From NCBI GenBank assembly GCA_029974595.1, contig JARKRC010000045.1, positions 1 through 64,000 of the forward strand: 64,000 nt of DNA. The letters are read 5' to 3'. Below the pieces are notes generated by a model. The model worked only from the letters and a program-made list of their open reading frames with translations, made no database searches and was not told where the DNA came from. Within the stretch, counting starts at the first letter, position 1. Every line of letters begins with the position of its first letter. The stretch is from Ereboglobus sp. (lineage in GTDB: Bacteria > Verrucomicrobiota > Verrucomicrobiia > Opitutales > Opitutaceae). Positions 1-64,000 of the stretch are shown in pieces. A program made the translations under genes and the position numbers.

Positions 1-145
1 CGGCGTCCCGCCGCCGGACGAGGCGAAGCCTCGCCCGCTAGCCTCAACGCGCACGGAATTTCCGACCACTTTGAAACAACACTTGCACTTACGCTCGCGC
101 TCACAAACCCGTGCGCGCTGACGCGCGTCCGGCGGCGGGACGCCG
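1..145. repeat. GC-rich inverted repeat upstream of nuoH
   Basis: Positions 1-20 and 126-145 are perfect 20-base inverted copies (CGGCGTCCCGCCGCCGGACG and its complement). The left arm may begin before the window. Positions 17-36 (GACGAGGCGAAGCCTCGCC) recur in the inverted repeat at 48640-48797, so this is an interspersed family and not a local hairpin. The element sits just before nuoH and interrupts the expected close packing of the nuo operon. Confidence 0.75.
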
Positions 146-210
146 CCGCTCCTTGCGCAAGCGCCCTTTGCGCCTAACCACGACAATTCACCGTTTCACT
201 CATTTCACCC

Positions 211-1443
211 ATGCCCGCACTCATCGCAGCAACTTGGTTTCCATCGCTTGCCAACTGGCTCGAAGCCCTTCCTGTTCGCATCCTCGACTGGCTGTTCGCG
301 CTCCTCCCGCAAGCCGCTTGGCTGCGCTGGCTCGTCGTCGCGCTGCTTGCCATCGTGCTCATTCTTGCATTCTACGGACTCTTTTTTGCGATGATCACCG
401 TCACCGAGCGCAAAGTGCTCGGACGTTTCCAAAACCGGCCCGGCCCCAATCGCACCGGCCCCTGCGGCCTCATGCAGCCCTTCGCCGACGCCATCAAAGC
501 CATCTGCAAGGAAGACATCGTTCCCTCCGCAGCCGACAAAATCCTCCACTTCCTCGCGCCCTGCCTCGCCGTTTTCTTCGGCCTGCTCACCCTCGCCATC
601 ATTCCCGGCGGACGCCATTTCACCGCGCTCAACCTCGACGCGGGGCTGCTCTATTTCTTCGCCGCCGGGGCCGCCTCCGAGCTCGCCATCTTCATGGCCG
701 GCTGGTCGAGCCACAACAAATACTCGCTGATCGCCGCCATGCGCGCCCTCGCGCAACTCATCTCGTTCGAGCTCCCGCTGCTCCTCGTCACCGTCCCGGT
801 TGTCATGGTCGCCGGCACGCTCTCACTGCCCGGCATTATCGCCCACCAAAGCTCGTGGACGCTTGGCGGCATCATCCCCAACTGGCATGTCCTCACGCCT
901 TGGGGATTTTTTGGGTTCCTCGTGTTTTTCATCGCCGCGCTCGCCGAGACGAACCGCTGCCCCTTCGACCTTCCCGAAGGCGAATCCGAGATCATCGCCG
1001 GACACCTCACCGAGTATTCGGGATTCAAATACGCGCTCTTTTTCATGGGCGAATACTTCGGCATGCTCGCCCTCTCCGGCCTCGGCGTGACGCTTTTCTT
1101 TGGCGGCTGGAACGCCCCGTGCGAATTCCTCCAGTTCATCCCCAGCTACCTGTGGTTCACCCTGAAGCTGTTTTTGATGATGTTCATGTTCATCTGGATT
1201 CGCGCCACACTGCTGCGCCTGCGCATCGACCAGCTCATGCGCTTCGCGTGGAAACTCCTCGTGCCGATGGCGCTCATCAACCTCGTCGTCGTCGCCTTCT
1301 GGCTGCGCACGTCCGACTGGACCGGCCTGCTGCAAATCGCCCGCTGGACCATTGCCCTCAGCTTGGAAATCGTGCCCTTCGTCCTCATTGCCCGCCACAT
1401 GGGCAAGGGACTCGGCCCCCGCAAATATCGCTACGCTCAATGA
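211..1443 (+). CDS. nuoH: NADH-quinone oxidoreductase subunit H
   Basis: NuoH (Nqo8) is the membrane subunit of complex I that forms most of the quinone chamber and couples quinone reduction to the antiporter-like subunits. The 410-residue product is multi-membrane-spanning. It carries the family signatures ERKVLGRFQNRPGPNRTGP near the N-terminus and AALAETNRCPFDLPEGESE in the middle. The ATG at 211 gives the usual N-terminus, with a short hydrophobic lead before the first conserved helix; the longer overlapping frame from 111 is a shadow. It is the first gene of the nuoHJKLMMN block. The gene expected next, nuoI, is absent. Confidence 0.96.
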   Translation: MPALIAATWFPSLANWLEALPVRILDWLFALLPQAAWLRWLVVALLAIVLILAFYGLFFAMITVTERKVLGRFQNRPGPNRTGPCGLMQPFADAIKAICKEDIVPSAADKILHFLAPCLAVFFGLLTLAIIPGGRHFTALNLDAGLLYFFAAGAASELAIFMAGWSSHNKYSLIAAMRALAQLISFELPLLLVTVPVVMVAGTLSLPGIIAHQSSWTLGGIIPNWHVLTPWGFFGFLVFFIAALAETNRCPFDLPEGESEIIAGHLTEYSGFKYALFFMGEYFGMLALSGLGVTLFFGGWNAPCEFLQFIPSYLWFTLKLFLMMFMFIWIRATLLRLRIDQLMRFAWKLLVPMALINLVVVAFWLRTSDWTGLLQIARWTIALSLEIVPFVLIARHMGKGLGPRKYRYAQ

Positions 1444-1445
1444 AA

Positions 1446-1550
1446 TTTTCGATTTTGGATTCTCGATTTTCGATTGGGCGCTTCCGCGCCGGATCGCGCA
1501 TGGAGCGGCAGCTCCACAATCGAAAATCGAGAATCGAAAATCAAAAATCC
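1446..1550. repeat. palindromic intergenic element, word family A
   Basis: Arms at 1451-1476 and 1517-1542 are inverted copies with one mismatch in 26 bases. They are made of iterated words such as GATTTTCGATTCTCG. The core holds GGAGCGGCAGCTCC, which is itself palindromic. The same core and word style recur at 23197-23326. The element fills the gap between nuoH and nuoJ, where nuoI would normally lie. It has no coding potential and resembles a MITE or REP-type unit. Confidence 0.8.
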
Positions 1551-1562
1551 AAATAATTTTCC

Positions 1563-2102
1563 ATGTCTCTTCCTTTCTTCATCTTCCTCCTCATCGCGCT
1601 CGTCACGCTTGGCTCGGCGGCTGTCGCGCTCGCGTTGAAGAACATCATTCGTGCTGCGCTCCTGCTCATCGTGAGCTGGGTCGGCATCGCCGTGTTTTAT
1701 CTATGGGCCGGAGCCGAGTTCGTGGCCTTTGCGCAAGTTCTCGTCTATGTCGGCGCCATCTCGATGGTCGTTCTCTTCGGCGTCGTGCTCACGCGCCGCA
1801 CGCCCGTGAGCGTGGCCGACACCACGGTCGCCCCTTCCATGCGCGTCCTCGCCGGCATCGCCTCGGGCGGACTCGTCGCACTCGTGGTTCTCTGGGGCAT
1901 CCTCAGGACCGATCTTCCTCAAACCTATTCCAACGCTGCCGCGCCGGTTGCGACCATGCGCACGCTCGGACTCGAACTCATGGGGCAATATGCCGGTGCC
2001 ATCCTGATCGTCGGCGCGCTCCTCACCGCCGCGCTCCTCGGCTCCATCATCCTCGCCGCGCACGATAAAAACGAAATCACTTCCGAAAATACCAAACAAT
2101 GA
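1563..2102 (+). CDS. nuoJ: NADH-quinone oxidoreductase subunit J
   Basis: NuoJ is a small membrane subunit in the E-channel region of complex I, between the quinone chamber and the antiporter modules. The 179-residue product has about five hydrophobic helices and the family core FAQVLVYVGAISMVVLFGVV at about residues 55-75. Length is typical. Its stop overlaps the start of nuoK by four bases (2099-2102), the usual translational coupling of this pair. A palindromic repeat separates it from nuoH. Confidence 0.95.
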   Translation: MSLPFFIFLLIALVTLGSAAVALALKNIIRAALLLIVSWVGIAVFYLWAGAEFVAFAQVLVYVGAISMVVLFGVVLTRRTPVSVADTTVAPSMRVLAGIASGGLVALVVLWGILRTDLPQTYSNAAAPVATMRTLGLELMGQYAGAILIVGALLTAALLGSIILAAHDKNEITSENTKQ

Positions 2103-2416
2103 GCGCACTCCATCTCTGCCTGATTTTCTCGACGCTGCTCTTCGCCATTGGCCTTGTCGCGGCGCTCTCGCGCAGCAACGCCATCCTCGTGCTCCTCGGC
2201 ATCGAGCTCATGCTGAACGCGGCCAACATCAACTTCATCGCCTTCTGGCGCTACTCGCCGCAAGTCTCGGACAACCCGCATGCCGGCGTGATCTTCACGA
2301 TCTTCTCGATCGCCGTCGCCGCCGCCGAGGCCGCCGTCGGCCTCGCGCTCATCATCGCCGTCTACCGCCACCAGAAAAACATCCGCCTCCAGGAGGCCGA
2401 CAAACTCAAAGGATGA
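2099..2416 (+). CDS. nuoK: NADH-quinone oxidoreductase subunit K
   Basis: NuoK is the three-helix subunit (related to MrpC) that carries two conserved membrane glutamates needed for proton transfer. The 105-residue product is of normal size. It shows VLLGIELMLNAANINFIAFW, with the first glutamate in GIELM, and the second helix AVAAAEAAVGLALIIAVYR with the second glutamate. It overlaps nuoJ by four bases. About 160 bases of palindromic repeat separate it from nuoL. Confidence 0.96.
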   Translation: MSALHLCLIFSTLLFAIGLVAALSRSNAILVLLGIELMLNAANINFIAFWRYSPQVSDNPHAGVIFTIFSIAVAAAEAAVGLALIIAVYRHQKNIRLQEADKLKG

Positions 2417-2419
2417 GGC

Positions 2420-2571
2420 AATTTACGAATTACGAATTACGATTTACGATTGCCCAAGCCGACAAACCACCAAGCCACAACGCCATCACTTTATCACATT
2501 CGCACACCAATTGCGTCCGCCATTCGCCATGCCTCTTTCATTCGTAAATCGTAATTCGTAAATCGTAAATT
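2420..2571. repeat. palindromic intergenic element, word family A (TTACGAAT type)
   Basis: Arms at 2420-2452 and 2539-2571 are 33-base inverted copies with about three mismatches, made of repeats of ATTACGAATTACG-type words. The left arm matches 32544-32576 at 32 of 33 positions, so the unit is dispersed. The interior (2453-2538) has no recognisable gene. It lies between nuoK and nuoL. Confidence 0.8.
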
Positions 2572-2577
2572 ACCCTC

Positions 2578-4629
2578 ATGTTTTCCGCAAAATACATCTG
2601 GCTCATTCCTCTGCTTCCGCTCCTCTCGGCGGTGCTCGGAACCTTTCTCCCGCGCGGCGGAAAATCCCGCGCCATCGCATCCGCCGCGGCCATTCTCTCG
2701 ATGGGCATCGGTTTTGTGCTCTCGTGCCTCGCGCTTCGCAGCGCGCTGGTTGATCCCGCCGCGCACGATACATGGAATTTCCGCTGGCTCGATTTCGGCG
2801 GCGTCACGCTCCAGCTCGGTTTCCTCAACGACCCGCTCGCCGCGTTCATGCTCGTAATGGTCACGTTTGTAGGCGCGCTCATTTTCATTTTCAGCACCGG
2901 CTACATGAAGGAAGACCCGAACGCCGCGAAATTTTTCTGCTACCTCTCGCTCTTCGCCGCCGCGATGCTCGGCCTCATCGTTTCCAATTCACTCCTGCTT
3001 CTCTTCGTCTGCTGGGAACTCGTCGGCCTCGCCTCGTATCTGCTCATCGGTTTCTGGTTCACAAAACCCAGCGCCGCCGCCGCTGCGAAAAAAGCTTTCA
3101 TCACCACGCGCATCGGTGACCTCGGCCTTTTGCTCGGCATCTGCTGGCTCTACAACTCCGGCGGCACGCTCCTCTTTTACGACGGCGGCAATGGCTTCCT
3201 CGAAAACACTGGCGCTCTCGCAATGATCCTTCCTTGCGGGCTCATGGTTTCGACCGCCATTGGCCTTCTCATCTTCTGCGGCGCCGTCGGCAAATCGGGC
3301 CAATTTCCGCTCCACGTCTGGCTTCCCGACGCGATGGAAGGCCCCACGCCCGTCTCCGCGCTCATCCACGCCGCCACGATGGTCGCCGCAGGCGTGTTTC
3401 TGATGGCGCGCGTGTATCCGCTGATGGCGCTCGATGAAATGCTCATCCCTGGCGCAGTGCATGATTTTGAATCTGCAACTTCCTTTCATGCTCTTGGTGC
3501 CGTCGCCATCATCGGCGCAATCACCGCGCTTTTCGGCGCGGTCGTCGCCGTCGCGCAAAACGACATCAAACGCATACTCGCGTTTTCCACGGTTTCCCAA
3601 CTCGGCTACATGATGCTCGCTATCGGCGTTGGCGCGTGGCCGGTCGCGATTTTCCATCTGCTAACGCACGCCTTCTTCAAGGCGCTCCTCTTTCTCGGTG
3701 CGGGCAGCGTCATCCATGCCGCGCACCACGAGCAGGACATCCGCGCACTCGGCGGTTTGGGCGCGCGCATGAAAATCACCTTTGCCACCTTTGCCGTTGG
3801 CATGATGGCGCTCGCGGGCGTGCCGTTCCTCTTCTCCGGCTTCTGGTCGAAGGAAGGCATCCTCCACGCCGCGCACGGCTGGCAGGTTTCGCAACTGCCG
3901 TTTTACGTCGCGCTCATCGCCGTCGTTCTCACGGCGTTCTACATGACGCGCCTCGTTTGCAATGTCTTCTTCGGCAAACCCCGCACGCACGCCGCCGAGC
4001 ACGCCCACGAAAATTCCGCCGCGATGACAATGCCGCTCGTGCTCCTCGCCATCTGTGCGATCGTCGTCGGTTTCCTCGGCACGCCCGCGTGGCCGTGGCT
4101 GCAATCGATGCTTGAAGGCGCGCGCGAAGTGCACGGTCACTCCATTTTCGCCGAACCCGGCCTCATGATCCTCTCCATTCTGCTCGTGGCGCTCGGCATC
4201 GGCGCCGGGGCAGCGCTCTATTATTTCCTCCGCAAACGCAGCGCCGCGAGCGAACCCGATCCCATCGAAAAAGCCGCGCCCGCGCTCTGGAACGCACTCG
4301 CAAACCGCCTCTACTTCGACGAACTCTACGCCGCCACATTCGGACGCCTCCTCGACGCGGTCGCATGGCTTTCGGATGCCTTCGACCGCTACATCTGGGG
4401 CGGCATGGTGAACCTCGTCGGCGGCCTCGGCCAGTTTGCCGGCGGCGTGAATCGAGAGTTCGACGAAAACACGCTCAACGGCGGTTTCGATGCCGCCAGC
4501 GAGAACCTCCGCAAAACCGGCGTCGCTTACAGCCGCGCCCAAACCGGCGACGCCCACGGCTACCTCCGCGGCATCGCGCTCGGTTTCGTGGGCCTCGTCG
4601 TAATCGTAATTCTCATTGCCGCGACTTAA
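2578..4629 (+). CDS. nuoL: NADH-quinone oxidoreductase subunit L, long form
   Basis: NuoL is the distal antiporter-like proton-pumping subunit of complex I and carries the long lateral helix HL. The 683-residue product has the TM5 glutamate in FVCWELVGLASYLL and the TM7 lysine in AVGKSGQFPLHVWLPDA. The C-terminal part runs from FDELY (about residue 580) to the last helix (about 661-683). By my recollection this stretch is some 20-30 residues longer than in standard NuoL (E. coli NuoL is about 613 residues overall). A longer HL is expected where an extra NuoM is inserted, which fits the two nuoM genes downstream. Part of the extra length is also a short insertion near residues 287-300. Confidence 0.95.
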   Translation: MFSAKYIWLIPLLPLLSAVLGTFLPRGGKSRAIASAAAILSMGIGFVLSCLALRSALVDPAAHDTWNFRWLDFGGVTLQLGFLNDPLAAFMLVMVTFVGALIFIFSTGYMKEDPNAAKFFCYLSLFAAAMLGLIVSNSLLLLFVCWELVGLASYLLIGFWFTKPSAAAAAKKAFITTRIGDLGLLLGICWLYNSGGTLLFYDGGNGFLENTGALAMILPCGLMVSTAIGLLIFCGAVGKSGQFPLHVWLPDAMEGPTPVSALIHAATMVAAGVFLMARVYPLMALDEMLIPGAVHDFESATSFHALGAVAIIGAITALFGAVVAVAQNDIKRILAFSTVSQLGYMMLAIGVGAWPVAIFHLLTHAFFKALLFLGAGSVIHAAHHEQDIRALGGLGARMKITFATFAVGMMALAGVPFLFSGFWSKEGILHAAHGWQVSQLPFYVALIAVVLTAFYMTRLVCNVFFGKPRTHAAEHAHENSAAMTMPLVLLAICAIVVGFLGTPAWPWLQSMLEGAREVHGHSIFAEPGLMILSILLVALGIGAGAALYYFLRKRSAASEPDPIEKAAPALWNALANRLYFDELYAATFGRLLDAVAWLSDAFDRYIWGGMVNLVGGLGQFAGGVNREFDENTLNGGFDAASENLRKTGVAYSRAQTGDAHGYLRGIALGFVGLVVIVILIAAT

Positions 4630-4704
4630 ATCGACTTAAATCGATCTGAATCGACTTAAATCGCCTCCAACCAATTCCGCATTCCGAAATCCGCATTCCG
4701 CATT
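4627..4704. repeat. short tandem words between nuoL and nuoM
   Basis: The gap is filled by repeated ATCGACTTAA-type words (4630-4664) followed by repeated ATTCCGCATTCCG-type words (4673-4704). The second type recurs at 54040-54069 and inside the formyltransferase gene at 45633-45665. Confidence 0.65.
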
Positions 4705-4709
4705 TCCCC

Positions 4710-6272
4710 GTGAACTCCGTTCCTCTTCTCTCGCTCATCATTTTCACGCCGTGGATCGGCGCGCTGTTTGTCGCGCTGCACCATCCGCGCAAACCCAACG
4801 CCCTCTCGCGCGGCGGCGCGCTTCTCTTCTCCCTCTCGACACTGGCCTATGCGATCGCGGCCCTTGTCCTCCCCGGCGGTTTCAAGCCGGACGACGTTTT
4901 CCTGCAACTCGCCGAATCGCACGCGTGGATTTCCGCGCTCAATGTCCATTACTCGCTCGGCATCGACGGGCTCTCGATCGTTCTCGTGCTCCTCACCGGC
5001 ATCATCGGGCCGGTCGCTCTCGTCGCCTCATGGCGCGCCGAGCCCGCCACGCGCGAATCGAATCTTTACCCCGTGTTGATGCTTCTCCTCCAGGGCGCGG
5101 CGCTCGGCGTGTTTCTCGCGCAGGATTTCTTTTTGTGGTTTCTCTTCTGGGAGCTCAGCCTCTTCCCGGCGTTTTTCCTCATAAAAATGTGGGGCGGATC
5201 GTCCGCCGCCACGCGCGCCGCTTACCAATTTGTCATCTACACGATGGGCGGCAGCGCGTTCATGCTTCTCGGCTTTGCCGCGCTCTACGCCGCCACCGGC
5301 ACGCTCAACTTCACCGAACTCGCGCGCCTTGGCGCGGACGGCACGCTTGCCGCCAGGCTCGCCTCGCTCGGAGGACTCTGGCCTGCGGTCGTGTTCATCG
5401 GCGTGCTCCTCGGCCTCGCGGTAAAGGTGCCGCTGTTTCCCTTCCACACATGGCTGCCCTCCGCCTACGCCGAGGCGCCAGCGGGCACGTCGATGTTCCT
5501 CACCGCCGTGCTCTCGAAAATGGGTGTTTACGGATTCCTCCGGATCCTCTGGCCGATCTTTCCCGCGCAACTGCAAGCCGCCGCGCCGTCGCTCATGGTG
5601 CTCGCGCTTCTCGGCGTCGTGCTGGGCGCGTTCGCCGCGCTCCGCCAGCGCGACCTCAAGCGCATGATCGCGTATTCGTCGATCAATCACCTCAGCTACT
5701 GCCTCCTCGCGATCTTCGCCGTCGCGCGTGTTGCCGGGCAGACTGTGAACGCCGCCGCGGTTTCATCCGCGCTGTGCGGCACAATCCTGCAAATGTTCAA
5801 CCACGGTCTCTCCGCCGCCGCGCTTTTCTATTGCATCGGTCTTTTGGAGAAACGCTCCGGCGGCCTGCGCGGTATCGGCGACTTCGGCGGCGTGCGCAGC
5901 GCGGCGCCCGTTTTTGCGGGGCTGTGCGGCATCGCGATGTTTTCCTCGCTCGGGCTCCCCGGTCTCAACGGCTTTGTCGGCGAGTTTCTGATTTTCCGCG
6001 GTGTCTTCGGCATTGCGCCGTGGTTTGCCGCCATCGCCACGCTCGGCCTGCTCGCGACCGCGATGTTCCTGCTCGGTTTTTGGCAAAAGGTTTTCCACGG
6101 TCCGTCCGGCGACAACGTGAAAACCATGCGCGACCTGAGCCCTTGCGAAATCGCGCCGCTCGTGCCGGTCATCGCGCTCATGTTTGTGCTCGGCATTTTC
6201 CCGCAACTTCTCGCCGCCCTCGTCAACCCGCTTGTCTCCCAGTGGGTCAACCGCATCGCCACGCTGCCGTGA
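4710..6272 (+). CDS. nuoM: NADH-quinone oxidoreductase subunit M, first copy
   Basis: NuoM is a proton-pumping antiporter-like subunit in the middle of the complex I arm. The 520-residue product starts at a GTG. It retains the TM5 glutamate (FLFWELSLFPAFFLIKMWGG), the TM7 lysine at K239 (GLAVKVPLFPFHTWLPSAYA) and the TM8 lysine in AVLSKMGVYGFLR. It therefore looks fully functional. It lies directly after nuoL and before a second, divergent nuoM. The opposite-strand and alternate-frame reading frames over it are shadows. Confidence 0.94.
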   Translation: MNSVPLLSLIIFTPWIGALFVALHHPRKPNALSRGGALLFSLSTLAYAIAALVLPGGFKPDDVFLQLAESHAWISALNVHYSLGIDGLSIVLVLLTGIIGPVALVASWRAEPATRESNLYPVLMLLLQGAALGVFLAQDFFLWFLFWELSLFPAFFLIKMWGGSSAATRAAYQFVIYTMGGSAFMLLGFAALYAATGTLNFTELARLGADGTLAARLASLGGLWPAVVFIGVLLGLAVKVPLFPFHTWLPSAYAEAPAGTSMFLTAVLSKMGVYGFLRILWPIFPAQLQAAAPSLMVLALLGVVLGAFAALRQRDLKRMIAYSSINHLSYCLLAIFAVARVAGQTVNAAAVSSALCGTILQMFNHGLSAAALFYCIGLLEKRSGGLRGIGDFGGVRSAAPVFAGLCGIAMFSSLGLPGLNGFVGEFLIFRGVFGIAPWFAAIATLGLLATAMFLLGFWQKVFHGPSGDNVKTMRDLSPCEIAPLVPVIALMFVLGIFPQLLAALVNPLVSQWVNRIATLP

Positions 6273-6343
6273 TTTTTTCATCAGGCCGGTCACTCTGATC
6301 CGCCCGGTTCTTTCACTCTTCACCTTTCACACTTCACTCTTTC

Positions 6344-7852
6344 ATGTCGCTTCTTCCCTGGACAATCTACCTTTCCTTCGCCGGAGCGCTTGCCGCGCTG
6401 CTCGCGGGCGCGCGCTGCAAATGCCTCCCGCGCGTCATCGCGCTTGTGTTCGCGCTCGGCGCGTTCGGCGTGACGGCGTTCGCCGCGTTCAACTTCGTTC
6501 CGTCGTCATCGCTCCAGACGCTCACGGATGTCGCGTGGATTTCGCAGCTCGGCGTGCGCTACCACCTCGCCGCCGACGGTATCAGCCTCACACTCGTCGT
6601 CCTGACCGGCCTCGCCTCAGTCGCGGGCATCCTTTTCTCGTGGAACATCGGGGAGCGCGCCGGTGAGTTTTTCGCGCTTTACCTCGCGCTCATCGGCGGC
6701 GTTTACGGCGTGTTTCTCAGCGCCGATGCGTTTGTGTTTTTTGTGTTTTATGAAATCGCGATCGTGCCGAAATATTTCCTCATCGCGAAATGGGGCTCCA
6801 CGAATCGCGAATACGGCGCGATGAAACTCGTGCTGTATTCCTTCGCGGGAAGCGCGCTTGTCATGGCCGGATTGCTCTGGGCCTACGGGGCGGGGCACGC
6901 CGCCGGGTTCTCGTTCCCCGAACTCGCGCGCGCCGCCTCGGCACTCACGACGCACGAGCAAGTCATCATCTTTGCGCTCGTGTTCGCCGGTTTCGCGACG
7001 CTCGCGGGCATGTTCCCGCTGCACACGTGGGCGCCGACCGGACACGTCGCGGCGCCGACCGCCGCGTCGATGCTGCTCGCTGGCGTCGTCATGAAACTCG
7101 GCGCCTACGGGTGTTTGCGCGTGGCGATTCCGTGTTTCGTGACAGGTTACCAGGCGCTCGCACCCGTCATCGGCTGGCTCGCGGTGATCGGCATCGTTTA
7201 CGCGGGGCTTGTCGCGCTCGTGCAGGAGGATTTCAAGTTTGTCATCGGTTATTCGTCCGTGAGCCACATGGGCTTTGTGCTCCTCGGCCTTGCCGCCGGA
7301 AACATGAAGGCCTTCGGCGGCGCGGTGCTGCAAATGTTCTCGCACGGCATCATCGCGGGGCTGCTCTTCGCGGTTGTCGGACGCATGGTTTACGAGCGCA
7401 CGCACACCCGGAAGCTCGTCGACCTCACCGCGATGCCGTTGCACAAGTTGATGCCGTTCGCGGCGGTCGTGTTCGTGCTCGCCGGACTCGCCTCGATGGG
7501 CATGCCCGGCTTCAGCGGATTTCCGGCGGAGTTGAGCATCCTCGTCGGCGCGTGGCAGGCGTCGCGCATCTGGACGCTCGTCGCCGCGTGCGGCGTGCTT
7601 ATCGCGGCTGCGTTCACGCTGAAAGTCGTGCATGTTTCCTTCTTCGGAAAATCCAATATCAGCGACGCTGTAACCGCGCCCAATCCGCACGCGCATGACA
7701 TCACACCGATCAGCCTGCCTGAAAAAATCGGCGCGCTCATACTCGTCGCATCGATGATCGTCATTGGACTGAAACCCGACCTGCTCATGAACTGGATAAC
7801 GCCGGCGCTCGAATCGCCCTTCTTCCAAGCCGCGATGAAAGGAGGGCTGTAA
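6344..7852 (+). CDS. nuoM: NADH-quinone oxidoreductase subunit M, second copy (TM7 lysine missing)
   Basis: This is a second NuoM-type antiporter-like subunit, 502 residues, clearly divergent from the first copy. The TM5 glutamate is kept in FVFYEIAIVPKYFLIAKWGS. The TM8 lysine is kept in AGVVMKLGAYG. At the TM7 position where NuoM has AVK before the FPFHTW motif, this copy reads FATLAGMFPLHTWAP, with Leu220 in place of lysine (codon at 7001-7003). Tandem nuoM genes with a long NuoL match the published '2M' type of complex I. Whether this copy pumps protons is open. It ends two bases before nuoN starts. Confidence 0.92.
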   Translation: MSLLPWTIYLSFAGALAALLAGARCKCLPRVIALVFALGAFGVTAFAAFNFVPSSSLQTLTDVAWISQLGVRYHLAADGISLTLVVLTGLASVAGILFSWNIGERAGEFFALYLALIGGVYGVFLSADAFVFFVFYEIAIVPKYFLIAKWGSTNREYGAMKLVLYSFAGSALVMAGLLWAYGAGHAAGFSFPELARAASALTTHEQVIIFALVFAGFATLAGMFPLHTWAPTGHVAAPTAASMLLAGVVMKLGAYGCLRVAIPCFVTGYQALAPVIGWLAVIGIVYAGLVALVQEDFKFVIGYSSVSHMGFVLLGLAAGNMKAFGGAVLQMFSHGIIAGLLFAVVGRMVYERTHTRKLVDLTAMPLHKLMPFAAVVFVLAGLASMGMPGFSGFPAELSILVGAWQASRIWTLVAACGVLIAAAFTLKVVHVSFFGKSNISDAVTAPNPHAHDITPISLPEKIGALILVASMIVIGLKPDLLMNWITPALESPFFQAAMKGGL

Positions 7853-7853
7853 C

Positions 7854-9344
7854 ATGGAATCCTTGACGACAAATTACGCCGGACTCGTTTACGCCCTGCG
7901 CCCCGAAATCGCGCTGACCATTGGCATGCTGCTCGTGCTCGGCTACGATCTCGCGCTTGGCGGTCGCATGGGCGAGCGCACGCGTCGCTGCGTTGCCGTT
8001 GCCATCGGTCTCGTCACGCTCGCCTCCGCAGTGTTCCAGGCGGTTTGCAACACGGCGGCTTCGGTCACGTTGTTTCACGGCAATTTTGTTTATGACTCGC
8101 TTTCACTTGCCGTGCGCCTCGGTGTTTTCGCGCTCTCGGCACTTGCGCTTTTGCTCGTTGCCGGCACCGGTTCAAAACAACAGCGCAATCCCGCAGAATA
8201 CGTCGCCATCCAGCTTCTCGCTACAATCGGGTTTTCGCTCATGGCCGTGTCGAACAACCTGCTCGTCGCGTTTCTCGGACTCGAACTCGCCAGCCTCTCG
8301 CTTTATGTGATGGCGGGTTTCGACAAAACCAGCCGCGCGTCCGCCGAGGCGGGGCTCAAGTATTTCCTTTTTGGGGGCATGGCGGCGGCGTTCATGCTTT
8401 TCGGTTTCTCGCTCATCTACGGGCTGACCGGCTCCATCGCGCTGCCTCAAATCGCCCGCTCGCTCGCGATGCAAGGCATCAGCCCGCTGCTGCTCGTCGC
8501 GCTTGTGATGGTGCTCGTCGGTTTCGGCTACAAAGCCGCCGCCGCGCCCTTCCACTTTTGGGCACCCGATGTGTATCAAGGCGCTCCCGTCCCTGCTGCC
8601 GCGCTCATCGCCTCGGCATCGAAGCTCGCCGGGTTCGCGCTTTTCACACGCATGCTTTATTCCGGTTTCGCCGCCGCGGGCGGGGCAGCCGACAGTTTCA
8701 GCCGCGTGCCCGGCTGGGTGCCTGTGCTCGTGATTCTTTCCGCCGCGTCAATCCTGGTCGGCAACATCGCCGCGCTCGCGCAAACGAATGTCCGCCGCCT
8801 GTTCGCTTATTCCGCGATCTCGCACGCGGGCGCAATGCTCATCGGCGTGATCGGAGTGCGCGCCGAAGGCGTCGGGCCGATTGTTTATTATATCTTCACC
8901 TATGGTCTCGCGACGATTGGCGTGTTCGGCGTTTTCGGAGTCATCGAGCGTGTTTCCCCCTGCCAGCGCATCAGCGATCTGACCGGACTGTGGAAACGCA
9001 GCCCATTCCTCGCAGGCGTACTCTTTATCTGCGTCCTGTCGCTCGCCGGTGTGCCGCCGCTGTCAGGTTTCTTCGGCAAGTTTTATGTCTTCGCGAGCGC
9101 CCTTTCCTTGAATGGTCTCGGCGCGCCTGTCGGCTGGCTCGTTCTTCTGGCCATCGCAATGAGCGCCGTGGGGCTTTATTATTATCTCGTCGTTCTGAAA
9201 GCCGCTTTGATTGCCAATGTGGATTTCAAAAATGCCGGGAAAATCCACACACCGGCCAGCGCGGCTACGGCGCTCGCAATTATCTGCGCATTGACCATTG
9301 CCCTCGGCATCTATCCGGACGCCGTGTTGCAGTTGTTCAAATAA
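7854..9344 (+). CDS. nuoN: NADH-quinone oxidoreductase subunit N
   Basis: NuoN is the antiporter-like subunit nearest the quinone module. The 496-residue product has the expected 14-helix pattern, with the TM7 lysine in GFGYKAAAAPFHFWAPDVYQ and the TM8 lysine in SASKLAGFALF. It closes the nuo block, and its ATG follows the second nuoM by one base. No convincing terminator was seen after its stop. Confidence 0.96.
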   Translation: MESLTTNYAGLVYALRPEIALTIGMLLVLGYDLALGGRMGERTRRCVAVAIGLVTLASAVFQAVCNTAASVTLFHGNFVYDSLSLAVRLGVFALSALALLLVAGTGSKQQRNPAEYVAIQLLATIGFSLMAVSNNLLVAFLGLELASLSLYVMAGFDKTSRASAEAGLKYFLFGGMAAAFMLFGFSLIYGLTGSIALPQIARSLAMQGISPLLLVALVMVLVGFGYKAAAAPFHFWAPDVYQGAPVPAAALIASASKLAGFALFTRMLYSGFAAAGGAADSFSRVPGWVPVLVILSAASILVGNIAALAQTNVRRLFAYSAISHAGAMLIGVIGVRAEGVGPIVYYIFTYGLATIGVFGVFGVIERVSPCQRISDLTGLWKRSPFLAGVLFICVLSLAGVPPLSGFFGKFYVFASALSLNGLGAPVGWLVLLAIAMSAVGLYYYLVVLKAALIANVDFKNAGKIHTPASAATALAIICALTIALGIYPDAVLQLFK

Positions 9345-9559
9345 AGAAACGCCAGCTTTGCGCTTTACCGCCGGTATTATACAGTTATTTGCAAAAATAT
9401 CATACGGCTTGCCAGTATGCAAAGGAATCTCATTACAATGGGGCTCGATATGCAATTAAATGTCGCCAGCAGGGATTTTTATAAATGACAGAGCCGGTAT
9501 GATTAGAAAAAATACTATTGAACATTAGCAATGTTGTTGCGCGACGAATGGTCCATTTG

Positions 9560-9588
9560 TTGTTTGCATTGCATACATGACTTATAAG
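9560..9588 (+). promoter_or_regulatory. possible sigma-70 promoter for the giant surface protein
   Basis: TTGTTT (9560-9565) and TATAAG (9583-9588) are separated by 17 bases. If used, transcription would start near 9595, after the ATG at 9577, and translation would then begin at the in-frame ATG at 9634. This is only a consensus-like match in A/T-rich DNA. Confidence 0.25.
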
Positions 9589-12500
9589 AAGTCATTCCTG
9601 CTTTTATTGGGAAAGATTGCGCAACAAACCTTCATGAAAAACTCCCGGCCTGCCTTCATATCCATCGGAATTGCAATCTGTGCTTTCGTAGTAGTGGGTA
9701 TGTCATATCTCTTACGACGGCAGGCTTTAACCGCCACGGATGCCGCTCCTTCGAGCGCAACAACCCAAAATATTGGCGCGTCTGCCAATTTCGGCGCCGA
9801 TATCAACGGCCACGCAGATGTGGCGCAAACCCCGTCAGCCACATCAGCCGCACCGTCGTATCCAGCCGACTCGATATGGCATCTGACACCCGCAGATCCC
9901 GGCTCGGTTGTCCCGGAGCCGCACGCTGATAATGAATCGGTCGATCATCATAATGCCGCGATCCCTGTTGCTGAACTTGATACCCGCCCCGCGGCAAAGA
10001 CGTTGCGCAGCGTTAAAGCCGGAGCCGACATCGAACTCGCCCTTCCCAATGGCGAACTCGCCCGCGCCCATGTGAATCTTGTTGTCAACGATGAGGGTGT
10101 GTTGCGCTTCGGCGGTGCGCTGCCCGACAAGAAGGGCGGCTCCTTCGCCCTCGCGCTCGACGCGCAATCGCAACTCATAGGAATGATCCTGCTTCGCGAC
10201 GTCGAACTCGCCTACACCATCGAACCCGGCGCGCAACCGGGCTTTTCACGCATGGAGGTGTCCGCGCTCTCCGACGTGATCTGCCACCCCTACGAAGACC
10301 CGGAGCCGCCCGCCTCCCCGGATGTCCCGCCGCCGTCCGTTGCGCAAGCATTTGCCGGGCCCGGCGACATGACCCCGGCGGCAGTCACCATCCCTTCCCT
10401 CAGCAGCCGGCCAAACGCCCCCGCCATCCTTTACCTTGAGTTCAATGGCGCGACCGTCACCGACCCCTACTGGAACAGTGGCAATCCTATTTATGCTGCC
10501 GCCCCCAACCTTACCGAAGCACAAATCACGGAAATCTGGAAAGGTGTCGCGGAAGCCTACAGCCCCTTCAATATTGACGTCACGACCGACCCCGCCCGCT
10601 ACGCCGCCATGCCCGCCGGCAAACGCATGCGCTGCATCATCACGCCCACCTATCAATGGTATACAAACTCAACCAGCACGCGCGGCGTTGCGCTGGTAAA
10701 CAGCTTTTCGCGGGCGGGAAGCCTTTTTGCCAGTGACACGCCTTGCTGGATATTCGTGCCCTCATGGTATTCGTATATCCCGCTTGTCGCGGCGCACGAA
10801 CTGGGACACACGCTCGGGCTGCGGCACGACGGACTCGGCAGTGCAAGCCCGTCTGGCCGTCAGGAATATTTCGGCGGATACGGCTCCGGCCCTATGTCTT
10901 GGGGGCCGATCATGGGCAATCCATCCTACCGTAATATCAACCAATGGAGCAAAGGCGAGTATGCCTATGCCAGCAACTGCGAGGATGACATCGCCATCAT
11001 CGCCAGCAATACAAACGGCTTTGGCTTCCACGACGACGGCATCGGCAAAACTCGCGCCACCGCCACCGGTATAACGATCCCCGCATCCGGCGACATAACA
11101 AGACACGGCATCCTCAGCACGAGCGCTCATGAGGCGTGGTTCGTATTCACGCTCGCCTCCGAAAGAACAATATCCCTCGCCGCCGGGCCCAACGACATCG
11201 TGGCCAAGCTCGATATTGCCATGCAGCTCCAGGATGCCGCCGGCAACGTGCTTGCCTCCGACAATCCCTCGCTTGCGCTCGACTCGCTCATTGAAAAAAC
11301 CCTCGGCGCCGGCACGTATTATATAAAACTGCAAGGCGCTTCATACGCCGACGGATACCTCGAAGGCTACACCCGCTACGGCAGCATCGGCCAATACACA
11401 CTCACGATCGCCCCCGTCGCGGCAATCCCGGTCCCCGCCATCACGCAACATCCGCAGTCGAAAACCGCCACGACGGAGGATGCCTCCACCAGCCTTTCCG
11501 TGGCCGCAAACGGCGGCGGCAACCTGCGCTACCAATGGCGGAAAAACGGCGTCGATCTCGCCTCCTCCGCCCGCCATGCCAATGTCACCAGCCCGACGCT
11601 CACGATTCTTTCGCCCGTGGCATCCGATGCCGGGCAATACACCGTGACCGTCCGCAACGCAGGCGGCGAAGTCACGAGCAATCCCGCCGCCCTCGCCATC
11701 ACCGCGCCGCCCCCGCCGGTCATCACAACGCATCCCCAATCCAATACCGTATTGTCCACGGATTACAGCTTTTCGCTTTACGTGACGGCGACCGGCGCGG
11801 GCACATTGTATTACCAGTGGCAGAAAGACGGCGTGGATCTGGTTTCAAGCTCGCATTATTACGGTGTCAACAGCTCCACCCTGTATGTATATTCTCCGGA
11901 AGCATCCGACGCCGGGGAATATACGGTGACGGTCACTAATGCGGGCGGCGACACCATAAGCAACGCCGCGACCATCACTGTCACGCTGCCGCCTCCGCCG
12001 GTGATAAACACGCATCCCTCGGATATCACTCGCGAGGCGGGTTATTCGACATCGATTTATATGTCGGTTTATGCTTCCGGCGCCGGCACCCTCAGCTATC
12101 AATGGCTCAAGGACGGCGTGGATCTCCAGGCATCGTCCCGTTATTCCGGAATCACATCGTATTATTTATATATCTATGATTATATGCCGGAGGATTCGGG
12201 CCGTTACAGCGTGCGCGTCACAAACAAAGGCGGCAGCGTGACCAGCAACGAGGCGATCGTCACCATCACGATTCCTCCGATGCCTGTGTTTGTAACGCAT
12301 CCTTCCGTCGAAACGACGCTGGCGGGTGATTTTTCCGCATCCTTTTACGCCTATGCCTCCGGCGTGGGCGTAAAATATAACTGGCAAAAGGACGGCGTGG
12401 ACTTGGTTCCCTCGTCGCATTACTCGGGCGTGGCTTCATCGAGTCTGACAATATACAATCCGCAAGCCGCCGATGCCGGCGCCTACACCCTCCGAGCTTG

Positions 12501-15500
12501 GAACGTGGCGGGTTCGGTGACCAGCAATGTCGGCACGCTCACCGTCAACATGCCCGCGTTGCCCGTGATAACCAGCCAGAGCGGAGCCGTCGGCCTCGTT
12601 GAAGGCGAGAATATCAGTCTTTCATGCAGTATCAATTCGGTGAGCAATACAACCTATCAATGGTATAAGGACGGCCAGCCGATCTCCGGCGCCATCGATC
12701 AATGTTACAGCAAACCAAACGCGTCATTTGCCGACGCCGGTGTTTATACACTCGCCGCCACGAATCCTTCCGGTGCCACCCATAGTGCGGAAATAACCGT
12801 CACCATATCCTCTGCGGAGCCGCCCGTGTTCGCACTGCACCCCGAAACCCAAAGCGCCTACGCCGGGCGCGGCGTTCAACTTAACGCTGCCGCCACCGGA
12901 CGGCCCGCGCCAGCGTATCAATGGTATAAGGATGGTGTTCTGCTTTCCGGCCAAACCTCCCCGTCCTATAGTATTTCCAAGGTGCAGGCATCCCACGCCG
13001 GGAACTACACAGTCACGGCCACCAACAAGGCGGGCTCCGCGACGAGCAACGCCGCCATGATCACAGTTCTCGCGCCCGACAGCGGCGAGCCGCTTGGCAT
13101 TTATCCAACGGAAAAGGAAATCGGCGACGGGCGCGTCGTTTATCGCGTCTGGGTCAGCAGCAATACAATATGGACCGTGGACAACGAGGCTCCGTGGGTG
13201 TCCGTGTCCCGTACAAAAGGCGCTTTCGAGGGGCCGGTGGATATCACGGTTGCGCCCAACCCCATTCCCCATGAACGCACGGCCATTATCATGATTGCCG
13301 GCATCAAGCACACGCTCACCCAGCACGCCGCGGGCACGCCCGTGCGCGAGCTCTGGGCGGCGGGAAACAATGCATCCGGCCAGCTTGGCATCCATAAGCC
13401 TCAAATAAACTCATATCCCAAATATATTTCCCTGAATAATGTGAAAGAAGTGGCTGCCAGCGCCAGCCATGCCCTCATCCTGAAAGCCGACGGCACACTT
13501 TGGGCGGTTGGTGATAATACTTACGGACAGCTTGGCGACGGCACCACCACGACGCGCGCAACTCCCGTGCAAGTCGCCACGGACGTGGCTGGCATGGCGG
13601 TCGGTCCTAATTTTAGTCTCTTTCTCAAGACCAATGGCTCCCTTTGGAGCATGGGATCGAATTCTTATGGCCAGCTTGGCAACGGCACAACGACTTATCG
13701 CAATTCCATGCCGACAAAAGTGGCTGACAATGTGACTTCTGTGACTGCGGGCCAGAGTCACAGTTTGTTTGTCAAATCCGACGGTTCGCTCTGGGGCATG
13801 GGCTATAACGGCTCCGGGCAGCTTGGAAATGAAGCATCAGCCACCCAGCCTTTACCCGCGCTGGTTGCGCAGGATGTCAAATGCGTGACAGCGGGAAGCA
13901 GCCATACGCTTTATATAAAAAATGACGGCACACTTTGGGCGATGGGCAGCAATGGCTCCGGGCAGCTTGGCAATGGCGCCACCGTCTCCCCGTCGTCACC
14001 TGTTCAGGTTGCCGGCGGCGTTCAATCGGCAAGCGCGGGCGACGCTCACAGCGTCTTTCTCAAGACCGACGGCTCGCTTTGGGGCATGGGTCGCAGATAC
14101 GACGGGCAATTGGGTGACGGCACGTCCTATGCCGGGGCCCAGACAACCCCGATCCAAATCACAACAGACGTTCGCGCGGTCGCAGCCGGTTCCCTGCACA
14201 CCTCATTTATAAAAAATGACGGCACACTCTGGGCGACGGGTTTCAACTACGGCAGGCTGGGCGATGGTATCACGACAAACAAATACGTCCCGATGCAAAT
14301 TGCCGTTAGCGCAAACCGGGTGTTCTCCTCTTTCAATTCATACCATTATTATTATATTGATGACGACAGCCAGCTATGGGGCACGCCAGGCGCTTTGCTT
14401 GCAGATAACAATGACGGCACCCAAAGCAGCGTCCCGCTCCACGTTGCGAGCGACGTGCAGGATGTGTCGGCGAAAATGAATCACACGCTCTATCTTGCGA
14501 CGGACTCCGGTGTCTATAGCTTTGGTGCAAATGGCTGCGGACAGCTCGCCGACGGCTCCACCCTGAGCCGCTCCGCTCCCCTGAAAATCGCAACCGGCGC
14601 GCGCGCCATTGCCGCCGGAGGACTCCACAACCTTGTCATCAAATCCGATGGCTCGCTTTGGGGCGTCGGGAATAATTCGGGAGGTCAGCTGGGCAATCGG
14701 GCGCCACTGGGGACGCATTGTTCCCTTGTGCGCGTTGCCGACTCCGTGCGGACAGCCGCGGCGGGTCATGACAGCAGTTTCTATATTGATGCAACCGGCG
14801 CGCTTTGGGCGCTCGGCAGCAATTACCTCAACAAACTCGGCGTTGACGGCATTTCCTCGGCCAGCACGCCCGTGCAAGTCACCACGGATGCGCAGGAAGT
14901 CTCGGCAAATTACTTTCACACACTCATATTAAAAACCGACGCCACTCTTTGGGCGGCGGGTTACAACATCAGCGGCCAGCTTGGCAGGCCCAATGGAGGC
15001 GCGACCCTCGGCCAGACGGACAATAATGTCGCTGCCATTGCCGCCGGATATTATCACAGCCTCTGGCTGAAAAACGATGGGACGATATGGGCGGCGGGCT
15101 ACAACGACAACGGACAATTTGGCGGCAGCAGTGTGACTAACTCCACGCAAACCCCCGTCCTCACCGCGACCAACGCCCGTGCCATCGCATCAGGATGCCG
15201 GCATTCTTTTTATATTGATACGGACAACAACCTCTGGGCGGCGGGCAAGAACGATTACGGCCAGCTCGCCGATGGCACCACGGAAAAACAATCCATATAC
15301 AAAAAAATCGCCGCCAACATCGACACCGTCACCGCGGGCGAAGACCACACACTCTTCATCGCCACCGGCGACATCCGGCTCGACCCGCCGCCGCCGCCCG
15401 TGATCACCGGCTTTTCGCCCGCGAATATCACCACGCAAACCAAAGTCGTCATCACCGGCTCCAATTTCACTAACTGTGCCGGAGTCTATTTCGGCGCCGT

Positions 15501-17928
15501 CCCTGCGGACCAATACATTGTCGATTCGCCCGCGCAAATCACCGCTTACGCGCCGGTCATCCCGACCGGGGACGGCGGGCGCGTTTATGTCGGCACCTTC
15601 GACGGCGTGGCGGCGAGCAGCGCGACCTACTCCGCCGCCTATGCTCCCGTGCTTGGCGAACGCATCGAGGAACAACTCGTGCTGCTTGGCGGCACCGTCT
15701 CCATCGAACCGCCCGTGCTCGGCACGCCTGATCCGGCAATCACCTGGCAGGTTTCCACCGATGGCGGCGCGACTTGGGCCGCACTTCCCGCCGGCGCGCC
15801 CCATAGTGTGGATGCCGACGGCACGCTCACCATTACCAGCGCCCCGCTCTCCATCGACGGCAACCGCTACCGCTTCGCCGCCGCCAACATTCACGACACC
15901 GTCATCAGCGCGTCTTTCAAGCTCACCATCGTCTATCCGCCCGTCGTCATGGCGCACCCTGCATCAGAAACCGTGAACATCGGCGCGAGCGTCACTTTCA
16001 CTGCCGACATCGACGGTTCGCCCGCTCCTGCGCTTCAGTGGCAAATCTCCACCGACGGCGGTCTTACTTGGAGCGACATCGCCGCCGCCACCGCCGCCTC
16101 GCACACCATTGCAAACACAACCGCCGCGATGAATGGCACGCAATATCGGCTTGCCGCCGCCAACGACTACGGCGCCGCAACCACCAATCCTGCCGCGCTC
16201 ACCGTGCAATGGGCGCCCGTGCAAAGCAATCCCGTCTCTTCGCAGACCGCCGTCATCGGCAACACCGTCACGCTTTCCGCAAGCATCAGCGCCAGCCCCG
16301 CCGCGTCGTACCAATGGCAGGTTTCCACGAACAACGGCGCCACATGGACAAACCTCGCCGACGACTCCGGCGTCACAGGCGCCACCCGCGACACGCTGGC
16401 AATCTCGGCCGCCACCGCCGCGATGAACGGCCATCAATACCGCTGCATCGTCAACAACGCCATCGGCGGCGCCATCACGCAAACCGTGACGCTAAGCGTG
16501 ATGACCTCGCCCTTTGTCACGCCCGCCGGTCTCTTCATCGACAGCGGCACCCTTTACGTCTCCGACGCCGGCGCGCACACAATCCACCGCGTCTCGCTCG
16601 ACACAAACACCGCCACGCTCCTCGCCGGCGTTACGGGCGTCCCCGGCGCGGAAAATGCCGCCATCGGCACAAGCGCCCGCTTCAATTCTCCATCGGGCAT
16701 TGCCATCATAAAAGACCTCAACGTCATCCATGTCCTCGACACCGGCAACAACGGACTTCGCCGCATCACGATGTCGGGCAACGTGACCCAGGCGTATGCC
16801 GGGTTCGATTTTGGCAACGCCACCGGCATCACTGTCACGCCAAACAACACACTCTTCATTGCCCGAACAAACAATCACACCATAGCCCGTCTCTATTGCA
16901 CCGGCTCGACATACACATTGGGCACGGTTGCCGGAAAATCCGGCACGCCCGGCTCCAGCGACGGTTGTGGCGTCAGTGTTTACGGCGCGACATTCAACGA
17001 ACCCGCCGCGCTCGCCGTCATCCCCGGCGCAAGCGCGTTCGCCGTTGCCGACACCGGCAACCACACGATTCGCATGGTCGGTTATTATTATGGGGAATTA
17101 TTGGGTTCTTCCTATTTCGACACCTATACGCTGGCCGGGGCTGCCGGGCAGCCCGGCTCGCTTGATGGCAGCGTAACCACCGCCCGTTTCAACCACCCCG
17201 CCGGCTTGGCTGCGAGTTCCAGCGCCATCTATGTTGCCGACACTGGCAACCATACGATCCGCCGCATCGAAGGCGGCAGCAACGTCACCACCGTGGCCGG
17301 TGCCGCCGGTTTCGCGGGCCATGCCGACGGCACCGGCACAAACGCGCGATTCCACAGCCCCGCCGCGCTCGCAATCGATGCCACCCACCAAAACCTCTAC
17401 ATCGCCGACTCCGCCAACTCCGTCATCCGCAAACTCAACCTCGCCACGCACGAAGTCATCACGCTCGCAATCTCGACGACGAACGCGCCCGGGTCGCATC
17501 CCGTCATCACCGCCCACCCGCAAAACATCAGCGCCACCCAAGGCGTCGGCGGGCCGCTTACGCTGACCTTCTCCGCCACCGGCGCGGGCACGCTCACCAG
17601 CAAGTGGCAGAAAAACGGCGCGGACATCACTGCGTCGGGCCGCCTCGTCATAAGCGCGAATTCGCTGAGCATCCACAATCACACCGCCGCCGACTCGGGA
17701 CAGTATCGCGTAATTGTGTCGAACGATGCCGGCAGCGTCACCAGCAATGCCGCGACAGTGAGCGTGACCGCCGGCATTTCCGATACAAACAGCGGGACCA
17801 ATTCTTCCGGCGGCAATTCCAACAACGACGGTGATGGCGCCGGCGGAGGCGCGTTGTCGTGTTGGTATCTCGCCGTCCTTGCCGGCTTGATCGGGCTGCG
17901 GCGTTGTGCGCGCGCAAAACTACTTTGA
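9577..17928 (+). CDS. giant secreted or surface protein: metzincin protease, Ig-like, RCC1, IPT and NHL repeats
   Basis: The 2783-residue product starts with a signal-anchor-like helix (start 9577, or the in-frame ATG at 9634). A protease domain follows, with HELGHTLGLRHD at 407-418 and a Met-turn candidate GPIMGNP around M446. A PPC-like beta domain lies at about 490-610. Six Ig-like repeats cover about 618-1166, then a BACON-like segment at 1175-1252. About 14 RCC1-type repeats (WxxGxNxxGQLG) span 1256-1930, enough for two seven-bladed propellers. An IPT/TIG domain follows (1937-2023), then further Ig-like domains to 2308, NHL repeats (2308-2632) and a last Ig-like domain. The C-terminus is a Gly/Ser/Asn linker, GGGALSC, a hydrophobic helix and a basic tail, which resembles a sorting signal of the GlyGly/MYXO-CTERM kind. 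Likely exported and cell-surface bound; the substrate is unknown. The last nine bases overlap rsfS. Confidence 0.88.
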   Translation: MTYKKSFLLLLGKIAQQTFMKNSRPAFISIGIAICAFVVVGMSYLLRRQALTATDAAPSSATTQNIGASANFGADINGHADVAQTPSATSAAPSYPADSIWHLTPADPGSVVPEPHADNESVDHHNAAIPVAELDTRPAAKTLRSVKAGADIELALPNGELARAHVNLVVNDEGVLRFGGALPDKKGGSFALALDAQSQLIGMILLRDVELAYTIEPGAQPGFSRMEVSALSDVICHPYEDPEPPASPDVPPPSVAQAFAGPGDMTPAAVTIPSLSSRPNAPAILYLEFNGATVTDPYWNSGNPIYAAAPNLTEAQITEIWKGVAEAYSPFNIDVTTDPARYAAMPAGKRMRCIITPTYQWYTNSTSTRGVALVNSFSRAGSLFASDTPCWIFVPSWYSYIPLVAAHELGHTLGLRHDGLGSASPSGRQEYFGGYGSGPMSWGPIMGNPSYRNINQWSKGEYAYASNCEDDIAIIASNTNGFGFHDDGIGKTRATATGITIPASGDITRHGILSTSAHEAWFVFTLASERTISLAAGPNDIVAKLDIAMQLQDAAGNVLASDNPSLALDSLIEKTLGAGTYYIKLQGASYADGYLEGYTRYGSIGQYTLTIAPVAAIPVPAITQHPQSKTATTEDASTSLSVAANGGGNLRYQWRKNGVDLASSARHANVTSPTLTILSPVASDAGQYTVTVRNAGGEVTSNPAALAITAPPPPVITTHPQSNTVLSTDYSFSLYVTATGAGTLYYQWQKDGVDLVSSSHYYGVNSSTLYVYSPEASDAGEYTVTVTNAGGDTISNAATITVTLPPPPVINTHPSDITREAGYSTSIYMSVYASGAGTLSYQWLKDGVDLQASSRYSGITSYYLYIYDYMPEDSGRYSVRVTNKGGSVTSNEAIVTITIPPMPVFVTHPSVETTLAGDFSASFYAYASGVGVKYNWQKDGVDLVPSSHYSGVASSSLTIYNPQAADAGAYTLRAWNVAGSVTSNVGTLTVNMPALPVITSQSGAVGLVEGENISLSCSINSVSNTTYQWYKDGQPISGAIDQCYSKPNASFADAGVYTLAATNPSGATHSAEITVTISSAEPPVFALHPETQSAYAGRGVQLNAAATGRPAPAYQWYKDGVLLSGQTSPSYSISKVQASHAGNYTVTATNKAGSATSNAAMITVLAPDSGEPLGIYPTEKEIGDGRVVYRVWVSSNTIWTVDNEAPWVSVSRTKGAFEGPVDITVAPNPIPHERTAIIMIAGIKHTLTQHAAGTPVRELWAAGNNASGQLGIHKPQINSYPKYISLNNVKEVAASASHALILKADGTLWAVGDNTYGQLGDGTTTTRATPVQVATDVAGMAVGPNFSLFLKTNGSLWSMGSNSYGQLGNGTTTYRNSMPTKVADNVTSVTAGQSHSLFVKSDGSLWGMGYNGSGQLGNEASATQPLPALVAQDVKCVTAGSSHTLYIKNDGTLWAMGSNGSGQLGNGATVSPSSPVQVAGGVQSASAGDAHSVFLKTDGSLWGMGRRYDGQLGDGTSYAGAQTTPIQITTDVRAVAAGSLHTSFIKNDGTLWATGFNYGRLGDGITTNKYVPMQIAVSANRVFSSFNSYHYYYIDDDSQLWGTPGALLADNNDGTQSSVPLHVASDVQDVSAKMNHTLYLATDSGVYSFGANGCGQLADGSTLSRSAPLKIATGARAIAAGGLHNLVIKSDGSLWGVGNNSGGQLGNRAPLGTHCSLVRVADSVRTAAAGHDSSFYIDATGALWALGSNYLNKLGVDGISSASTPVQVTTDAQEVSANYFHTLILKTDATLWAAGYNISGQLGRPNGGATLGQTDNNVAAIAAGYYHSLWLKNDGTIWAAGYNDNGQFGGSSVTNSTQTPVLTATNARAIASGCRHSFYIDTDNNLWAAGKNDYGQLADGTTEKQSIYKKIAANIDTVTAGEDHTLFIATGDIRLDPPPPPVITGFSPANITTQTKVVITGSNFTNCAGVYFGAVPADQYIVDSPAQITAYAPVIPTGDGGRVYVGTFDGVAASSATYSAAYAPVLGERIEEQLVLLGGTVSIEPPVLGTPDPAITWQVSTDGGATWAALPAGAPHSVDADGTLTITSAPLSIDGNRYRFAAANIHDTVISASFKLTIVYPPVVMAHPASETVNIGASVTFTADIDGSPAPALQWQISTDGGLTWSDIAAATAASHTIANTTAAMNGTQYRLAAANDYGAATTNPAALTVQWAPVQSNPVSSQTAVIGNTVTLSASISASPAASYQWQVSTNNGATWTNLADDSGVTGATRDTLAISAATAAMNGHQYRCIVNNAIGGAITQTVTLSVMTSPFVTPAGLFIDSGTLYVSDAGAHTIHRVSLDTNTATLLAGVTGVPGAENAAIGTSARFNSPSGIAIIKDLNVIHVLDTGNNGLRRITMSGNVTQAYAGFDFGNATGITVTPNNTLFIARTNNHTIARLYCTGSTYTLGTVAGKSGTPGSSDGCGVSVYGATFNEPAALAVIPGASAFAVADTGNHTIRMVGYYYGELLGSSYFDTYTLAGAAGQPGSLDGSVTTARFNHPAGLAASSSAIYVADTGNHTIRRIEGGSNVTTVAGAAGFAGHADGTGTNARFHSPAALAIDATHQNLYIADSANSVIRKLNLATHEVITLAISTTNAPGSHPVITAHPQNISATQGVGGPLTLTFSATGAGTLTSKWQKNGADITASGRLVISANSLSIHNHTAADSGQYRVIVSNDAGSVTSNAATVSVTAGISDTNSGTNSSGGNSNNDGDGAGGGALSCWYLAVLAGLIGLRRCARAKLL

Positions 17929-18411
17929 TGCTTTTTTCGCCGGCGCTTTTTTCACGGGCTTTCTGACAGCCGGTTTTGCCCTGGTTTTTGGTTTCGATTC
18001 CTTGCCGAGCAGTTCGTCGAGTGAGAGTTCCTCGGCGTCTTTCCAGAGGTTTTCGAGAGAGTAGCGTTCGCGGTTTTCCTGCGTGAGGACGTGGATCATC
18101 ACGTCGAAGGCGTCGATCACGAGCCAGCCGCTGCCGGACTCGCCTGTATCCATTCCAATGATACGCGTGCCGGTCGCATCGATCACTTTTTCAAGTTCCA
18201 CGCGCAGCGCGCGCAGGTGCGGCTCGGAGGTGCCGGTCGCGACAATCAGAAAATCCGTGATCGAGGATTGTTCGCCCACGCGAAGGACGCGGAGTTCGCC
18301 GGCTTTTTTCCCGTCGAGCGCGCGGCACACGAGCGGGAGCAATGAGGGGACGGGTTTGGAGGCTGCGGGCGTGGCGCGTTTTTTCGCGGGCTTTGCGGTC
18401 TTGGATTTCAT
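17920..18411 (-). CDS. rsfS: ribosome silencing factor RsfS
   Basis: RsfS (Iojap family) binds ribosomal protein L14 and blocks subunit joining when nutrients are scarce. The 163-residue product has a lysine- and alanine-rich N-terminus, then the conserved core, including SSITDFLIVATGTSEPHLRA and GWLVIDAFDVMIHVLTQENR. A basic lysine-rich tail follows, which is longer than in E. coli. It lies 54 bases after nadD, the common nadD-rsfS pairing. Its 3' end overlaps the convergent giant gene by nine bases. Confidence 0.93.
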   Translation of the reverse strand: MKSKTAKPAKKRATPAASKPVPSLLPLVCRALDGKKAGELRVLRVGEQSSITDFLIVATGTSEPHLRALRVELEKVIDATGTRIIGMDTGESGSGWLVIDAFDVMIHVLTQENRERYSLENLWKDAEELSLDELLGKESKPKTRAKPAVRKPVKKAPAKKASK

Positions 18412-18465
18412 GCGGTTGTCGATGTGTGCGGTGTGTGCTGCCAGAGGCTGGCGTGTGTTTTTGCG

Positions 18466-19044
18466 TTAGCGATAAAGATTTTTCTCGCGGATCATCTCAA
18501 TCGCCTTGCGCGGGATGAAGTAGTCGGGCGAAAGGCCGTTGCGGATGCGGTCGCGCAGCTCGGTGGAGCTGATTTCGATGAGGTGCCCGTCGCAGCGGTG
18601 CAGGCGCAGGCCGGGGATGTCAGCGTGCGTTTTCGCGGGATGCCCGGGGCGTTCCAAAAAAATGAATTCCACGATTTTCGCCAGTTCCCCGATTTCGTGC
18701 CAGAGATGCAGGCGCGGAAGCTGGTCGCCGCCGATGATCCAGTAGAGGCGGTCGCCGGGAAATTGTTTTTTGAAGTGGCGCGCGGTGTCGATCGTGTAGC
18801 TGACCCCGCCTTTTTGGATTTCGTAATCGGAAACTTCGAAGCGTTTGTCCCAATCGACCGCGGCGCGCACCATGGCGAGACGGTCGGCGGCGGGGCATTG
18901 CGCGTCGTTGGGTTTGAGGGCGGCTTGGGCGGCGGGCATGAGGATGAGGCGGTCGAGCTTGTGCTGTTCGAGCGCGTCCTGCGCGGCGATGAGGTGGCCG
19001 AAGTGGATCGGATCGAAACTGCCTCCGAGAAATCCGATTTTCAT
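18466..19044 (-). CDS. nadD: nicotinate-nucleotide adenylyltransferase
   Basis: NadD transfers AMP from ATP to nicotinate mononucleotide in NAD synthesis. The 192-residue product begins MKIGFLGGSFDPIHFGHL, the nucleotidyltransferase motif with the HxGH-type site. It ends with the ISSTELRDRIRNG substrate and nucleotide motif. I chose the ATG at 19044, since the frame extending upstream to 19422 is out-of-family shadow sequence. The ATG overlaps the stop of the upstream gene by four bases, so the two are probably translationally coupled. Confidence 0.95.
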   Translation of the reverse strand: MKIGFLGGSFDPIHFGHLIAAQDALEQHKLDRLILMPAAQAALKPNDAQCPAADRLAMVRAAVDWDKRFEVSDYEIQKGGVSYTIDTARHFKKQFPGDRLYWIIGGDQLPRLHLWHEIGELAKIVEFIFLERPGHPAKTHADIPGLRLHRCDGHLIEISSTELRDRIRNGLSPDYFIPRKAIEMIREKNLYR

Positions 19045-19649
19045 GGGAGCAATTCCATCTGCGTGTCCTTGAGCAGGTCGTAGTTTTTCAGGATGCGCAT
19101 GACCTGGAGCGTGTCGCTTTTGCCATAGCTGCGGTTCACTTCGATGCGTTCGAGCAGGTCGATCAGCATGGAGCGAAAGGAGATGATGGCGTCGATGCCG
19201 CGCTCCTTGAGCAGCTGCACGCTTTGCGAGCGGAACGGTTCCGCGGTCGGCAGGCTCGGAAGCACGAGGATTTTTGCCGGCGGCTCGACGCCTTCGTTTT
19301 CGGGACCGGTCGCGTCGGCGGGAAACAGGCGCGGCACTTCCTTCAACACATCCTGTTCGAGAAAGCTGAAAATCTCCGGGCTGTTCTTGAGCGTGCCGGG
19401 AGTGAAGCGATCCGTGTGCCATGCTTTCACGGCGATGATGCCGCGGTGCACGAAAGGCAGCTCGCTGGAAAGAAGAAAAAAATCGGGTTTGCGCGAGCCG
19501 GGCTGGTAGCCGGGGTTGTAAACGAGCAGGTCGATTTCCTCGTCGCCGGTTTTCTTGCGCGCCATGACTTCATACTTGCGGATCTGGCGCACCAGAAACC
19601 CGTTTTGCTCGAAATACTCGCGGACAATGGCTTCGTCGATTGCGGACAT
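19041..19649 (-). CDS. conserved protein of unknown function, first gene of the nadD-rsfS operon
   Basis: I do not recognise a named family for this 202-residue soluble protein. It has an N-terminal helix with GFLVRQIRKYEVMARKK, then EEIDLLVYNPG (38-48) and GIIAVKAW (70-77). The order of an acidic residue (D40) on one strand and a lysine (K75) on the next recalls the PD-(D/E)XK nuclease fold, but Ala73 stands where the ExK glutamate would be, so no activity is claimed. The C-terminal half is helical and charged. Its stop overlaps the nadD start by four bases. This suggests a conserved operon, probably in Verrucomicrobia. Confidence 0.7.
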   Translation of the reverse strand: MSAIDEAIVREYFEQNGFLVRQIRKYEVMARKKTGDEEIDLLVYNPGYQPGSRKPDFFLLSSELPFVHRGIIAVKAWHTDRFTPGTLKNSPEIFSFLEQDVLKEVPRLFPADATGPENEGVEPPAKILVLPSLPTAEPFRSQSVQLLKERGIDAIISFRSMLIDLLERIEVNRSYGKSDTLQVMRILKNYDLLKDTQMELLP

Positions 19650-20147
19650 GGGGGAATGGTAATGCGGCTATCGTGCGGATTGGGATCGGGGCTGCAATAT
19701 ACAAAGTAGAAGCAGTTCGAGGATTCGCCTCCGCGTTATGTCCGCGCTGTGCCGGTTTCGTGCGGATGGATCAAAACGGCCACATCGAGGGGGCGGAAGC
19801 ATGGACAATTTTCATCAGAAAACCGCTGTTCGCTGTGCATTTTTAACCACGCTGTTCGGGGGTTTTGTCAATAAGCTATGATGAATCGGGCATTTTTGTA
19901 AAAAACCAATTCAGAATGTTGGTTTTTAGTACGTTACAAAAGTTGGCATCCGTGCTGCTTCAATGGATGCGTTTACATCTGCCCTGCTTCGGCAGGGTCT
20001 TGGGTAACATGGATGCCCAGCCTAAAAACCTGGGCAACGAACATATGGGGCCCGCCGTTAGGGGTTATCGGCGGGCCCTCATCGTTTTCAGATTCCACGA
20101 TGAAGCGATGCCTCGGGCCGGCCCGAAATCGCTTATGGAACGGCAGG
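19650..20147. other. gene-free 498-base region with stable hairpins
   Basis: No credible protein gene is present. The region lies between the start of the nadD operon and the end of queF, both on the minus strand. Its right half holds three consecutive GC-rich hairpins, described separately. The left half (19650-19970) shows nothing I can name. Confidence 0.5.
19981..20089 (+). ncRNA. candidate structured RNA (three hairpins), unassigned
   Basis: There are three stems in a row: CCCTGC-TTCG-GCAGGG (19982-19997), TGCCCAG/CTGGGCA (20014-20036), and GGGCCCGCC/GGCGGGCCC (20048-20078). The last is followed by TCATCGTTTTC, a weak intrinsic-terminator look on the plus strand. The stems are too regular for ordinary spacer, but I could not match the region to 6S, SRP, tmRNA, RNase P or a riboswitch. 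The strand is inferred only from the trailing T-run. It could instead be the queF terminator region. Confidence 0.3.
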
Positions 20148-20528
20148 CTATACGGCACGGCGCGAGCGGCCCGCCCTGCCTTTTGCGTTCCACTCGGCTG
20201 TCACGACCGAGGTGAAGCCGCCGCGCGCCTTCCAGCGCGACACGATCACGAGCGAGCGCGGTTTCATGACGCGCCCGAGGTCGTCGCAGATCGTATTGGT
20301 GACGGCTTCGAAAAAACTGCCTTCGTTGCGGAACGCGTGGAAATACAGTTTCAGGGATTTCAGCTCCACGCACACTTTGTCCGGCACGTAGCGCACCGTG
20401 ATGTCGGCAAAATCCGGATGGCCCGTCATCGGACAAAGCGATGTGAACTCGTGATGCGTGTGTTCGATCACATAATCGCGTCCGGGCGCCGGATTGGGAA
20501 ACGTCTCAAGAATCTTCGGATCAACCAT
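20148..20528 (-). CDS. queF: NADPH-dependent 7-cyano-7-deazaguanine reductase
   Basis: QueF reduces preQ0 to preQ1 in queuosine tRNA modification. The 126-residue product is the short unimodular type. It has the nucleophile Cys32 in TSLCPMTGHPDFADI, the NADPH-site motif ELKSLKLYFHAFRNEGSFFEAV and the C-terminal SVVTAEW motif. It lies downstream of the porin gene but behind a strong terminator, so it is probably transcribed separately. No preQ1 riboswitch is visible in the 35 bases between that terminator and the start codon. Confidence 0.95.
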   Translation of the reverse strand: MVDPKILETFPNPAPGRDYVIEHTHHEFTSLCPMTGHPDFADITVRYVPDKVCVELKSLKLYFHAFRNEGSFFEAVTNTICDDLGRVMKPRSLVIVSRWKARGGFTSVVTAEWNAKGRAGRSRRAV

Positions 20529-20563
20529 GCCACAAATCCTGCGCGGGCTGCCGGCGCATGTAA

Positions 20564-20605
20564 AACAAAAGACCCCGGCGGCGCGGGCCGTCGGGGTCTT
20601 TTGTT
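20564..20605. terminator. bidirectional intrinsic terminator between the porin gene and queF
   Basis: A 14-base perfect stem is formed by AACAAAAGACCCCG (20564-20577) and CGGGGTCTTTTGTT (20592-20605). The loop is GC-rich, and the outer arms supply a U-run on either strand. It ends the porin transcript and isolates queF. Confidence 0.85.
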
Positions 20606-20649
20606 GCTTAAAGCCGAATAATACTAATCAGAATTTTTTTCAGATCAGA

Positions 20650-21702
20650 TTAGAATGCGAAAATGGCCTGAACACCGGCAAAGATTTTGTCTTTGTTTGT
20701 CCCGTAGTCGATTTGGGTGCCGCTATTGTATTTGGTATAGCTGATTTCCGCGCCGACACTGAGATTTTTCGTGATGGTGTAGGCGGGCTGGGCCGAGATT
20801 TTCCAGAAGTTGGATTTATCCTTGCCGCTGGACTTTTCCTGACCGGCGCTGAAGCGGCCGGCGACGCTGAGCTTCTCGTTGATCTGCTGCTTGACCATCA
20901 CAAGACCGTAGTAGGTGCGAATGCTGGGGCCGCCGTTAAAGCGGGTCTGCAAGTAGAAGAGTTCCGCGGCGATGGTGGTTTGCTTGATGACATATTGGGC
21001 CCAGACATCGGCGATGTAGGTATCGTCAAACAGAGTAATGTCATAAGAAGGGGCGATACCGTTGATCTCGCGTGTGTTCTGGTAGGCGAGGGTGGCTCCG
21101 AGCGAGAGCGGGCCGTCATTATAGCCGAAGTGGCCTTCAACGCCGTAACCATCGCTGAGGCTGCCGTCGCCACGATATTCGTTTTGGAGATTGTAAACAG
21201 AGTTAACAACGGCGACGCCGAAGCTCATCTTGTCGACGGTGTAATCGACGCGGAGGCCTTCGTGGAAGTTCGGAATGATGTGGGAAAGAATATCCGCGCC
21301 ATTGCTGATGAAGTTGCCGTTCGGAATGTCGAACGCTTCGTAACCGATCCAGCTTTGAAAACGACCGCCGGTGATACTGATACCTTCGCCGAGGTCGTAG
21401 GAAGCGTTGGCTTCGAGGATATTGACGTCATCAGCACGGTGACCGGCATAGATGCTCACTTTGGCGGTGAGAGGAGCGAAATTGAACGCGAGACCAAGCT
21501 TGGCGGCGTCGATGTCCGTGTTCGTCTTCGAGGTGTCCGGAGTACTGTTATAATTACTTTCGGAGCCTTTCAACGTCTGGATGGAACCAGCGACATAGCC
21601 ATAGAGGCTGACATTTTGGTGAATGGCGACGTCAGCGCGGGCCGAGAGGGCAAGTGCTGAGGCAAGGACCAGACCAGCAATTTTAATGATATTTTTCTTC
21701 AT
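20650..21702 (-). CDS. outer-membrane beta-barrel protein (porin-like)
   Basis: The 350-residue product begins with a clear signal peptide (MKKNIIKIAGLVLASALALS, cleavage after SARA). The rest is alternating amphipathic beta strands with aromatic girdles, ending in FAGVQAIFAF. The terminal phenylalanine is the usual outer-membrane assembly signal. No enzyme motif is seen. It is most similar in style to the putative beta-barrel porin families found in Verrucomicrobia and related phyla. It probably acts as a general or substrate-specific channel; the cargo cannot be told. It has its own long leader and a strong terminator, which suggests high expression. Confidence 0.85.
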   Translation of the reverse strand: MKKNIIKIAGLVLASALALSARADVAIHQNVSLYGYVAGSIQTLKGSESNYNSTPDTSKTNTDIDAAKLGLAFNFAPLTAKVSIYAGHRADDVNILEANASYDLGEGISITGGRFQSWIGYEAFDIPNGNFISNGADILSHIIPNFHEGLRVDYTVDKMSFGVAVVNSVYNLQNEYRGDGSLSDGYGVEGHFGYNDGPLSLGATLAYQNTREINGIAPSYDITLFDDTYIADVWAQYVIKQTTIAAELFYLQTRFNGGPSIRTYYGLVMVKQQINEKLSVAGRFSAGQEKSSGKDKSNFWKISAQPAYTITKNLSVGAEISYTKYNSGTQIDYGTNKDKIFAGVQAIFAF

Positions 21703-21826
21703 GGTTTTGTTGGTGTCTTTTCAAGAGTCGAGGCAGGTCCGGGGGATTGATAACCTGTCGCTGCCTCGGCAATCAATTGATCAAGTAGTGAGCAGATAGG
21801 CAATTCAAAGCGCGTATGTCGAGTAA

Positions 21827-21854
21827 ATGTTAGGGAATCGTGGAAACGGTTCAA
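21827..21854 (-). promoter_or_regulatory. candidate promoter of the porin gene
   Basis: On the minus strand, TTGAAC (21854-21849) and TAACAT (21832-21827) are 16 bases apart. The start site would lie near 21820, giving a leader of about 120 bases before the ATG at 21702. Confidence 0.4.
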
Positions 21855-21888
21855 AATTTCGTGGAATTTTTTTGTCCACATTAAGATA

Positions 21889-21918
21889 TTGTCAAACAAA
21901 TATTTATATTTTTATAAA
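21889..21918 (+). promoter_or_regulatory. candidate promoter of the mre cluster
   Basis: TTGTCA (21889-21894) and TATAAA (21913-21918) are 18 bases apart in A/T-rich DNA. The transcript would carry a leader of about 240 bases before the mreB ATG at 22168. Confidence 0.45.
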
Positions 21919-22167
21919 GGCATATTAACTCTTCCCCGGGAAAAAGTTCCCAAAAAAAGTTGCTTAACGCGCAGATTTTTTTGCCTCTCGCCGTGTCGGC
22001 GGGGAATGGGCGGGGTGGGGAGGGTTTGTGTTGCGCGCCCGTGCAAACGCCCCCGCATTATTCTCATTTCCCCTTTGACAGGGGCTGGCAGTGGAGATTC
22101 TTTTCGATTGCGACTGCGTGGCGCCCGGCAGACGCGGTTTCTATATCTTTCAACGACCAGTCACAAA

Positions 22168-23184
22168 ATGGCTTCAAACCTCTTAGGCTACTTCTCCAAC
22201 GACATCGGCATCGATCTCGGCACCGCCAATACGCTTGTTTACGTCAAGGACAAGGGCGTGGTGCTTCGCGAACCGAGTGTTGTCGCCCTTGACACGAACA
22301 CCCGGAAAGTCCGCGCAGTCGGCGACGAGGCCAAGCGCATGCTTGGACGCACGCCGGGCAACATCACCGCCATCCGCCCCATGAAGGACGGCGTGATCGC
22401 CGACTTCGACGTGACCGAGGCGATGCTCCGTTACTTTATCGGCAAAGTCCGCACCAATTCATTTCATATCTCGCCGCGCGTGGTCATCGCGATCCCGTCG
22501 GGCATCACCGAGGTGGAAAAGCGCGCCGTGAAAGACTCCGCCACCCACGCGGGCGCGCGCGACGTGATCACAATTCCCGAGCCGATGGCCGCCGCCATCG
22601 GCGTGGGGCTGCCCATCGACGAACCCGCCGCCAACATGATCGTGGACATCGGCGGCGGCACCACCGAGATTGCGATCATTTCACTCGCGGGCATCGTGTT
22701 TTCGAAATCCGTGCGCGTGGCGGGCGACGAGCTCGACACGGCCATCGTCAACTACATGAAGCGCGCGTACAACCTCCTCATCGGCGAGCGCACCGCCGAG
22801 GAAATCAAAATGCGCATCGGCTCGGCGTATCCGCTCGACGAGGAGATCGACATGGAGGTGAAGGGCCGCGATTCCGTTGCCGGCCTCCCGAAGACGATCC
22901 ACATCACCTCGCAGGAAATCCGCGACGCGCTCGCCGACACGATCAGCTCCATCGTTGACGCGGTGCGCGCGACGCTCGAACGCTGCCCGCCGGAACTTTC
23001 CGCCGATCTTGTTGACCGCGGCTTCGTGCTCGCCGGCGGCGGCTCGCTCATTCGCGGCATCGACCGGCTGCTCAGCGACAAGACCGGCCTGCCTGTCACG
23101 GTGGCCGAGGACCCGCTTTCCGCCGTCGCGAACGGCACCGGCGCCGTGTTGAACGATCTCAACTGGGTGCTGCAAAATGTCTGA
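22168..23184 (+). CDS. mreB: rod shape-determining protein MreB
   Basis: MreB is the bacterial actin that forms membrane-bound filaments and directs lateral wall synthesis. The 338-residue product has the phosphate-1 loop GIDLGTANTLVYVKDKG, the phosphate-2 region MIVDIGGGTTEIAIISL and the adenosine motif GFVLAGGGSLIRGID. I chose the ATG at 22168 because it gives the standard N-terminus (MASNLLGYFSNDIGIDLG). The open frame upstream to 21889 is not conserved. It heads the mreBCD-mrdA cluster. Confidence 0.97.
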   Translation: MASNLLGYFSNDIGIDLGTANTLVYVKDKGVVLREPSVVALDTNTRKVRAVGDEAKRMLGRTPGNITAIRPMKDGVIADFDVTEAMLRYFIGKVRTNSFHISPRVVIAIPSGITEVEKRAVKDSATHAGARDVITIPEPMAAAIGVGLPIDEPAANMIVDIGGGTTEIAIISLAGIVFSKSVRVAGDELDTAIVNYMKRAYNLLIGERTAEEIKMRIGSAYPLDEEIDMEVKGRDSVAGLPKTIHITSQEIRDALADTISSIVDAVRATLERCPPELSADLVDRGFVLAGGGSLIRGIDRLLSDKTGLPVTVAEDPLSAVANGTGAVLNDLNWVLQNV

Positions 23185-23196
23185 CGACATTTTGCT

Positions 23197-23326
23197 GATT
23201 TTCGATTTCTGATTCTCGATTTGGCGGACTGTCGCTATCGCTCGAAACGATTGGGCGCTCCCGCTCCGATTCGTGATTCACATTTGGAGCGGCAGCTCCT
23301 TAATCCAAAATCGAAAATCCAAAATT
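23197..23326. repeat. palindromic intergenic element, word family A
   Basis: The left arm (23197-23222) carries GATTTTCGATTTCTGATTCT. The right arm (23302-23326) carries the inverted words CCAAAATCGAAAATCC. The arms match imperfectly. The core includes GGAGCGGCAGCTCC at 23286-23299, the same palindrome as at 1502-1515. The unit sits between mreB and mreC. Confidence 0.7.
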
Positions 23327-23329
23327 CCC

Positions 23330-24184
23330 ATGAAGCGCCTCGTCCTCGACAAACCGTTCGTCACGCTCGCGATTTGTGTCGCGGCGTGGATGCTCCTGCC
23401 GTTTGCCGTGAAGCGCGCGGCGCGGCTCGCGTTTTTTGAGTTCCAGGCGCCCATCGACATAAGCGCGGAAGCCGTCCGCAACCTCCAGGATTATTGGGCG
23501 CTGCGTTCCCGCAATCCCAACGAGCTCATCGAGGCGGGCAAGGAGGTCGCGCGGCTCAATGCTTTCTACGAGACAAAAATCAGGGAGGCAAAAACGCTTG
23601 AGGCCGAGGTTGCGAGCCTCGAACAATTGCTCCGCCTGCCCGTCTTCAACGAATACCGCGCGGAGGCCGCGCGTGTCGTGCGCCGCGATTACAACGCCTG
23701 GTGGCAGCGCATCACGATCCGCAAGGGCCGCAACTACGGCATCACCGTCGGCGCGCCGGTGATCTTTGTCGGCGGCGTCGTGGGCCGCGTGAGCGAAGTC
23801 GGTCTCTACACCTCGGTCGTCGATCTGATCAGCAGCCCGGGCGTGCGCCTCTCGGCGATCATCGAAGGCGGCGGCGAGCGCCGCCCGGTGAGTTTTCAGG
23901 GACGCTCGAGCGCCGCGTTTTCAAGGGCCACGGGCTCGCTCGAATTCGTGCCCCTCGATATTTATCTGCCGCCCGGCGAGACGACGCGCGTCGTCACATC
24001 CGGGCTGGGCGGCGTGTTTCCGCCGGGCCTTTCGCTCGGTGTGATTGCGAAGCTGGAACCCGGCGGCGACGGGCTTTTCAAATCCGCCGAAGTGAGCCTC
24101 GATCCGCGCCTCGCATCGATCATGGAGGTCACCGTGCTCGTCCCGCTCATGCCGCCGCAGCTGCCGAAAGGAGCCGCGAAATGA
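23330..24184 (+). CDS. mreC: rod shape-determining protein MreC
   Basis: MreC is a single-pass periplasmic protein that activates PBP2 in the elongasome. The 284-residue product has an N-terminal membrane helix (about 8-28) and a coiled coil around 60-105 (KEVARLNAFYETKIREAKTL). The double beta-barrel follows, with the family motif ITIRKGRNYGITVGAPVIF and a GVVGRVSEVG stretch. The ATG at 23330 matches the family start; the extension to 23273 is repeat-derived. The next gene, mreD, follows after 40 bases. Confidence 0.93.
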   Translation: MKRLVLDKPFVTLAICVAAWMLLPFAVKRAARLAFFEFQAPIDISAEAVRNLQDYWALRSRNPNELIEAGKEVARLNAFYETKIREAKTLEAEVASLEQLLRLPVFNEYRAEAARVVRRDYNAWWQRITIRKGRNYGITVGAPVIFVGGVVGRVSEVGLYTSVVDLISSPGVRLSAIIEGGGERRPVSFQGRSSAAFSRATGSLEFVPLDIYLPPGETTRVVTSGLGGVFPPGLSLGVIAKLEPGGDGLFKSAEVSLDPRLASIMEVTVLVPLMPPQLPKGAAK

Positions 24185-24224
24185 ACGGAGGCCTCGTCCT
24201 GTCCCGCGCAAGGAGCGACATCCC

Positions 24225-24764
24225 ATGATTTCCCTCTACCGCCAGCCGTTCGTCGTCATTGTCTGCGGGATATTGCTTTGGGCGATCACCGCGCAAATCA
24301 ACCATTACCTGGCCGTGTGGCATCTGAATCTTTTCACGGGCGGGTTGATGATCAGTTATGCCGCGCTGCGTTTCCGTTCGCGCATCATCTGGCGCATCGC
24401 GCTGCCGCTCGGGCTTTGGATTGACGCGGCATCGGCGGCGCCCTTCGGCATGCACGCGGCGCTGTTTCTTTTGGCCGGCATCATCATCCACAAGCTGCGC
24501 GGGCGCAAACCGCGCACCGATGCCGTCTTCAGCGTGATCGTCGCCGTGCTTGCCAATGCGGCGCTGTTCATCGCGGTCGCGGCCGTGTTTGCGATTCGCG
24601 GCCCCGTACAAACCGGGATCGTTTTCACGCTGCTACTCAACTTCATGCTTTCGAGCGCGTTTGTGCTGCTCGTCGCGCCGTGGTATTTCGCTTTGCAGAC
24701 ACGCGCGCTCGAACTCGCCGGCATCGACGCGCACATGCAGCTCGGCCAGATATCACAGGATTGA
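24225..24764 (+). CDS. mreD: rod shape-determining protein MreD
   Basis: MreD is a small polytopic membrane partner of MreC and PBP2. The 179-residue product is almost wholly hydrophobic with five or six helices. MreD sequences are poorly conserved, so the call rests on size, topology and position between mreC and mrdA. The motif LPLGLWIDAASAAPFGMHA fits the usual region of MreD with a conserved acidic residue. Confidence 0.85.
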   Translation: MISLYRQPFVVIVCGILLWAITAQINHYLAVWHLNLFTGGLMISYAALRFRSRIIWRIALPLGLWIDAASAAPFGMHAALFLLAGIIIHKLRGRKPRTDAVFSVIVAVLANAALFIAVAAVFAIRGPVQTGIVFTLLLNFMLSSAFVLLVAPWYFALQTRALELAGIDAHMQLGQISQD

Positions 24765-24767
24765 GAC

Positions 24768-26789
24768 ATGCTCCCGCCCGACAAGTCAGACCCCCGCACC
24801 GGCACGCTCGTTGAAACGCACAAAAGCTACGACTGGCGCATCGTCAGCTTCTATCCCCTCGTAGCGATCCTGCTCCTCATCATCATGGCGGGCTTTGCCT
24901 ACCAGCAGCTTTTCAAGACGGGCGAATACACCGAATCCGAAATACAGCAAAGCCAGCGCCGCATCCTCACGCCCGGCCCGCGCGGCAACATCTACGACCG
25001 CGAGGGCCGCCTTCTCGTCGGCAACCTCGCCCGCTATGCCGTCACCATCAACCTCGACGAACTCCGCACCGAGTTTCTGCGCACCTACCGCATCACGCGC
25101 CGCAATTACCGCGAGGCCGATGACAAGAACATCCCCACCTCCGCGCAGCTCTGGGTCATCGCGCGCTACGCCGTGATGCAACGCTACCTCGACCAAGTCA
25201 ACGCCATCACGGGCCGCGACGACAAGGTCGATGCGAGGCGCTTCAGCCGCCACTTCAACCAGCAGCTTCTCATCCCCTACACGCTTGTCGAGGACCTCGC
25301 GCCGGAGGAATACGCCCGCCTTGCCGAGCAACTTCCCGCCAACTCTCCGCTTCGCCTCACCGCCACGAGCACGCGCTACTATCCGTATGGCAACACCGCT
25401 GCGCATGTGCTCGGCTACATACGCTCCAGCGACGACCTCGATGGCGGAGGTTTTCCCGGCGAAAACCTGACCACCTTCAAAATGCGCGGCACCACCGGGC
25501 GCGACGGGCTCGAACTCAGGTTCAACGAACACCTCCAGGGCAAGCCCGGCTACACCATTTACCGTGTCGATCCCGCCGGCTATCGCATCGAGCCACCGCT
25601 CGAACACAGCCCCGCCGTCCATGGCGGACACCTCCACACCAGCCTCGACATCGACCTGCAGCAGCTTGCCGAGGAAAAAATGGGCGACATCGAAAAAGGC
25701 GGTTATCGCGGCGCCGTTGTCGCGCTCGATGTGCAGACAGGCGAAGTGCTCGCCCTTGCCAGCAATCCCGGCTACAACCCCAACGACCTTTTCCCGCGCC
25801 TCAGCCAGGAAAACTACGACAAGATGAACCGTCTCGAAGCGTGGGCCAACCTTGGCATCGCCGGCACCTATCCGCCCGGCTCCACCTTCAAGCTCATCGA
25901 CGCCATCGCCGGTTTTCGCGTCGGCGTCCTCCATCCCGATTCGGTCTATAATTGCGGAGGCGTCCTGCGCGTCGGCAACCGCGATTTTTCGTGCCACGAC
26001 CGGCATGTTCACGGGGACATAGATTTTCACGACGCCATCGCCAAAAGCTGTAACATCTTCTTTTATCGCGAAAGCCTCGATCTCGGCGCGCAACCCATTG
26101 CCGACGAGGCGCGCCGCTTCGGACTCGACGTCCCCACGGGCATCGAACTTCCCGGCGAGGCCAAAAACATGAACATTCCCGACCCCGTTCGCCGCCGCGC
26201 GCGCGGCCTGCCGTGGACCGGCGGCGACACGGTCACGCTCGCCATCGGGCAAAACGAAATCATCGTGTCGCCTATGGGCATGGCCTGCCTCATCGCCTCC
26301 GTCGCGCGCAACGAAACGCGCACGCCGCCCACGATCCTGCACGATCCGGGCCGCCCGGCCGTTCGCACCGAACCCATCGGACTGACCGCCGTGCAACGGC
26401 GCGCGCTTGTTGATGCCATGCGCGAAACCATAAAAACCGGCACCGGCAAGATCCTGACAAATCCGCGTTTCAAGGATCTCAATCTCGGCAACCTCGACAT
26501 CGCCGGCAAGACCGGCACCGCGCAAAAGGAAGTGTGGAAGGACGGCAGACGCGGCATCATCAACTTCGCATGGTTTGTGGGCTTCGCCCCCGCGAGCGAC
26601 CCGCGCATTGCGATAGCCGTTGTCCTCGAAGGCGATGTCCCCGGGGAGGAACTGGGCGGCGGCGCGAAGGCCGCCCCGATAGCGGGTTATGTGCTGAAAA
26701 AATATTTCGAAAAGAACCCCGAGCAAATCCCCGCTCCGTCCGAACAACCCGCAACTGGCATAATGCAGGCCCTCCATCGCCCTGATTGA
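24768..26789 (+). CDS. mrdA: penicillin-binding protein 2 (elongasome transpeptidase)
   Basis: PBP2 is the class B transpeptidase that crosslinks lateral peptidoglycan with RodA. The 673-residue product has an N-terminal membrane helix (about 27-45) and a pedestal/dimerisation domain. The transpeptidase domain has S372 in PPGSTFKL (SxxK), S427 in AKSCNIFF (SxN) and KTG at 581-583 (AGKTGTAQ). It starts three bases after mreD and closes the mre cluster. rodA is not present in this window. Confidence 0.96.
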   Translation: MLPPDKSDPRTGTLVETHKSYDWRIVSFYPLVAILLLIIMAGFAYQQLFKTGEYTESEIQQSQRRILTPGPRGNIYDREGRLLVGNLARYAVTINLDELRTEFLRTYRITRRNYREADDKNIPTSAQLWVIARYAVMQRYLDQVNAITGRDDKVDARRFSRHFNQQLLIPYTLVEDLAPEEYARLAEQLPANSPLRLTATSTRYYPYGNTAAHVLGYIRSSDDLDGGGFPGENLTTFKMRGTTGRDGLELRFNEHLQGKPGYTIYRVDPAGYRIEPPLEHSPAVHGGHLHTSLDIDLQQLAEEKMGDIEKGGYRGAVVALDVQTGEVLALASNPGYNPNDLFPRLSQENYDKMNRLEAWANLGIAGTYPPGSTFKLIDAIAGFRVGVLHPDSVYNCGGVLRVGNRDFSCHDRHVHGDIDFHDAIAKSCNIFFYRESLDLGAQPIADEARRFGLDVPTGIELPGEAKNMNIPDPVRRRARGLPWTGGDTVTLAIGQNEIIVSPMGMACLIASVARNETRTPPTILHDPGRPAVRTEPIGLTAVQRRALVDAMRETIKTGTGKILTNPRFKDLNLGNLDIAGKTGTAQKEVWKDGRRGIINFAWFVGFAPASDPRIAIAVVLEGDVPGEELGGGAKAAPIAGYVLKKYFEKNPEQIPAPSEQPATGIMQALHRPD

Positions 26790-26806
26790 CCGGGCGCGCG
26801 CAACCC

Positions 26807-26836
26807 AAGAAAAAAACCACCGGCATGAACCGGTGG
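26807..26836 (-). terminator. intrinsic terminator of the ferredoxin gene
   Basis: The stem CCACCGG (26817-26823) / CCGGTGG (26830-26836) is preceded on the plus strand by AAGAAAAAAA. On the minus strand this gives a hairpin followed by a T-run, just after the ferredoxin stop. Confidence 0.75.
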
Positions 26837-26869
26837 CTTGCGAAAAAAGGGGGGAAACAGGGGCCGCGC

Positions 26870-27106
26870 TTATTCGTCGCCGTCGTTGCCGATGGCCTCG
26901 ACCGGGCAGCCTTCGAGGGCCTCCATGCACAAGGCCGCGTCTTCGTCGGACGCAGGCTGCGCATGCACGTAAGAATAGCCGCCTTCATCATTGCGGGAGA
27001 AGAACGCGGGAGCTGTTTCGCGGCACAGGTCGCAGTCGATGCATTGCTGATCGACATAGAATTTACCAGGAATGTTGGAAGGCCATTTGTCTGCTTTGTT
27101 TGCCAT
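26870..27106 (-). CDS. 4Fe-4S ferredoxin
   Basis: The 78-residue product is a small single-cluster ferredoxin of the Fer4 type, a soluble electron carrier. The cluster ligands are C22, C25 and C28 (CIDCDLC) and C67 (EGCPVEAI); C60 is extra. The N-terminal WPSNIPGKFYVDQQCIDC is typical of the family. The tail is acidic (GNDGDE). I chose the ATG at 27106, since the 46 upstream codons of the open frame are not ferredoxin-like. It is a monocistronic unit with its own terminator. The redox partner is unknown. Confidence 0.9.
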   Translation of the reverse strand: MANKADKWPSNIPGKFYVDQQCIDCDLCRETAPAFFSRNDEGGYSYVHAQPASDEDAALCMEALEGCPVEAIGNDGDE

Positions 27107-27233
27107 GATGACATGGCAAACAAGACGAAAAGTCCGCGCTGTCAAGTAGGCTGTGAAACTCGCTCCTTTCCCCAAGGTTTCCTGGCGGAAACATAAGTCA
27201 ATCCATGCGGCGTATTTCCGGTTCTGATCGGGT

Positions 27234-27285
27234 GGCACGGGCATCTTGCCCGTGCCGGGCGCAGAACATGGGCAGGATGCCCGTG
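27234..27285. repeat. paired palindromes of the CACGGGCATCCTGCCCGTG family
   Basis: The first copy (27234-27256) has 10-base perfect arms, GGCACGGGCA and TGCCCGTGCC, around TCT. The second (27268-27285) is CATGGGCAGGATGCCCGT with a similar symmetry. The same unit occurs inside the formyltransferase gene at 46230-46249. The surrounding stretch 27107-27316 has no gene. Confidence 0.75.
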
Positions 27286-27316
27286 CGACTCGATCCGGTT
27301 GTGTTTTTGGTGTTTC

Positions 27317-29821
27317 TTATCTGGAAAGCTCGATGGTCACGCGGTCAACGATGACACTTGGGTCGATGCCGTGGAGGCGGAGGGTGTGGGGGCCTGCGGC
27401 GCGCGCCGGGGCGGGCAGGGGGATGTCGATCACGCGGGTGTTGGAGAGGACGCCTTGCGCCCACGCGGGGCCGCCGTCGTCGATGACGAGTCCGGCGGTT
27501 TTGGGCGCGGCGGTGTCGTTGTCGAAGGTATAGGCGATGCGGAGTGTGCCGGAGCCGTCGATCGCGTGCGTGGGGAGGATGTGGATGCGGGCGATGGCGG
27601 TTGCGGGGGCGTCGGCGTCGAGATTGTAACGGCAATCGAGGATAGGGGCGCCGTTTGCGGATTGGGATTGCGGGTTTCGGAGCGGCAGCGTGTGGGCGGC
27701 GCCGGAATGGCCGAGGCCGGAGACCGGCGTCCAGCCGTTTTTGCCGGCGGATGCGAGGCGGGCTTCGACGAGGGGCGGGCGCGGTTCCGAAGGGAGGGGA
27801 AGCTGGAAATTGGGGACGCGCCACGCGGCGATGCGCATGGATTTCCAGTCGTTGTCGGCGGGTTCGAGTTGCATGAAGTGCCGCCATTTGCCGCCGGAGA
27901 TGAGGTTGTTGTAGCGATGGGTGATGCGGGCGAGCTGGCCGTTGAGGATGTCGCCCATGTAGCCGAGCTTGTCGAGGGCGGAGCGGTCCCCGCCGAGGTA
28001 TTTGAGCGCGGCTTCCTCGCCGGTGAAGTAGCGGTTGCTGGCTAGGATGGAGCCTTGGACGGGATAATCAACGAGTTGGTAGAAGGCGTCTTGTTTTTCG
28101 GCGGGGATGCGGTCGCGGATGGCGGAGAGTTTTTCGCTCATTGAGAGCGCGAGGGCGCGGCGGCGGTCTTTGTCGGCGGGGGTGAGGTCGGAGGGGCGGG
28201 GCCTTTCGCCGGGGAGCCACCATTGGAGGTGCTCGGGCCGGCGCTCGAAATTGAAGAGGTAATACTGGCGCATCACCTCGGCGATGGCGGGGGCGTTGTC
28301 GGGGCCGAACTCGCGCGCGGCCCATTCGGACAGAAAACCAGGGAGGGTGTCGCGGTTCCAGCGGTTGATGTCCCAGGCCATTTGCAGGAAAAACTCGGTG
28401 GTGATCTCGGCGGGTTTGATGTCGCCGACGTTGGCGATCCAGATGCGGTCGGCGCCGAGTTCGCGGGCTTTGTGCATTTCTTCCCAGATGAGGGCGGGGG
28501 GCGTGGTGGCGAGCCAGAGGTAGGCGAGGGGGCGGCCGAGGTAGGAGAGGTGGTAATAGACGCCAAATCCGCCGGCGCGTTTGCCTTCGCGCATGGCGGC
28601 GCGGTCGGCATCGGTCGGGAAATTGCGGATATAGCCGAAATTGTCGTCGGGAAATAGAATCGTGACATCGTCGGGCACGCGGAGGCCGCCGCGGTAGAGG
28701 TCGAGCACTTCCTTGTAGGCGCAGAACATTTGGGGAACGCGCTCGACGTCGGGCGAAACGTGCTTTGCGATGAGCGCGCGCTGGTCGGCGAAGATTTTTT
28801 CGAGGCGGGCGATTTGTTCGTCGCGGTCGCCGCCGCCCTGCATGCCGCTGTCGTGGATGCCGCGCATGCCGAGGGTGTAGATGTTTTCGTAGCGGCCGTT
28901 GGTCTTGAGGCGCTCCTCCCAGTAGGAGAGGACGCCGTCGCGGTTGGTGACGTAGTTGTAATCCTTCGCGGGGGCGGTCCATTCGCTGACGTTGTTGCGA
29001 AGCATGGGCTCGGCGTGCGAGCTGCCCATGACGATGGCGTAGTCGGCGGCGAGGGCGGCATTGGCGGGGTTGGCGTTGAACGCGGGCGAGCATTTGTGCA
29101 TCGCGGGCCAGAGGGTGTTGGCCTTGAGGCGGAGGAGGAGTTCGAAAACTTTTTCGTAGGTTTTGGGGCCGATGCCGCCGTTTTCGGGTTCGAAGGTTTT
29201 GGCGGCCCAAGGCTGGAGCCCCCAGTCCTCGTCGTTGATAAAAATGCCGCGATACTTCACGGACGGCGGGCCGTGGCGGCGTGTGCCGGCGGCGATGTGG
29301 AGGGTGGATTTTTTCTCGGGCGTGACATCGGCCCACCAATGCCAAGGCGACACGCCGATGGCTTGCGAGAGTTCGTAAACGCCGTAGGCCGTGCCGCGCG
29401 GATCGCTGCCGGCGATGACGAGGGTGTGTTGTCCGGGCGCTGTTTCGAGGGTGGCGATAAGGAAGGTTTCCCATGCGCCGCGGAGGGCGGAGACGTCGAG
29501 TTTGCCGGAGGCCACGAAGGCGTCGATGAGCGGGGATTTGCCGAGGGTGCCGATGATGATGGCGGGGGCATCGGGGAGCTGGATTTCGGTTTTGAGCGCG
29601 GGAATTACGGCGGGGTGTTTGCCGGTGATGCGTTCGATGTCGGCCGCGAGATCGCGCGCGGCGATGGAGACGACTTTCGCGTCGGCGGCGGAATAATGGA
29701 TGCGCGCGACGGCGGTTTCGGTGACGAGCGGGAAATCGGCCACAGGCGGGACGCCCGGGGGATTCGCCTTCGCGAAAAGGGAAGTGAGGATGCAGAGAAG
29801 AAAGGCGGCTCGGACGCGCAT
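27317..29821 (-). CDS. glycoside hydrolase family 115, xylan alpha-glucuronidase
   Basis: GH115 enzymes remove (4-O-methyl-)glucuronic acid side chains from xylan. The 834-residue product has a signal peptide (MRVRAAFLLCILTSLFAKA), so it is exported. An N-terminal GH67-like beta domain covers about 35-170. The core carries KYRGIFINDEDWGLQPWAAK, NTLWPAMHK, ILFPDDNFGYIRNFP and YYHLSYLGRPLAYLWL, which are hallmarks of the family. The C-terminal beta domain is about 150 residues. The ATG at 29821 gives the signal peptide; the 113 upstream codons are shadow. It implies use of plant glucuronoxylan. No other xylanolytic gene is next to it. Confidence 0.92.
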   Translation of the reverse strand: MRVRAAFLLCILTSLFAKANPPGVPPVADFPLVTETAVARIHYSAADAKVVSIAARDLAADIERITGKHPAVIPALKTEIQLPDAPAIIIGTLGKSPLIDAFVASGKLDVSALRGAWETFLIATLETAPGQHTLVIAGSDPRGTAYGVYELSQAIGVSPWHWWADVTPEKKSTLHIAAGTRRHGPPSVKYRGIFINDEDWGLQPWAAKTFEPENGGIGPKTYEKVFELLLRLKANTLWPAMHKCSPAFNANPANAALAADYAIVMGSSHAEPMLRNNVSEWTAPAKDYNYVTNRDGVLSYWEERLKTNGRYENIYTLGMRGIHDSGMQGGGDRDEQIARLEKIFADQRALIAKHVSPDVERVPQMFCAYKEVLDLYRGGLRVPDDVTILFPDDNFGYIRNFPTDADRAAMREGKRAGGFGVYYHLSYLGRPLAYLWLATTPPALIWEEMHKARELGADRIWIANVGDIKPAEITTEFFLQMAWDINRWNRDTLPGFLSEWAAREFGPDNAPAIAEVMRQYYLFNFERRPEHLQWWLPGERPRPSDLTPADKDRRRALALSMSEKLSAIRDRIPAEKQDAFYQLVDYPVQGSILASNRYFTGEEAALKYLGGDRSALDKLGYMGDILNGQLARITHRYNNLISGGKWRHFMQLEPADNDWKSMRIAAWRVPNFQLPLPSEPRPPLVEARLASAGKNGWTPVSGLGHSGAAHTLPLRNPQSQSANGAPILDCRYNLDADAPATAIARIHILPTHAIDGSGTLRIAYTFDNDTAAPKTAGLVIDDGGPAWAQGVLSNTRVIDIPLPAPARAAGPHTLRLHGIDPSVIVDRVTIELSR

Positions 29822-29883
29822 GGGAAAAACAATGCGCGAAATCGCGGCGCGCTGCCAAGTCTGCTTGGGCGCAAATTGTGCGT

Positions 29884-30342
29884 TTACAGTTGGGCGCGAC
29901 CGGAGGCCTGCGCCATGTGGCGGCGGAGGAGCCACGCGCAGACGAGGGCGAGAAGGGCGGCGCGGGCGAGGCTGACGAGGAGCGCGGCGCGGCCCGTGGA
30001 GCCGCCAGTGCCAAAGCAGCCGCAGGAAATGTCGAGTCCGCGCGCGAGCGCGCTGGCGATGAAAACAGTGAAGACAGCGCTGCAAAACGCGAGGAACGCG
30101 AGCGCGCCCGCGCGAAGGCTGCGGATGAAGATGGCGAACGCGCAGCCGATTTCGAGCCACGGGAGATAGAGCGCGACGACGAGGGCGGGCGTGCGCGGCA
30201 CGATGCGGTAAAGCTCGATGGCGCGCGCGAAGTCCGCCGGGGCGCTTATCTTGGAAATGCCTGCATAAAGAAAAACGCCGGCGATGGCGAGGAGGGCGAC
30301 GGAGGCGGTTATCCGCGCGGCGTTGGAGGGGGCGTTGTTCAT
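29884..30342 (-). CDS. MauE/DoxX-type membrane protein
   Basis: The 152-residue product has four hydrophobic helices and the motif ISCGCFG between helices 3 and 4. This fits the MauE family (methylamine-utilisation MauE and relatives), thought to handle thiol redox in the periplasm. The ATG at 30342 overlaps the rhodanese stop by four bases. With the DUF1573 and rhodanese genes it forms a three-gene operon of periplasmic sulfur/thiol flavour. The exact partner is unknown. Confidence 0.85.
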   Translation of the reverse strand: MNNAPSNAARITASVALLAIAGVFLYAGISKISAPADFARAIELYRIVPRTPALVVALYLPWLEIGCAFAIFIRSLRAGALAFLAFCSAVFTVFIASALARGLDISCGCFGTGGSTGRAALLVSLARAALLALVCAWLLRRHMAQASGRAQL

Positions 30343-30761
30343 CGTGAGCGCCAGCCTCCCTTCAGGACAAAAATGTCGGTGTGCCCGAGTTCGCGGCGGA
30401 GTCGCACGGCGACGGCGCGGCTGGCCCCGCAAAGCGTGTCGTCGCAATAGACCACGATTCGCGTGTCGGCTGCGGCGCCGAGCGCCTCGATGACGGCGGG
30501 GAGTTGCCGCTCCCAATGCGCCTCGTTGAGCGGAAGGGCGCCGGGGGCATGCGCGGCGGCGTAGGCGTTGTCGTCGCGCGCGTCGATGAGGAGGATGCGG
30601 GTTGCGGCGGCGCGCTGCCACGCGGCGGTTTGCTCCCAGGTGGTCTCGTCGGGGGCGAGCGGCGGCGTTTGAAAAAGATCGCGATGGATATACGCGGATA
30701 TCAGCGCGGGGATTGCCGCGAGGATGGAGAGGACGAGGATCTGCCGGATGATCGCGCGCAT
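30339..30761 (-). CDS. membrane-anchored rhodanese-like protein
   Basis: The 140-residue product has an N-terminal membrane helix (about 5-23) and then a single rhodanese domain. The domain includes ILLIDARDDNAYAAAHAPGA and the active loop VVYCDDTLCGASRAVA. The catalytic cysteine position fits YCDDTLC, with the loop slightly longer than CxxxxR. The domain should face the periplasm. It starts one base after the DUF1573 stop and overlaps the MauE-type gene by four bases, so the three are almost surely co-translated. Confidence 0.87.
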   Translation of the reverse strand: MRAIIRQILVLSILAAIPALISAYIHRDLFQTPPLAPDETTWEQTAAWQRAAATRILLIDARDDNAYAAAHAPGALPLNEAHWERQLPAVIEALGAAADTRIVVYCDDTLCGASRAVAVRLRRELGHTDIFVLKGGWRSR

Positions 30762-30762
30762 T

Positions 30763-31440
30763 TCAACGCACCTGGGCGTAGGCGGTGAGTGTTGTGCCGG
30801 CGGGGAGCGGGACGGCGGGTTGCAGGGTGATGATCGCGAGGCGCGGGGTTTCCGTGTCGCGCGGCGTGATGTCGAGGCGGTAACGGCGGCCCGGTTCGAG
30901 CGTGACGAGCGCGGCGCCGATGTCGTCGCGATTGCTGGTGGCGCGCTCGATTTCGACCGGGCCGCCGCCATTGATTGTGATGTCGATTGATTTCGTGGCG
31001 GCGGGGCTGCGGGATTTCCAGAAGACGAGCCGCGGCGCAATGGTGAGCGGTTCGGGGAGATTGGCGCGGAGCGTAAGCTGGTAGGGCTCCTTGCGGTTTT
31101 TTTCGTCGGTTGTGATCGCGATGGTGCGCGTGACTTCACCGACAAGGCCCGCGCGGTCAAACGTGACGGCGATGGAGCCGGTTTCGCCGGGGGCGTAGGT
31201 TTCCTTGTCGGGCATGGGCGCGAGGCAGCCGCAGCTCGGGCGGATGTTGGTGATGACGACGGGCCTGTCGCCGGTGTTTTTGAAGGTGAACTGATACAGC
31301 GGGAGCGTTTCGCCGATCCCGGCGCGGTGCTCGATTTCGGTGCGCGTCCAGTCGAGGGCGAGAGCCGTTGTCTGCGCAAAGACGATGACGAGCGCGCCGG
31401 GCAGGATGCGCAGGGCGCGCGGGCATTTAATGAATGTCAT
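30763..31440 (-). CDS. DUF1573 periplasmic protein
   Basis: The product has a signal peptide (MTFIKCPRALRILPGALVIV, cleavage near ALA). A DUF1573 Ig-like domain follows, with the hallmark TNIRPSCGCLAPMPDKETYAPG and the strand ETGSIAVTFD. A second beta domain completes about 225 residues. Start choice is uncertain: in-frame ATGs also exist at 31467 and 31527, but the one at 31440 gives a compact signal peptide. DUF1573 proteins commonly sit with MauE and thioredoxin-fold genes in Planctomycetes, Verrucomicrobia and Bacteroidetes. The function is not established. Confidence 0.85.
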   Translation of the reverse strand: MTFIKCPRALRILPGALVIVFAQTTALALDWTRTEIEHRAGIGETLPLYQFTFKNTGDRPVVITNIRPSCGCLAPMPDKETYAPGETGSIAVTFDRAGLVGEVTRTIAITTDEKNRKEPYQLTLRANLPEPLTIAPRLVFWKSRSPAATKSIDITINGGGPVEIERATSNRDDIGAALVTLEPGRRYRLDITPRDTETPRLAIITLQPAVPLPAGTTLTAYAQVR

Positions 31441-31661
31441 GGCGAGGATGTGGAGCGGCGTGTGCATGATGCGACTCAACTGGCGGGGAGTGTTTTGTTT
31501 TTTCGGCTTTCCGCCAATGACAAACACTCCGCCCCGGCAAAATGCGCGGCTGCTTTTGTGATTAAAAAAATATCAATTTCGAGTAACTGGACATAATGCG
31601 GATGCGTGGTATGGAGCAGTGTGCCAAAATAATGGCGTTTCCACTTTGTCCTTATCACTTC

Positions 31662-32540
31662 ATGTTTTTCACCAAATATCACGCGCTCGGCAATGACTAC
31701 ATCGTCCTGAATCCCAAGGATTATCCGGACTGGCGGAACGCGCCGTCGCCGGAGCAAATACGCACGGTGTGCCACCGCAATTTCGGCGTCGGATCGGACG
31801 GGATTCTTTGGGGGCCGCTGCCGTCGAAGGACAGCCAGTTTGGCCTGCGCATTTTTAATCCGGACGGCTCGGAGGCGGAAAAATCGGGCAATGGGCTGCG
31901 GATTTTTTCGCGCTACCTTTTCGACGAGAAACTGGCGCCCTCCGACGGGCGCGCGTTCACGATCGAAACACCGGGCGGGCAGGTGAGCGTGACGATCAAG
32001 GATGCGGGGCGGGTGATCACGGTCGCGATGGGCAGCGTGAGTTTTCGCAGCGACCGCGTGCCGGTGAACCTCGGGGAGGACGGCGATTTTGCGCGCGATG
32101 TGATCAACGAAAAGCTGCGCGGCGTGGCGGATCGCGACTTTGTGTTTTGCGCGGCGACGATCGGCAATCCGCATTGCGTGCTCCCGCTCACGGCGGCGGA
32201 AGTCACGCCCGAGTTTGCGAAATACTACGGTCCCCACATCGAGACGCATCCCGCGTTTCCGAAAAAGACAAACGTGCAGTTCCTGCATGTGATTGACCGC
32301 TCGAACATCCGCATCGAAATCTGGGAGCGCGGCGCGGGTTACACGCTGGCGTCGGGAAGCAGTTCGAGCGCCGCCGCCGCGGTGGCGCATCGTCTCGGGC
32401 TCGTGGGGCGCAATGTCACCGTGCACATGCCGGGCGGTCAAATCGGCATCGAGATCGGCCATAAATACGAAATCCAGATGACCGGCCCGGTGACGCGCGT
32501 GGCCTCGGGCAGGATGGATGCGGAGATGCTTGGGGCGTAG
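31662..32540 (+). CDS. dapF: diaminopimelate epimerase homologue with both catalytic cysteines replaced by serine
   Basis: DapF interconverts LL- and meso-diaminopimelate with two cysteines acting as acid and base. The 292-residue product follows the fold throughout: FTKYHALGNDYIVL, then EKSGNGLRIFSRYL where the family has a CGNG motif, IGNPHCVL, and ERGAGYTLASGSSSSAAAA where the family has ACGSG. Ser75 (codon 31884-31886) and Ser231 (codon 32352-32354) occupy the two cysteine sites. It may be a serine-variant epimerase, an enzyme for another substrate, or inactive. The ATG at 31662 gives the family N-terminus. No second dapF lies in the window. Confidence 0.85.
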   Translation: MFFTKYHALGNDYIVLNPKDYPDWRNAPSPEQIRTVCHRNFGVGSDGILWGPLPSKDSQFGLRIFNPDGSEAEKSGNGLRIFSRYLFDEKLAPSDGRAFTIETPGGQVSVTIKDAGRVITVAMGSVSFRSDRVPVNLGEDGDFARDVINEKLRGVADRDFVFCAATIGNPHCVLPLTAAEVTPEFAKYYGPHIETHPAFPKKTNVQFLHVIDRSNIRIEIWERGAGYTLASGSSSSAAAAVAHRLGLVGRNVTVHMPGGQIGIEIGHKYEIQMTGPVTRVASGRMDAEMLGA

Positions 32541-32543
32541 TTC

Positions 32544-32636
32544 AATTTACGAATTACGAATTACGATTTACGAATGAAGGAGGAGCTTCCGCTCCGCTGG
32601 CGACTTGGGCAGCCGGAGTGCTTTCATTCGCAAATC
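32544..32636. repeat. palindromic intergenic element, word family A (TTACGAAT type)
   Basis: The left arm 32544-32576 matches the nuoK-nuoL left arm (2420-2452) at 32 of 33 bases. The right side keeps only CATTCGCAAATC (32625-32636), and the core has GGAGCTTCCGCTCC. It is a degraded copy between the dapF and miaA ends, both of which run toward it. Confidence 0.7.
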
Positions 32637-32642
32637 CCCCTG

Positions 32643-33542
32643 CTATTCGCGGGCGTCACGGATTTCGTGCGGGGGGAGTTGCGTGCGGAACCAGGTGCGC
32701 TGTTTTTTGACGAGGGCGCGGGTGTTTTGGATGATTTGCGCAGCGAGGTTTTCGGGCGCGAGTTTTCCATCGAGCATGGCGAGGGTTTCGCGATAGCCGA
32801 TGGCGCGGCAGGCGCTGGCGTTTTTTTCAAAGCCGAGCGCGCGCAGGCGGCGGACTTCGTCGATGAGACCGGCGGCGAGCATGGCGTCCACGCGCGAGGC
32901 GATTCGGGCGTCGAGTTCCTCGCGGGCGCGGTCGAGCACGGTGAGGCGCGCGTGCCAGCCGGCAAACGCGCCCGGGCGGCGGGCAAAATCGGCGGCGAGT
33001 TCGGAGCGCGCGCGGCCCGAGGCGAGGCAGCGTTCGAGGGCGCGGGTGACGCGGCGGGGGTTGGCCGTGTCGAGCGCGCCGAGGCCGGCGGGGTTGAGCG
33101 CGCGGAGCTGCGCGACGAGCGAGGGGAGGCCTTCGGCGTCGAGGCGCGCGGCGATTTCGGCGCGGAGCGCGGGCGGCACGGCGATGTCGTCAACGACAGG
33201 GGCGAAAAACGCCTTCAAATAAAAACCGCTGCCGCCGGTGACGAGGATGCGTTTGCCGCGCGCGGCGATGCCGTCAACCGCGGCGCGGGCGAGCGCGATG
33301 TAGCGGGCGATGTCCATTTGCTCGTCGCAGGGGCACACGTCGATGAGGTGATGGGGGATGCGGGCGAGTTCGGCGGGCGGGGGCTTGGCGGTGCCGATGT
33401 CCATGCCGCGATAAAAAAGAAGCGAGTCGCATGAGACGATTTCGGCGCCGTTGGCCTCGGCCCAGCGAAGCGCGTGCTCCGTTTTCCCGACAGCGGTGGG
33501 GCCGGTGAGCACGTGGAGAATTTTTTCGTTGGGCGAGGGCAT
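32643..33542 (-). CDS. miaA: tRNA dimethylallyltransferase
   Basis: MiaA adds the isopentenyl group to A37 of tRNAs reading UNN codons. The 299-residue product has the P-loop GPTAVGKT (14-21), the SCDSLLFYRGMDIGTAKP motif, PHHLIDVCPCDEQMD, and VTGGSGFYLKAF. The C-terminal tRNA-binding part includes AIGYRET and KKQRTWFR. The ATG at 33542 fits the family; an alternative lies at 33566. Its start is only 13 bases from the start of the divergent lipoprotein gene, so the two promoters must overlap the coding regions. Confidence 0.95.
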   Translation of the reverse strand: MPSPNEKILHVLTGPTAVGKTEHALRWAEANGAEIVSCDSLLFYRGMDIGTAKPPPAELARIPHHLIDVCPCDEQMDIARYIALARAAVDGIAARGKRILVTGGSGFYLKAFFAPVVDDIAVPPALRAEIAARLDAEGLPSLVAQLRALNPAGLGALDTANPRRVTRALERCLASGRARSELAADFARRPGAFAGWHARLTVLDRAREELDARIASRVDAMLAAGLIDEVRRLRALGFEKNASACRAIGYRETLAMLDGKLAPENLAAQIIQNTRALVKKQRTWFRTQLPPHEIRDARE

Positions 33543-33555
33543 GCGATCCGCCAAT

Positions 33556-34308
33556 ATGCAAAACATGATACGCTCATTCGCCAAGCCTGCGCTCGCGTCA
33601 ATCGCGTCGATCTTGCTCGTGTTTGTTTTTGCCGCCGGTTGCAAGCCCAAGTCGGATTCGGTTACGATCACCATGAAGACGGTCGCCAGCGACGACTTCG
33701 CGCACGGGCTCGACAAATGGGTCGTCGAGCAGATGCCCGGCGGCTCCGTGACGGCGAAGGACGGCGTGCTCACGATTGCGGACGAAAAGGGCTGCACCGT
33801 CTGGCTGAAGCAGAAGCTCACCGCGCCCGTCGCCATTTCATACGAAGTCACGATGAGCGCCGACGCGCGCGTCTCGGACATGAATTGCTTCTGGATGGCG
33901 AGCGATCCGAAGAGCCCGGGCGATTTGTTTCATGCCGGGCACAAACGCACGGGCAAATTTGCGACGTATGATTCGCTCAATCTCTATTACGTCGGCTATG
34001 GCGGGAATGCGAACACGACGACGCGCTTCCGGCGCTACGACGGCACGGGCGCGCGCCCGCTGCTGCCCGAGCACGACTTGACGGACGCCGCTCATTTGCT
34101 GAAGGCCGGCCACACTTACAAGATCACGCTCGTCGTGCAGGACGGCGAGGCGCGTTTCATTTGCGACGGGAAAACGGTTTTTTCCTACAAGGATCCCAAG
34201 CCGCTGACCGAGGGCTGGTTTGGTTTTCGCACGGTGCAGTCGAAAATGCTCGTGAAAAATTTCCGGGTCACGACGCCGGACGTGCGTGCCAATGTCCCGG
34301 AAAAATGA
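33556..34308 (+). CDS. lipoprotein with a DUF6250-like domain
   Basis: The 250-residue product has a type II signal peptide ending in the lipobox FAAGC (start at 33556 or the ATG at 33565), so it should be lipid-anchored. The rest is one beta-rich domain of the concanavalin-like sandwich kind. It includes NCFWMASDPKSPGDLF, YYVGYGGNANTTTRFRRYDG and YKITLVVQDGEARFICDGK, a pattern I associate with DUF6250 proteins of polysaccharide-degrading Verrucomicrobia and Bacteroidetes. It may bind or act on carbohydrate. The next gene starts directly after its stop. Confidence 0.72.
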   Translation: MQNMIRSFAKPALASIASILLVFVFAAGCKPKSDSVTITMKTVASDDFAHGLDKWVVEQMPGGSVTAKDGVLTIADEKGCTVWLKQKLTAPVAISYEVTMSADARVSDMNCFWMASDPKSPGDLFHAGHKRTGKFATYDSLNLYYVGYGGNANTTTRFRRYDGTGARPLLPEHDLTDAAHLLKAGHTYKITLVVQDGEARFICDGKTVFSYKDPKPLTEGWFGFRTVQSKMLVKNFRVTTPDVRANVPEK

Positions 34309-35244
34309 GTGCGCGCCGCCGTGATAAAAGCCTGTTTCATTTTTAATCCGCGCTCGGGCTACAACATCAGCAACCCGCGCGTCATCGAGCGCGCGCGGCG
34401 GTTCATCATCGAGCAGAATGCGTCGGGCGCGTTCGATGCGCGGCTCGTGAGCACGGAGCGTCCGCATCACGCCACGGAACTCGCGCGCGCGGCGATCGCG
34501 GACGGATGCGCGCTGATCGTCGCAATCGGCGGCGACGGCACGATCAACGAAGTCGCGAGCACGCTCGTCAATGCCCCCGCCGCGCTGGGCTTGATTCCGT
34601 GCGGCTCGGGCAATGGTCTCGGGCGGCACCTCGGGATTCCGAGGCCGGATGAAAACGCGTTTCGCACCTTGATCGAGGGCGAGGTGCGCGTGATCGACAG
34701 CGCGCGCGCAAATGAGCATCCGTTTTTTAATGTGATGGGACTCGGTTTCGACGCGGAAATCAGCGCGCGTTTTTGCACCCTCAAAAAACGCGGGTTGCCG
34801 CGCTATCTGAAAATCATCCTCTCGGAATTCCTCCGCTGCAAACCCGTGCCATGCGCGATCACATCGGACGATTCGGAGCGGCTGGAAGCGGAGGCGTTCA
34901 TCTTGGCGGTCGGCAATTCCGACCAGTATGGCAACGACGCTTTCGTCACGCCGTGCGCGCGCATCGACGACGGGCTGCTCGACTTGACGCTCATCCGCCG
35001 GATGTCGCTCGTCGGCGCGCTGCCGCTCGGGCTGCGTTTGCTCACGCGGCGTTTATACGGAAGCCGCGCCGTGACGCACTTGCGCTCGCGGGAGTTTGTG
35101 ATCGAGCGCGCGGCGGCGGGATTGATCCACACCGACGGCGAGCCGCGCGAAACGGCGGCGCGGATCGAGGTGAGGGTTTTGCCGCGGAGCTTGCGGGTGA
35201 TGACGCCGAAAGCTATTTCTTCTTCCGTCCGAAAAAGAAGCTGA
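34309..35244 (+). CDS. diacylglycerol/lipid kinase family protein
   Basis: The 311-residue product is of the DagK/YegS/sphingosine-kinase family, which phosphorylates lipid alcohols with ATP. It shows FIFNPRSGYN at the N-terminus, the nucleotide motif VAIGGDGTINEVAS and IPCGSGNGLGRHLGI. A C-terminal beta domain has GNSDQYGNDAFVTPCARIDDG and IHTDGEP. The start is a GTG immediately after the lipoprotein stop; an in-frame GTG four codons on (VIKACFIFNP) is also possible. The substrate is not known. The 3' end overlaps the convergent small membrane protein gene by 32 bases. Confidence 0.88.
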   Translation: MRAAVIKACFIFNPRSGYNISNPRVIERARRFIIEQNASGAFDARLVSTERPHHATELARAAIADGCALIVAIGGDGTINEVASTLVNAPAALGLIPCGSGNGLGRHLGIPRPDENAFRTLIEGEVRVIDSARANEHPFFNVMGLGFDAEISARFCTLKKRGLPRYLKIILSEFLRCKPVPCAITSDDSERLEAEAFILAVGNSDQYGNDAFVTPCARIDDGLLDLTLIRRMSLVGALPLGLRLLTRRLYGSRAVTHLRSREFVIERAAAGLIHTDGEPRETAARIEVRVLPRSLRVMTPKAISSSVRKRS

Positions 35245-35407
35245 AGTAGATGCCGAGGGCGGCGAGCAGGATCAGCCACCACAGATAGCGGATTTCACGC
35301 GCGGCGAGCTGCGCGAAGGAAAGGACGCGCGGGAAAATGATGCACAGCGCGATCGCGGTGATGATCGCGACGGCAATGAGGATGCGTTTGCGTGTCTCCG
35401 GTGTCAT
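35213..35407 (-). CDS. small membrane protein, two helices
   Basis: The 64-residue product begins MTPETRKRILIAVAIITAIA, has two hydrophobic helices (about 9-26 and 40-58) and ends FFFGRKKK. I recognise no family. It ends inside the convergent lipid kinase gene. It starts six bases before the proC stop side and is on the same strand as proC, so it may be the last gene of that unit. The hydrophobic pattern and basic flanks support a real gene. Confidence 0.6.
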   Translation of the reverse strand: MTPETRKRILIAVAIITAIALCIIFPRVLSFAQLAAREIRYLWWLILLAALGIYFSFFFGRKKK

Positions 35408-35413
35408 GCGAGG

Positions 35414-36217
35414 TCAGTCGCGTGAAAGTTCCTCCGACCTCGCGGTGGCGGCGAGGACGGTTTCGCGGATCACGCCGCGGAAATCGCGGGCGGCCATGCG
35501 CTGGAGTCCGGCGTAGGTCGTGCCGTTGGGCGAGGTCACCTGGTCGCGCAGGGTCTCGGCTTCCTCGGGACTGGCGACGAGGAGTTTCGCGGAGCCGAGG
35601 AGTGTTTCGATGGCGAGTTGTCTGGCGGCATCGCGGGAAAGTCCGGCGGCGACGCCGGCGTCGCGGAGGGCGGCGGCGAATTCGAAAACGTAGGCGGGGC
35701 CGCTTCCGCTGAGGCCGGTGACGGCGTCGAGTTGCGTTTCCTCGACGGCGACGGTTTTGCCGAGCGAGCCGAGCACCTGGTCGATGATGGCGCGGTCGGC
35801 TGCGGCGAGCGTCGAGAGTGGAGCCCAGGCGGTGATGCCCGCGCCGATCTGGCCGGGGGTGTTGGGCATGGCGCGGACGATGTTGCGGGCGGCGGGGAAG
35901 GTTTGCGCGAGGCGGGTGAGGCGTTTGCCGGCGAGGATGGAGATGATGAGTTTGCCGCGCGTGAGCTCGGCGAGGCGCGTGTCGAGCGAGGCGAGTTGCT
36001 GGGGTTTGCAGGCGAGAACGACGGTGTCGGCGCCGGCAAGGAGCGCGTCGAGGCTGCCGGTCGCGGTGACGCCGGCGCGAGCGGCGAGTTCGGCTGCGGT
36101 GTTGTCGGCCCCGCCGAGGCAGGCGATTTGCGCGGGGGCGCGGGCCTTGCTGTTGAGGAGGCCGGTGACGATTGCCGTGGCCATGCGGCCCGCGCCGATG
36201 AAGGAGATGTTGCTCAT
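35414..36217 (-). CDS. proC: pyrroline-5-carboxylate reductase
   Basis: ProC makes proline from pyrroline-5-carboxylate with NAD(P)H. The 267-residue product has the Rossmann motif FIGAGRMATAIVTGLL. It also has VLACKPQQL, the substrate-region RAMPNTPGQIGAGITAW, GLSGSGPAYVFEF, and the C-terminal signature VTSPNGTTYAGL. The ATG at 36217 gives the family start; the 12 codons upstream are not conserved. Confidence 0.96.
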   Translation of the reverse strand: MSNISFIGAGRMATAIVTGLLNSKARAPAQIACLGGADNTAAELAARAGVTATGSLDALLAGADTVVLACKPQQLASLDTRLAELTRGKLIISILAGKRLTRLAQTFPAARNIVRAMPNTPGQIGAGITAWAPLSTLAAADRAIIDQVLGSLGKTVAVEETQLDAVTGLSGSGPAYVFEFAAALRDAGVAAGLSRDAARQLAIETLLGSAKLLVASPEEAETLRDQVTSPNGTTYAGLQRMAARDFRGVIRETVLAATARSEELSRD

Positions 36218-36318
36218 GGGAGAGAGTGATGAGTGAACGGTGAAAAAATACAAACCCGGTGATCCGTGTGTCAGTGAATTGGTCCTGGCCCTCGCTCTTC
36301 CGGATGCGCTTTTTGGTT

Positions 36319-37593
36319 TTAGCGGCGCAGTTCCGCGCCTTGGAAATAAACGTGGATGCTGTGGACTTTTTTCACGCGGTTTTTGATGAGGCCGGTGGAC
36401 TGGTCCACGCTTTCGGGAATTTCGATGCGGTGCAGGTCGATGACGGCGCGGTAGCCGCGCTCCGAGAGGATGTCGATGATCATGGCGAGCGCGATGGGGT
36501 CTTCGAGAAACGGGTCTTCGCTGTTGATGTTGGCGCGACCGGAGATGGCGTGGAGCATGACGATGGGCATCAGCTTTTTCTCGATGAATGCGACGGTGTG
36601 CGCGAAGAGGTCGGTGTGCTCGCTTTCGTAGGCGTCGAGCCGTTTGACGAGTTCCTGGCGGGCATGGACGATGATGTCGCTCGCGAGGGGAAGGAAGCGG
36701 AGGCGGTCGTGGGTGCGCGGGTCGAGTTCGAGGGAGCTTTGGTAGCGGAGTTCTTCGAGGATCTTTTTGTCAACTTCCTCGATGGTGCCCTCGGCGATGA
36801 CGAAGTGGTAGTAGAAGATTTCTTTGAGCGACTGGAGCGCCGACCAGGTTTGTTCCTTGAAGACGCGGTAGCGGCGTTGCGCGAGGGGGACGTCGAAGTC
36901 GGTGGGGCGTTCCTCCAGGAGCTCGCCGACGCCGGTGCGGCGGACTTCCTCGTTGTGCTGGAGGATTTCGCGTCCGCGCTGGAGCTGGCGTTCGACGCTG
37001 GTTTTTTCGTCAACAAAGAGCACCATGATGTGGATGGTGGGCTTGCGGAAATGGGCGCGGAGGGGAGTGTTGAAAAACTCGGCGCGGAGCTGGTCCATTT
37101 TGCCGACGAGCATTTTCATGCACTCGACCTGGACTTGGGTGCGCGGGAAGCCGTCGAGGATGACGCCGTCGGCGTATTCGGGCTTGAGGAGTTCGCGCAT
37201 GAGCAGGCCGACGACTTCGCGGTCGCCGACCATGTTGCCGGAGTTCTTGATGCGCCTGGCCTCAGGCGAGTCGAGAAGCGAGCTCATGACGATGGGGTCG
37301 CAGGTGAGGCCGCGTGTTTTCTGGATGAACTGGGTGTGCGTGCCTTTGCCTGCGCCGGGCGCGCCGCCGAGGAGGAGAAATTCCTTGGGGAAGCGGAGGT
37401 TTTCGCGCCCGCGTTCCTGTTCGAGGTCGTTCCACACGGCGTCGAAGATGATTTGGGCATCCTTGATTTCGAGTTCGTTGCTGGAGTTGACGGGGGACGC
37501 GGGGGCAGCGGCGGTTTTTACGGCGCTGGCGGCTGTGCTGGATGTTTGTGCAGGAGCGGATGCCGGTTTCATACGATGTAAAGGGGTAATCAT
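36319..37593 (-). CDS. adenylate-kinase-like nucleoside monophosphate kinase with long extensions
   Basis: The product, about 424 residues, has a disordered Ala/Pro/Ser N-terminus. The kinase core follows, with the P-loop GGAPGAGKGTH (about 76-86) and the NMP-site motif ILDGFPRTQVQVECM. About 150 residues of helical C-terminal sequence follow, including DPFLEDPIALAMIIDILSER, which has no counterpart in ordinary adenylate kinase (about 215 residues). The start is uncertain: ATGs at 37593 and 37572 are both plausible. I infer a phylum-specific kinase and not the housekeeping Adk. Confidence 0.75.
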   Translation of the reverse strand: MITPLHRMKPASAPAQTSSTAASAVKTAAAPASPVNSSNELEIKDAQIIFDAVWNDLEQERGRENLRFPKEFLLLGGAPGAGKGTHTQFIQKTRGLTCDPIVMSSLLDSPEARRIKNSGNMVGDREVVGLLMRELLKPEYADGVILDGFPRTQVQVECMKMLVGKMDQLRAEFFNTPLRAHFRKPTIHIMVLFVDEKTSVERQLQRGREILQHNEEVRRTGVGELLEERPTDFDVPLAQRRYRVFKEQTWSALQSLKEIFYYHFVIAEGTIEEVDKKILEELRYQSSLELDPRTHDRLRFLPLASDIIVHARQELVKRLDAYESEHTDLFAHTVAFIEKKLMPIVMLHAISGRANINSEDPFLEDPIALAMIIDILSERGYRAVIDLHRIEIPESVDQSTGLIKNRVKKVHSIHVYFQGAELRR

Positions 37594-37736
37594 AGAAACG
37601 ACTTTCGAAAAATATTCTACAAGAGAAATTGGCATTTTTTTGGACGGGGCGGATTTCGTTCTCGCGGAGGGAATGGGGGCGTGGCTGAGTGGCGGTGTTT
37701 TTTTGTCCCCCTTCTTTCGCAACATTTTCAAAATCC

Positions 37737-39020
37737 ATGAAGCCTGATCCTGCTGTTACGACCGGTTCCGTTGCGGCCTCTTCCGCCGATTACAAGTTTC
37801 GCGTGCGCGACGCGGTGGTGGGCGCGCAAATGCTTTTTGTGGCGTTCGGCGCGCTGGTGCTGGTGCCGATCCTCACGGGGCTGGATCCGAATGTGGCGTT
37901 GTTCACGGCGGGCGTGGGGACGTTGATTTACCAGGTGGTGACGAAGGGCAGGGTGCCGGTGTTCATCGCGTCGAGTTTTGCGTTTATCGCGCCGATCAGC
38001 GCGGGGGTGAAGCAGTGGGGGATTCCGGGGGCGTTGTGCGGGTTGCTCGGGGCGGGCGTGGTGTATCTCGTGGTGGCGGGGTTGATCAAGGCGCGCGGAA
38101 TCGGCTTTTTGCAAAAAATCCTGCCTCCGGTCGTGATCGGGCCGGTGGTGATGGTGATCGGCTTGCTGCTCGCGCCGGTGGGCGCGTCGATGGCGATGGG
38201 CAAGGTGGAAGGGTGCGCGATTCCGGCATGGCAGGCGTTGCTCATCGCGGGGGTGTCGTTGCTGACGATGATCCTGGTGTCGTTGCGCGCGCGAGGGATG
38301 CTGCGGCTGCTGCCGATCCTGTGCGGCATCGGCGCGGGGTATGTGATGTCGGTGGTTTTGGGGCATGTGAATTTTTCCGGAATCGCGGCGGCCGACTGGA
38401 TCGCGCTGCCGCGTTTCACGGCGCCGTCGTGGAATCTGTCGGCGATTGTGTTCATGGCGCCGGTGGCGCTTGCGCCGATCATCGAGCATTACGGCGCGGT
38501 GCAGGCGATCGGGCAGATCACGGGGCGCGATTATGTGGCAAACCCGGGCATCCACCGCTGCCTGTTTGGGGACGGCGTGGCGACGGGCGTGGCGGCGATG
38601 TTTGGCGGGCCGCCGTGCACGACCTACAGCGAGGTGATCGGCGCGGTGGCGCTCACGCGGGCGTTCAATCCGGCGATCATGACATGGGCGGCGATCACGG
38701 GGATTTTGCTGGCGTTCGTGGGCAAGGTCGGCGCGGTGCTTGCGTCGATTCCCGCGCCCGTGATGGGCGGGATCATGACGCTGCTTTTCGGCGCGATCGC
38801 GACGGTGGGCCTGCAAACGCTCGTGCGCGCGAAGGAGGATCTGCTGGAGCCGCGCAACATGACCATCGTGTCGCTCATCCTCGTGTGCGGCATCGGCGGC
38901 ATGGTGATCGGCGACCGCGGATCGTTTGCGCTCGAAGGCATCGGGCTCGCAGGCATATTGGGGATCGTGCTCAACCTGATCCTGCCCAGGGCCCGCGCGG
39001 AAAAATGCGGCGGGGCGTGA
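37737..39020 (+). CDS. uraA: uracil/xanthine permease, NCS2 family
   Basis: NCS2 carriers import nucleobases with protons. The 427-residue product has about 14 helices. It carries IPVFIASSFAFIAPI-type sequence near helix 3, the substrate motif MAPVALAPIIEHYGAVQAIG and the downstream GGPPCTTYSEVIGAVALTR, which is the uracil-type signature. The ATG at 37737 is preferred to the upstream frame. Uracil is the likeliest substrate. Confidence 0.9.
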   Translation: MKPDPAVTTGSVAASSADYKFRVRDAVVGAQMLFVAFGALVLVPILTGLDPNVALFTAGVGTLIYQVVTKGRVPVFIASSFAFIAPISAGVKQWGIPGALCGLLGAGVVYLVVAGLIKARGIGFLQKILPPVVIGPVVMVIGLLLAPVGASMAMGKVEGCAIPAWQALLIAGVSLLTMILVSLRARGMLRLLPILCGIGAGYVMSVVLGHVNFSGIAAADWIALPRFTAPSWNLSAIVFMAPVALAPIIEHYGAVQAIGQITGRDYVANPGIHRCLFGDGVATGVAAMFGGPPCTTYSEVIGAVALTRAFNPAIMTWAAITGILLAFVGKVGAVLASIPAPVMGGIMTLLFGAIATVGLQTLVRAKEDLLEPRNMTIVSLILVCGIGGMVIGDRGSFALEGIGLAGILGIVLNLILPRARAEKCGGA

Positions 39021-39125
39021 TTGCGCGGCGAATCCAATGCGCATCCTTGACACACCCGGTTGCGACGGCATAACGAGTCAACCTTTTAACAACACAAAAC
39101 CGCATCCACCAACCGCACCCAGCAC

Positions 39126-39683
39126 ATGCCCGCAGCCAACGATATTCGCAAAGGACAAGTCATCAAATACAACGGCGAGCCGCACCTCGTCATGGAAACG
39201 CAGCACCGCACGCCGGGCAATTTGCGCGCTTTCGTGCAGATCAAGATGCGCAATCTCCGCTATGGAAAGGCGCTTGACCAGCGCTTCGCCTCCACGGACT
39301 CCATCGAAGTCCTCCAGACCGACAGGCGCACCCTCGAGTTCAGCTACGCCGACCGCGAAACGTATGCCTTCATGGATCCTGAAAGCTACGAGCAGATCGA
39401 GATCAGCGCGCAGCAGCTCGGCGACGTGGTGAACTATCTCACCGCCGGCGGCAAGGTTGACGTGCTCTTCGTTGACGAAAAACCGCTCACCGTCGAGCTT
39501 CCCTCCGCCGTTGCGCTCAAGATCATCGAGAGCCCCGAGGGCATCAAGGGCGACACCGCGAGCAACGTCCAAAAACCCGCCAAGCTCGAAACCGGTCTCA
39601 CGATCCAAGTGCCGCTCTTCGTCAAGGAAGGCGAGCTCGTCCGCGTGAACACCTCCGACGGCACCTACCTCGGCCGCGCCTGA
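39126..39683 (+). CDS. efp: elongation factor P
   Basis: EF-P relieves ribosome stalling at polyproline stretches. The 185-residue product has the three OB-type domains in order, ending LVRVNTSDGTYLGRA. The tip loop that enters the P site reads RTPGNLRAF. The position that carries the modified lysine (PGKGQAF in E. coli) or arginine is an asparagine here. It therefore should not be a substrate of EpmA or EarP, and is either unmodified or modified elsewhere, for example on the nearby arginine. An intrinsic terminator follows. Confidence 0.95.
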   Translation: MPAANDIRKGQVIKYNGEPHLVMETQHRTPGNLRAFVQIKMRNLRYGKALDQRFASTDSIEVLQTDRRTLEFSYADRETYAFMDPESYEQIEISAQQLGDVVNYLTAGGKVDVLFVDEKPLTVELPSAVALKIIESPEGIKGDTASNVQKPAKLETGLTIQVPLFVKEGELVRVNTSDGTYLGRA

Positions 39684-39722
39684 TTCGCGGGGCAGCCGCG
39701 CGCAACAAAGCGCCATTCTTCC

Positions 39723-39752
39723 AAAAGCAGCCTGTTTCGCGGGCTGCTTTTT
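39723..39752 (+). terminator. intrinsic terminator of efp
   Basis: AAAAGCAGCC (39723-39732) pairs with GGCTGCTTTT (39742-39751), closing a nine-base loop and ending in a T-run. It lies about 40 bases after the efp stop. Confidence 0.85.
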
Positions 39753-39907
39753 CGTTGGTGATTTTCATTTGTGATTTTGAATCCGCAATCGCGCTTCGAA
39801 GGCTGCGTCCAGGCTTGGGAGCGCTCTTTTCTTGCAAAAAGGCCGCTTATTGGCGACTTTTGCCCGGTCCTTTTCCTCCTGCAAACAACACATAACCAAT
39901 TTACATC

Positions 39908-40387
39908 ATGACCTACCACGTGGCGCGCAACAGTCAGCAGATCGGGACTTACCCCAAGGAAGAACTCATCAATCTTTACAACGCCGGCATGATTTTCCCG
40001 ACCGATCTCGTTTGGACCGAAGGCATGGCCAACTGGGAAGCCGCCTCGAAAGTTTTTGGCGCGCCCGCTGCATCGTCTGCACCTCCTCCCCTCTCGCCGC
40101 CAATGGCAGCCGCGCCTATCCAGAGCGCGCCGCCGAAACCGAATAACAATTTGGTCGGCGCGATTCTCGTGACGCTGTTTTGCTGCTGGCCACTCGGCAT
40201 TCCCTCGATCGTGTTTGCGGCACAGGTAGATGGGAAATATAACAAGGGCGACTACGCCGGCGCGGAGGAATCGGCCAGAAAGTCCAGAGTGTTCATGTGG
40301 TGGTCGCTCGGCCTCGGCCTCGTCGGCATCTTTGCCGCCTTCGGTTTTGGTTTCATGGGCGCGCTCATGGAGCATCGCGGCTACTGA
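39908..40387 (+). CDS. GYF_2 and CD225-like (dispanin-type) membrane protein
   Basis: The 159-residue product starts with a GYF_2/DUF4339 domain (about 1-52: YHVARNSQQIGTYPKEEL, LVWTEGMANWEAAS). A proline-rich linker (55-80) follows, then a two-helix CD225-like domain with LVGAILVTLFCCWPLGIPSI, FAAQVDGKYNKGDYAGAEES and a final helix. This architecture is common in Verrucomicrobia and Bacteroidetes; the role is not established. The DUF2752 gene follows after 21 bases. Confidence 0.85.
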   Translation: MTYHVARNSQQIGTYPKEELINLYNAGMIFPTDLVWTEGMANWEAASKVFGAPAASSAPPPLSPPMAAAPIQSAPPKPNNNLVGAILVTLFCCWPLGIPSIVFAAQVDGKYNKGDYAGAEESARKSRVFMWWSLGLGLVGIFAAFGFGFMGALMEHRGY

Positions 40388-40408
40388 CCGGTTTGCCCCG
40401 CAATCCTC

Positions 40409-40864
40409 GTGCTCAGGAACACAGCTCCCCCGCCATTGCCGGAACGCAAAGGTTTTCTCTTCGTCATCCGGCAACCGCGCGTGATTGTCCTGCTGGCGCT
40501 GTTGATCGTTGCCGCCGGCTTTGCATGGGTCCGGCACGCGGGTCCCGAGCCGTTGTCGTGGTATCCGCCGTGTCCGCTGCACGCGACGACCGGCATCCTT
40601 TGCCCCGGCTGCGGTTCCGCGCGCGTGCTGCATGATCTCGCTCACGGCGATTTGATTGCCGCCTGCGGACGCAACATCCTCATCGTCGCCGCTGTTCCCT
40701 TTCTCGGAGTATGGGCGCTCGTCTCGCTCTGGCGCGGCCTGCGCCACAACCTCCCGCCGCTGCAAGCCCCGCTTGGCGCCGCGCGCGTGGCGATGATTGT
40801 CGTGCTGGTTTTCTGGATCGCCCGCAATCTTCCGTGGTGGCCCTTCACGCTGCTCGCCCCGTGA
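40409..40864 (+). CDS. DUF2752 membrane protein
   Basis: The 151-residue product, with a GTG start, has three hydrophobic helices. The DUF2752 hallmark is CPLHATTGILCPGCGSARVLHDLAHGDLIAA, which carries the paired cysteines CPGCG. It is often found beside CD225-type genes, as here. The function is unknown. The start is weakly supported, as no clear ribosome-binding site was seen. Confidence 0.82.
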   Translation: MLRNTAPPPLPERKGFLFVIRQPRVIVLLALLIVAAGFAWVRHAGPEPLSWYPPCPLHATTGILCPGCGSARVLHDLAHGDLIAACGRNILIVAAVPFLGVWALVSLWRGLRHNLPPLQAPLGAARVAMIVVLVFWIARNLPWWPFTLLAP

Positions 40865-40987
40865 GGATTGGATGGCAGAGGCTGCCAGCCCGTGCCTCTC
40901 AACCCGCCTGTCGTCGCTCGTTTGCGAAAACGAAAACGTGCTCGCCCAACAACATCGGACCGCGTTTGATCCGTCTTCCATCACACG

Positions 40988-42679
40988 ATGATCGCGTCCG
41001 AAAAAACTCCCGCACCAACCGACAGCTCCGCCTCGTGGCGCCGTGATCTCGTGTGGCTCGCGCTCATGCTCGCCGTCTGGTTCGGCCTTTTCCTCGGTTC
41101 GCGTCCGCTCAGCAATCCCGACGAGGGCCGCTACACGGAAATCCCGCGCGAGATGGCCGCTGCCAATGACTACGTCACGCCGCGCCTCAACGGCGTAAAA
41201 TATTTCGAGAAACCACCGCTTCTCTACTGGCTCACCGCGCTCACCATCGAGGCCGCCGGCGTCAACGAGTGGACGGCCCGCGCCTGGGTTGCCGTTTTCG
41301 CCGTGATCGGCGCGCTCGCCACCTATGCCGCCGCGCGTTCGCTTTTCGGGCGCGCCGCCGGCTGGTGGGCCGCCATCGTCCTTTCGACGATGCTCATGTA
41401 TTACGCGTTGAGCCGCGTCGCGATTCTCGACATGCCCGTGTCGGTCATGATCGCGACGGCGCTCTTCGCGTTCCTCGGCGGCATTCGCGCGCCTGCCGGC
41501 GCGAAACGCCGGTGGCTCTTCTGGGCGTTTTACGCGAGCATGGCGTTCGCCGTTCTTTCCAAGGGGCTCATCGGTTTTGTGCTTCCCTGTGCGGTCGCGT
41601 TCGTGTGGCTGCTCGTTTTCAACCAGTGGAAACGCCTGCGTCCCTGCCATCCTTTCACCGGCGCGCTCGTGCTCCTCGCCATCGCCGCGCCGTGGCACAT
41701 CCTCGCCTCGCGGGCGAATCACGACTTCGCGCAATTCTATTTTGTCCGCGAGCACTGGGAGCGATTCACATCGACCGTCCATGACCGTGCCGCGCCCTGG
41801 TGGTATTTCGCGCCCGTCCTCATCGGCGGCATTTTTCCGTGGGTGTTTTTCATGGGGCAGACGCTGCGCGAAACCCTGCGGGGCGGCTGGCGCGCGATTC
41901 GCAATGAGCGCGCCGACGAGTGGTTCCTCATCGTGTGGGCGGTTGTCATTTTTCTCTTCTTCTCGAAATCGCAATCGAAACTTCCGCCCTACATCCTCCC
42001 CGTTTTTCCCGCGCTCGCCGTGCTCCTCGGCAAATGGCTCGCCGATGCGTGGCGCGCAAAAATGAAACCAGGCCTGCGCGCCGGTCTGGCCGCCTGCGCG
42101 ATTGTTGCGGCGATCCTCGGGCTCGCGCTGCTTTTTGCCCCCGTGCCGGCCAGGCACCTCGCGGTCGCGGAAAGCCTCGCCATTCCGCGCATCGGTTTTG
42201 CCGTGCTCTTTTTCGTCATGGCCGCCGTGATCGGCTGGAGCCTTCTCCGCGCCGCGCCGCGCCGCGCGCTCGTCGCCATGACCGCCGGCTTTGCCATTTT
42301 TCTGGCGTCCTCCAATCACCTCGGCGAAGCGCTGGACACCCGCTCGACCAAACCCCTCTCGCTCGACCTCGCGCGGCGGCTCGCGCCCGGCGATGCCGTG
42401 TATTCAGTCGGTGAATACTTTCAGGACATCGCCCCCTACGCGGCGCGCGAAATCTCCGTCGTCGATTACCTCGGCGAACTCGAATTCGGGGTGAATGCCG
42501 AGCCGGAAAAAACCGCCTCGCGCTTCATCGGCAAGGCCGAGTTCGACCGCCGCTGGGCCGCCGGGCCGCGCGCCTACGCCATCGTGCAAAAACGCAATGC
42601 GGCCCGCTATTTCGCGGAGCTCCCGCACACCGTCCTCGGCGAAACCTCCCGCTACCTGCTCCTCGTCAACAACCCGTAA
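40988..42679 (+). CDS. arnT: ArnT-like lipid A aminoarabinose transferase
   Basis: ArnT moves 4-amino-4-deoxy-L-arabinose from undecaprenyl phosphate to lipid A on the periplasmic face. The 563-residue product is a GT39/GT83-type GT-C with about 12 helices. The first periplasmic loop is PLSNPDEGRYTEIPREMAA, with the catalytic acidic pair, followed by KYFEKPPLLYWLTA, both typical of ArnT. A soluble C-terminal domain follows. The call is strengthened by arnB, arnC, arnA parts and arnD downstream on the same strand. Confidence 0.88.
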   Translation: MIASEKTPAPTDSSASWRRDLVWLALMLAVWFGLFLGSRPLSNPDEGRYTEIPREMAAANDYVTPRLNGVKYFEKPPLLYWLTALTIEAAGVNEWTARAWVAVFAVIGALATYAAARSLFGRAAGWWAAIVLSTMLMYYALSRVAILDMPVSVMIATALFAFLGGIRAPAGAKRRWLFWAFYASMAFAVLSKGLIGFVLPCAVAFVWLLVFNQWKRLRPCHPFTGALVLLAIAAPWHILASRANHDFAQFYFVREHWERFTSTVHDRAAPWWYFAPVLIGGIFPWVFFMGQTLRETLRGGWRAIRNERADEWFLIVWAVVIFLFFSKSQSKLPPYILPVFPALAVLLGKWLADAWRAKMKPGLRAGLAACAIVAAILGLALLFAPVPARHLAVAESLAIPRIGFAVLFFVMAAVIGWSLLRAAPRRALVAMTAGFAIFLASSNHLGEALDTRSTKPLSLDLARRLAPGDAVYSVGEYFQDIAPYAAREISVVDYLGELEFGVNAEPEKTASRFIGKAEFDRRWAAGPRAYAIVQKRNAARYFAELPHTVLGETSRYLLLVNNP

Positions 42680-42703
42680 GCTCCGATCCTGATTTTTTTG
42701 CGC

Positions 42704-43879
42704 ATGTCCTCCGCCAATCCGCAGCCGTTTCTCCCTTTCACGCGCCCGGCCATCGACGACGAAACCATCGCAGGCGTCGCCGAAGTCCTCCGCTCCGGCT
42801 GGATCACCTCCGGCCCGCAGGTAAAGGCCTTCGAGGCCGCGCTCTCGCAGCTCTTCGGAGGCCGTCCCGTGCGCGCCTTCAACTCCGGCACCTGCACGAT
42901 GGAAATCGCGCTCCGCATCGCCGGCATCGGCGCAAATGCGGGCGGCTCTGCCACCGATGAGGTCATCACTTCGCCGCTCACCTGGGTCGCGACGAGCAAT
43001 GTCATCCTCGAAACCGGCGCGCGTCCCGTCTTTGCGGACATCGACCCCGTCACGCGCAACATCGACCTTGCAAAAGCCGAGGCCGCCATCACGCCGCGCA
43101 CCAAGGCGATCATCCCCGTTGACCTCGCCGGCCTGCCCGTCGACCGCGACCGCCTCCATGCCCTTGCGAAAAAACACAATCTCCGCGTCATCGAGGACGC
43201 CGCGCAAGCGATGGGCAGCACATGGCGCGGGCACCTCATCGGCTCGAAAGCCGCGAGCAACGATTTCGCCTCATTCAGTTTTCATCCCAACAAAAACATA
43301 ACTTCCATCGAGGGCGGCTGCCTCGTCCTCAACGACGAGCGCGAGGCCCGGCTCGCCGAGCAATACCGCCTGCAAGGCGTGATCCGCACCGGCTTCGACG
43401 GCATGGATGTCGAGGTGCTCGGCGGAAAGTTCAACCTCACCGACATCGCCGCCCGCGTCGGCCTCGGCCAGCTAAAACACCTCGACGCCTTCAACACCGC
43501 GCGCCGCGAGCTCGCGCGCCGCTACTTCGAGTTGTTTGACACGCCCGCCGCGCGCGCCCGCAACCTCGGCCTGCCCGTCGCCGATTTCGAGAACAGCAAC
43601 TGGCACATGTTCCAAGTCGTGCTCCCCGAGGGTCCCCGCTGTCTCTCTCGCGCGCAAGTCATGGGAAAAATGCACGCCGCCGGCATCGCGACCGGCGTCC
43701 ACTATCCGCCGATCCACCTCTTCTCCCTGTATCGCGACCTGGGTTGGAAGCCCGGTGATTTTCCCAACGCCGAGCGCGTGGGCCGCGCCATCCTCACGCT
43801 CCCGCTCTTCCCCGCGATGACGCCCGCCGATGTCGAGCGCGTCGTGAAAACCCTTACGGAAATTCTTCAGAAAAATTAA
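42704..43879 (+). CDS. arnB: UDP-4-amino-4-deoxy-L-arabinose aminotransferase
   Basis: ArnB is a PLP enzyme of the DegT/DnrJ/EryC1 family that turns UDP-Ara4O into UDP-Ara4N using glutamate. The 391-residue product has FLPFTRPAIDDETIAGVAEVL at the start, VITSPLTWVATSNVI, and VIEDAAQAMGSTW. The PLP lysine is K197 in FSFHPNKNITSIEGG. I chose the ATG at 42704 over a TTG two codons upstream. It follows arnT by 24 bases. Confidence 0.93.
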   Translation: MSSANPQPFLPFTRPAIDDETIAGVAEVLRSGWITSGPQVKAFEAALSQLFGGRPVRAFNSGTCTMEIALRIAGIGANAGGSATDEVITSPLTWVATSNVILETGARPVFADIDPVTRNIDLAKAEAAITPRTKAIIPVDLAGLPVDRDRLHALAKKHNLRVIEDAAQAMGSTWRGHLIGSKAASNDFASFSFHPNKNITSIEGGCLVLNDEREARLAEQYRLQGVIRTGFDGMDVEVLGGKFNLTDIAARVGLGQLKHLDAFNTARRELARRYFELFDTPAARARNLGLPVADFENSNWHMFQVVLPEGPRCLSRAQVMGKMHAAGIATGVHYPPIHLFSLYRDLGWKPGDFPNAERVGRAILTLPLFPAMTPADVERVVKTLTEILQKN

Positions 43880-43946
43880 ACCGCGAATGAAAAGCAGCGC
43901 AGACGTTCCTGCCTGTGCGACTTTTCAAAAACCACATCGACCACCG

Positions 43947-44930
43947 ATGAGCACCACCTCCAGTCTCACACACTCTCCTTTCGCGCCGGCCATCATCGAC
44001 GTTTCCGTTGTCATCCCCGTCTACAACGAACAGGGCAATCTGCCGCTCCTCTTCCAGCGCCTCTATCCCGTGCTCGACAACCTCGGGCGCAGCTACGAGG
44101 TCATTTTCACAAACGATGGCAGCGCTGACAGCTCGATCGAGCTTCTCACCGCGCAATTCAACGCGCGCCCCGATGTCACGCGCGTCATCGATTTCAATGG
44201 CAACTACGGGCAGCACATGGCGATCATGGCCGCGTTCGAGCGCGTGCGCGGCAAGGTTATCGTGACCCTCGACGCCGATCTGCAAAACCCGCCCGAGGAA
44301 ATCCCGAAACTCCTCGAAAAAACCGACGCCGGTTACGATTGCGTCGGCGGCGCGCGCCAGAACCGGCAGGACACGATTTTCCGGCGCTACGCATCGAAGC
44401 TTGTCAACTTTGTGCGCAAGCGCTCGACCAATATCGAAATGTCCGACCAAGGCTGCATGCTTCGCGCTTACAGCTGCGCCGTGGTCGAGGGGATCGTGCG
44501 CAGCGGCGCGATCAACACCTTCATTCCCGCGCTCGCCTACACGCTTGCGAAAAAACCGACCGAGGTTCCCGTCAGGCACGAGGAGCGGCACGCGGGCGTG
44601 TCGAATTATTCCATCGGAAAACTCATCCGCCTGAACTTCGACCTCATCACGGCGTTTACCATATCGCCGCTCCAGTGGTTCACGACCTTCGCGCTCGCCT
44701 GCTCCGGCGGCAGCCTTTTCCTCGTGCTCGTCCTCGCTTTCCGCCGCATCTTTCTCGGCGCCGAGGCCGAGGGCCTTTTCACGCTGTTCGGCGTTTTGTT
44801 CTTCCTGATAAGCGTCTGCATGGTCGGCATCGGCCTCATCGGGGAATACGTCGGAAGAACCTACCAGGTCGTCCGCGGACGGACGCGCTATCAGGTTAAC
44901 CGGGTGCTGGAGAAAGACGCACAGGAGTGA
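43947..44930 (+). CDS. arnC: undecaprenyl-phosphate 4-deoxy-4-formamido-L-arabinose transferase
   Basis: ArnC is a GT2 enzyme that loads Ara4-formyl-N onto undecaprenyl phosphate. The 327-residue product (E. coli about 322) has VSVVIPVYNEQGNLPLLFQR, the metal/nucleotide motif VTLDADLQNPPEEIPKL, and two C-terminal membrane helices ending GEYVGRTYQVVRGRTRY. The ATG at 43947 is preferred to 43887 because it fits family length. The inverted repeat of the four-helix-bundle cassette begins one base after its stop. Confidence 0.93.
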   Translation: MSTTSSLTHSPFAPAIIDVSVVIPVYNEQGNLPLLFQRLYPVLDNLGRSYEVIFTNDGSADSSIELLTAQFNARPDVTRVIDFNGNYGQHMAIMAAFERVRGKVIVTLDADLQNPPEEIPKLLEKTDAGYDCVGGARQNRQDTIFRRYASKLVNFVRKRSTNIEMSDQGCMLRAYSCAVVEGIVRSGAINTFIPALAYTLAKKPTEVPVRHEERHAGVSNYSIGKLIRLNFDLITAFTISPLQWFTTFALACSGGSLFLVLVLAFRRIFLGAEAEGLFTLFGVLFFLISVCMVGIGLIGEYVGRTYQVVRGRTRYQVNRVLEKDAQE

Positions 44931-44931
44931 A

Positions 44932-45420
44932 AAATCCCAAATCCCAATTTCCAAATCCCAAATAAATCCCAAACTACAAACGACAAATTGCAAAAGGAGA
45001 ACCGATGAGCGAGAAACCCAATAACTTGGAGGAGCGCACCGCAGTTTTCGCCGAGGATGTGCGCGCGTTTGTCCGGAAATTGCCGCGCACGGTTTCCAAT
45101 ATTGAGGACGTGAAGCAGCTCGTGCGCGCATCGGGCTCGATAGCGGCAAATTGCATCGAGGCGAATGAATCGCTGAGCGCGAAAGACAAGCTCATGCGTT
45201 TCCGCATCAGCCGGAAGGAGGCGAAGGAAAGCGGTCTGTGGCTGCGCCTCGTGCATTTGGGCGACGACACGAAGCAGGCCGGACGCCGCGAGTTGTTGAT
45301 AAGGGAGTCCCGCGAACTGCGCTCCATCCTCTCCGCAATCATCACAAAATTGGAATGATTCCCCGCCGCATTTTGTAATTTGGAATTTATTTGGGATTTG
45401 GAAATTGGGATTTGGGATTT
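44932..45420. mobile_element. inverted-repeat-bounded cassette carrying a four-helix-bundle gene
   Basis: Terminal arms at 44932-44980 and 45372-45420 are inverted copies, 47 of 49 bases identical, made of iterated AAATCCCAAATCCCAATTTCC words. Between them lies a single 117-codon gene with its own AAGGAG ribosome-binding site (44994-44999). The cassette interrupts the arn operon between arnC and the formyltransferase gene, with its first base one position after the arnC stop. Arms of the same iterated-word style, without a gene, occur at 1446, 2420, 23197 and 32544. No transposase is present. Confidence 0.65.
45005..45358 (+). CDS. four-helix-bundle protein, 23S intervening-sequence-protein family
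   Basis: The 117-residue product is all-helical. It shows the family pattern: DVRAFVRKLPRTVSNIEDVK, then LVRASGSIAANCIEANESLS, KLMRFRISRKEAKESGLWLR and a last helix ELRSILSAIITKLE. This family (IVP/S23, related in fold to the Avd protein of diversity-generating retroelements) was first seen inside 23S rRNA intervening sequences. Here it lies between arn genes inside a 49-base inverted repeat. It has a good ribosome-binding site, so it is probably expressed. The role is unknown. Confidence 0.9.
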   Translation: MSEKPNNLEERTAVFAEDVRAFVRKLPRTVSNIEDVKQLVRASGSIAANCIEANESLSAKDKLMRFRISRKEAKESGLWLRLVHLGDDTKQAGRRELLIRESRELRSILSAIITKLE

Positions 45421-45470
45421 CAACACACACACACACACACGAGCCTCAAAACACACACTGACACAAAGAC

Positions 45471-46535
45471 ATGAAACCACGCATTCTCTTCCTCGGTTAT
45501 AGCGAAGTGGGCTACGAATGTCTCTCACTCCTGCTCTCGCGCGGCGACAATGTGGTCGCTCTCATCACGCACGAGGACAACCCCGCCGAAAAAATCTGGT
45601 TCAAGACACCTGCCGTCGCCATCAGCAAACACAATTCCGCAATCCGCAATCCGCATTCCGCATTCACCCCCATTCCGATTTTCACGCCCGCTTCCATAAA
45701 CACTCCCGAATGGATCGCGCGCATTCGCGATGAAATCCGCCCCGATCTGATTCTCTCGGTTTACTATCGCAACATGGTCGGCGCGCGCGTGCTCGAAATC
45801 CCCCGCCTCGGCGCGTTCAACATGCACGGCTCGCTTCTTCCCAAATATCGCGGACGCGCGCCCATCAACTGGGCTGTGCTTCATGGCGAGCCGCGCATCG
45901 GCATGACGCTCCACAAAATGGTCAAACGCGCCGACGCCGGCGACATCGTCGACCAGGAAGGCGTGGACATCGGCCCGCGCGACACCGCCGAGCAGGCTTT
46001 CCGCAAGGTCCTTCCCTGTGCGCGCGCGATCCTCGAGCGCCAGATCGACGCGCTTCTCGCCGGTATCGCGCGAGCCACGCCGCAAGACGAGTCGCAGGCC
46101 ACGTATTTCGGCGGACGCAAACCGGAGGACGGTCGTATCCACTGGTCAAATACAAGCGCGCGGATCTTCAATCTCATCCGCGCCGTCACCGATCCCTATC
46201 CGGGCGCGTTTGTTGATGTGCCCGTGAAACACGGGCAGGATGCCCGTGCCAATCAACCTTCGGGCGCCGTGCCGGCGACCGCCCGCCTCATGGTGTGGTG
46301 GGCCGAGCCCGATTCGCCCGCCGTGCAAGAAACCCTGTCAAACGACGCCCGCTCGCGCCCTCATGTCACGCCCATCGCCGCGACCGCCCCGCCCATTCCG
46401 CAGCGTCCCGCGCCCGGCGAAATCCTCTCGCTTACGCCGCTCGTCGTCGCCACCGCGGATGGCGCGCTCGAACTCACCCGCACCGAATGGCGCGGCGCGC
46501 CCGCAGCGCCGCTGCGCATCGGGCAAATCCTATAA
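45471..46535 (+). CDS. arnA: UDP-Ara4N formyltransferase (ArnA N-terminal half as a separate gene)
   Basis: This enzyme formylates UDP-Ara4N with 10-formyl-tetrahydrofolate. The 354-residue product matches the ArnA N-terminal domain. Catalytic residues N117 and H119 are in GAFNMHGSLLPKYRGRAPINW, and D155 is in MVKRADAGDIV. Two insertions relative to E. coli ArnA coincide with interspersed repeats: about residues 55-66 (NSAIRNPHSAFTPI, bases 45633-45665) and about 253-260 (KHGQDARA, bases 46230-46249). In E. coli the decarboxylase is fused to this domain; here it is the next gene. Confidence 0.9.
   Translation: MKPRILFLGYSEVGYECLSLLLSRGDNVVALITHEDNPAEKIWFKTPAVAISKHNSAIRNPHSAFTPIPIFTPASINTPEWIARIRDEIRPDLILSVYYRNMVGARVLEIPRLGAFNMHGSLLPKYRGRAPINWAVLHGEPRIGMTLHKMVKRADAGDIVDQEGVDIGPRDTAEQAFRKVLPCARAILERQIDALLAGIARATPQDESQATYFGGRKPEDGRIHWSNTSARIFNLIRAVTDPYPGAFVDVPVKHGQDARANQPSGAVPATARLMVWWAEPDSPAVQETLSNDARSRPHVTPIAATAPPIPQRPAPGEILSLTPLVVATADGALELTRTEWRGAPAAPLRIGQIL
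45633..45665. repeat. in-frame copy of ATCCGCATTCCG words inside the formyltransferase gene
   Basis: Iterated CAATCCGCAATCCGCATTCC words match the spacer words at 4673-4704 and 54040-54069. They are translated as NSAIRNPHSAF, at a place where E. coli ArnA has no residues. Confidence 0.65.
46230..46249. repeat. in-frame CACGGGCAGGATGCCCGTG palindrome inside the formyltransferase gene
   Basis: The palindrome matches the intergenic copies at 27234-27285. It is translated as KHGQDARA in an extended loop after DPYPGAF. The flanking 15 codons are also absent from E. coli ArnA by my alignment from memory. Confidence 0.75.
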
Positions 46536-46605
46536 CAAGCTCGCACATCCCCGCGCCGCCTGCTTCACTTCTTAATTCTTAATTCCTACTTTCCACTTTT
46601 CACCC

Positions 46606-47646
46606 ATGCCACTCAAAGTCCTCATCCTCGGAGCCAACGGCTTCATCGGAAGCTGCCTCACTGCTGCGATCCTCCAGCAAAAAGACTGGGAGGTTTACGG
46701 CATGGACGTCGGCTCAAACAAACTCATCGGCAGCCTCGGCAATCCGCGTTTCAAATTCGTCGAGGGTGACATCACCATCAATCGCGAGTGGATCGAGTAT
46801 CATGTGAAAAAATGCGACGTCGTCATCCCGCTCGTCGCCATCGCCAATCCCAAACAATACGTCCTCGCGCCCCTGCGCGTCTTCGAACTCGATTTCGAAG
46901 CCAACCTCGAAATCGTCCGCAAATGCGTAAAATACAAAAAGCGCGTTCTCTTCCCCTCGACCTCGGAGGTTTACGGCATGAGCCCCGACGCCGTTCTCGA
47001 CGAGACGACGACAAACACCGTTTACGGCCCCATCGACAAACAACGCTGGATTTACGCCTGCTCGAAGCAACTCCTCGACCGCGTCATTTACGCCTACGGC
47101 ATCCACGAGAATCTCGACTACACGCTCTTCCGCCCCTTCAACTGGATCGGCCCGAAACTCGACAACGTTTTCGAGGCGAAGGAAGGCAGCTCACGCCTTT
47201 TCACGCAGTTCATCAGCAACGTGATTTTCAAAAAGCCGCTGCAGCTCGTCGATGGCGGCGCGCAGAGCCGCTCATTCACCTACATCGACGACGGCGTGGA
47301 CTGCCTGATGCGCATCATTGAAAACAAGGACGGCGCCGCCTCGCGCCGCATCTTCAACATCGGCAACCCGGCGAACAACGTCAGCGTCGCCGAGCTCGCA
47401 AAAATCGTCATCGAGATTTTCCGCGAATATCCCTCGTGGCGCGAACACGCCGAGCAGGCAAAAGTCGAGGTCGTTTCGTCGGGCGAATATTTCGGCAAAC
47501 ATTATCAGGACATCCACACGCGCGTCCCCTCGATCAAGGCCGCGCAGGAAGCCCTCGGCTGGACGCCCAAGACCGACCTCCGCACCGCCATCCGCCTCAC
47601 GCTCGACTACCACCTCGCGCAAAAAGAGCATGACCTCATCGCGTAA
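46606..47646 (+). CDS. arnA: UDP-glucuronate decarboxylase (ArnA C-terminal half as a separate gene)
   Basis: The enzyme oxidises and decarboxylates UDP-glucuronate to UDP-Ara4O with NAD. The 346-residue product is an extended SDR. The NAD motif is GANGFIG (9-15). The catalytic region is FPSTSEVYGMSPDAV, then YGPIDKQRWIYACSKQLLDR, which aligns with the ArnA C-terminal domain. It also has LVDGGAQSRSFTYIDDGV, with the arginine expected in the decarboxylase site. The ATG follows the formyltransferase stop by 70 bases of TTAATTCTTAATTCC-type words. Confidence 0.92.
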   Translation: MPLKVLILGANGFIGSCLTAAILQQKDWEVYGMDVGSNKLIGSLGNPRFKFVEGDITINREWIEYHVKKCDVVIPLVAIANPKQYVLAPLRVFELDFEANLEIVRKCVKYKKRVLFPSTSEVYGMSPDAVLDETTTNTVYGPIDKQRWIYACSKQLLDRVIYAYGIHENLDYTLFRPFNWIGPKLDNVFEAKEGSSRLFTQFISNVIFKKPLQLVDGGAQSRSFTYIDDGVDCLMRIIENKDGAASRRIFNIGNPANNVSVAELAKIVIEIFREYPSWREHAEQAKVEVVSSGEYFGKHYQDIHTRVPSIKAAQEALGWTPKTDLRTAIRLTLDYHLAQKEHDLIA

Positions 47647-47690
47647 GGCATCGCGGGGCAAATCGACGGGAGGGAAAATCGCGAAAGCAC

Positions 47691-48596
47691 ATGCCCAGAC
47701 TCGCCCTTAAAATCGACATCGATACGGAGCGCGGCACGCGCGTCGGTACGCCGGCGCTTGTGGCATTGCTGCGCGAGTTCGGCATTCCGGCGTGTTTTCT
47801 TTTTTCGCTCGGGCCGGACAACACCGGCAAGGCCATCCGGCGTGTGTTTCGTCCCGGATTTTTCAAGAAAGTAAGCCGCACCTCCGTCGTGAGCATGTAT
47901 GGCGTACGCACGCTGCTCAACGGCACGCTCCTGCCCGCGCCGCATATCGGGCGCAAACACGCCGGCATCATGCGTGCCGTGCGCGACGCCGGTTTCGAGA
48001 CGGGCATCCACTGCAACGACCATTTCCGCTGGCAGGATTACGTGCGCGCCATGCCGCTCGAAGACGTCCGCGCCGAATTCTCCGCTGCGTTCTCCGAATA
48101 CCAGCGCATCTTCGGCACGCGTGCGCTCACCGCCGGCGCGCCCGGCTGGCAGACCTCTGCAAACGCGCGCCAGGTTTACGACGAGGCGGATCTGCTCTAC
48201 TCAAGCGATACGCGCGGCGGCGCGCCGTTTTTCCCGCGCATCGACGGGCGTGTTTTTTCGACGCTCGAAATTCCAAGCACGCTGCCGACCTTCGACGAGC
48301 TTCTCGGACGCCCCGAATACCCCGACGACAAAATCGTGGCGCACTATTTGAGCCTGTTGCGCGAGGATGCGCTGAATGTTTTCACGCTGCACGCCGAGAT
48401 CGAGGGCATGATGAAGCTGCCGCTTTTCCGCGCACTGCTCGAAGCCTGCCGCGCGGCGGGTGTGGAGTTTGTACGTCTCGATGCGTGCGCGCGCGAATTG
48501 CTTCAAAATCGCGGTGCGATTCCCGTGCGCGACATTGTCATGGCCGAAATCGACGGACGCTCGGGACTGGTGGCGACCGAAGGCACCTTGAGCTAA
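47691..48596 (+). CDS. arnD: 4-deoxy-4-formamido-L-arabinose-phosphoundecaprenol deformylase
   Basis: ArnD is a polysaccharide-deacetylase-type enzyme that removes the formyl group before flipping. The 301-residue product has the metal motif LKIDIDTERGTRVGTPAL near the N-terminus, GIHCNDHFRWQDYV in the middle and TAGAPGWQTSANARQVYDEA, all characteristic of ArnD. It is the last arn gene on this strand. No arnE/arnF flippase or ugd gene is seen in the window. Confidence 0.93.
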   Translation: MPRLALKIDIDTERGTRVGTPALVALLREFGIPACFLFSLGPDNTGKAIRRVFRPGFFKKVSRTSVVSMYGVRTLLNGTLLPAPHIGRKHAGIMRAVRDAGFETGIHCNDHFRWQDYVRAMPLEDVRAEFSAAFSEYQRIFGTRALTAGAPGWQTSANARQVYDEADLLYSSDTRGGAPFFPRIDGRVFSTLEIPSTLPTFDELLGRPEYPDDKIVAHYLSLLREDALNVFTLHAEIEGMMKLPLFRALLEACRAAGVEFVRLDACARELLQNRGAIPVRDIVMAEIDGRSGLVATEGTLS

Positions 48597-48639
48597 GTGG
48601 GACAAGGACGACTGCGAATTAGGGAGTTTCTTCGAACAA

Positions 48640-48797
48640 CGCGTGCGGCAGGGAGCGGCGTGCCTCTGGCCGCCGGACGCGACGAAGTCGCGCCTTTCGC
48701 GTGGAAACGGACATTTTATCGCGTGTTTGTCGTTTGTTTTTTGGCGAGGCTTCGCCTCGTCCGGCGGCTGGAAAGCCGCCGCTCCCTGTCGCACGCG
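48640..48797. repeat. long GC-rich inverted repeat
   Basis: The two arms, 48640-48694 and 48743-48797, are 55 bases each and inverted copies with several mismatches. Shared blocks include GCAGGGAGCGGCG and GCCGCCGGACG. The segment GGCGAGGCTTCGCCTCGTCC matches the inverse of 17-36, tying it to the repeat before nuoH. It may also end arnD and purC transcription. Confidence 0.75.
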
Positions 48798-48831
48798 TTA
48801 TTTTGATTACGACGAGGCTACGGCTGATATC

Positions 48832-48848
48832 GTAACGTAATACGTTAC
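48832..48848. promoter_or_regulatory. 17-base palindrome, operator-like site 1
   Basis: GTAACGTAATACGTTAC is symmetric around its central base. Its exact reverse complement occurs 88 bases downstream. The pair could be a binding site for a dimeric repressor or part of a larger hairpin. No regulator gene is adjacent. Confidence 0.4.
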
Positions 48849-48917
48849 AATCAAAAAACCGATGATAAAGCGTAAATAATGCGGAGAAAGAGTAGGAAAG
48901 CGGAGGAAAAACGGTCA

Positions 48918-48938
48918 TTGTAACGTATTACGTTACAA
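48918..48938. promoter_or_regulatory. 21-base palindrome, operator-like site 2
   Basis: The core GTAACGTATTACGTTAC (48920-48936) with flanking TT and AA gives perfect 10-base arms around one base. It is the reverse complement of site 1. Confidence 0.4.
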
Positions 48939-49019
48939 GCGTCGGATTGAAAGCGGATTGAAAATGCCGGGTTGCGGTTTGGCGCGGGGGACGGGCTTTC
49001 GTTTTCGCTTCGGGGGATT

Positions 49020-49937
49020 TTATCCGATCAGGTTTTTCAACGCCGCCAGGTATTTCGCGCGTGTGTCGGCGATTACGTTTTCGGGCAGGCGCGGCGCGGG
49101 CGGCTTTTGATCCCAGTTGATCGCGAGGAGGTGGTCGCGCACGAATTGCTTGTCGTAGCTCGGGGGCGATTGATCCGGAGCGTAGCTTTCGGCGGGCCAG
49201 TAGCGCGAGGAATCGGGCGTGAGCACTTCGTCGATGATGAACAGCTTGCCGTCGGCGTCGGTGCCGAATTCAAACTTCGTGTCGGCCAGGATCATGCCCG
49301 CCTGCTTTGCGCGGTCGTGGCCGAGTTTGTAGAGTGCGAGGCTGGCGGCCTTCACTTTTTCGTAGAGGGCGGCCCCGACCGCGGCCGCGCCCTGCTCGTC
49401 GTTGATCGGCTCGTCGTGCTGGCCTTTGGGGGCCTTTGTCGTCGGGGTGAAAATGGGCTCGGGGAGCTTGTCGGCCTGGCGCAAGCCGGCGGGCAGCTTG
49501 ATGCCGCACACATCGCCGGTTTTCTTGTAGGAGCTCCAGCCGCTGCCCACGAGATAGCCGCGCACCACGCATTCGATCGTGAGCGGCTTGAGTTTGCGGA
49601 CGATCATCGAGCGCAGTTGCAGGCCGCGGTCGTTGATGCCGCGGCGCGCGAACTCGCCCGCCTGGTCGGGGAGCAAGTGATTTGGGAGGATATTTGCCTT
49701 TTCGGCCTGTGCGAACCACCAGTTGCTGATTTGCGTGAGGATGACGCCCTTGCCGGGAATGCCGTCGGGCAGGATCACGTCGAAGGCCGAGAGCCTGTCG
49801 CTTGCGGCGATCAGCAGGGCGTCCCCAAGGTCAAAAATCTCGCGGACTTTTCCGGAGGCGATTTTCGGGAAGGAGAGGCCGTCGATCGAAGTGACGGCTT
49901 TTGCTGGCAGTGCGGCGGCGATTTCGGCGTAAGTCAT
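49020..49937 (-). CDS. purC: phosphoribosylaminoimidazole-succinocarboxamide synthase
   Basis: PurC (SAICAR synthase) joins CAIR and aspartate in purine synthesis. The 305-residue product is the longer type. It has GKVREIFDLGDALLIAASDRLSAFD at the start, SMIVRKLKPLTIECVVRGYL, and IIDEVLTPDSSRYWPAESY near the end. The ATG at 49937 fits the family; the frame to 50051 is extended by 38 non-conserved codons. It is a single gene, convergent with arnD. Confidence 0.96.
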   Translation of the reverse strand: MTYAEIAAALPAKAVTSIDGLSFPKIASGKVREIFDLGDALLIAASDRLSAFDVILPDGIPGKGVILTQISNWWFAQAEKANILPNHLLPDQAGEFARRGINDRGLQLRSMIVRKLKPLTIECVVRGYLVGSGWSSYKKTGDVCGIKLPAGLRQADKLPEPIFTPTTKAPKGQHDEPINDEQGAAAVGAALYEKVKAASLALYKLGHDRAKQAGMILADTKFEFGTDADGKLFIIDEVLTPDSSRYWPAESYAPDQSPPSYDKQFVRDHLLAINWDQKPPAPRLPENVIADTRAKYLAALKNLIG

Positions 49938-50143
49938 GGCAGGAGGAAAAAGCGACCAGTGAGATGCGAAAAATGCAAAACAAAAGCCGGAAATAACCCG
50001 AGGCGTGATTTTCACTCCGCTCTTAAAACTGGCCATCACCAACCCTTGCAAAAATCATCCGATCCGGCAGCCTTCACCAATCATCACATCACAACGCGAC
50101 AAAACCCGACCCACTCCCGCCACCATTTGCCACCCAGGCGCCC

Positions 50144-52273
50144 ATGATCCAACCGGCCACGAATTTCAAGGAGACCCTCACCGATGCGGAAATCGATTTT
50201 CGCCGCATGTGTGACAACTCCCCCATCTTCATCTGGATGTCCAACACCTCCGGTTCGTGGTTCTTTTTCAACAAGGCTTGGAGGGCCTACACCGGCCAGC
50301 AGGAACAGGAAAACACCACGCAATGGCTTGAAAAAATCCACCCCGAGGATCGCGAGCCCGTTGCCGCGCGTTTCAAAAAACATTTTGCCGCGCGCTCGCC
50401 CTACCGCGCCGAATACCGCCTCCGCCGCCACGACGGTGTGTATCGCTGGGTCGTCTCGCACGCCTCCCCCTACTACGACTCGCACAACCGCTTCGGCGGC
50501 TTCATCAGCGCGTGTTTCGATTTCAACGACCAGTATGAATTCGAAAACACCCTCGCCGCCCGCGCCCTCAAGCAAGCCGCGCTTGCCTCCTACAGCCGCT
50601 TCGCCCTGGAGCCCCGCAAGTTCAGTGATCTCACGCGCGAGGCCGTCAAAGTCGTCCTCCAGACCCTCCACGTTGATTGCGCCTACGTAGCCTCGCTCAA
50701 CCGCGACGATCTCACGCTCACCCTCGAAGCCTCCGCTTGCCGCCTCGGCCAAAAGCCCCCGCACAATCTCGGCACGATCAAACCCGGCGCGCTCTCCATC
50801 ACCCGCGCCATGCAGATGGCCGACGATCAGGACGACTTTTCCCTCGCAAAGCTCCTTGCCGCCAACGGCATTCGCTCTGCGCTCATGTGCCCCATCGGCG
50901 TCGGCAGGCAGCTCTACGGCTACCTCTTCGCCAACACCCGCACCGTCCGCACGTTCTCTCCCGAAGCCATCGATTTTATCCAGGGTCTCGCCAACATCCT
51001 CGGCACCGTACACCAGCGCGAACTCGCCGAAAGTGCCCTCGCGGAGAGCGAACAAAAACTCCTCCAGTCGCAAAAAGTCGAAGCCATCGGCCTGCTCGCG
51101 GGCGGCATTGCGCACGACTTCAACAACCTCCTCACGGCGATTCGCGGCTACACCGAGCTCATAAAGGAAAACATTGCCCGGCTTCCCGCCTCCGACACCT
51201 CCCAGACCCTCCGCGTTCACGCCACCGGCATCGAAAACACCGCCCTCCGCGCCACCAAGCTCGTGAGCCGGCTCCTCGCCTTCAGCCGCACCCAGGCCGC
51301 CGAGATCGAACGCATCGACCTCAACACCGTCGTTCTCGACCTGAAAGACCTCATCGCCGCGTTCCTCCGCAGCGGCATCCATCTCGGTGTCCAGCTCGGC
51401 TCCGAGCCTGTCAACGCCTGCGTTGACCGCAACCAGATTGAGCAGGTCATCCTTAACCTCGCCATCAACAGCCGCGACGCCATGCCCGACGGCGGACGCC
51501 TCACGATCAGTGTTTCTCCCCTACAAATCGCTTCCGGCGCGTACCCCGCGCTCGAGCCCGGCAACTACGCGCAAATCCAGGTCACGGACACCGGCACCGG
51601 CATCCCGCCCGAGGTGCAGCAAAAACTCTTCACTCCCTTCTTCACCACCAAGCCCAAAAACCGCGGCACCGGGCTCGGCCTCCCTACTTGCGCCAACATC
51701 GTCAAGAACGCGGGCGGCAAAATCAGCTTCGTCACCGCGCCCGGCAAAGGCACCGCCTTCACCATCCTTCTTCCCGATTTCCCCGCGGGACACGCCGCCG
51801 CCGGCCCCGACAGCTCCGTCGCGCCTTTCTTTCTCGAACCCGAACCCGCATCACCCTCCGGCGCGACCCAGCAGTTGCAAAACTCCGACGACGCCGAATT
51901 GCCTGCCGGCTCCGAAACCATCATCCTCGTCGAGGACGAGCCCGCCATCCGCGACGTCACCACCGCCATCCTCGAATCGCTTGGCTACACCGTGCACGCC
52001 TACGAATCCGGCGAAGCCCTCATCGCCCAATATGAATCCGGCGCGAACACCCCGTCCGACGCCAGGCTCCTCATCACCGACATCAACATGCCCGGCATCA
52101 GCGGACGCCATCTCGCCGAACGCATGCGCGCCCTGCACACCGGCCCTATGAGCGTCCTCTATATCTCCGGCTTCATCAGCGAAGCGATCCGGAAAAGCGG
52201 CGGACACTTCCTCGAAAAAGCCTTTACGCGCGATGAGCTCGCGAAAAAAGTGCGCGAGGCGCTCGACAACTGA
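50144..52273 (+). CDS. soluble hybrid histidine kinase (PAS, GAF, kinase, receiver)
   Basis: The 709-residue product has no membrane helix. It carries a PAS_3 domain (about 18-140: WMSNTSGSWFFFNKAWRAYTG, YRAEYRLRRHDGVYRWVVSH) and a GAF domain (about 155-305). The histidine-phosphotransfer helix has H324 in GIAHDFNNLLTAIRGY. The ATPase domain carries NLAINSRDAMPDGG and GTGLGLPTCANIV. The C-terminal receiver has the phospho-acceptor D646 in LLITDINMPG. The N-terminal sensor input is unknown. No dedicated response regulator is adjacent. The NERD gene follows after 18 bases. Confidence 0.93.
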   Translation: MIQPATNFKETLTDAEIDFRRMCDNSPIFIWMSNTSGSWFFFNKAWRAYTGQQEQENTTQWLEKIHPEDREPVAARFKKHFAARSPYRAEYRLRRHDGVYRWVVSHASPYYDSHNRFGGFISACFDFNDQYEFENTLAARALKQAALASYSRFALEPRKFSDLTREAVKVVLQTLHVDCAYVASLNRDDLTLTLEASACRLGQKPPHNLGTIKPGALSITRAMQMADDQDDFSLAKLLAANGIRSALMCPIGVGRQLYGYLFANTRTVRTFSPEAIDFIQGLANILGTVHQRELAESALAESEQKLLQSQKVEAIGLLAGGIAHDFNNLLTAIRGYTELIKENIARLPASDTSQTLRVHATGIENTALRATKLVSRLLAFSRTQAAEIERIDLNTVVLDLKDLIAAFLRSGIHLGVQLGSEPVNACVDRNQIEQVILNLAINSRDAMPDGGRLTISVSPLQIASGAYPALEPGNYAQIQVTDTGTGIPPEVQQKLFTPFFTTKPKNRGTGLGLPTCANIVKNAGGKISFVTAPGKGTAFTILLPDFPAGHAAAGPDSSVAPFFLEPEPASPSGATQQLQNSDDAELPAGSETIILVEDEPAIRDVTTAILESLGYTVHAYESGEALIAQYESGANTPSDARLLITDINMPGISGRHLAERMRALHTGPMSVLYISGFISEAIRKSGGHFLEKAFTRDELAKKVREALDN

Positions 52274-52291
52274 TCCCTGCGCGCCGTCACA

Positions 52292-53206
52292 ATGAACGAC
52301 ACCCTCTTCACGTCTCTCATATTTTACATTTGTGCCATTGCCTACGTCCTGTGCTTGGCCGTCTGGCGCTGGCGCGAAAACCGGAACAACGAACGCATAT
52401 CGCCCGGCTTCAAACTCCTTCGCGGCCCTGGCGAATCGCTCCGGCAGCGAATCGCCGCCATCGACGACAAGCTCTTCTCGCAGCTTTACGGTCTATTGAT
52501 GGTTCCCATCCTGCTGCTCATGGTGCTTTTTCATGCGCTGTTCGCCCCTGGTCTCTTTTCGGGCAAAACTGCACCCGATTCTTTAATCAACAACCCAATG
52601 GTGTGGGGGCTGCCGTTCATATTCGCGTGTGTGATCTGGTCGACAATCAGGATCCTCCGCCTCCTCTCCAAACGCCGCAACCTCTACCTCGGCTATTTCG
52701 GCGAACGCGTCGTGAGCGAAAGCATCGACACCCTGCGGACGAAAGGCGCACACATCTTTCACGACGTTCCCCTGCGGGGCCGCGCCGGCGCCGTGAACAT
52801 CGACCACGTCATCGTTTCTCCCGGCGGCATCTTTGCCGTCGAAACAAAAACCCGTCGCAAAGGCCGCGTCCGCGAAGGCCGCGCCGACGGCAAGATCATC
52901 TATGACGGCGCGCAGCTTGCCTACCCGTGGGGCGAGGACACCCACGGGATTTCCCAAGCCATGTACAACGCGCTCTGGCTGGACAAAAACATCGACAAAA
53001 CCGCGTTCCCCAACGTGACCGTCCAGCCCATCCTCACCTTTCCCGGCTGGCGCATTGAGCAAACCGCCTCCGAAAGCACTGTCCGCGTCCTCACCCCCGC
53101 GCAAATCCCGCTGTATCTCGACACGCTTCCGCCCGTGCTCAGCGCCGGCCAGATCAAGCACATCGCGCAGCAGCTCGAAGCCCTTTGCCGCGACGTGGAG
53201 TTTTAA
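52292..53206 (+). CDS. membrane NERD-domain (nuclease-related) protein
   Basis: The 304-residue product has an N-terminal membrane helix (about 8-25) and two further helices (about 68-85 and 103-120). A NERD domain follows from about 130, with GYFGERVVSESIDTL, then VNIDHVIVSPGGIFAVETKT, which fits the D...ExK active-site pattern, and QPILTFPGW. NERD domains are thought to act as nucleases, but few have been tested. Co-orientation with the histidine kinase suggests an operon. The second four-helix-bundle cassette begins 10 bases after its stop. Confidence 0.85.
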   Translation: MNDTLFTSLIFYICAIAYVLCLAVWRWRENRNNERISPGFKLLRGPGESLRQRIAAIDDKLFSQLYGLLMVPILLLMVLFHALFAPGLFSGKTAPDSLINNPMVWGLPFIFACVIWSTIRILRLLSKRRNLYLGYFGERVVSESIDTLRTKGAHIFHDVPLRGRAGAVNIDHVIVSPGGIFAVETKTRRKGRVREGRADGKIIYDGAQLAYPWGEDTHGISQAMYNALWLDKNIDKTAFPNVTVQPILTFPGWRIEQTASESTVRVLTPAQIPLYLDTLPPVLSAGQIKHIAQQLEALCRDVEF

Positions 53207-53216
53207 TGGATTAAGA

Positions 53217-53614
53217 TTTAAGATTAAGTTTAAGATGAAGCACTCGGCGGACGAAACCTTTGAGAAACTCGACGTGTGGAAACGCAGTCATGCGCTGAGT
53301 ATCGAAATATACCGGCTGCTTGAAAAATGCAAAGATTGGGGATTCCGGGATCAGGTGACACGGGCGGCAAATAGCATATCTGACAATATTGCGGAAGGGG
53401 CGGAACGTCCCGGTAAGGCTGAATACCGCGCATTTATAGGATACGCCAAGGGATCGGCGGGCGAAACACGCTCCCAGTTGTTGCGGGCAAAAGCCCTTTG
53501 CTATATATCGGCAGTGGACGCGGATCGGCTGGTCTCAGAACTTATCGAGATTTCCCGGATGTTACGAGGCCTCTACAAGAGCATGGAGTAGCCCCCCTTA
53601 ATCTTAATCTTAAA
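53217..53614. mobile_element. second inverted-repeat-bounded four-helix-bundle cassette
   Basis: Arms TTTAAGATTAAGTTTAAG (53217-53234) and, inverted, CTTAATCTTAATCTTAAA (53597-53614) match at 17 of 18 bases. Further iterated TTAAGAT words lie outside (53210-53216). The left arm abuts the ATG of the only gene inside. The word differs from that of the first cassette, but the plan is the same: iterated A/T words, inverted, around one four-helix-bundle gene. It lies between a NERD gene and sufE. Confidence 0.55.
53235..53591 (+). CDS. four-helix-bundle protein, 23S intervening-sequence-protein family (second copy)
   Basis: The 118-residue product has the classic family start FEKLDVWKRSHALSIEIYRL. 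It continues FRDQVTRAANSISDNIAEGA, then KAEYRAFIGYAKGSAGETRS and a final helix ELIEISRMLRGLYKSM. It is only distantly similar to the copy at 45005 and belongs to the more common subfamily, so it is not a recent duplicate. The 60 codons upstream in frame are the shadow of the NERD gene. The function is unknown. Confidence 0.92.
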   Translation: MKHSADETFEKLDVWKRSHALSIEIYRLLEKCKDWGFRDQVTRAANSISDNIAEGAERPGKAEYRAFIGYAKGSAGETRSQLLRAKALCYISAVDADRLVSELIEISRMLRGLYKSME

Positions 53615-53623
53615 CTTCCCCTC

Positions 53624-54037
53624 GTGACGCTTGCCGAAAAACAACAACGCCTTATCGACGACCTCCTCGTCATTCCCGACTCGCAGGAACGCCTTGCCAT
53701 CGTCGTTGCCCGCAAAAACCACCTCGCCCCGCTCGCCTCCTCCGACCGCACCGACGCCAACCGCGTCCCCGGCTGCGTTTCCACTGTCTGGCTCACCGGT
53801 AGCCCCGATCCTGACACGGGTCGCCTCCGGCTCCGGATCGACGCCGAGTCCCCGCTTGTCAAAGGTCTCGTCTCGCTCCTCTGCGAACTCTACGACGACA
53901 CAGTCCCCGCCGCCGCCGCGACCTTCGAGTCCGGGCTTCTCGAAAAACTGAACATCGCTCGAAACCTGAGCCCCACGCGCCGCAACGGCCTCGTTGCCGT
54001 GCAAGCGCGCATCCGCGCCATCGCATCCGCGCTCTGA
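53624..54037 (+). CDS. sufE: cysteine desulfuration protein SufE
   Basis: SufE accepts sulfur from the desulfurase SufS for iron-sulfur cluster assembly. The 137-residue product has the active cysteine C51 in NRVPGCVSTVWLTG, the same position as in E. coli SufE. It also has LVKGLVSLLCELYDD and the C-terminal NLSPTRRNGLVAVQARI. The start is the GTG at 53624, within ten bases of the cassette's right arm, so the insertion may have replaced the native upstream signals. Confidence 0.93.
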   Translation: MTLAEKQQRLIDDLLVIPDSQERLAIVVARKNHLAPLASSDRTDANRVPGCVSTVWLTGSPDPDTGRLRLRIDAESPLVKGLVSLLCELYDDTVPAAAATFESGLLEKLNIARNLSPTRRNGLVAVQARIRAIASAL

Positions 54038-54039
54038 CT

Positions 54040-54069
54040 GATTCCGCAGTCCGCGTTCCACATTCCGCA
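54040..54069. repeat. ATTCCGCA word spacer between sufE and tatD
   Basis: The short gap is made of ATTCCGCAGTCCGCGTTCC-type words, the same type as at 4673-4704 and inside the formyltransferase gene. Confidence 0.6.
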
Positions 54070-54918
54070 TTGCTCTACGACGCTCACAACCATCTGCAAG
54101 ATCCCGCACTCGCGCCGCACCTCGACGAGATTGCCGCCGCCTATGCCGAAATCGGCTTAAAACGCGCCGTCGTCAACGGCACCTGCGAAGCCGACTGGCC
54201 GGATGTTACGGCGCTTGCCCGCCGTTACGATTTTGTCCTGCCCAGCTACGGCCTGCACCCGTGGGATGCCGGCAACCGCAGCCCTGCTTGGTTCGATACC
54301 CTGCGTTCGACGCTCGACGCCAACCCCGACGCGTCCGTCGGGGAAATCGGCTTGGATCGCTGGATACTCGACCGCGCCCGCCCTGACGACCCGCAGCTCG
54401 CCGGACTCCGCCGCGCCCCGCTTCCCGAGCAAATCGAAGTCTTCCGAGCGCAACTTGCCCTCGCTGCAGAGCGCAATCTCGCCGCCAGCATTCATTGCCT
54501 GGATGCTTTCGGTGCGCTCCTCGAAGTGCTCGAAACCACGCCGCTTCCGAAGCGCGGATTTTTGCTCCACGCCTACAGCGGCCCCACCGAAATGCTCCCG
54601 CAGTTCATCAAGCTGGGCGCGTATTTCTCATTCAACGGTTCCTTTCTTTCCGCGCATCACGCCCGCCACCGTGACGTCTTCCGCCAAATCCCGCTGGACC
54701 GCCTCCTCATCGAAACCGACGCCCCTGCCATGTCCCCGCCCGCCGGGTACCGCACGCACGCTTTTGCCCCGCCCGATGAAAAACTAAACCACCCGGCAAA
54801 CATCGCTGCGGCTTATGCCCCCATTGCCTCAATGCATGGGGTGCCGGATGGAACGCTTGCCGATTCCGCCCTCGCCAGTATCAGGCGGCTTTGGGACGGC
54901 GCAGCGGATCGGAGGTAA
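54070..54918 (+). CDS. TatD family metal-dependent hydrolase
   Basis: TatD-type enzymes are amidohydrolase-fold nucleases or D-aminoacyl-tRNA deacylases. The 282-residue product begins LYDAHNHLQDP, with the HxH metal motif. It continues SYGLHPWDAG, ASVGEIGLDRW, ASIHCLDAFGALLEVL and LLIETDAPAM, covering the metal ligands. The start is a TTG at 54070; no ATG or GTG exists close enough upstream to give a sensible N-terminus. It is the last GC-rich gene before the composition changes. Confidence 0.88.
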   Translation: MLYDAHNHLQDPALAPHLDEIAAAYAEIGLKRAVVNGTCEADWPDVTALARRYDFVLPSYGLHPWDAGNRSPAWFDTLRSTLDANPDASVGEIGLDRWILDRARPDDPQLAGLRRAPLPEQIEVFRAQLALAAERNLAASIHCLDAFGALLEVLETTPLPKRGFLLHAYSGPTEMLPQFIKLGAYFSFNGSFLSAHHARHRDVFRQIPLDRLLIETDAPAMSPPAGYRTHAFAPPDEKLNHPANIAAAYAPIASMHGVPDGTLADSALASIRRLWDGAADRR

Positions 54919-55101
54919 ACAAAGATCTTGGAGGTCTCCATCTGGCGCATGTCATTAAACGTCCTTTCTCCGAGATTGATGATTGGTGTAGACCAATAAC
55001 AAGCTTGATTCTCGAAAGAGTTGTGCGGAGTTGGGTGGGGTTTGCCTCGCAAATTGTTCCTTATTGCGTAATGCGAGTTAAGTGATACTGAAAAATTGTG
55101 T

Positions 55102-56028
55102 ATGAAAATTTCCATTGTTATTCCAGTTTTCAACGAATCAGCGGGTATTGAATTATTGCTGCGGCGCTTGCAGGATGTTACGGTCGGGTTATCCGAGCAT
55201 GAATGGGAAATCGTATTCGTTGACGATGGCAGCGCGGATGACACGGCCAGTGCCATCATGCAGCACCGCCGGTTGTTTCATGGGGAAATGAGGGTGGTGG
55301 AGTTTTCGCGCAATTTCGGACATCAGCCTGCATTGTTGGCGGGATTGCAGCAAGCAGACAGCGATGTAATTTTTTGCATAGATGCTGATTTGCAAGATCC
55401 GCCTGAGCTGTTCGGAGCCATGCTCGAAAAATATGCCGAGGGGTTTGATGTGGTCTATGCGGTTCGCAAAACACGGGTCGAGTCATGGCCAAAACGCTGT
55501 GCTTACAAGTTGTTTTATCGGCTGATGAGATGGATGACGGATGTGCCAGTGGCAGTGGATGCAGGCGATTTTGGATTGGTGACGCGGCGTGTGGCGCAGA
55601 TCATGACAGGTGGGGCGGATAAGGATTTGTTCTTACGCGGTCTTCGTGGCTGGAGTGGTTTCCGCCAGACGGGCTTGGAATATGAACGGCCTGGACGTGC
55701 TGCTGGCGAAACGAAGTATTCTTTTTCGAAATTGCTGAAATTAGCTGCGAGCGGCTGGCTGGGTTTTTCTTCCATGCCCTTGCGTTTCGCCACAGCGATG
55801 GGAATATTATCAGTATGCTTGTGCGCGGGCTACGGCACTTATGTGCTGGCACAAAAGCTTTGGGGAGAGGCCCCTCCTCCCGGTTGGACTTCGCTGACAT
55901 TAATCGTATTATTTATCGGCGGCGTGCAATTATTATCCATCGGGATTTTGGGAGAATACATTGGCCGTATATACAAACAGCTGCAGCCGCGTCCACTATT
56001 CATTATTAAAGAAATCCGGCAGTTATAG
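55102..56028 (+). CDS. polyprenyl-phosphate glycosyltransferase, GT2 (ArnC/GtrB-like)
   Basis: The 308-residue product transfers a sugar to a polyprenyl phosphate. It has ISIVIPVFNESAGIELLLRR, FVDDGSADD, the motif CIDADLQDPPELF, and two C-terminal membrane helices ending LGEYIGRIYKQLQPRP. The ATG at 55102 is preferred to a GTG two codons earlier. Codon use is more A/T-rich than in the genes to the left. It stands alone on the plus strand facing a minus-strand cluster. The donor sugar is unknown. Confidence 0.88.
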   Translation: MKISIVIPVFNESAGIELLLRRLQDVTVGLSEHEWEIVFVDDGSADDTASAIMQHRRLFHGEMRVVEFSRNFGHQPALLAGLQQADSDVIFCIDADLQDPPELFGAMLEKYAEGFDVVYAVRKTRVESWPKRCAYKLFYRLMRWMTDVPVAVDAGDFGLVTRRVAQIMTGGADKDLFLRGLRGWSGFRQTGLEYERPGRAAGETKYSFSKLLKLAASGWLGFSSMPLRFATAMGILSVCLCAGYGTYVLAQKLWGEAPPPGWTSLTLIVLFIGGVQLLSIGILGEYIGRIYKQLQPRPLFIIKEIRQL

Positions 56029-56142
56029 CTACTGGTGGGGAACCAAAAATCGAAGGAAAGTGCCATTCGTCCGGGTTGAGCCTGGGCATTTTGCATAATG
56101 CTTGGCCGAAGTTCTGTTGATATGCGCAGCTCGATGCAATTT

Positions 56143-58608
56143 CTATTGCGCCGGCTGGCGACGGCATCCGATACAAAGTGCGCCCGCCAGAAGCAACCCA
56201 GCTAGCGAGATCGATAAATATAGACTGAAATTCACCGGCCAATAATCAAAGCGCACTGTATGTTCGCCGGGAGGGATGAATATGCCCCGAAACATGTAAT
56301 TCGTCCGGTGTATCGGGACTTCTTTTCCGTCGATGGTCGCGCGCCAGCCGGGATACCAAGTGTCGTTGATTGCCAGCAGTTGCGATCGGACGCCACCACT
56401 TATTTGAAATTCAAGATGATTGGTTGTTTCACTCACGAGACCCAACACGCCGCGTGCGGCGTTGGCTGTTTTTGTCTCCGTCGGTGTTGCAGGCAGCTGG
56501 GCTACGGCAACACGGCCTTTGGCTAAGGCTGCCGACTCAACGGCGGGACACTGCTGAAGCTGCGCATTGGGCGTGATGACTACATGACGCAATGCCTCTT
56601 CATTATCGGCGACTGGCTGCCATTGTGAGTAAAGCATAAAACGCGGAATCGCGGTAACCCGGTTGTTGAGAAACAAGCGTCTGTCCGCGCCTCCCCATAA
56701 AACTTGCGGCCACGGTTGTCCGCCAACCTCCCACCGCACACTGGCGGCATCAAGGAGGTTATTTCGGACTGTTTGGCTTTGTGTGGCGATGAGATTAATC
56801 CATTTTCTGAAAGCCATTGTTTTGAAGCCATTTTGGCATAATACATCCAGATTGTGGTTGGGATACCATGCGCTATTGACGCCTGCCTCGATGGCCCATT
56901 CGTAAATATCAGGACGCCGATCGCCATACAAGAATTGATGTACGTCATTATACCAAGAGAAGGCGCGATATCGACTATCAGTCGCCAGTTTGGTTATGGC
57001 AGGAATACGGTCGTAAATATTGATCGGACCGGTGGTTAAAGCGGGCCGCGAAACCAGCAACAGGTTTAGAAACATCAGCATCACTGCTGTCATCGACGCA
57101 TTTTTATTATTAGACTTGGACATCAAGGTCCACAGTAGCCATCCGAAAGCCAATAACAGAAAAGCACCTGCCCATGCGAGGTTTGGCAGTACAGCTGCGA
57201 GCTCGGTGTCGGGAATTGGCTCGTTAAAGCCAAAAAGCATGGGCATTAGCGACGGGCGGGCTAGGCAGGCTACGGCCAGCAAAGTCAATAGCATGACTGC
57301 GGTAGCTTCGATCCATAGTGTAATAATGATACGCCGTGCCAGCGGACGGGGTGCATTCAAAATATAACTTACACCTGCGCCGATAAGCAGGATTTCGCCG
57401 GTGATTACTAGTAGCAGGAACTTTGAGGCAAAGCGCAGTTTCTGCATCATCGGCACGTAGTCCCGCAACCATGGGTAAAGCGGCGTATTGCTTCCCATGG
57501 CGACCAGCAATGCGAAGACGAACAATACCGATCCCCATAGTATGAGCAGTTTTCCCGTTCGGTCGCGTTCCCTCCAAGGTTGGAGAAAGGCGAACGGCAT
57601 GGCCAGCAATGCCAGCGCTCCAGTGTAAAACGAACCCAGACTGAACTCAAACATACCAGGCGTCCAAAAAGCCTGGGGATAACCAGATCGTCCGCCGATC
57701 ATTGGAAACACCGCTTTCAACAGTGATACCACCGATAGCGAACCCATATTAATACGGCTGTCAAAAGCATCTACGCCGCCGCGTTCGGTAAATGGTAAGA
57801 ACTGCCAAAACAAGGCCAAAGGCGGCATCACAATCAGAATTGCAATTATGCCAGCTGCGCCAGCGAACAGTGCTAACGACCATAGCATCCGCCAACTTCG
57901 GGCCGTGAGTGCAGCAAACACGATGAACAAGCCGTAGGCGATTAAGGGATAGGCAAAAAACTCATGATATTGAAATGAATAATGCAGAGCAAATGCTCCT
58001 GACATGGCCGCTATCCAGCCTCGCCGCTGCCAGAGGGATGTCAGCAAGCTGTCACGGCTATCAAGTTCAAGATGAAAGCATCGTGCCAAAATGCCGAGGT
58101 TGAGAAAAATCCAAATCAAGGCGAAGGGGCAAAGGATGAACTCCATTTGTGCTGTGGTAAACGTGCCAAACATCACTGCAATCGTTGCCACCAATGCGGC
58201 TGTCCTCTCGAGCTTCATCTGCCGTGCGAAAAAATACGCAGCCAGTCCCATTAGCCAAAGGTTGAAGAGAAAAAATATATTAATTGCCCATCCTGCTGGT
58301 AAAAATCCGAAGACTGCTGATAGCGGATAGAGAAACATATTAAAGTTCTCCAGAAATGGTGAACCGGTTCCGAGTGTGTTCCAAAGCGGAAAACTGCCGT
58401 CTGCAATCACTTGCCAGCCAAACTGGACAGGTTTTACAATGAGAAAGTAGCCGTCACGTAGCAAAAAGGTCTTTCCTCCGAAAAACAGATCACCAAGGAA
58501 CACCAGTGTCAGTAGAAATAGCAAAACACAGGGGTGTGCCGCGATTCGCAAAAAAAACGGCTGTGGCATTGCCGATGCGTTTTTCTGAAGGTCAGGGAGG
58601 GATTTCAT
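56143..58608 (-). CDS. YfhO-like polytopic membrane protein (GT-C type)
   Basis: The 821-residue product has at least 12 helices and a C-terminal periplasmic beta domain. Motifs PLWNTLGTGSPFLENFNMF and YPWLRDYVPMMQKLRFASKFLLL fit the YfhO family. WYPGWRATIDGKEVPIHRTN near the end is the YfhO C-terminal hallmark. YfhO proteins are thought to glycosylate lipoteichoic or other envelope polymers. The start overlaps the methyltransferase stop by four bases. GC content is visibly lower than in the flanking genes. Confidence 0.88.
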   Translation of the reverse strand: MKSLPDLQKNASAMPQPFFLRIAAHPCVLLFLLTLVFLGDLFFGGKTFLLRDGYFLIVKPVQFGWQVIADGSFPLWNTLGTGSPFLENFNMFLYPLSAVFGFLPAGWAINIFFLFNLWLMGLAAYFFARQMKLERTAALVATIAVMFGTFTTAQMEFILCPFALIWIFLNLGILARCFHLELDSRDSLLTSLWQRRGWIAAMSGAFALHYSFQYHEFFAYPLIAYGLFIVFAALTARSWRMLWSLALFAGAAGIIAILIVMPPLALFWQFLPFTERGGVDAFDSRINMGSLSVVSLLKAVFPMIGGRSGYPQAFWTPGMFEFSLGSFYTGALALLAMPFAFLQPWRERDRTGKLLILWGSVLFVFALLVAMGSNTPLYPWLRDYVPMMQKLRFASKFLLLVITGEILLIGAGVSYILNAPRPLARRIIITLWIEATAVMLLTLLAVACLARPSLMPMLFGFNEPIPDTELAAVLPNLAWAGAFLLLAFGWLLWTLMSKSNNKNASMTAVMLMFLNLLLVSRPALTTGPINIYDRIPAITKLATDSRYRAFSWYNDVHQFLYGDRRPDIYEWAIEAGVNSAWYPNHNLDVLCQNGFKTMAFRKWINLIATQSQTVRNNLLDAASVRWEVGGQPWPQVLWGGADRRLFLNNRVTAIPRFMLYSQWQPVADNEEALRHVVITPNAQLQQCPAVESAALAKGRVAVAQLPATPTETKTANAARGVLGLVSETTNHLEFQISGGVRSQLLAINDTWYPGWRATIDGKEVPIHRTNYMFRGIFIPPGEHTVRFDYWPVNFSLYLSISLAGLLLAGALCIGCRRQPAQ

Positions 58609-59363
58609 AGTTGTTTTTCGGAGGTGGGAAAACAGATGTCAAAAATCAACGATGTGCCAGGCAGGAGGTCGGGGAAAAGAAAATACTCCGCGTAAAAAAA
58701 TAATCCGAGCATGTGATGCAGGCTGATCGCAATGCGTCTGTGCGGTGGATTGATCTTTGCTGCGCGTCCTCCTTTGAGAAGTAATGACAGTCGTGCCGGA
58801 AGCCACAGCGAATGAAAAAAATAGGTTATCTTCCTAGGGCAACCTCCGGCATCCATCACAAGTTTTTTTACAGAATTTCGATCATAGCGCCGATAGTGCC
58901 CGTTAAGCTCATCCCAGTTAGAGAACAATTCCATCCGGGCAGGGACAGTAGCCACGATACATTTTACATTTGGGAAATCTTGGCACAGTTGTTTTAAAAA
59001 ATTTTCTGGAGTGGGGAGATGTTCAAGCACATCCAACAGCAACAGTGTATCGTATGTGATCCGTTCTTCATGAGGCAAGCTAGCGGCATCTATGCCAGTC
59101 CGTACATGTTCCCTGACCGCTGACCGCGGGACAATATTCGCGATGTCGACACCTTTAACCGCAAAACCGCGCTTGCGCAAATACTCTACCACAATCCCCT
59201 TTCCGCAGCCTACTTCCAATATCCGCCCGGACAGGCATCCGCGCCTCTTCAGGGTATTTGCAATGATTTTATTGCGAGCACACGTCCAATAATGATTTTG
59301 CACACCCTCTGGATATATGGCATCGAATTGGTGTTCGCCAAACTCTGTTGCGGTTTTTTTCAT
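58605..59363 (-). CDS. class I SAM-dependent methyltransferase
   Basis: The 252-residue product has the SAM motif RILEVGCGKGIVVEYLRKRG and the acidic motif VKGVDIA. It then has DTLLLLDVLEHLPTPENFL, typical of Methyltransf_11/23 enzymes. The C-terminal part is hydrophobic and may touch the membrane. The ATG at 59363 is preferred to a TTG at 59375. It overlaps the YfhO-like gene by four bases, so the two are probably co-translated in glycolipid or O-chain synthesis. The substrate is unknown. Confidence 0.85.
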   Translation of the reverse strand: MKKTATEFGEHQFDAIYPEGVQNHYWTCARNKIIANTLKRRGCLSGRILEVGCGKGIVVEYLRKRGFAVKGVDIANIVPRSAVREHVRTGIDAASLPHEERITYDTLLLLDVLEHLPTPENFLKQLCQDFPNVKCIVATVPARMELFSNWDELNGHYRRYDRNSVKKLVMDAGGCPRKITYFFHSLWLPARLSLLLKGGRAAKINPPHRRIAISLHHMLGLFFYAEYFLFPDLLPGTSLIFDICFPTSEKQL

Positions 59364-59561
59364 GTTGTGTCTCAAAATTAATTTTTTTGCATAGCAACGC
59401 GTTTCGACTTATGATTATCGTTGTCGAGTAAACTATATATATTCCTATCCATAAATTTAAAACATCTATAAAGATGTCATCCGATGGCAGATGACGAGTT
59501 GCTTTATGTCGGATAGGCATCAGTAATCTTCGTTAGAAGGTTCGAATGATAGTGAGAATTT

Positions 59562-61256
59562 TTATGAGCCATCTCCTGTCGTTTGCATAGGACCGGGACT
59601 TGTTCGTCTGAAAATAAGCACTACATCGCGGTCATGGTTGTATTGAGTGACCGGTTCGAATCTGCGCCAGAAGAGCTCCGGGCGGTAGAGGTCTTTCCAT
59701 AATACGTCTATTTTTTGAGCCAATTCATAGCGTACAGGCAGATGCCAGTACTGGGAGATATCTCTTTCCAGTTGTTGCAGGTTTCCAGATCCAAATGCCA
59801 CCAGCCAGTCGGGCAGTTTCTCGCCCTTGAAATGCACCGGAGACAGTGCTGCGTATTGCGGTTTGGAACGATTGTCGAACTGCCAAGCATACAGTAGCTG
59901 CGGCGTCGAAAACATCAACGGATAACAACTATCCAAGCCATTGGTGACATACACAGAGTCGCCGGGAGCGGCGTGGGCGTTGAGCCAGACGGCGGTAGGG
60001 CGGTAGGGCTCCGGGTTGGGCGAGAGGATTTCCTGAACGTAACACCATGCGGTCGACCGCGCACCGCACCATTTGAAGAACATGCCGCCATGGGTGAGAT
60101 TGCTAAAAAATACCAAGGCAGCCAGTGGCGCCGCGACCGCCATGCGCCCGAATGACAGACGGCACGCTGCCCATGCTGTCAGTGCGATGCCCGCCGGCAA
60201 CGTCGGGAGCAAATAGCGCACATCGGCAACTTGGGTGCTCGAGACCAATTGCGTGGTGATCACGGTCAACACCAGTGTCATCACCACGATGCAAGTCAGC
60301 GCCCGCAGCGCCGGGGTTGGAAACGGGGTCTTTTTTATCCGCGCCACGCTGATGCCGAAGGCCAGTAGAATCAATGGCCATGAGAGGAATTCCACCGTGT
60401 TGAGATCGCGAAGATGCCACCACCAAAGTGTGAGCTGTTCCGTCAGGCTGTTCTTCCACAGGTTGCCATCAGTGCCGGTTTTGAGGGGACACCAGACAAG
60501 AAAGACGAAGGTGTTGATGATAATCTGCGGCAACCAGACGATCAGCCAGTCGCCAAGGGAGAGGGCGGGGCGGCCTTCCCGACGGCGCCACACCAGAAAA
60601 TCCACGAACAGCGCCGCATACACCATCACATACATGGAATAATGGGAGGCGAACAATACCGACGACGCAGCAGCCATGCCCGCAAGCCAGCGTTTACGTC
60701 CGTCCCACTGCCAATAGCACCATGCAACCACCGTGGCGGCCAGCACCGCCAGTGCGTAATAACGACAGTTGCGAAAATACAAAAACATCGAAACGTTGCC
60801 GATGATGCCCAGCGACAGTACCAGCAGATAGCTTAAGGTCGCTCGTCGCGCCCACCATAGCATCAGCGCCACTGTGAGCAGTCCGCATAGCGCGAAGGGC
60901 AATCGCGCCTGCCAATTGCCGACACCGAATACGGCGAACGAGGCGGCTGTCGCGTAGTACATTGCCGGAGGCATCGCGCGGATTTCAAGGCCGACCAGCT
61001 CGCGTCCGTTCAGCCAGGCAACAATGTTGCCGTTTTTCAACAGCGCCGTTGTATCTCCCGTTTCGAGCACTCCTTCGCCTCCCAAAGCCGTGAGTGCTTC
61101 ATCGCTCCAAAGCGAATACGCTCCCAGATTCCAAAACAGCAAAAACGCCGCCACTAGTAGCGTGCCCGTGCAAATCGCCAAGCGCCAGCGCCGGTCGCGG
61201 GTGCCGCTGCCGGCGGGCGCGGGGATGCAAGGCACGCTGTCAGGATTGTCATTCAT
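59562..61256 (-). CDS. GT39-like membrane glycosyltransferase
   Basis: The 564-residue product has about 11 helices. The first periplasmic loop is WNLGAYSLWSDEALTALGGE, with the acidic residues of GT-C enzymes that use polyprenyl-phosphate sugars. A soluble C-terminal region of about 170 residues follows, including HAAPGDSVYVTNGLDS. It overlaps the preceding GT2 gene by eight bases, as expected for a donor-loading and donor-using pair. The acceptor is unknown. Confidence 0.85.
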   Translation of the reverse strand: MNDNPDSVPCIPAPAGSGTRDRRWRLAICTGTLLVAAFLLFWNLGAYSLWSDEALTALGGEGVLETGDTTALLKNGNIVAWLNGRELVGLEIRAMPPAMYYATAASFAVFGVGNWQARLPFALCGLLTVALMLWWARRATLSYLLVLSLGIIGNVSMFLYFRNCRYYALAVLAATVVAWCYWQWDGRKRWLAGMAAASSVLFASHYSMYVMVYAALFVDFLVWRRREGRPALSLGDWLIVWLPQIIINTFVFLVWCPLKTGTDGNLWKNSLTEQLTLWWWHLRDLNTVEFLSWPLILLAFGISVARIKKTPFPTPALRALTCIVVMTLVLTVITTQLVSSTQVADVRYLLPTLPAGIALTAWAACRLSFGRMAVAAPLAALVFFSNLTHGGMFFKWCGARSTAWCYVQEILSPNPEPYRPTAVWLNAHAAPGDSVYVTNGLDSCYPLMFSTPQLLYAWQFDNRSKPQYAALSPVHFKGEKLPDWLVAFGSGNLQQLERDISQYWHLPVRYELAQKIDVLWKDLYRPELFWRRFEPVTQYNHDRDVVLIFRRTSPGPMQTTGDGS

Positions 61257-62241
61257 GCTTCAGAACTTCCGAGGTTTGCGGGCGTTTTTCCTCGACCACC
61301 TGCTCCACAAGGTAATGCGGACGGCCTTTGATTTCTCGATAAATTCTTGCCAGATATTCGCCGACGATACCGAGGCAGAGCAGTTGTACGCCGCCGAGGA
61401 AAAAGATGCCCACCGTTTGCGTGGCGAATCCCACAACGAGGCGGTCCGTCCACCAACCGAACCATTGTCCCACACGTTGGAGGAACACCAGCGCGGTGCA
61501 GACTGTGCCGAAGAGGCACAGGGACAATCCGAGCCACGAGATAAAACGTAGCGGAATCTCACTGAAACTGGTGATGCCGTTCCATGCATAGTTGAACAAT
61601 TTTGCATAGGTCTGTTTCGGTTCGCCTGCCCGCTCGCGACGGTCATACCAAACCATGGCTTGCCGGTGGCCGAGCCAGCAGCGCAGCGCCGGTAAAAACA
61701 AATTGCGTTCGGGAAGTCGTTTCAACTCCTCCACGACTACGCGGTCCATCAGGCCGAACGTACCGCTGTCTTGGGGCATCACGTTGTTGGTCAGTCGTCC
61801 GAAGACCACATGAAAACCCCGCAGCAGCAACCCACGCATGCCGCGTTCCGGGCGCGAACGCCGGCGCCCAATGACCAGCCGGGCACCATCGCGCCAGCGG
61901 GCAAGCATTTCGGGGATGGCTTCGGGTGGGTCTTGCAAATCGGCGTCGAGAAAAATTACTGCATCTCCGTTTGCGTGGTCCAGCCCGGCGCGGTAAGCGG
62001 CCTGTTGTCCGAAGTTGCGTGTCAGGCAGACCAGCCGGGCGCGCGCCATGTCGCGCATCTCTTTTCGCACAAGCGCCACTGTGTCGTCACTGCTGCCATC
62101 GTCCACGGCCAGCCACTCCCATTTGACTGAGGCATCTTGAAACAACTGCCGCAACGCGGCGGCGAGCGCGGCAATCGTGTCGCTTTCGTTCCACAGTGGT
62201 GTGACTACTGTGACAAGCTGGGATGTATTGGATGCGTTCAT
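61249..62241 (-). CDS. polyprenyl-phosphate glycosyltransferase, GT2
   Basis: The 330-residue product has VTVVTPLWNESDTIAALAAA, AVDDGSSDD, IFLDADLQDPPEAIPEML, and QDSGTFGLMDRVVVEELKRL. Two C-terminal helices end in GEYLARIYREIKGRPHYLVE. It is a GtrB/DPM-type enzyme. Its start overlaps the SDR stop by four bases, and its end overlaps the GT39-like gene, so it is tightly operonic with both. Confidence 0.9.
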   Translation of the reverse strand: MNASNTSQLVTVVTPLWNESDTIAALAAALRQLFQDASVKWEWLAVDDGSSDDTVALVRKEMRDMARARLVCLTRNFGQQAAYRAGLDHANGDAVIFLDADLQDPPEAIPEMLARWRDGARLVIGRRRSRPERGMRGLLLRGFHVVFGRLTNNVMPQDSGTFGLMDRVVVEELKRLPERNLFLPALRCWLGHRQAMVWYDRRERAGEPKQTYAKLFNYAWNGITSFSEIPLRFISWLGLSLCLFGTVCTALVFLQRVGQWFGWWTDRLVVGFATQTVGIFFLGGVQLLCLGIVGEYLARIYREIKGRPHYLVEQVVEEKRPQTSEVLKHE

Positions 62242-62984
62242 AGTTTCAGGCGTTTGAAAATGGATTCAGGAATCAGTCGTATCACCAACATGATCAGGCG
62301 CCAGAACCACGGCGTGTAGAGCACGTCACGCCCTTTTTCCGTCGCGGCCAGAATATCGCGGGCCGCGCGGTCGGCGGATACTTTCAGCAGGCTGTGGATG
62401 TGCGCGGCCATCGGCGTGTCCACATAGCCGGGTTTGACGGTTAGCACCCGCACGCCAGACGGGAACAGGCGGTTGCGCAGTCCTTGCAGGAAGGCAGTCA
62501 GTCCGGCCTTGGCTGCGCCATAGGCATAGTTGCTTTGGCGGCCCCGGTCGCCGGCCACCGAGGAAATCACGACAAGCGAACCACGACCGGCAGTTTCCAT
62601 GCGGTTAGCCAGATCGCCAAGGAATGATACCACACTGAGCAAGTTGATTTGGAACGAATGCAGGGCCTGCTCGAAATCCCGCTCGCACTTTTTCTGGTCA
62701 ATAAGCACGCCGTGGCAAATGAAAGCTGCGTCCATCTCGCCCAGCCATTCCCATGCGCGCTGCACAATGGCGGCATGGTTGGCGGGTTCCTCAAACGTCA
62801 CCGCCTGCACCTCCACCTGAACGCCGTGGCGCAGCCTCAAATCGCGTGCCATGAGGTCAAGTTTTTCCTTGGAGCGCCCTGCGAGAAACAGGGTGGCGCC
62901 GGAAGCCGCGAGCTGTCCGGCAAGCGCTTGCGCAATGCCGGAGGTGGCGCCAATGATAAGTGCTTTCTGAATGCGCATTTTCAT
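62238..62984 (-). CDS. short-chain dehydrogenase, DprE2-like
   Basis: The 248-residue SDR has the NAD(P) motif IIGATSGIAQALAG. It also has INLLSVVSFLGDLANRM, SSVAGDRGRQSNYAYGAAKA (catalytic S, Y and K), VRVLTVKPGYVDTPM, and a C-terminal hydrophobic helix WFWRLIMLVIRLIPESIFKR. This matches the DprE2 type, which reduces the keto-sugar made by DprE1 during decaprenylphosphoryl-arabinose synthesis in mycobacteria. It lies 15 bases after a DprE1-like gene, so the assignment rests on both sequence and context. Confidence 0.85.
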   Translation of the reverse strand: MKMRIQKALIIGATSGIAQALAGQLAASGATLFLAGRSKEKLDLMARDLRLRHGVQVEVQAVTFEEPANHAAIVQRAWEWLGEMDAAFICHGVLIDQKKCERDFEQALHSFQINLLSVVSFLGDLANRMETAGRGSLVVISSVAGDRGRQSNYAYGAAKAGLTAFLQGLRNRLFPSGVRVLTVKPGYVDTPMAAHIHSLLKVSADRAARDILAATEKGRDVLYTPWFWRLIMLVIRLIPESIFKRLKL

Positions 62985-62999
62985 GCCGGGCCGGCTCGT

Positions 63000-64000
63000 T
63001 TAGAGAAGTCCTTTGGTAAGGCGACGCCACGAATTTGAGGAAAACGCCGGGTCGACAAATGCGCTGAAGGCCTTCCAGTTGGGACAGGTTTTCGCAAAAC
63101 ACTCGGGCGGCATGAGCACATCCTTGCCGGGATTGAAAATGGCGCCGGCGTCCAGCCCGATGCGGAAGATTTTATCGAAAAGCTGCCGGGTGCGCGGGCC
63201 TTTGTTGGGAAAATCGATGCCGAGCGTAACGCCGGGACGCGGAAACGACATCAGGCCGGGCGAGCGCACGGAGCCGAGTTTTTTCAACACGGCCAGAAAC
63301 GCGCCTTGCCCCAATTTGGCGGCTTGTTTGAAAATTTCCCGCAACGCATCCCTGGCCGAATCGAGCGGTAGCACGATTTGCGCTTCATAAAATCCAGGCG
63401 TGCCATAGACGCGACGCCAATTTTTGACTGCATCCTGGGGATAAAAGAACCCCGCGTAGTGCTGGAGGCCGGATGTCTTTTGCCGAAGTTGTCGGCTGTA
63501 GTAGAGCTGGTTGAAAACACGGATGGAGAACCGGTTCAGTGCGAACGATGGAAATCCGCGCGGAAAATTAAACGGCTGCTCTCCGTGCGGTTTCAATCCG
63601 CCAGTGTCACTATCGGCATAGTTGCCTTGCATGTAAATACCCCGCCCCCGTGTGACGCAATCGACCCAGGCGACTGTATGCTCGAATTTTGCGTCAGAGC
63701 CTTCACATACATCGAAAAATTCGTCGAGATTGCGGAACTTGATCGACTCGGTTTCTATCATCGTGCTGCGAATGCGCCGGAGACGGAATTCCACCCACGT
63801 AATCAATCCCGTGAGGCCCATGCCGCCAATCGTCGCGGCAAACCAATCGCTGTTTTCCACAGGCGAGCAAACGAAGCGTCGATTGCCCGAACGCAGCAAT
63901 TCGAGGCGCGTCACATGGCATCCGAAGGTTCCTGCGCGGTGATGATTTTTACCGTGGACGTCATTGGCGACCGCGCCACCGAGCGTTACAAACCGCGTGC
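63000..64000 (-). CDS. FAD-dependent oxidoreductase, DprE1-like (5' end outside the window)
   Basis: The frame stays open to the window edge, so the N-terminus is missing; a GTG at 63914 is internal. The visible part begins FVTLGGAVANDVHGKNHHRA, the FAD_binding_4 motif with the histidine region seen in DprE1. It continues FAATIGGMGLTGLITWVEFR, and the C-terminal substrate domain has GIDFPNKGPRT and DAGAIFNPGKD. DprE1 oxidises decaprenylphosphoryl-ribose; here the polyprenyl carrier and sugar are inferred. It is the first visible gene of the operon running to the GT39-like gene. Confidence 0.85.
   Translation of the reverse strand, partial: TRFVTLGGAVANDVHGKNHHRAGTFGCHVTRLELLRSGNRRFVCSPVENSDWFAATIGGMGLTGLITWVEFRLRRIRSTMIETESIKFRNLDEFFDVCEGSDAKFEHTVAWVDCVTRGRGIYMQGNYADSDTGGLKPHGEQPFNFPRGFPSFALNRFSIRVFNQLYYSRQLRQKTSGLQHYAGFFYPQDAVKNWRRVYGTPGFYEAQIVLPLDSARDALREIFKQAAKLGQGAFLAVLKKLGSVRSPGLMSFPRPGVTLGIDFPNKGPRTRQLFDKIFRIGLDAGAIFNPGKDVLMPPECFAKTCPNWKAFSAFVDPAFSSNSWRRLTKGLL

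Follow-up and report, generated by a model that had tools for sequence, protein, structure and literature searches.

A putative selfish hairpin element: an S23/IVP gene between complementary arms of seven-nucleotide words, lodged behind a stop codon between co-directional genes

Why is a single gene for a small helical protein enclosed in a long inverted repeat in the middle of an arn-like operon? The 64-kb stretch of DNA analysed here (the window, 64,000 nt) contains a left arm of iterated AAATCCC-type words (44932-44980, forward strand) and its inverted complement (45372-45420, forward strand), as delimited by inverted-repeat comparison; the arms are 49 nt long, complementary at 47 positions and separated by 391 nt, and each holds a period-7 tract (44932-44963 and 45389-45420). 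Between them lies a single ORF of 117 aa (45005-45358, forward strand), whose ribosome-binding site AAGGAG (44994-44999, forward strand), read directly, stands 5 bases ahead of the ATG. On the same strand, an ArnC-like glycosyltransferase gene (43887-44930) directly precedes the element and a formyltransferase gene (PRK06988; 45471-46535) follows it, both recognised by ORF and profile, which places the element outside the 23S rRNA gene. Because the ArnC-like ORF ends at 44930, the left arm begins one base later. The ArnC-like protein scores 330.7, below the NCBIfam equivalog cut-off of 529, and we call the neighbours arn-like.

The enclosed protein belongs to the four helix bundle/23S_rRNA_IVP family (S23 or S23/IVP), with scores of 59.8 bits for TIGR02436 (cut-off 24) and 37.3 bits for PF05635 (cut-off 33.8). 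The latter is the only Pfam match of the sole protein between the arms, and the element has no Y1 transposase of its own. An AlphaFold2 model (pLDDT 95) finds its best PDB fold matches in the S23 proteins 2rld (TM 0.79, E 5e-4) and 2gsc. The original prediction was thus correct about the 47/49 arms, the single gene with a good ribosome-binding site, the one-base distance from the arnC stop, and the membership of the protein in the family of 23S rRNA intervening sequences (IVS). Searches of Rfam with the 64-kb window, of PHROGs and PADLOC with both S23 proteins of the window, and of phage records with the protein at 45005-45358 gave no match.

That the arms exceed chance follows from two results: the predicted RNA fold of 44925-45430 reaches -204.6 kcal/mol (z -7.15, i.e., 7.15 SD under shuffles), and the window holds 11 period-7 tracts, compared with 1, 2, 1, 2 and 0 at lags of 5, 6, 8, 10 and 11. 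With a probability of roughly 0.58, we read the locus as a selfish hairpin element, in which an S23/IVP gene between complementary arms of 7-nt words has landed behind a stop codon between co-directional genes.

The window contains further elements of this kind. A second gene-bearing element, on which the original prediction was silent, occupies 53210-53617 (forward strand). TTAAG-type words, 6-7 nt long, form its two ends (53210-53234 and 53597-53617), the best ungapped arm pair measures 18 nt (score 15), and its TIGR02436 gene stands at 53235-53591. Two paired elements are gene-less and carry no assigned strand: one of CGATTTT words just ahead of an Oxidored_q3 (NADH dehydrogenase chain 6) gene (1445-1548), the other of ACGAATT words immediately following an Oxidored_q2 gene (2420-2571). 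The arm plan had been said to recur without a gene at four other places; it does so at these two, and there are also five lone word tracts, at 4674, 23302, 32547, 45636 and 46569. Among the lone tracts (likewise unstranded), that at 45636-45665 (GCAATCC/GCATTCC) lies inside the formyltransferase reading frame, where similar stretches recur in congeners, and that at 46569-46603, from the period-7 scan, lies at the junction that follows in the arn-like operon. A 60-nt GC-rich inverted repeat at 48631-48806, which by eye is not built of heptamers, has many copies in two congeners.

Gene-less relatives with the same arms are dispersed through the genome. The pattern AAATCCCAAATCCCAA, allowing at most one mismatch, has 59 hits in this genome and its reversed control none, and the AAATCCC arm sequence occurs at 29 further places. 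Nine gene-less AAATCCC pairs, read in addition to the pair in the window, have irregular arms of the same kind, with 80-213 nt between arms and therefore too little room for an S23 gene; a tenth pair has 166 nt between its arms, and several other AAATCCCAAATCCCAA hits without an ungapped partner are lone or interrupted arms. Four of the copies (L006, L013, L017 and L028) have, by eye, a common insert, GGCGGAAT.TCGCTTCGCTCGG, at the same place in the right arm, with a variant base in one of them. The 105-bp CGATTTT element (1445-1548) is similarly multi-copy, with about 15 near full-length places in one congener (G003) and 4 in another (G001; E <= 1e-20), and an S23 gene on a different contig of this genome (C22) is enclosed in the same arms, down to the inner GGGCGCTGCCGCGCC motif. 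Because AAATCCC and CGATTTT each have gene-bearing and gene-less members, at least two word families occur in both forms. In 39 random 20-kb stretches, period-7 hairpins numbered 3 in 400 kb from three genomes carrying the gene (1, 2 and 0 in G001, G005 and G022) versus 0 in 380 kb from three non-carriers, counts too small to decide. At 27226-27295 and inside several AAATCCC copies, a REP-like palindrome (GGCACGGGC...GCCCGTG) is nested in the word hairpins of this genome, which also holds Y1 transposases.

The arnC element, with its gene, is common to this genome (G000) and the two congeners G001 and G003, and its two arms differ between species in concert: AAATCCC here corresponds to AAATTCC in the congeners on both sides, and ATTTCC here to GTGATC there, again on both sides. 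The right arm in G001 has two additional mismatches. The version found in the gene-bearing arm tends to recur in the other copies of the same genome: excluding gene-bearing elements, as well as genome G002, where the arnC site was not recovered, the C version (that of the gene-bearing arm) outnumbers the T version 23 to 1 in this genome, with 5 even, while G003 has T 9, C 1 and 5 even (Fisher p 1.8e-6, which serves as a guide since copies are not independent). G001 follows the rule weakly (T 4, C 2, even 5). Three genomes that do not carry the gene gave no hit for the AAATCCC/AAATTCC arm pattern, and the reversed control pattern had two hits in G001.

At three sites, namely the gene-bearing site at 53210 and two AAATCCC sites, the element is missing in both G001 and G003. 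By eye, the spacers at these empty sites differ from the filled ones, sometimes containing other repeats, and the DNA is too different for exact ends and target duplications to be read. At the junction 2413-2578, two congeneric loci (L076 and L077) have another hairpin, of CACGGAG words, in place of the ACGAATT element, so that unrelated hairpin families occupy one junction in different genomes, as if it had been colonised repeatedly. Dispersed homologous copies and element-free sites in relatives, as expected of a transposable element, are both present here, and the status of this hairpin as an element is well supported. We infer that it is mobile and IVS-like, with non-autonomous derivatives, much as originally predicted: the gene-less copies with shared arms and the three element-free sites are observed, and movement itself is deduced from them.

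To extend the comparison beyond one operon, we scored arms as the best ungapped inverted match between the 200-250 nt flanking each side of an S23 gene, with left and right flanks from different loci as controls and a threshold score of 14. Five S23 genes were found in this genome by protein search and nine by profile search; all five of the former are flanked by inverted arms whose words differ from gene to gene, and all seven of the nine that were scored reached the threshold (AGGAGTC words flank the gene on contig C42, for example). Among this genome and its relatives, 38 of 57 genomes carry TIGR02436 by profile search, and arm pairs of at least 14 flank 25/35 loci against 2/105 mismatched-flank controls. 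The same is true of 43/80 loci across phyla (controls 4/400), with hits that include Bacteroidota, Acidobacteria, Planctomycetes, Nitrospirae and CPR, by the names in their records, and of 9/12 plasmid loci from cyanobacteria, Azospirillum and Gemmatirosa (controls 4/132). Pooled, 77/127 S23 genes have such arms versus 10/637 controls; these loci are best matches (30 of the profile-search genes, the best 80 of at least 580 confirmed loci, and 12 of 38 plasmid records), and the fractions are therefore not those of a random sample. Family members were expected to be enclosed in inverted word arms, and 77 are, but the other 50/127 lack a significant ungapped pair, which is in part what the original prediction had named as counting against it. 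A gene enclosed in word arms is nevertheless a widespread trait of the TIGR02436 family. One plasmid gene, from Picosynechococcus (L243), has AGGAGATA-type words and lies within a type III-B CRISPR operon, with cas10 on one side and cmr3 on the other.

The arms are also periodic in a specific way. In the 35-locus set, lag-7 tracts (28-nt stretches with at least 70% identity at that lag) occur in 66% of left and 63% of right near flanks, and lag-8 tracts in 6%; in the 80-locus set, the corresponding values are 29% and 32% for lag 7, and 20% and 19% for lag 8. At lag 14, twice the usual period, the share is 14-29%, compared with no more than 5% at lag 9 and 0-3% at the remaining lags; at 730-900 nt from the S23 gene, lag 7 falls to 0-3%. 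Tracts contain a median of 4.6 words (79 lag-7 tracts) or 4.5 words (26 lag-8 tracts), and 84 of 105 words include AG, versus 61 expected by shuffling. The 5' arm has more G than C in 63 of 68 cases, the arnC element being an exception. We rejected this polarity as a marker of gene direction: the two strands of an inverted repeat have the same sequence, and polarity is therefore a property of the hairpin.

Replication slippage, which expands words, and quasi-palindrome correction, which copies one arm onto the other, could in principle generate such arms passively, with neither selection nor a protein involved. We give this explanation little credence. The concerted change of both arnC arms is what it would produce, and the number of units differs among published heptamer repeats (PMC4990558; PMC4692102), but it accounts neither for the dispersed copies of one irregular arm nor for the period-7 arms beside S23 genes in many phyla that become rare 730-900 nt away. 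Slippage and quasi-palindrome correction may still explain how the arms of a selfish element stay matched.

The position of these loci in operons raises the question of the level at which the arms act. Of 68 loci with a gapped arm score of at least 14, three near contig ends were dropped; among the remaining 65, the upstream stop precedes the left arm by a median of 6 nt, both neighbours are co-directional with the S23 gene in 41, and the upstream ORF (at least 110 aa) is on the strand of the S23 gene in 59/62, three more loci having no such ORF. By comparison, 59% of 504 adjacent ORF pairs are co-directional (p 7e-11), a control for which other genomes of the order were used and ORFs were chosen in a slightly different way. 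Selection favouring read-through transcription would be enough to account for this position. The position would also suit a resident gene surrounded by a stem that serves regulation or RNA processing, insulating its transcript or offering a cut to RNase III, rather than by the ends of a mobile element; the strong predicted stem (z -7.15) and the removal of a 23S IVS by RNase III (PMC4990558) agree with that idea. We nonetheless consider it improbable, since the same arms stand elsewhere without the gene and congeners lack them at corresponding sites. Moreover, the mismatches counted in 68 of 115 gapped arm pairs, read in the sense of the gene, comprise 34 G-U and 51 A-C, and with no G-U bias in the sense strand, there is no sign of a conserved sense-RNA stem. 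Beyond the fact that a stem would form, an RNA-level role of the arms, as first proposed, is thus not indicated. Arms may instead be kept matched by DNA-level pairing or by quasi-palindrome correction.

If the arms belong to a mobile element, the enclosed protein is a candidate for moving it. The solved relatives 2gsc and 2rld each have five chains. Across 45-50 sequences, Q38, R41, S45, N49 and E75 are invariant and E52 nearly so, and five of these six residues fall on one face of helix 2, within an 80-degree sector. That S23 mobilises the element is plausible.

Avd, a pentameric protein of diversity-generating retroelements, offers a different model, in which movement would proceed by way of RNA and need a reverse transcriptase, with S23 acting as Avd does. 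The Avd chains 4dwl and 8ub7 are the next fold matches to our model (TM up to 0.72, E 0.05-0.1), amid unrelated helical bundles, and PF05635-Avd homology has been reported (PMC10053308). Yet RVT_1 was not found in 5 of 11 carrier genomes searched (G001, G004, G005, G007 and G032), which hold 7, 8, 8, 3 and 13 S23 genes, and the two RVT_1 matches of this genome are both on contigs other than that of the window (C21). A reverse transcriptase as a general need is therefore rejected, and we regard movement through RNA as very improbable.

A more serious, though unlikely, alternative is that the word hairpins, gene-bearing and gene-less, owe their movement to a different enzyme, for instance a Y1 transposase of the REP-associated kind, with the S23 gene as cargo or modulator. 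Y1_Tnp is present in 36/38 TIGR02436 carriers versus 7/19 non-carriers among the 57 genomes, an association that we cannot dismiss, and REP-like palindromes are, by eye, nested in several copies. However, two carriers with five S23 genes each (G019 and G025, drafts 97% and 95% complete) have no Y1_Tnp match, and the one S23 locus scored in each of them has arms (L042, score 21; L047, score 16). The arms themselves, moreover, are iterated heptamers and not REP palindromes.

Inverted word arms are not exclusive to S23, because genes of the GxxExxY family (TIGR04256, PDDEXK_3) show the same plan: 19/30 such loci (L080-L109), again best matches and not a random sample, have arms scoring at least 14 versus 5/90 controls, with words of the CACGGAG kind at a spacing judged by eye as roughly 7-10 nt. 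Two readings offer themselves: several gene families are drawn to the arms, or two classes run in parallel.

For the selfish hairpin element, we propose the following course of events. Operon read-through would supply the transcript of the S23 gene, and translation would rely on the ribosome-binding site that the gene brings along. S23 would form a pentameric ring that binds the word arms as hairpin DNA or RNA, perhaps at about one word per subunit. Together with host functions, this ring would place copies in new junctions, either of the element itself or, in trans, of gene-less derivatives. The classical 23S rRNA IVS may be members that landed in rRNA, where we propose that they are tolerated because RNase III removes them. 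A broader version, tentative and with the odds somewhat against it, is that S23/IVP proteins mobilise a class of hairpins spread throughout bacteria. A pentameric S23 ring would read about five 7-nt words per arm and carry both the hairpin with its own gene and gene-less ones into operon junctions, and the 23S IVS and the heptamer repeats known from Xanthomonas, Nostoc and other bacteria would have arisen by such movement, while GxxExxY proteins (PD-(D/E)XK nuclease superfamily) would drive a parallel class with wider-spaced words.

Cumulatively, these results describe a real and widespread element plan that is little recognised. S23/IVP is a common family, and the shared anatomy of one protein, word arms and gene-less copies joins three puzzles, those of S23 function, the 23S IVS and the heptamer repeats. 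It also names a candidate protein and its DNA or RNA ligand, both open to biochemical test. In the open-access literature searched, we found no paper joining the S23 family, word arms and gene-less copies.

Several known systems share parts of this anatomy. Genomes with REP/REPIN sequences hold many gene-less hairpins together with a gene-bearing RAYT partner, as gene-less hairpins abound beside gene-bearing ones here; the S23 element differs in having no Y1 transposase, in its arms of iterated heptamers and in its four-helix-bundle protein. Diversity-generating retroelements resemble it in the fold of Avd, but the S23 element is without a reverse transcriptase.

Similar in their words are heptamer repeats described for Xanthomonas (GGGAATC) and Nostoc (GGGGAYT), which, like the arms here, consist of degenerate 7-nt words, are largely intergenic and are over-represented in many bacteria (PMC4692102). 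Convergent inverted pairs number 70 and 75 in two Xanthomonas genomes, where they generally lie away from mobile elements, and are few in Nostoc (PMC4692102). Repeats of TAACTGA, also 7-nt words, occur in Beggiatoaceae, for which a repeat-binding protein of unidentified nature was proposed (PMC4679880). The main texts of PMC4692102 and PMC4679880 mention neither S23 nor the helix-bundle term; S23 genes on Nostoc and Calothrix plasmids (L237 and L240) have TAGGGAG and AGGGTGT word arms.

In the 23S rRNA IVS themselves, an S23-family gene lies between complementary ends, as at the arnC element. According to PMC4990558, a 23S IVS is excised by RNase III, an idea from 1993 cited there held that the IVS ORF served mobility, and the function and origin of IVS were still called unclear in 2016, more than 25 years after their discovery. 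The link is strengthened by the published IVS in which three tandem GACAGAT heptamers stand just ahead of the S23 gene (PMC4990558). Unlike the IVS, the elements described here occupy operon junctions, are multi-copy, comprise several word families per genome and are accompanied by gene-less derivatives.
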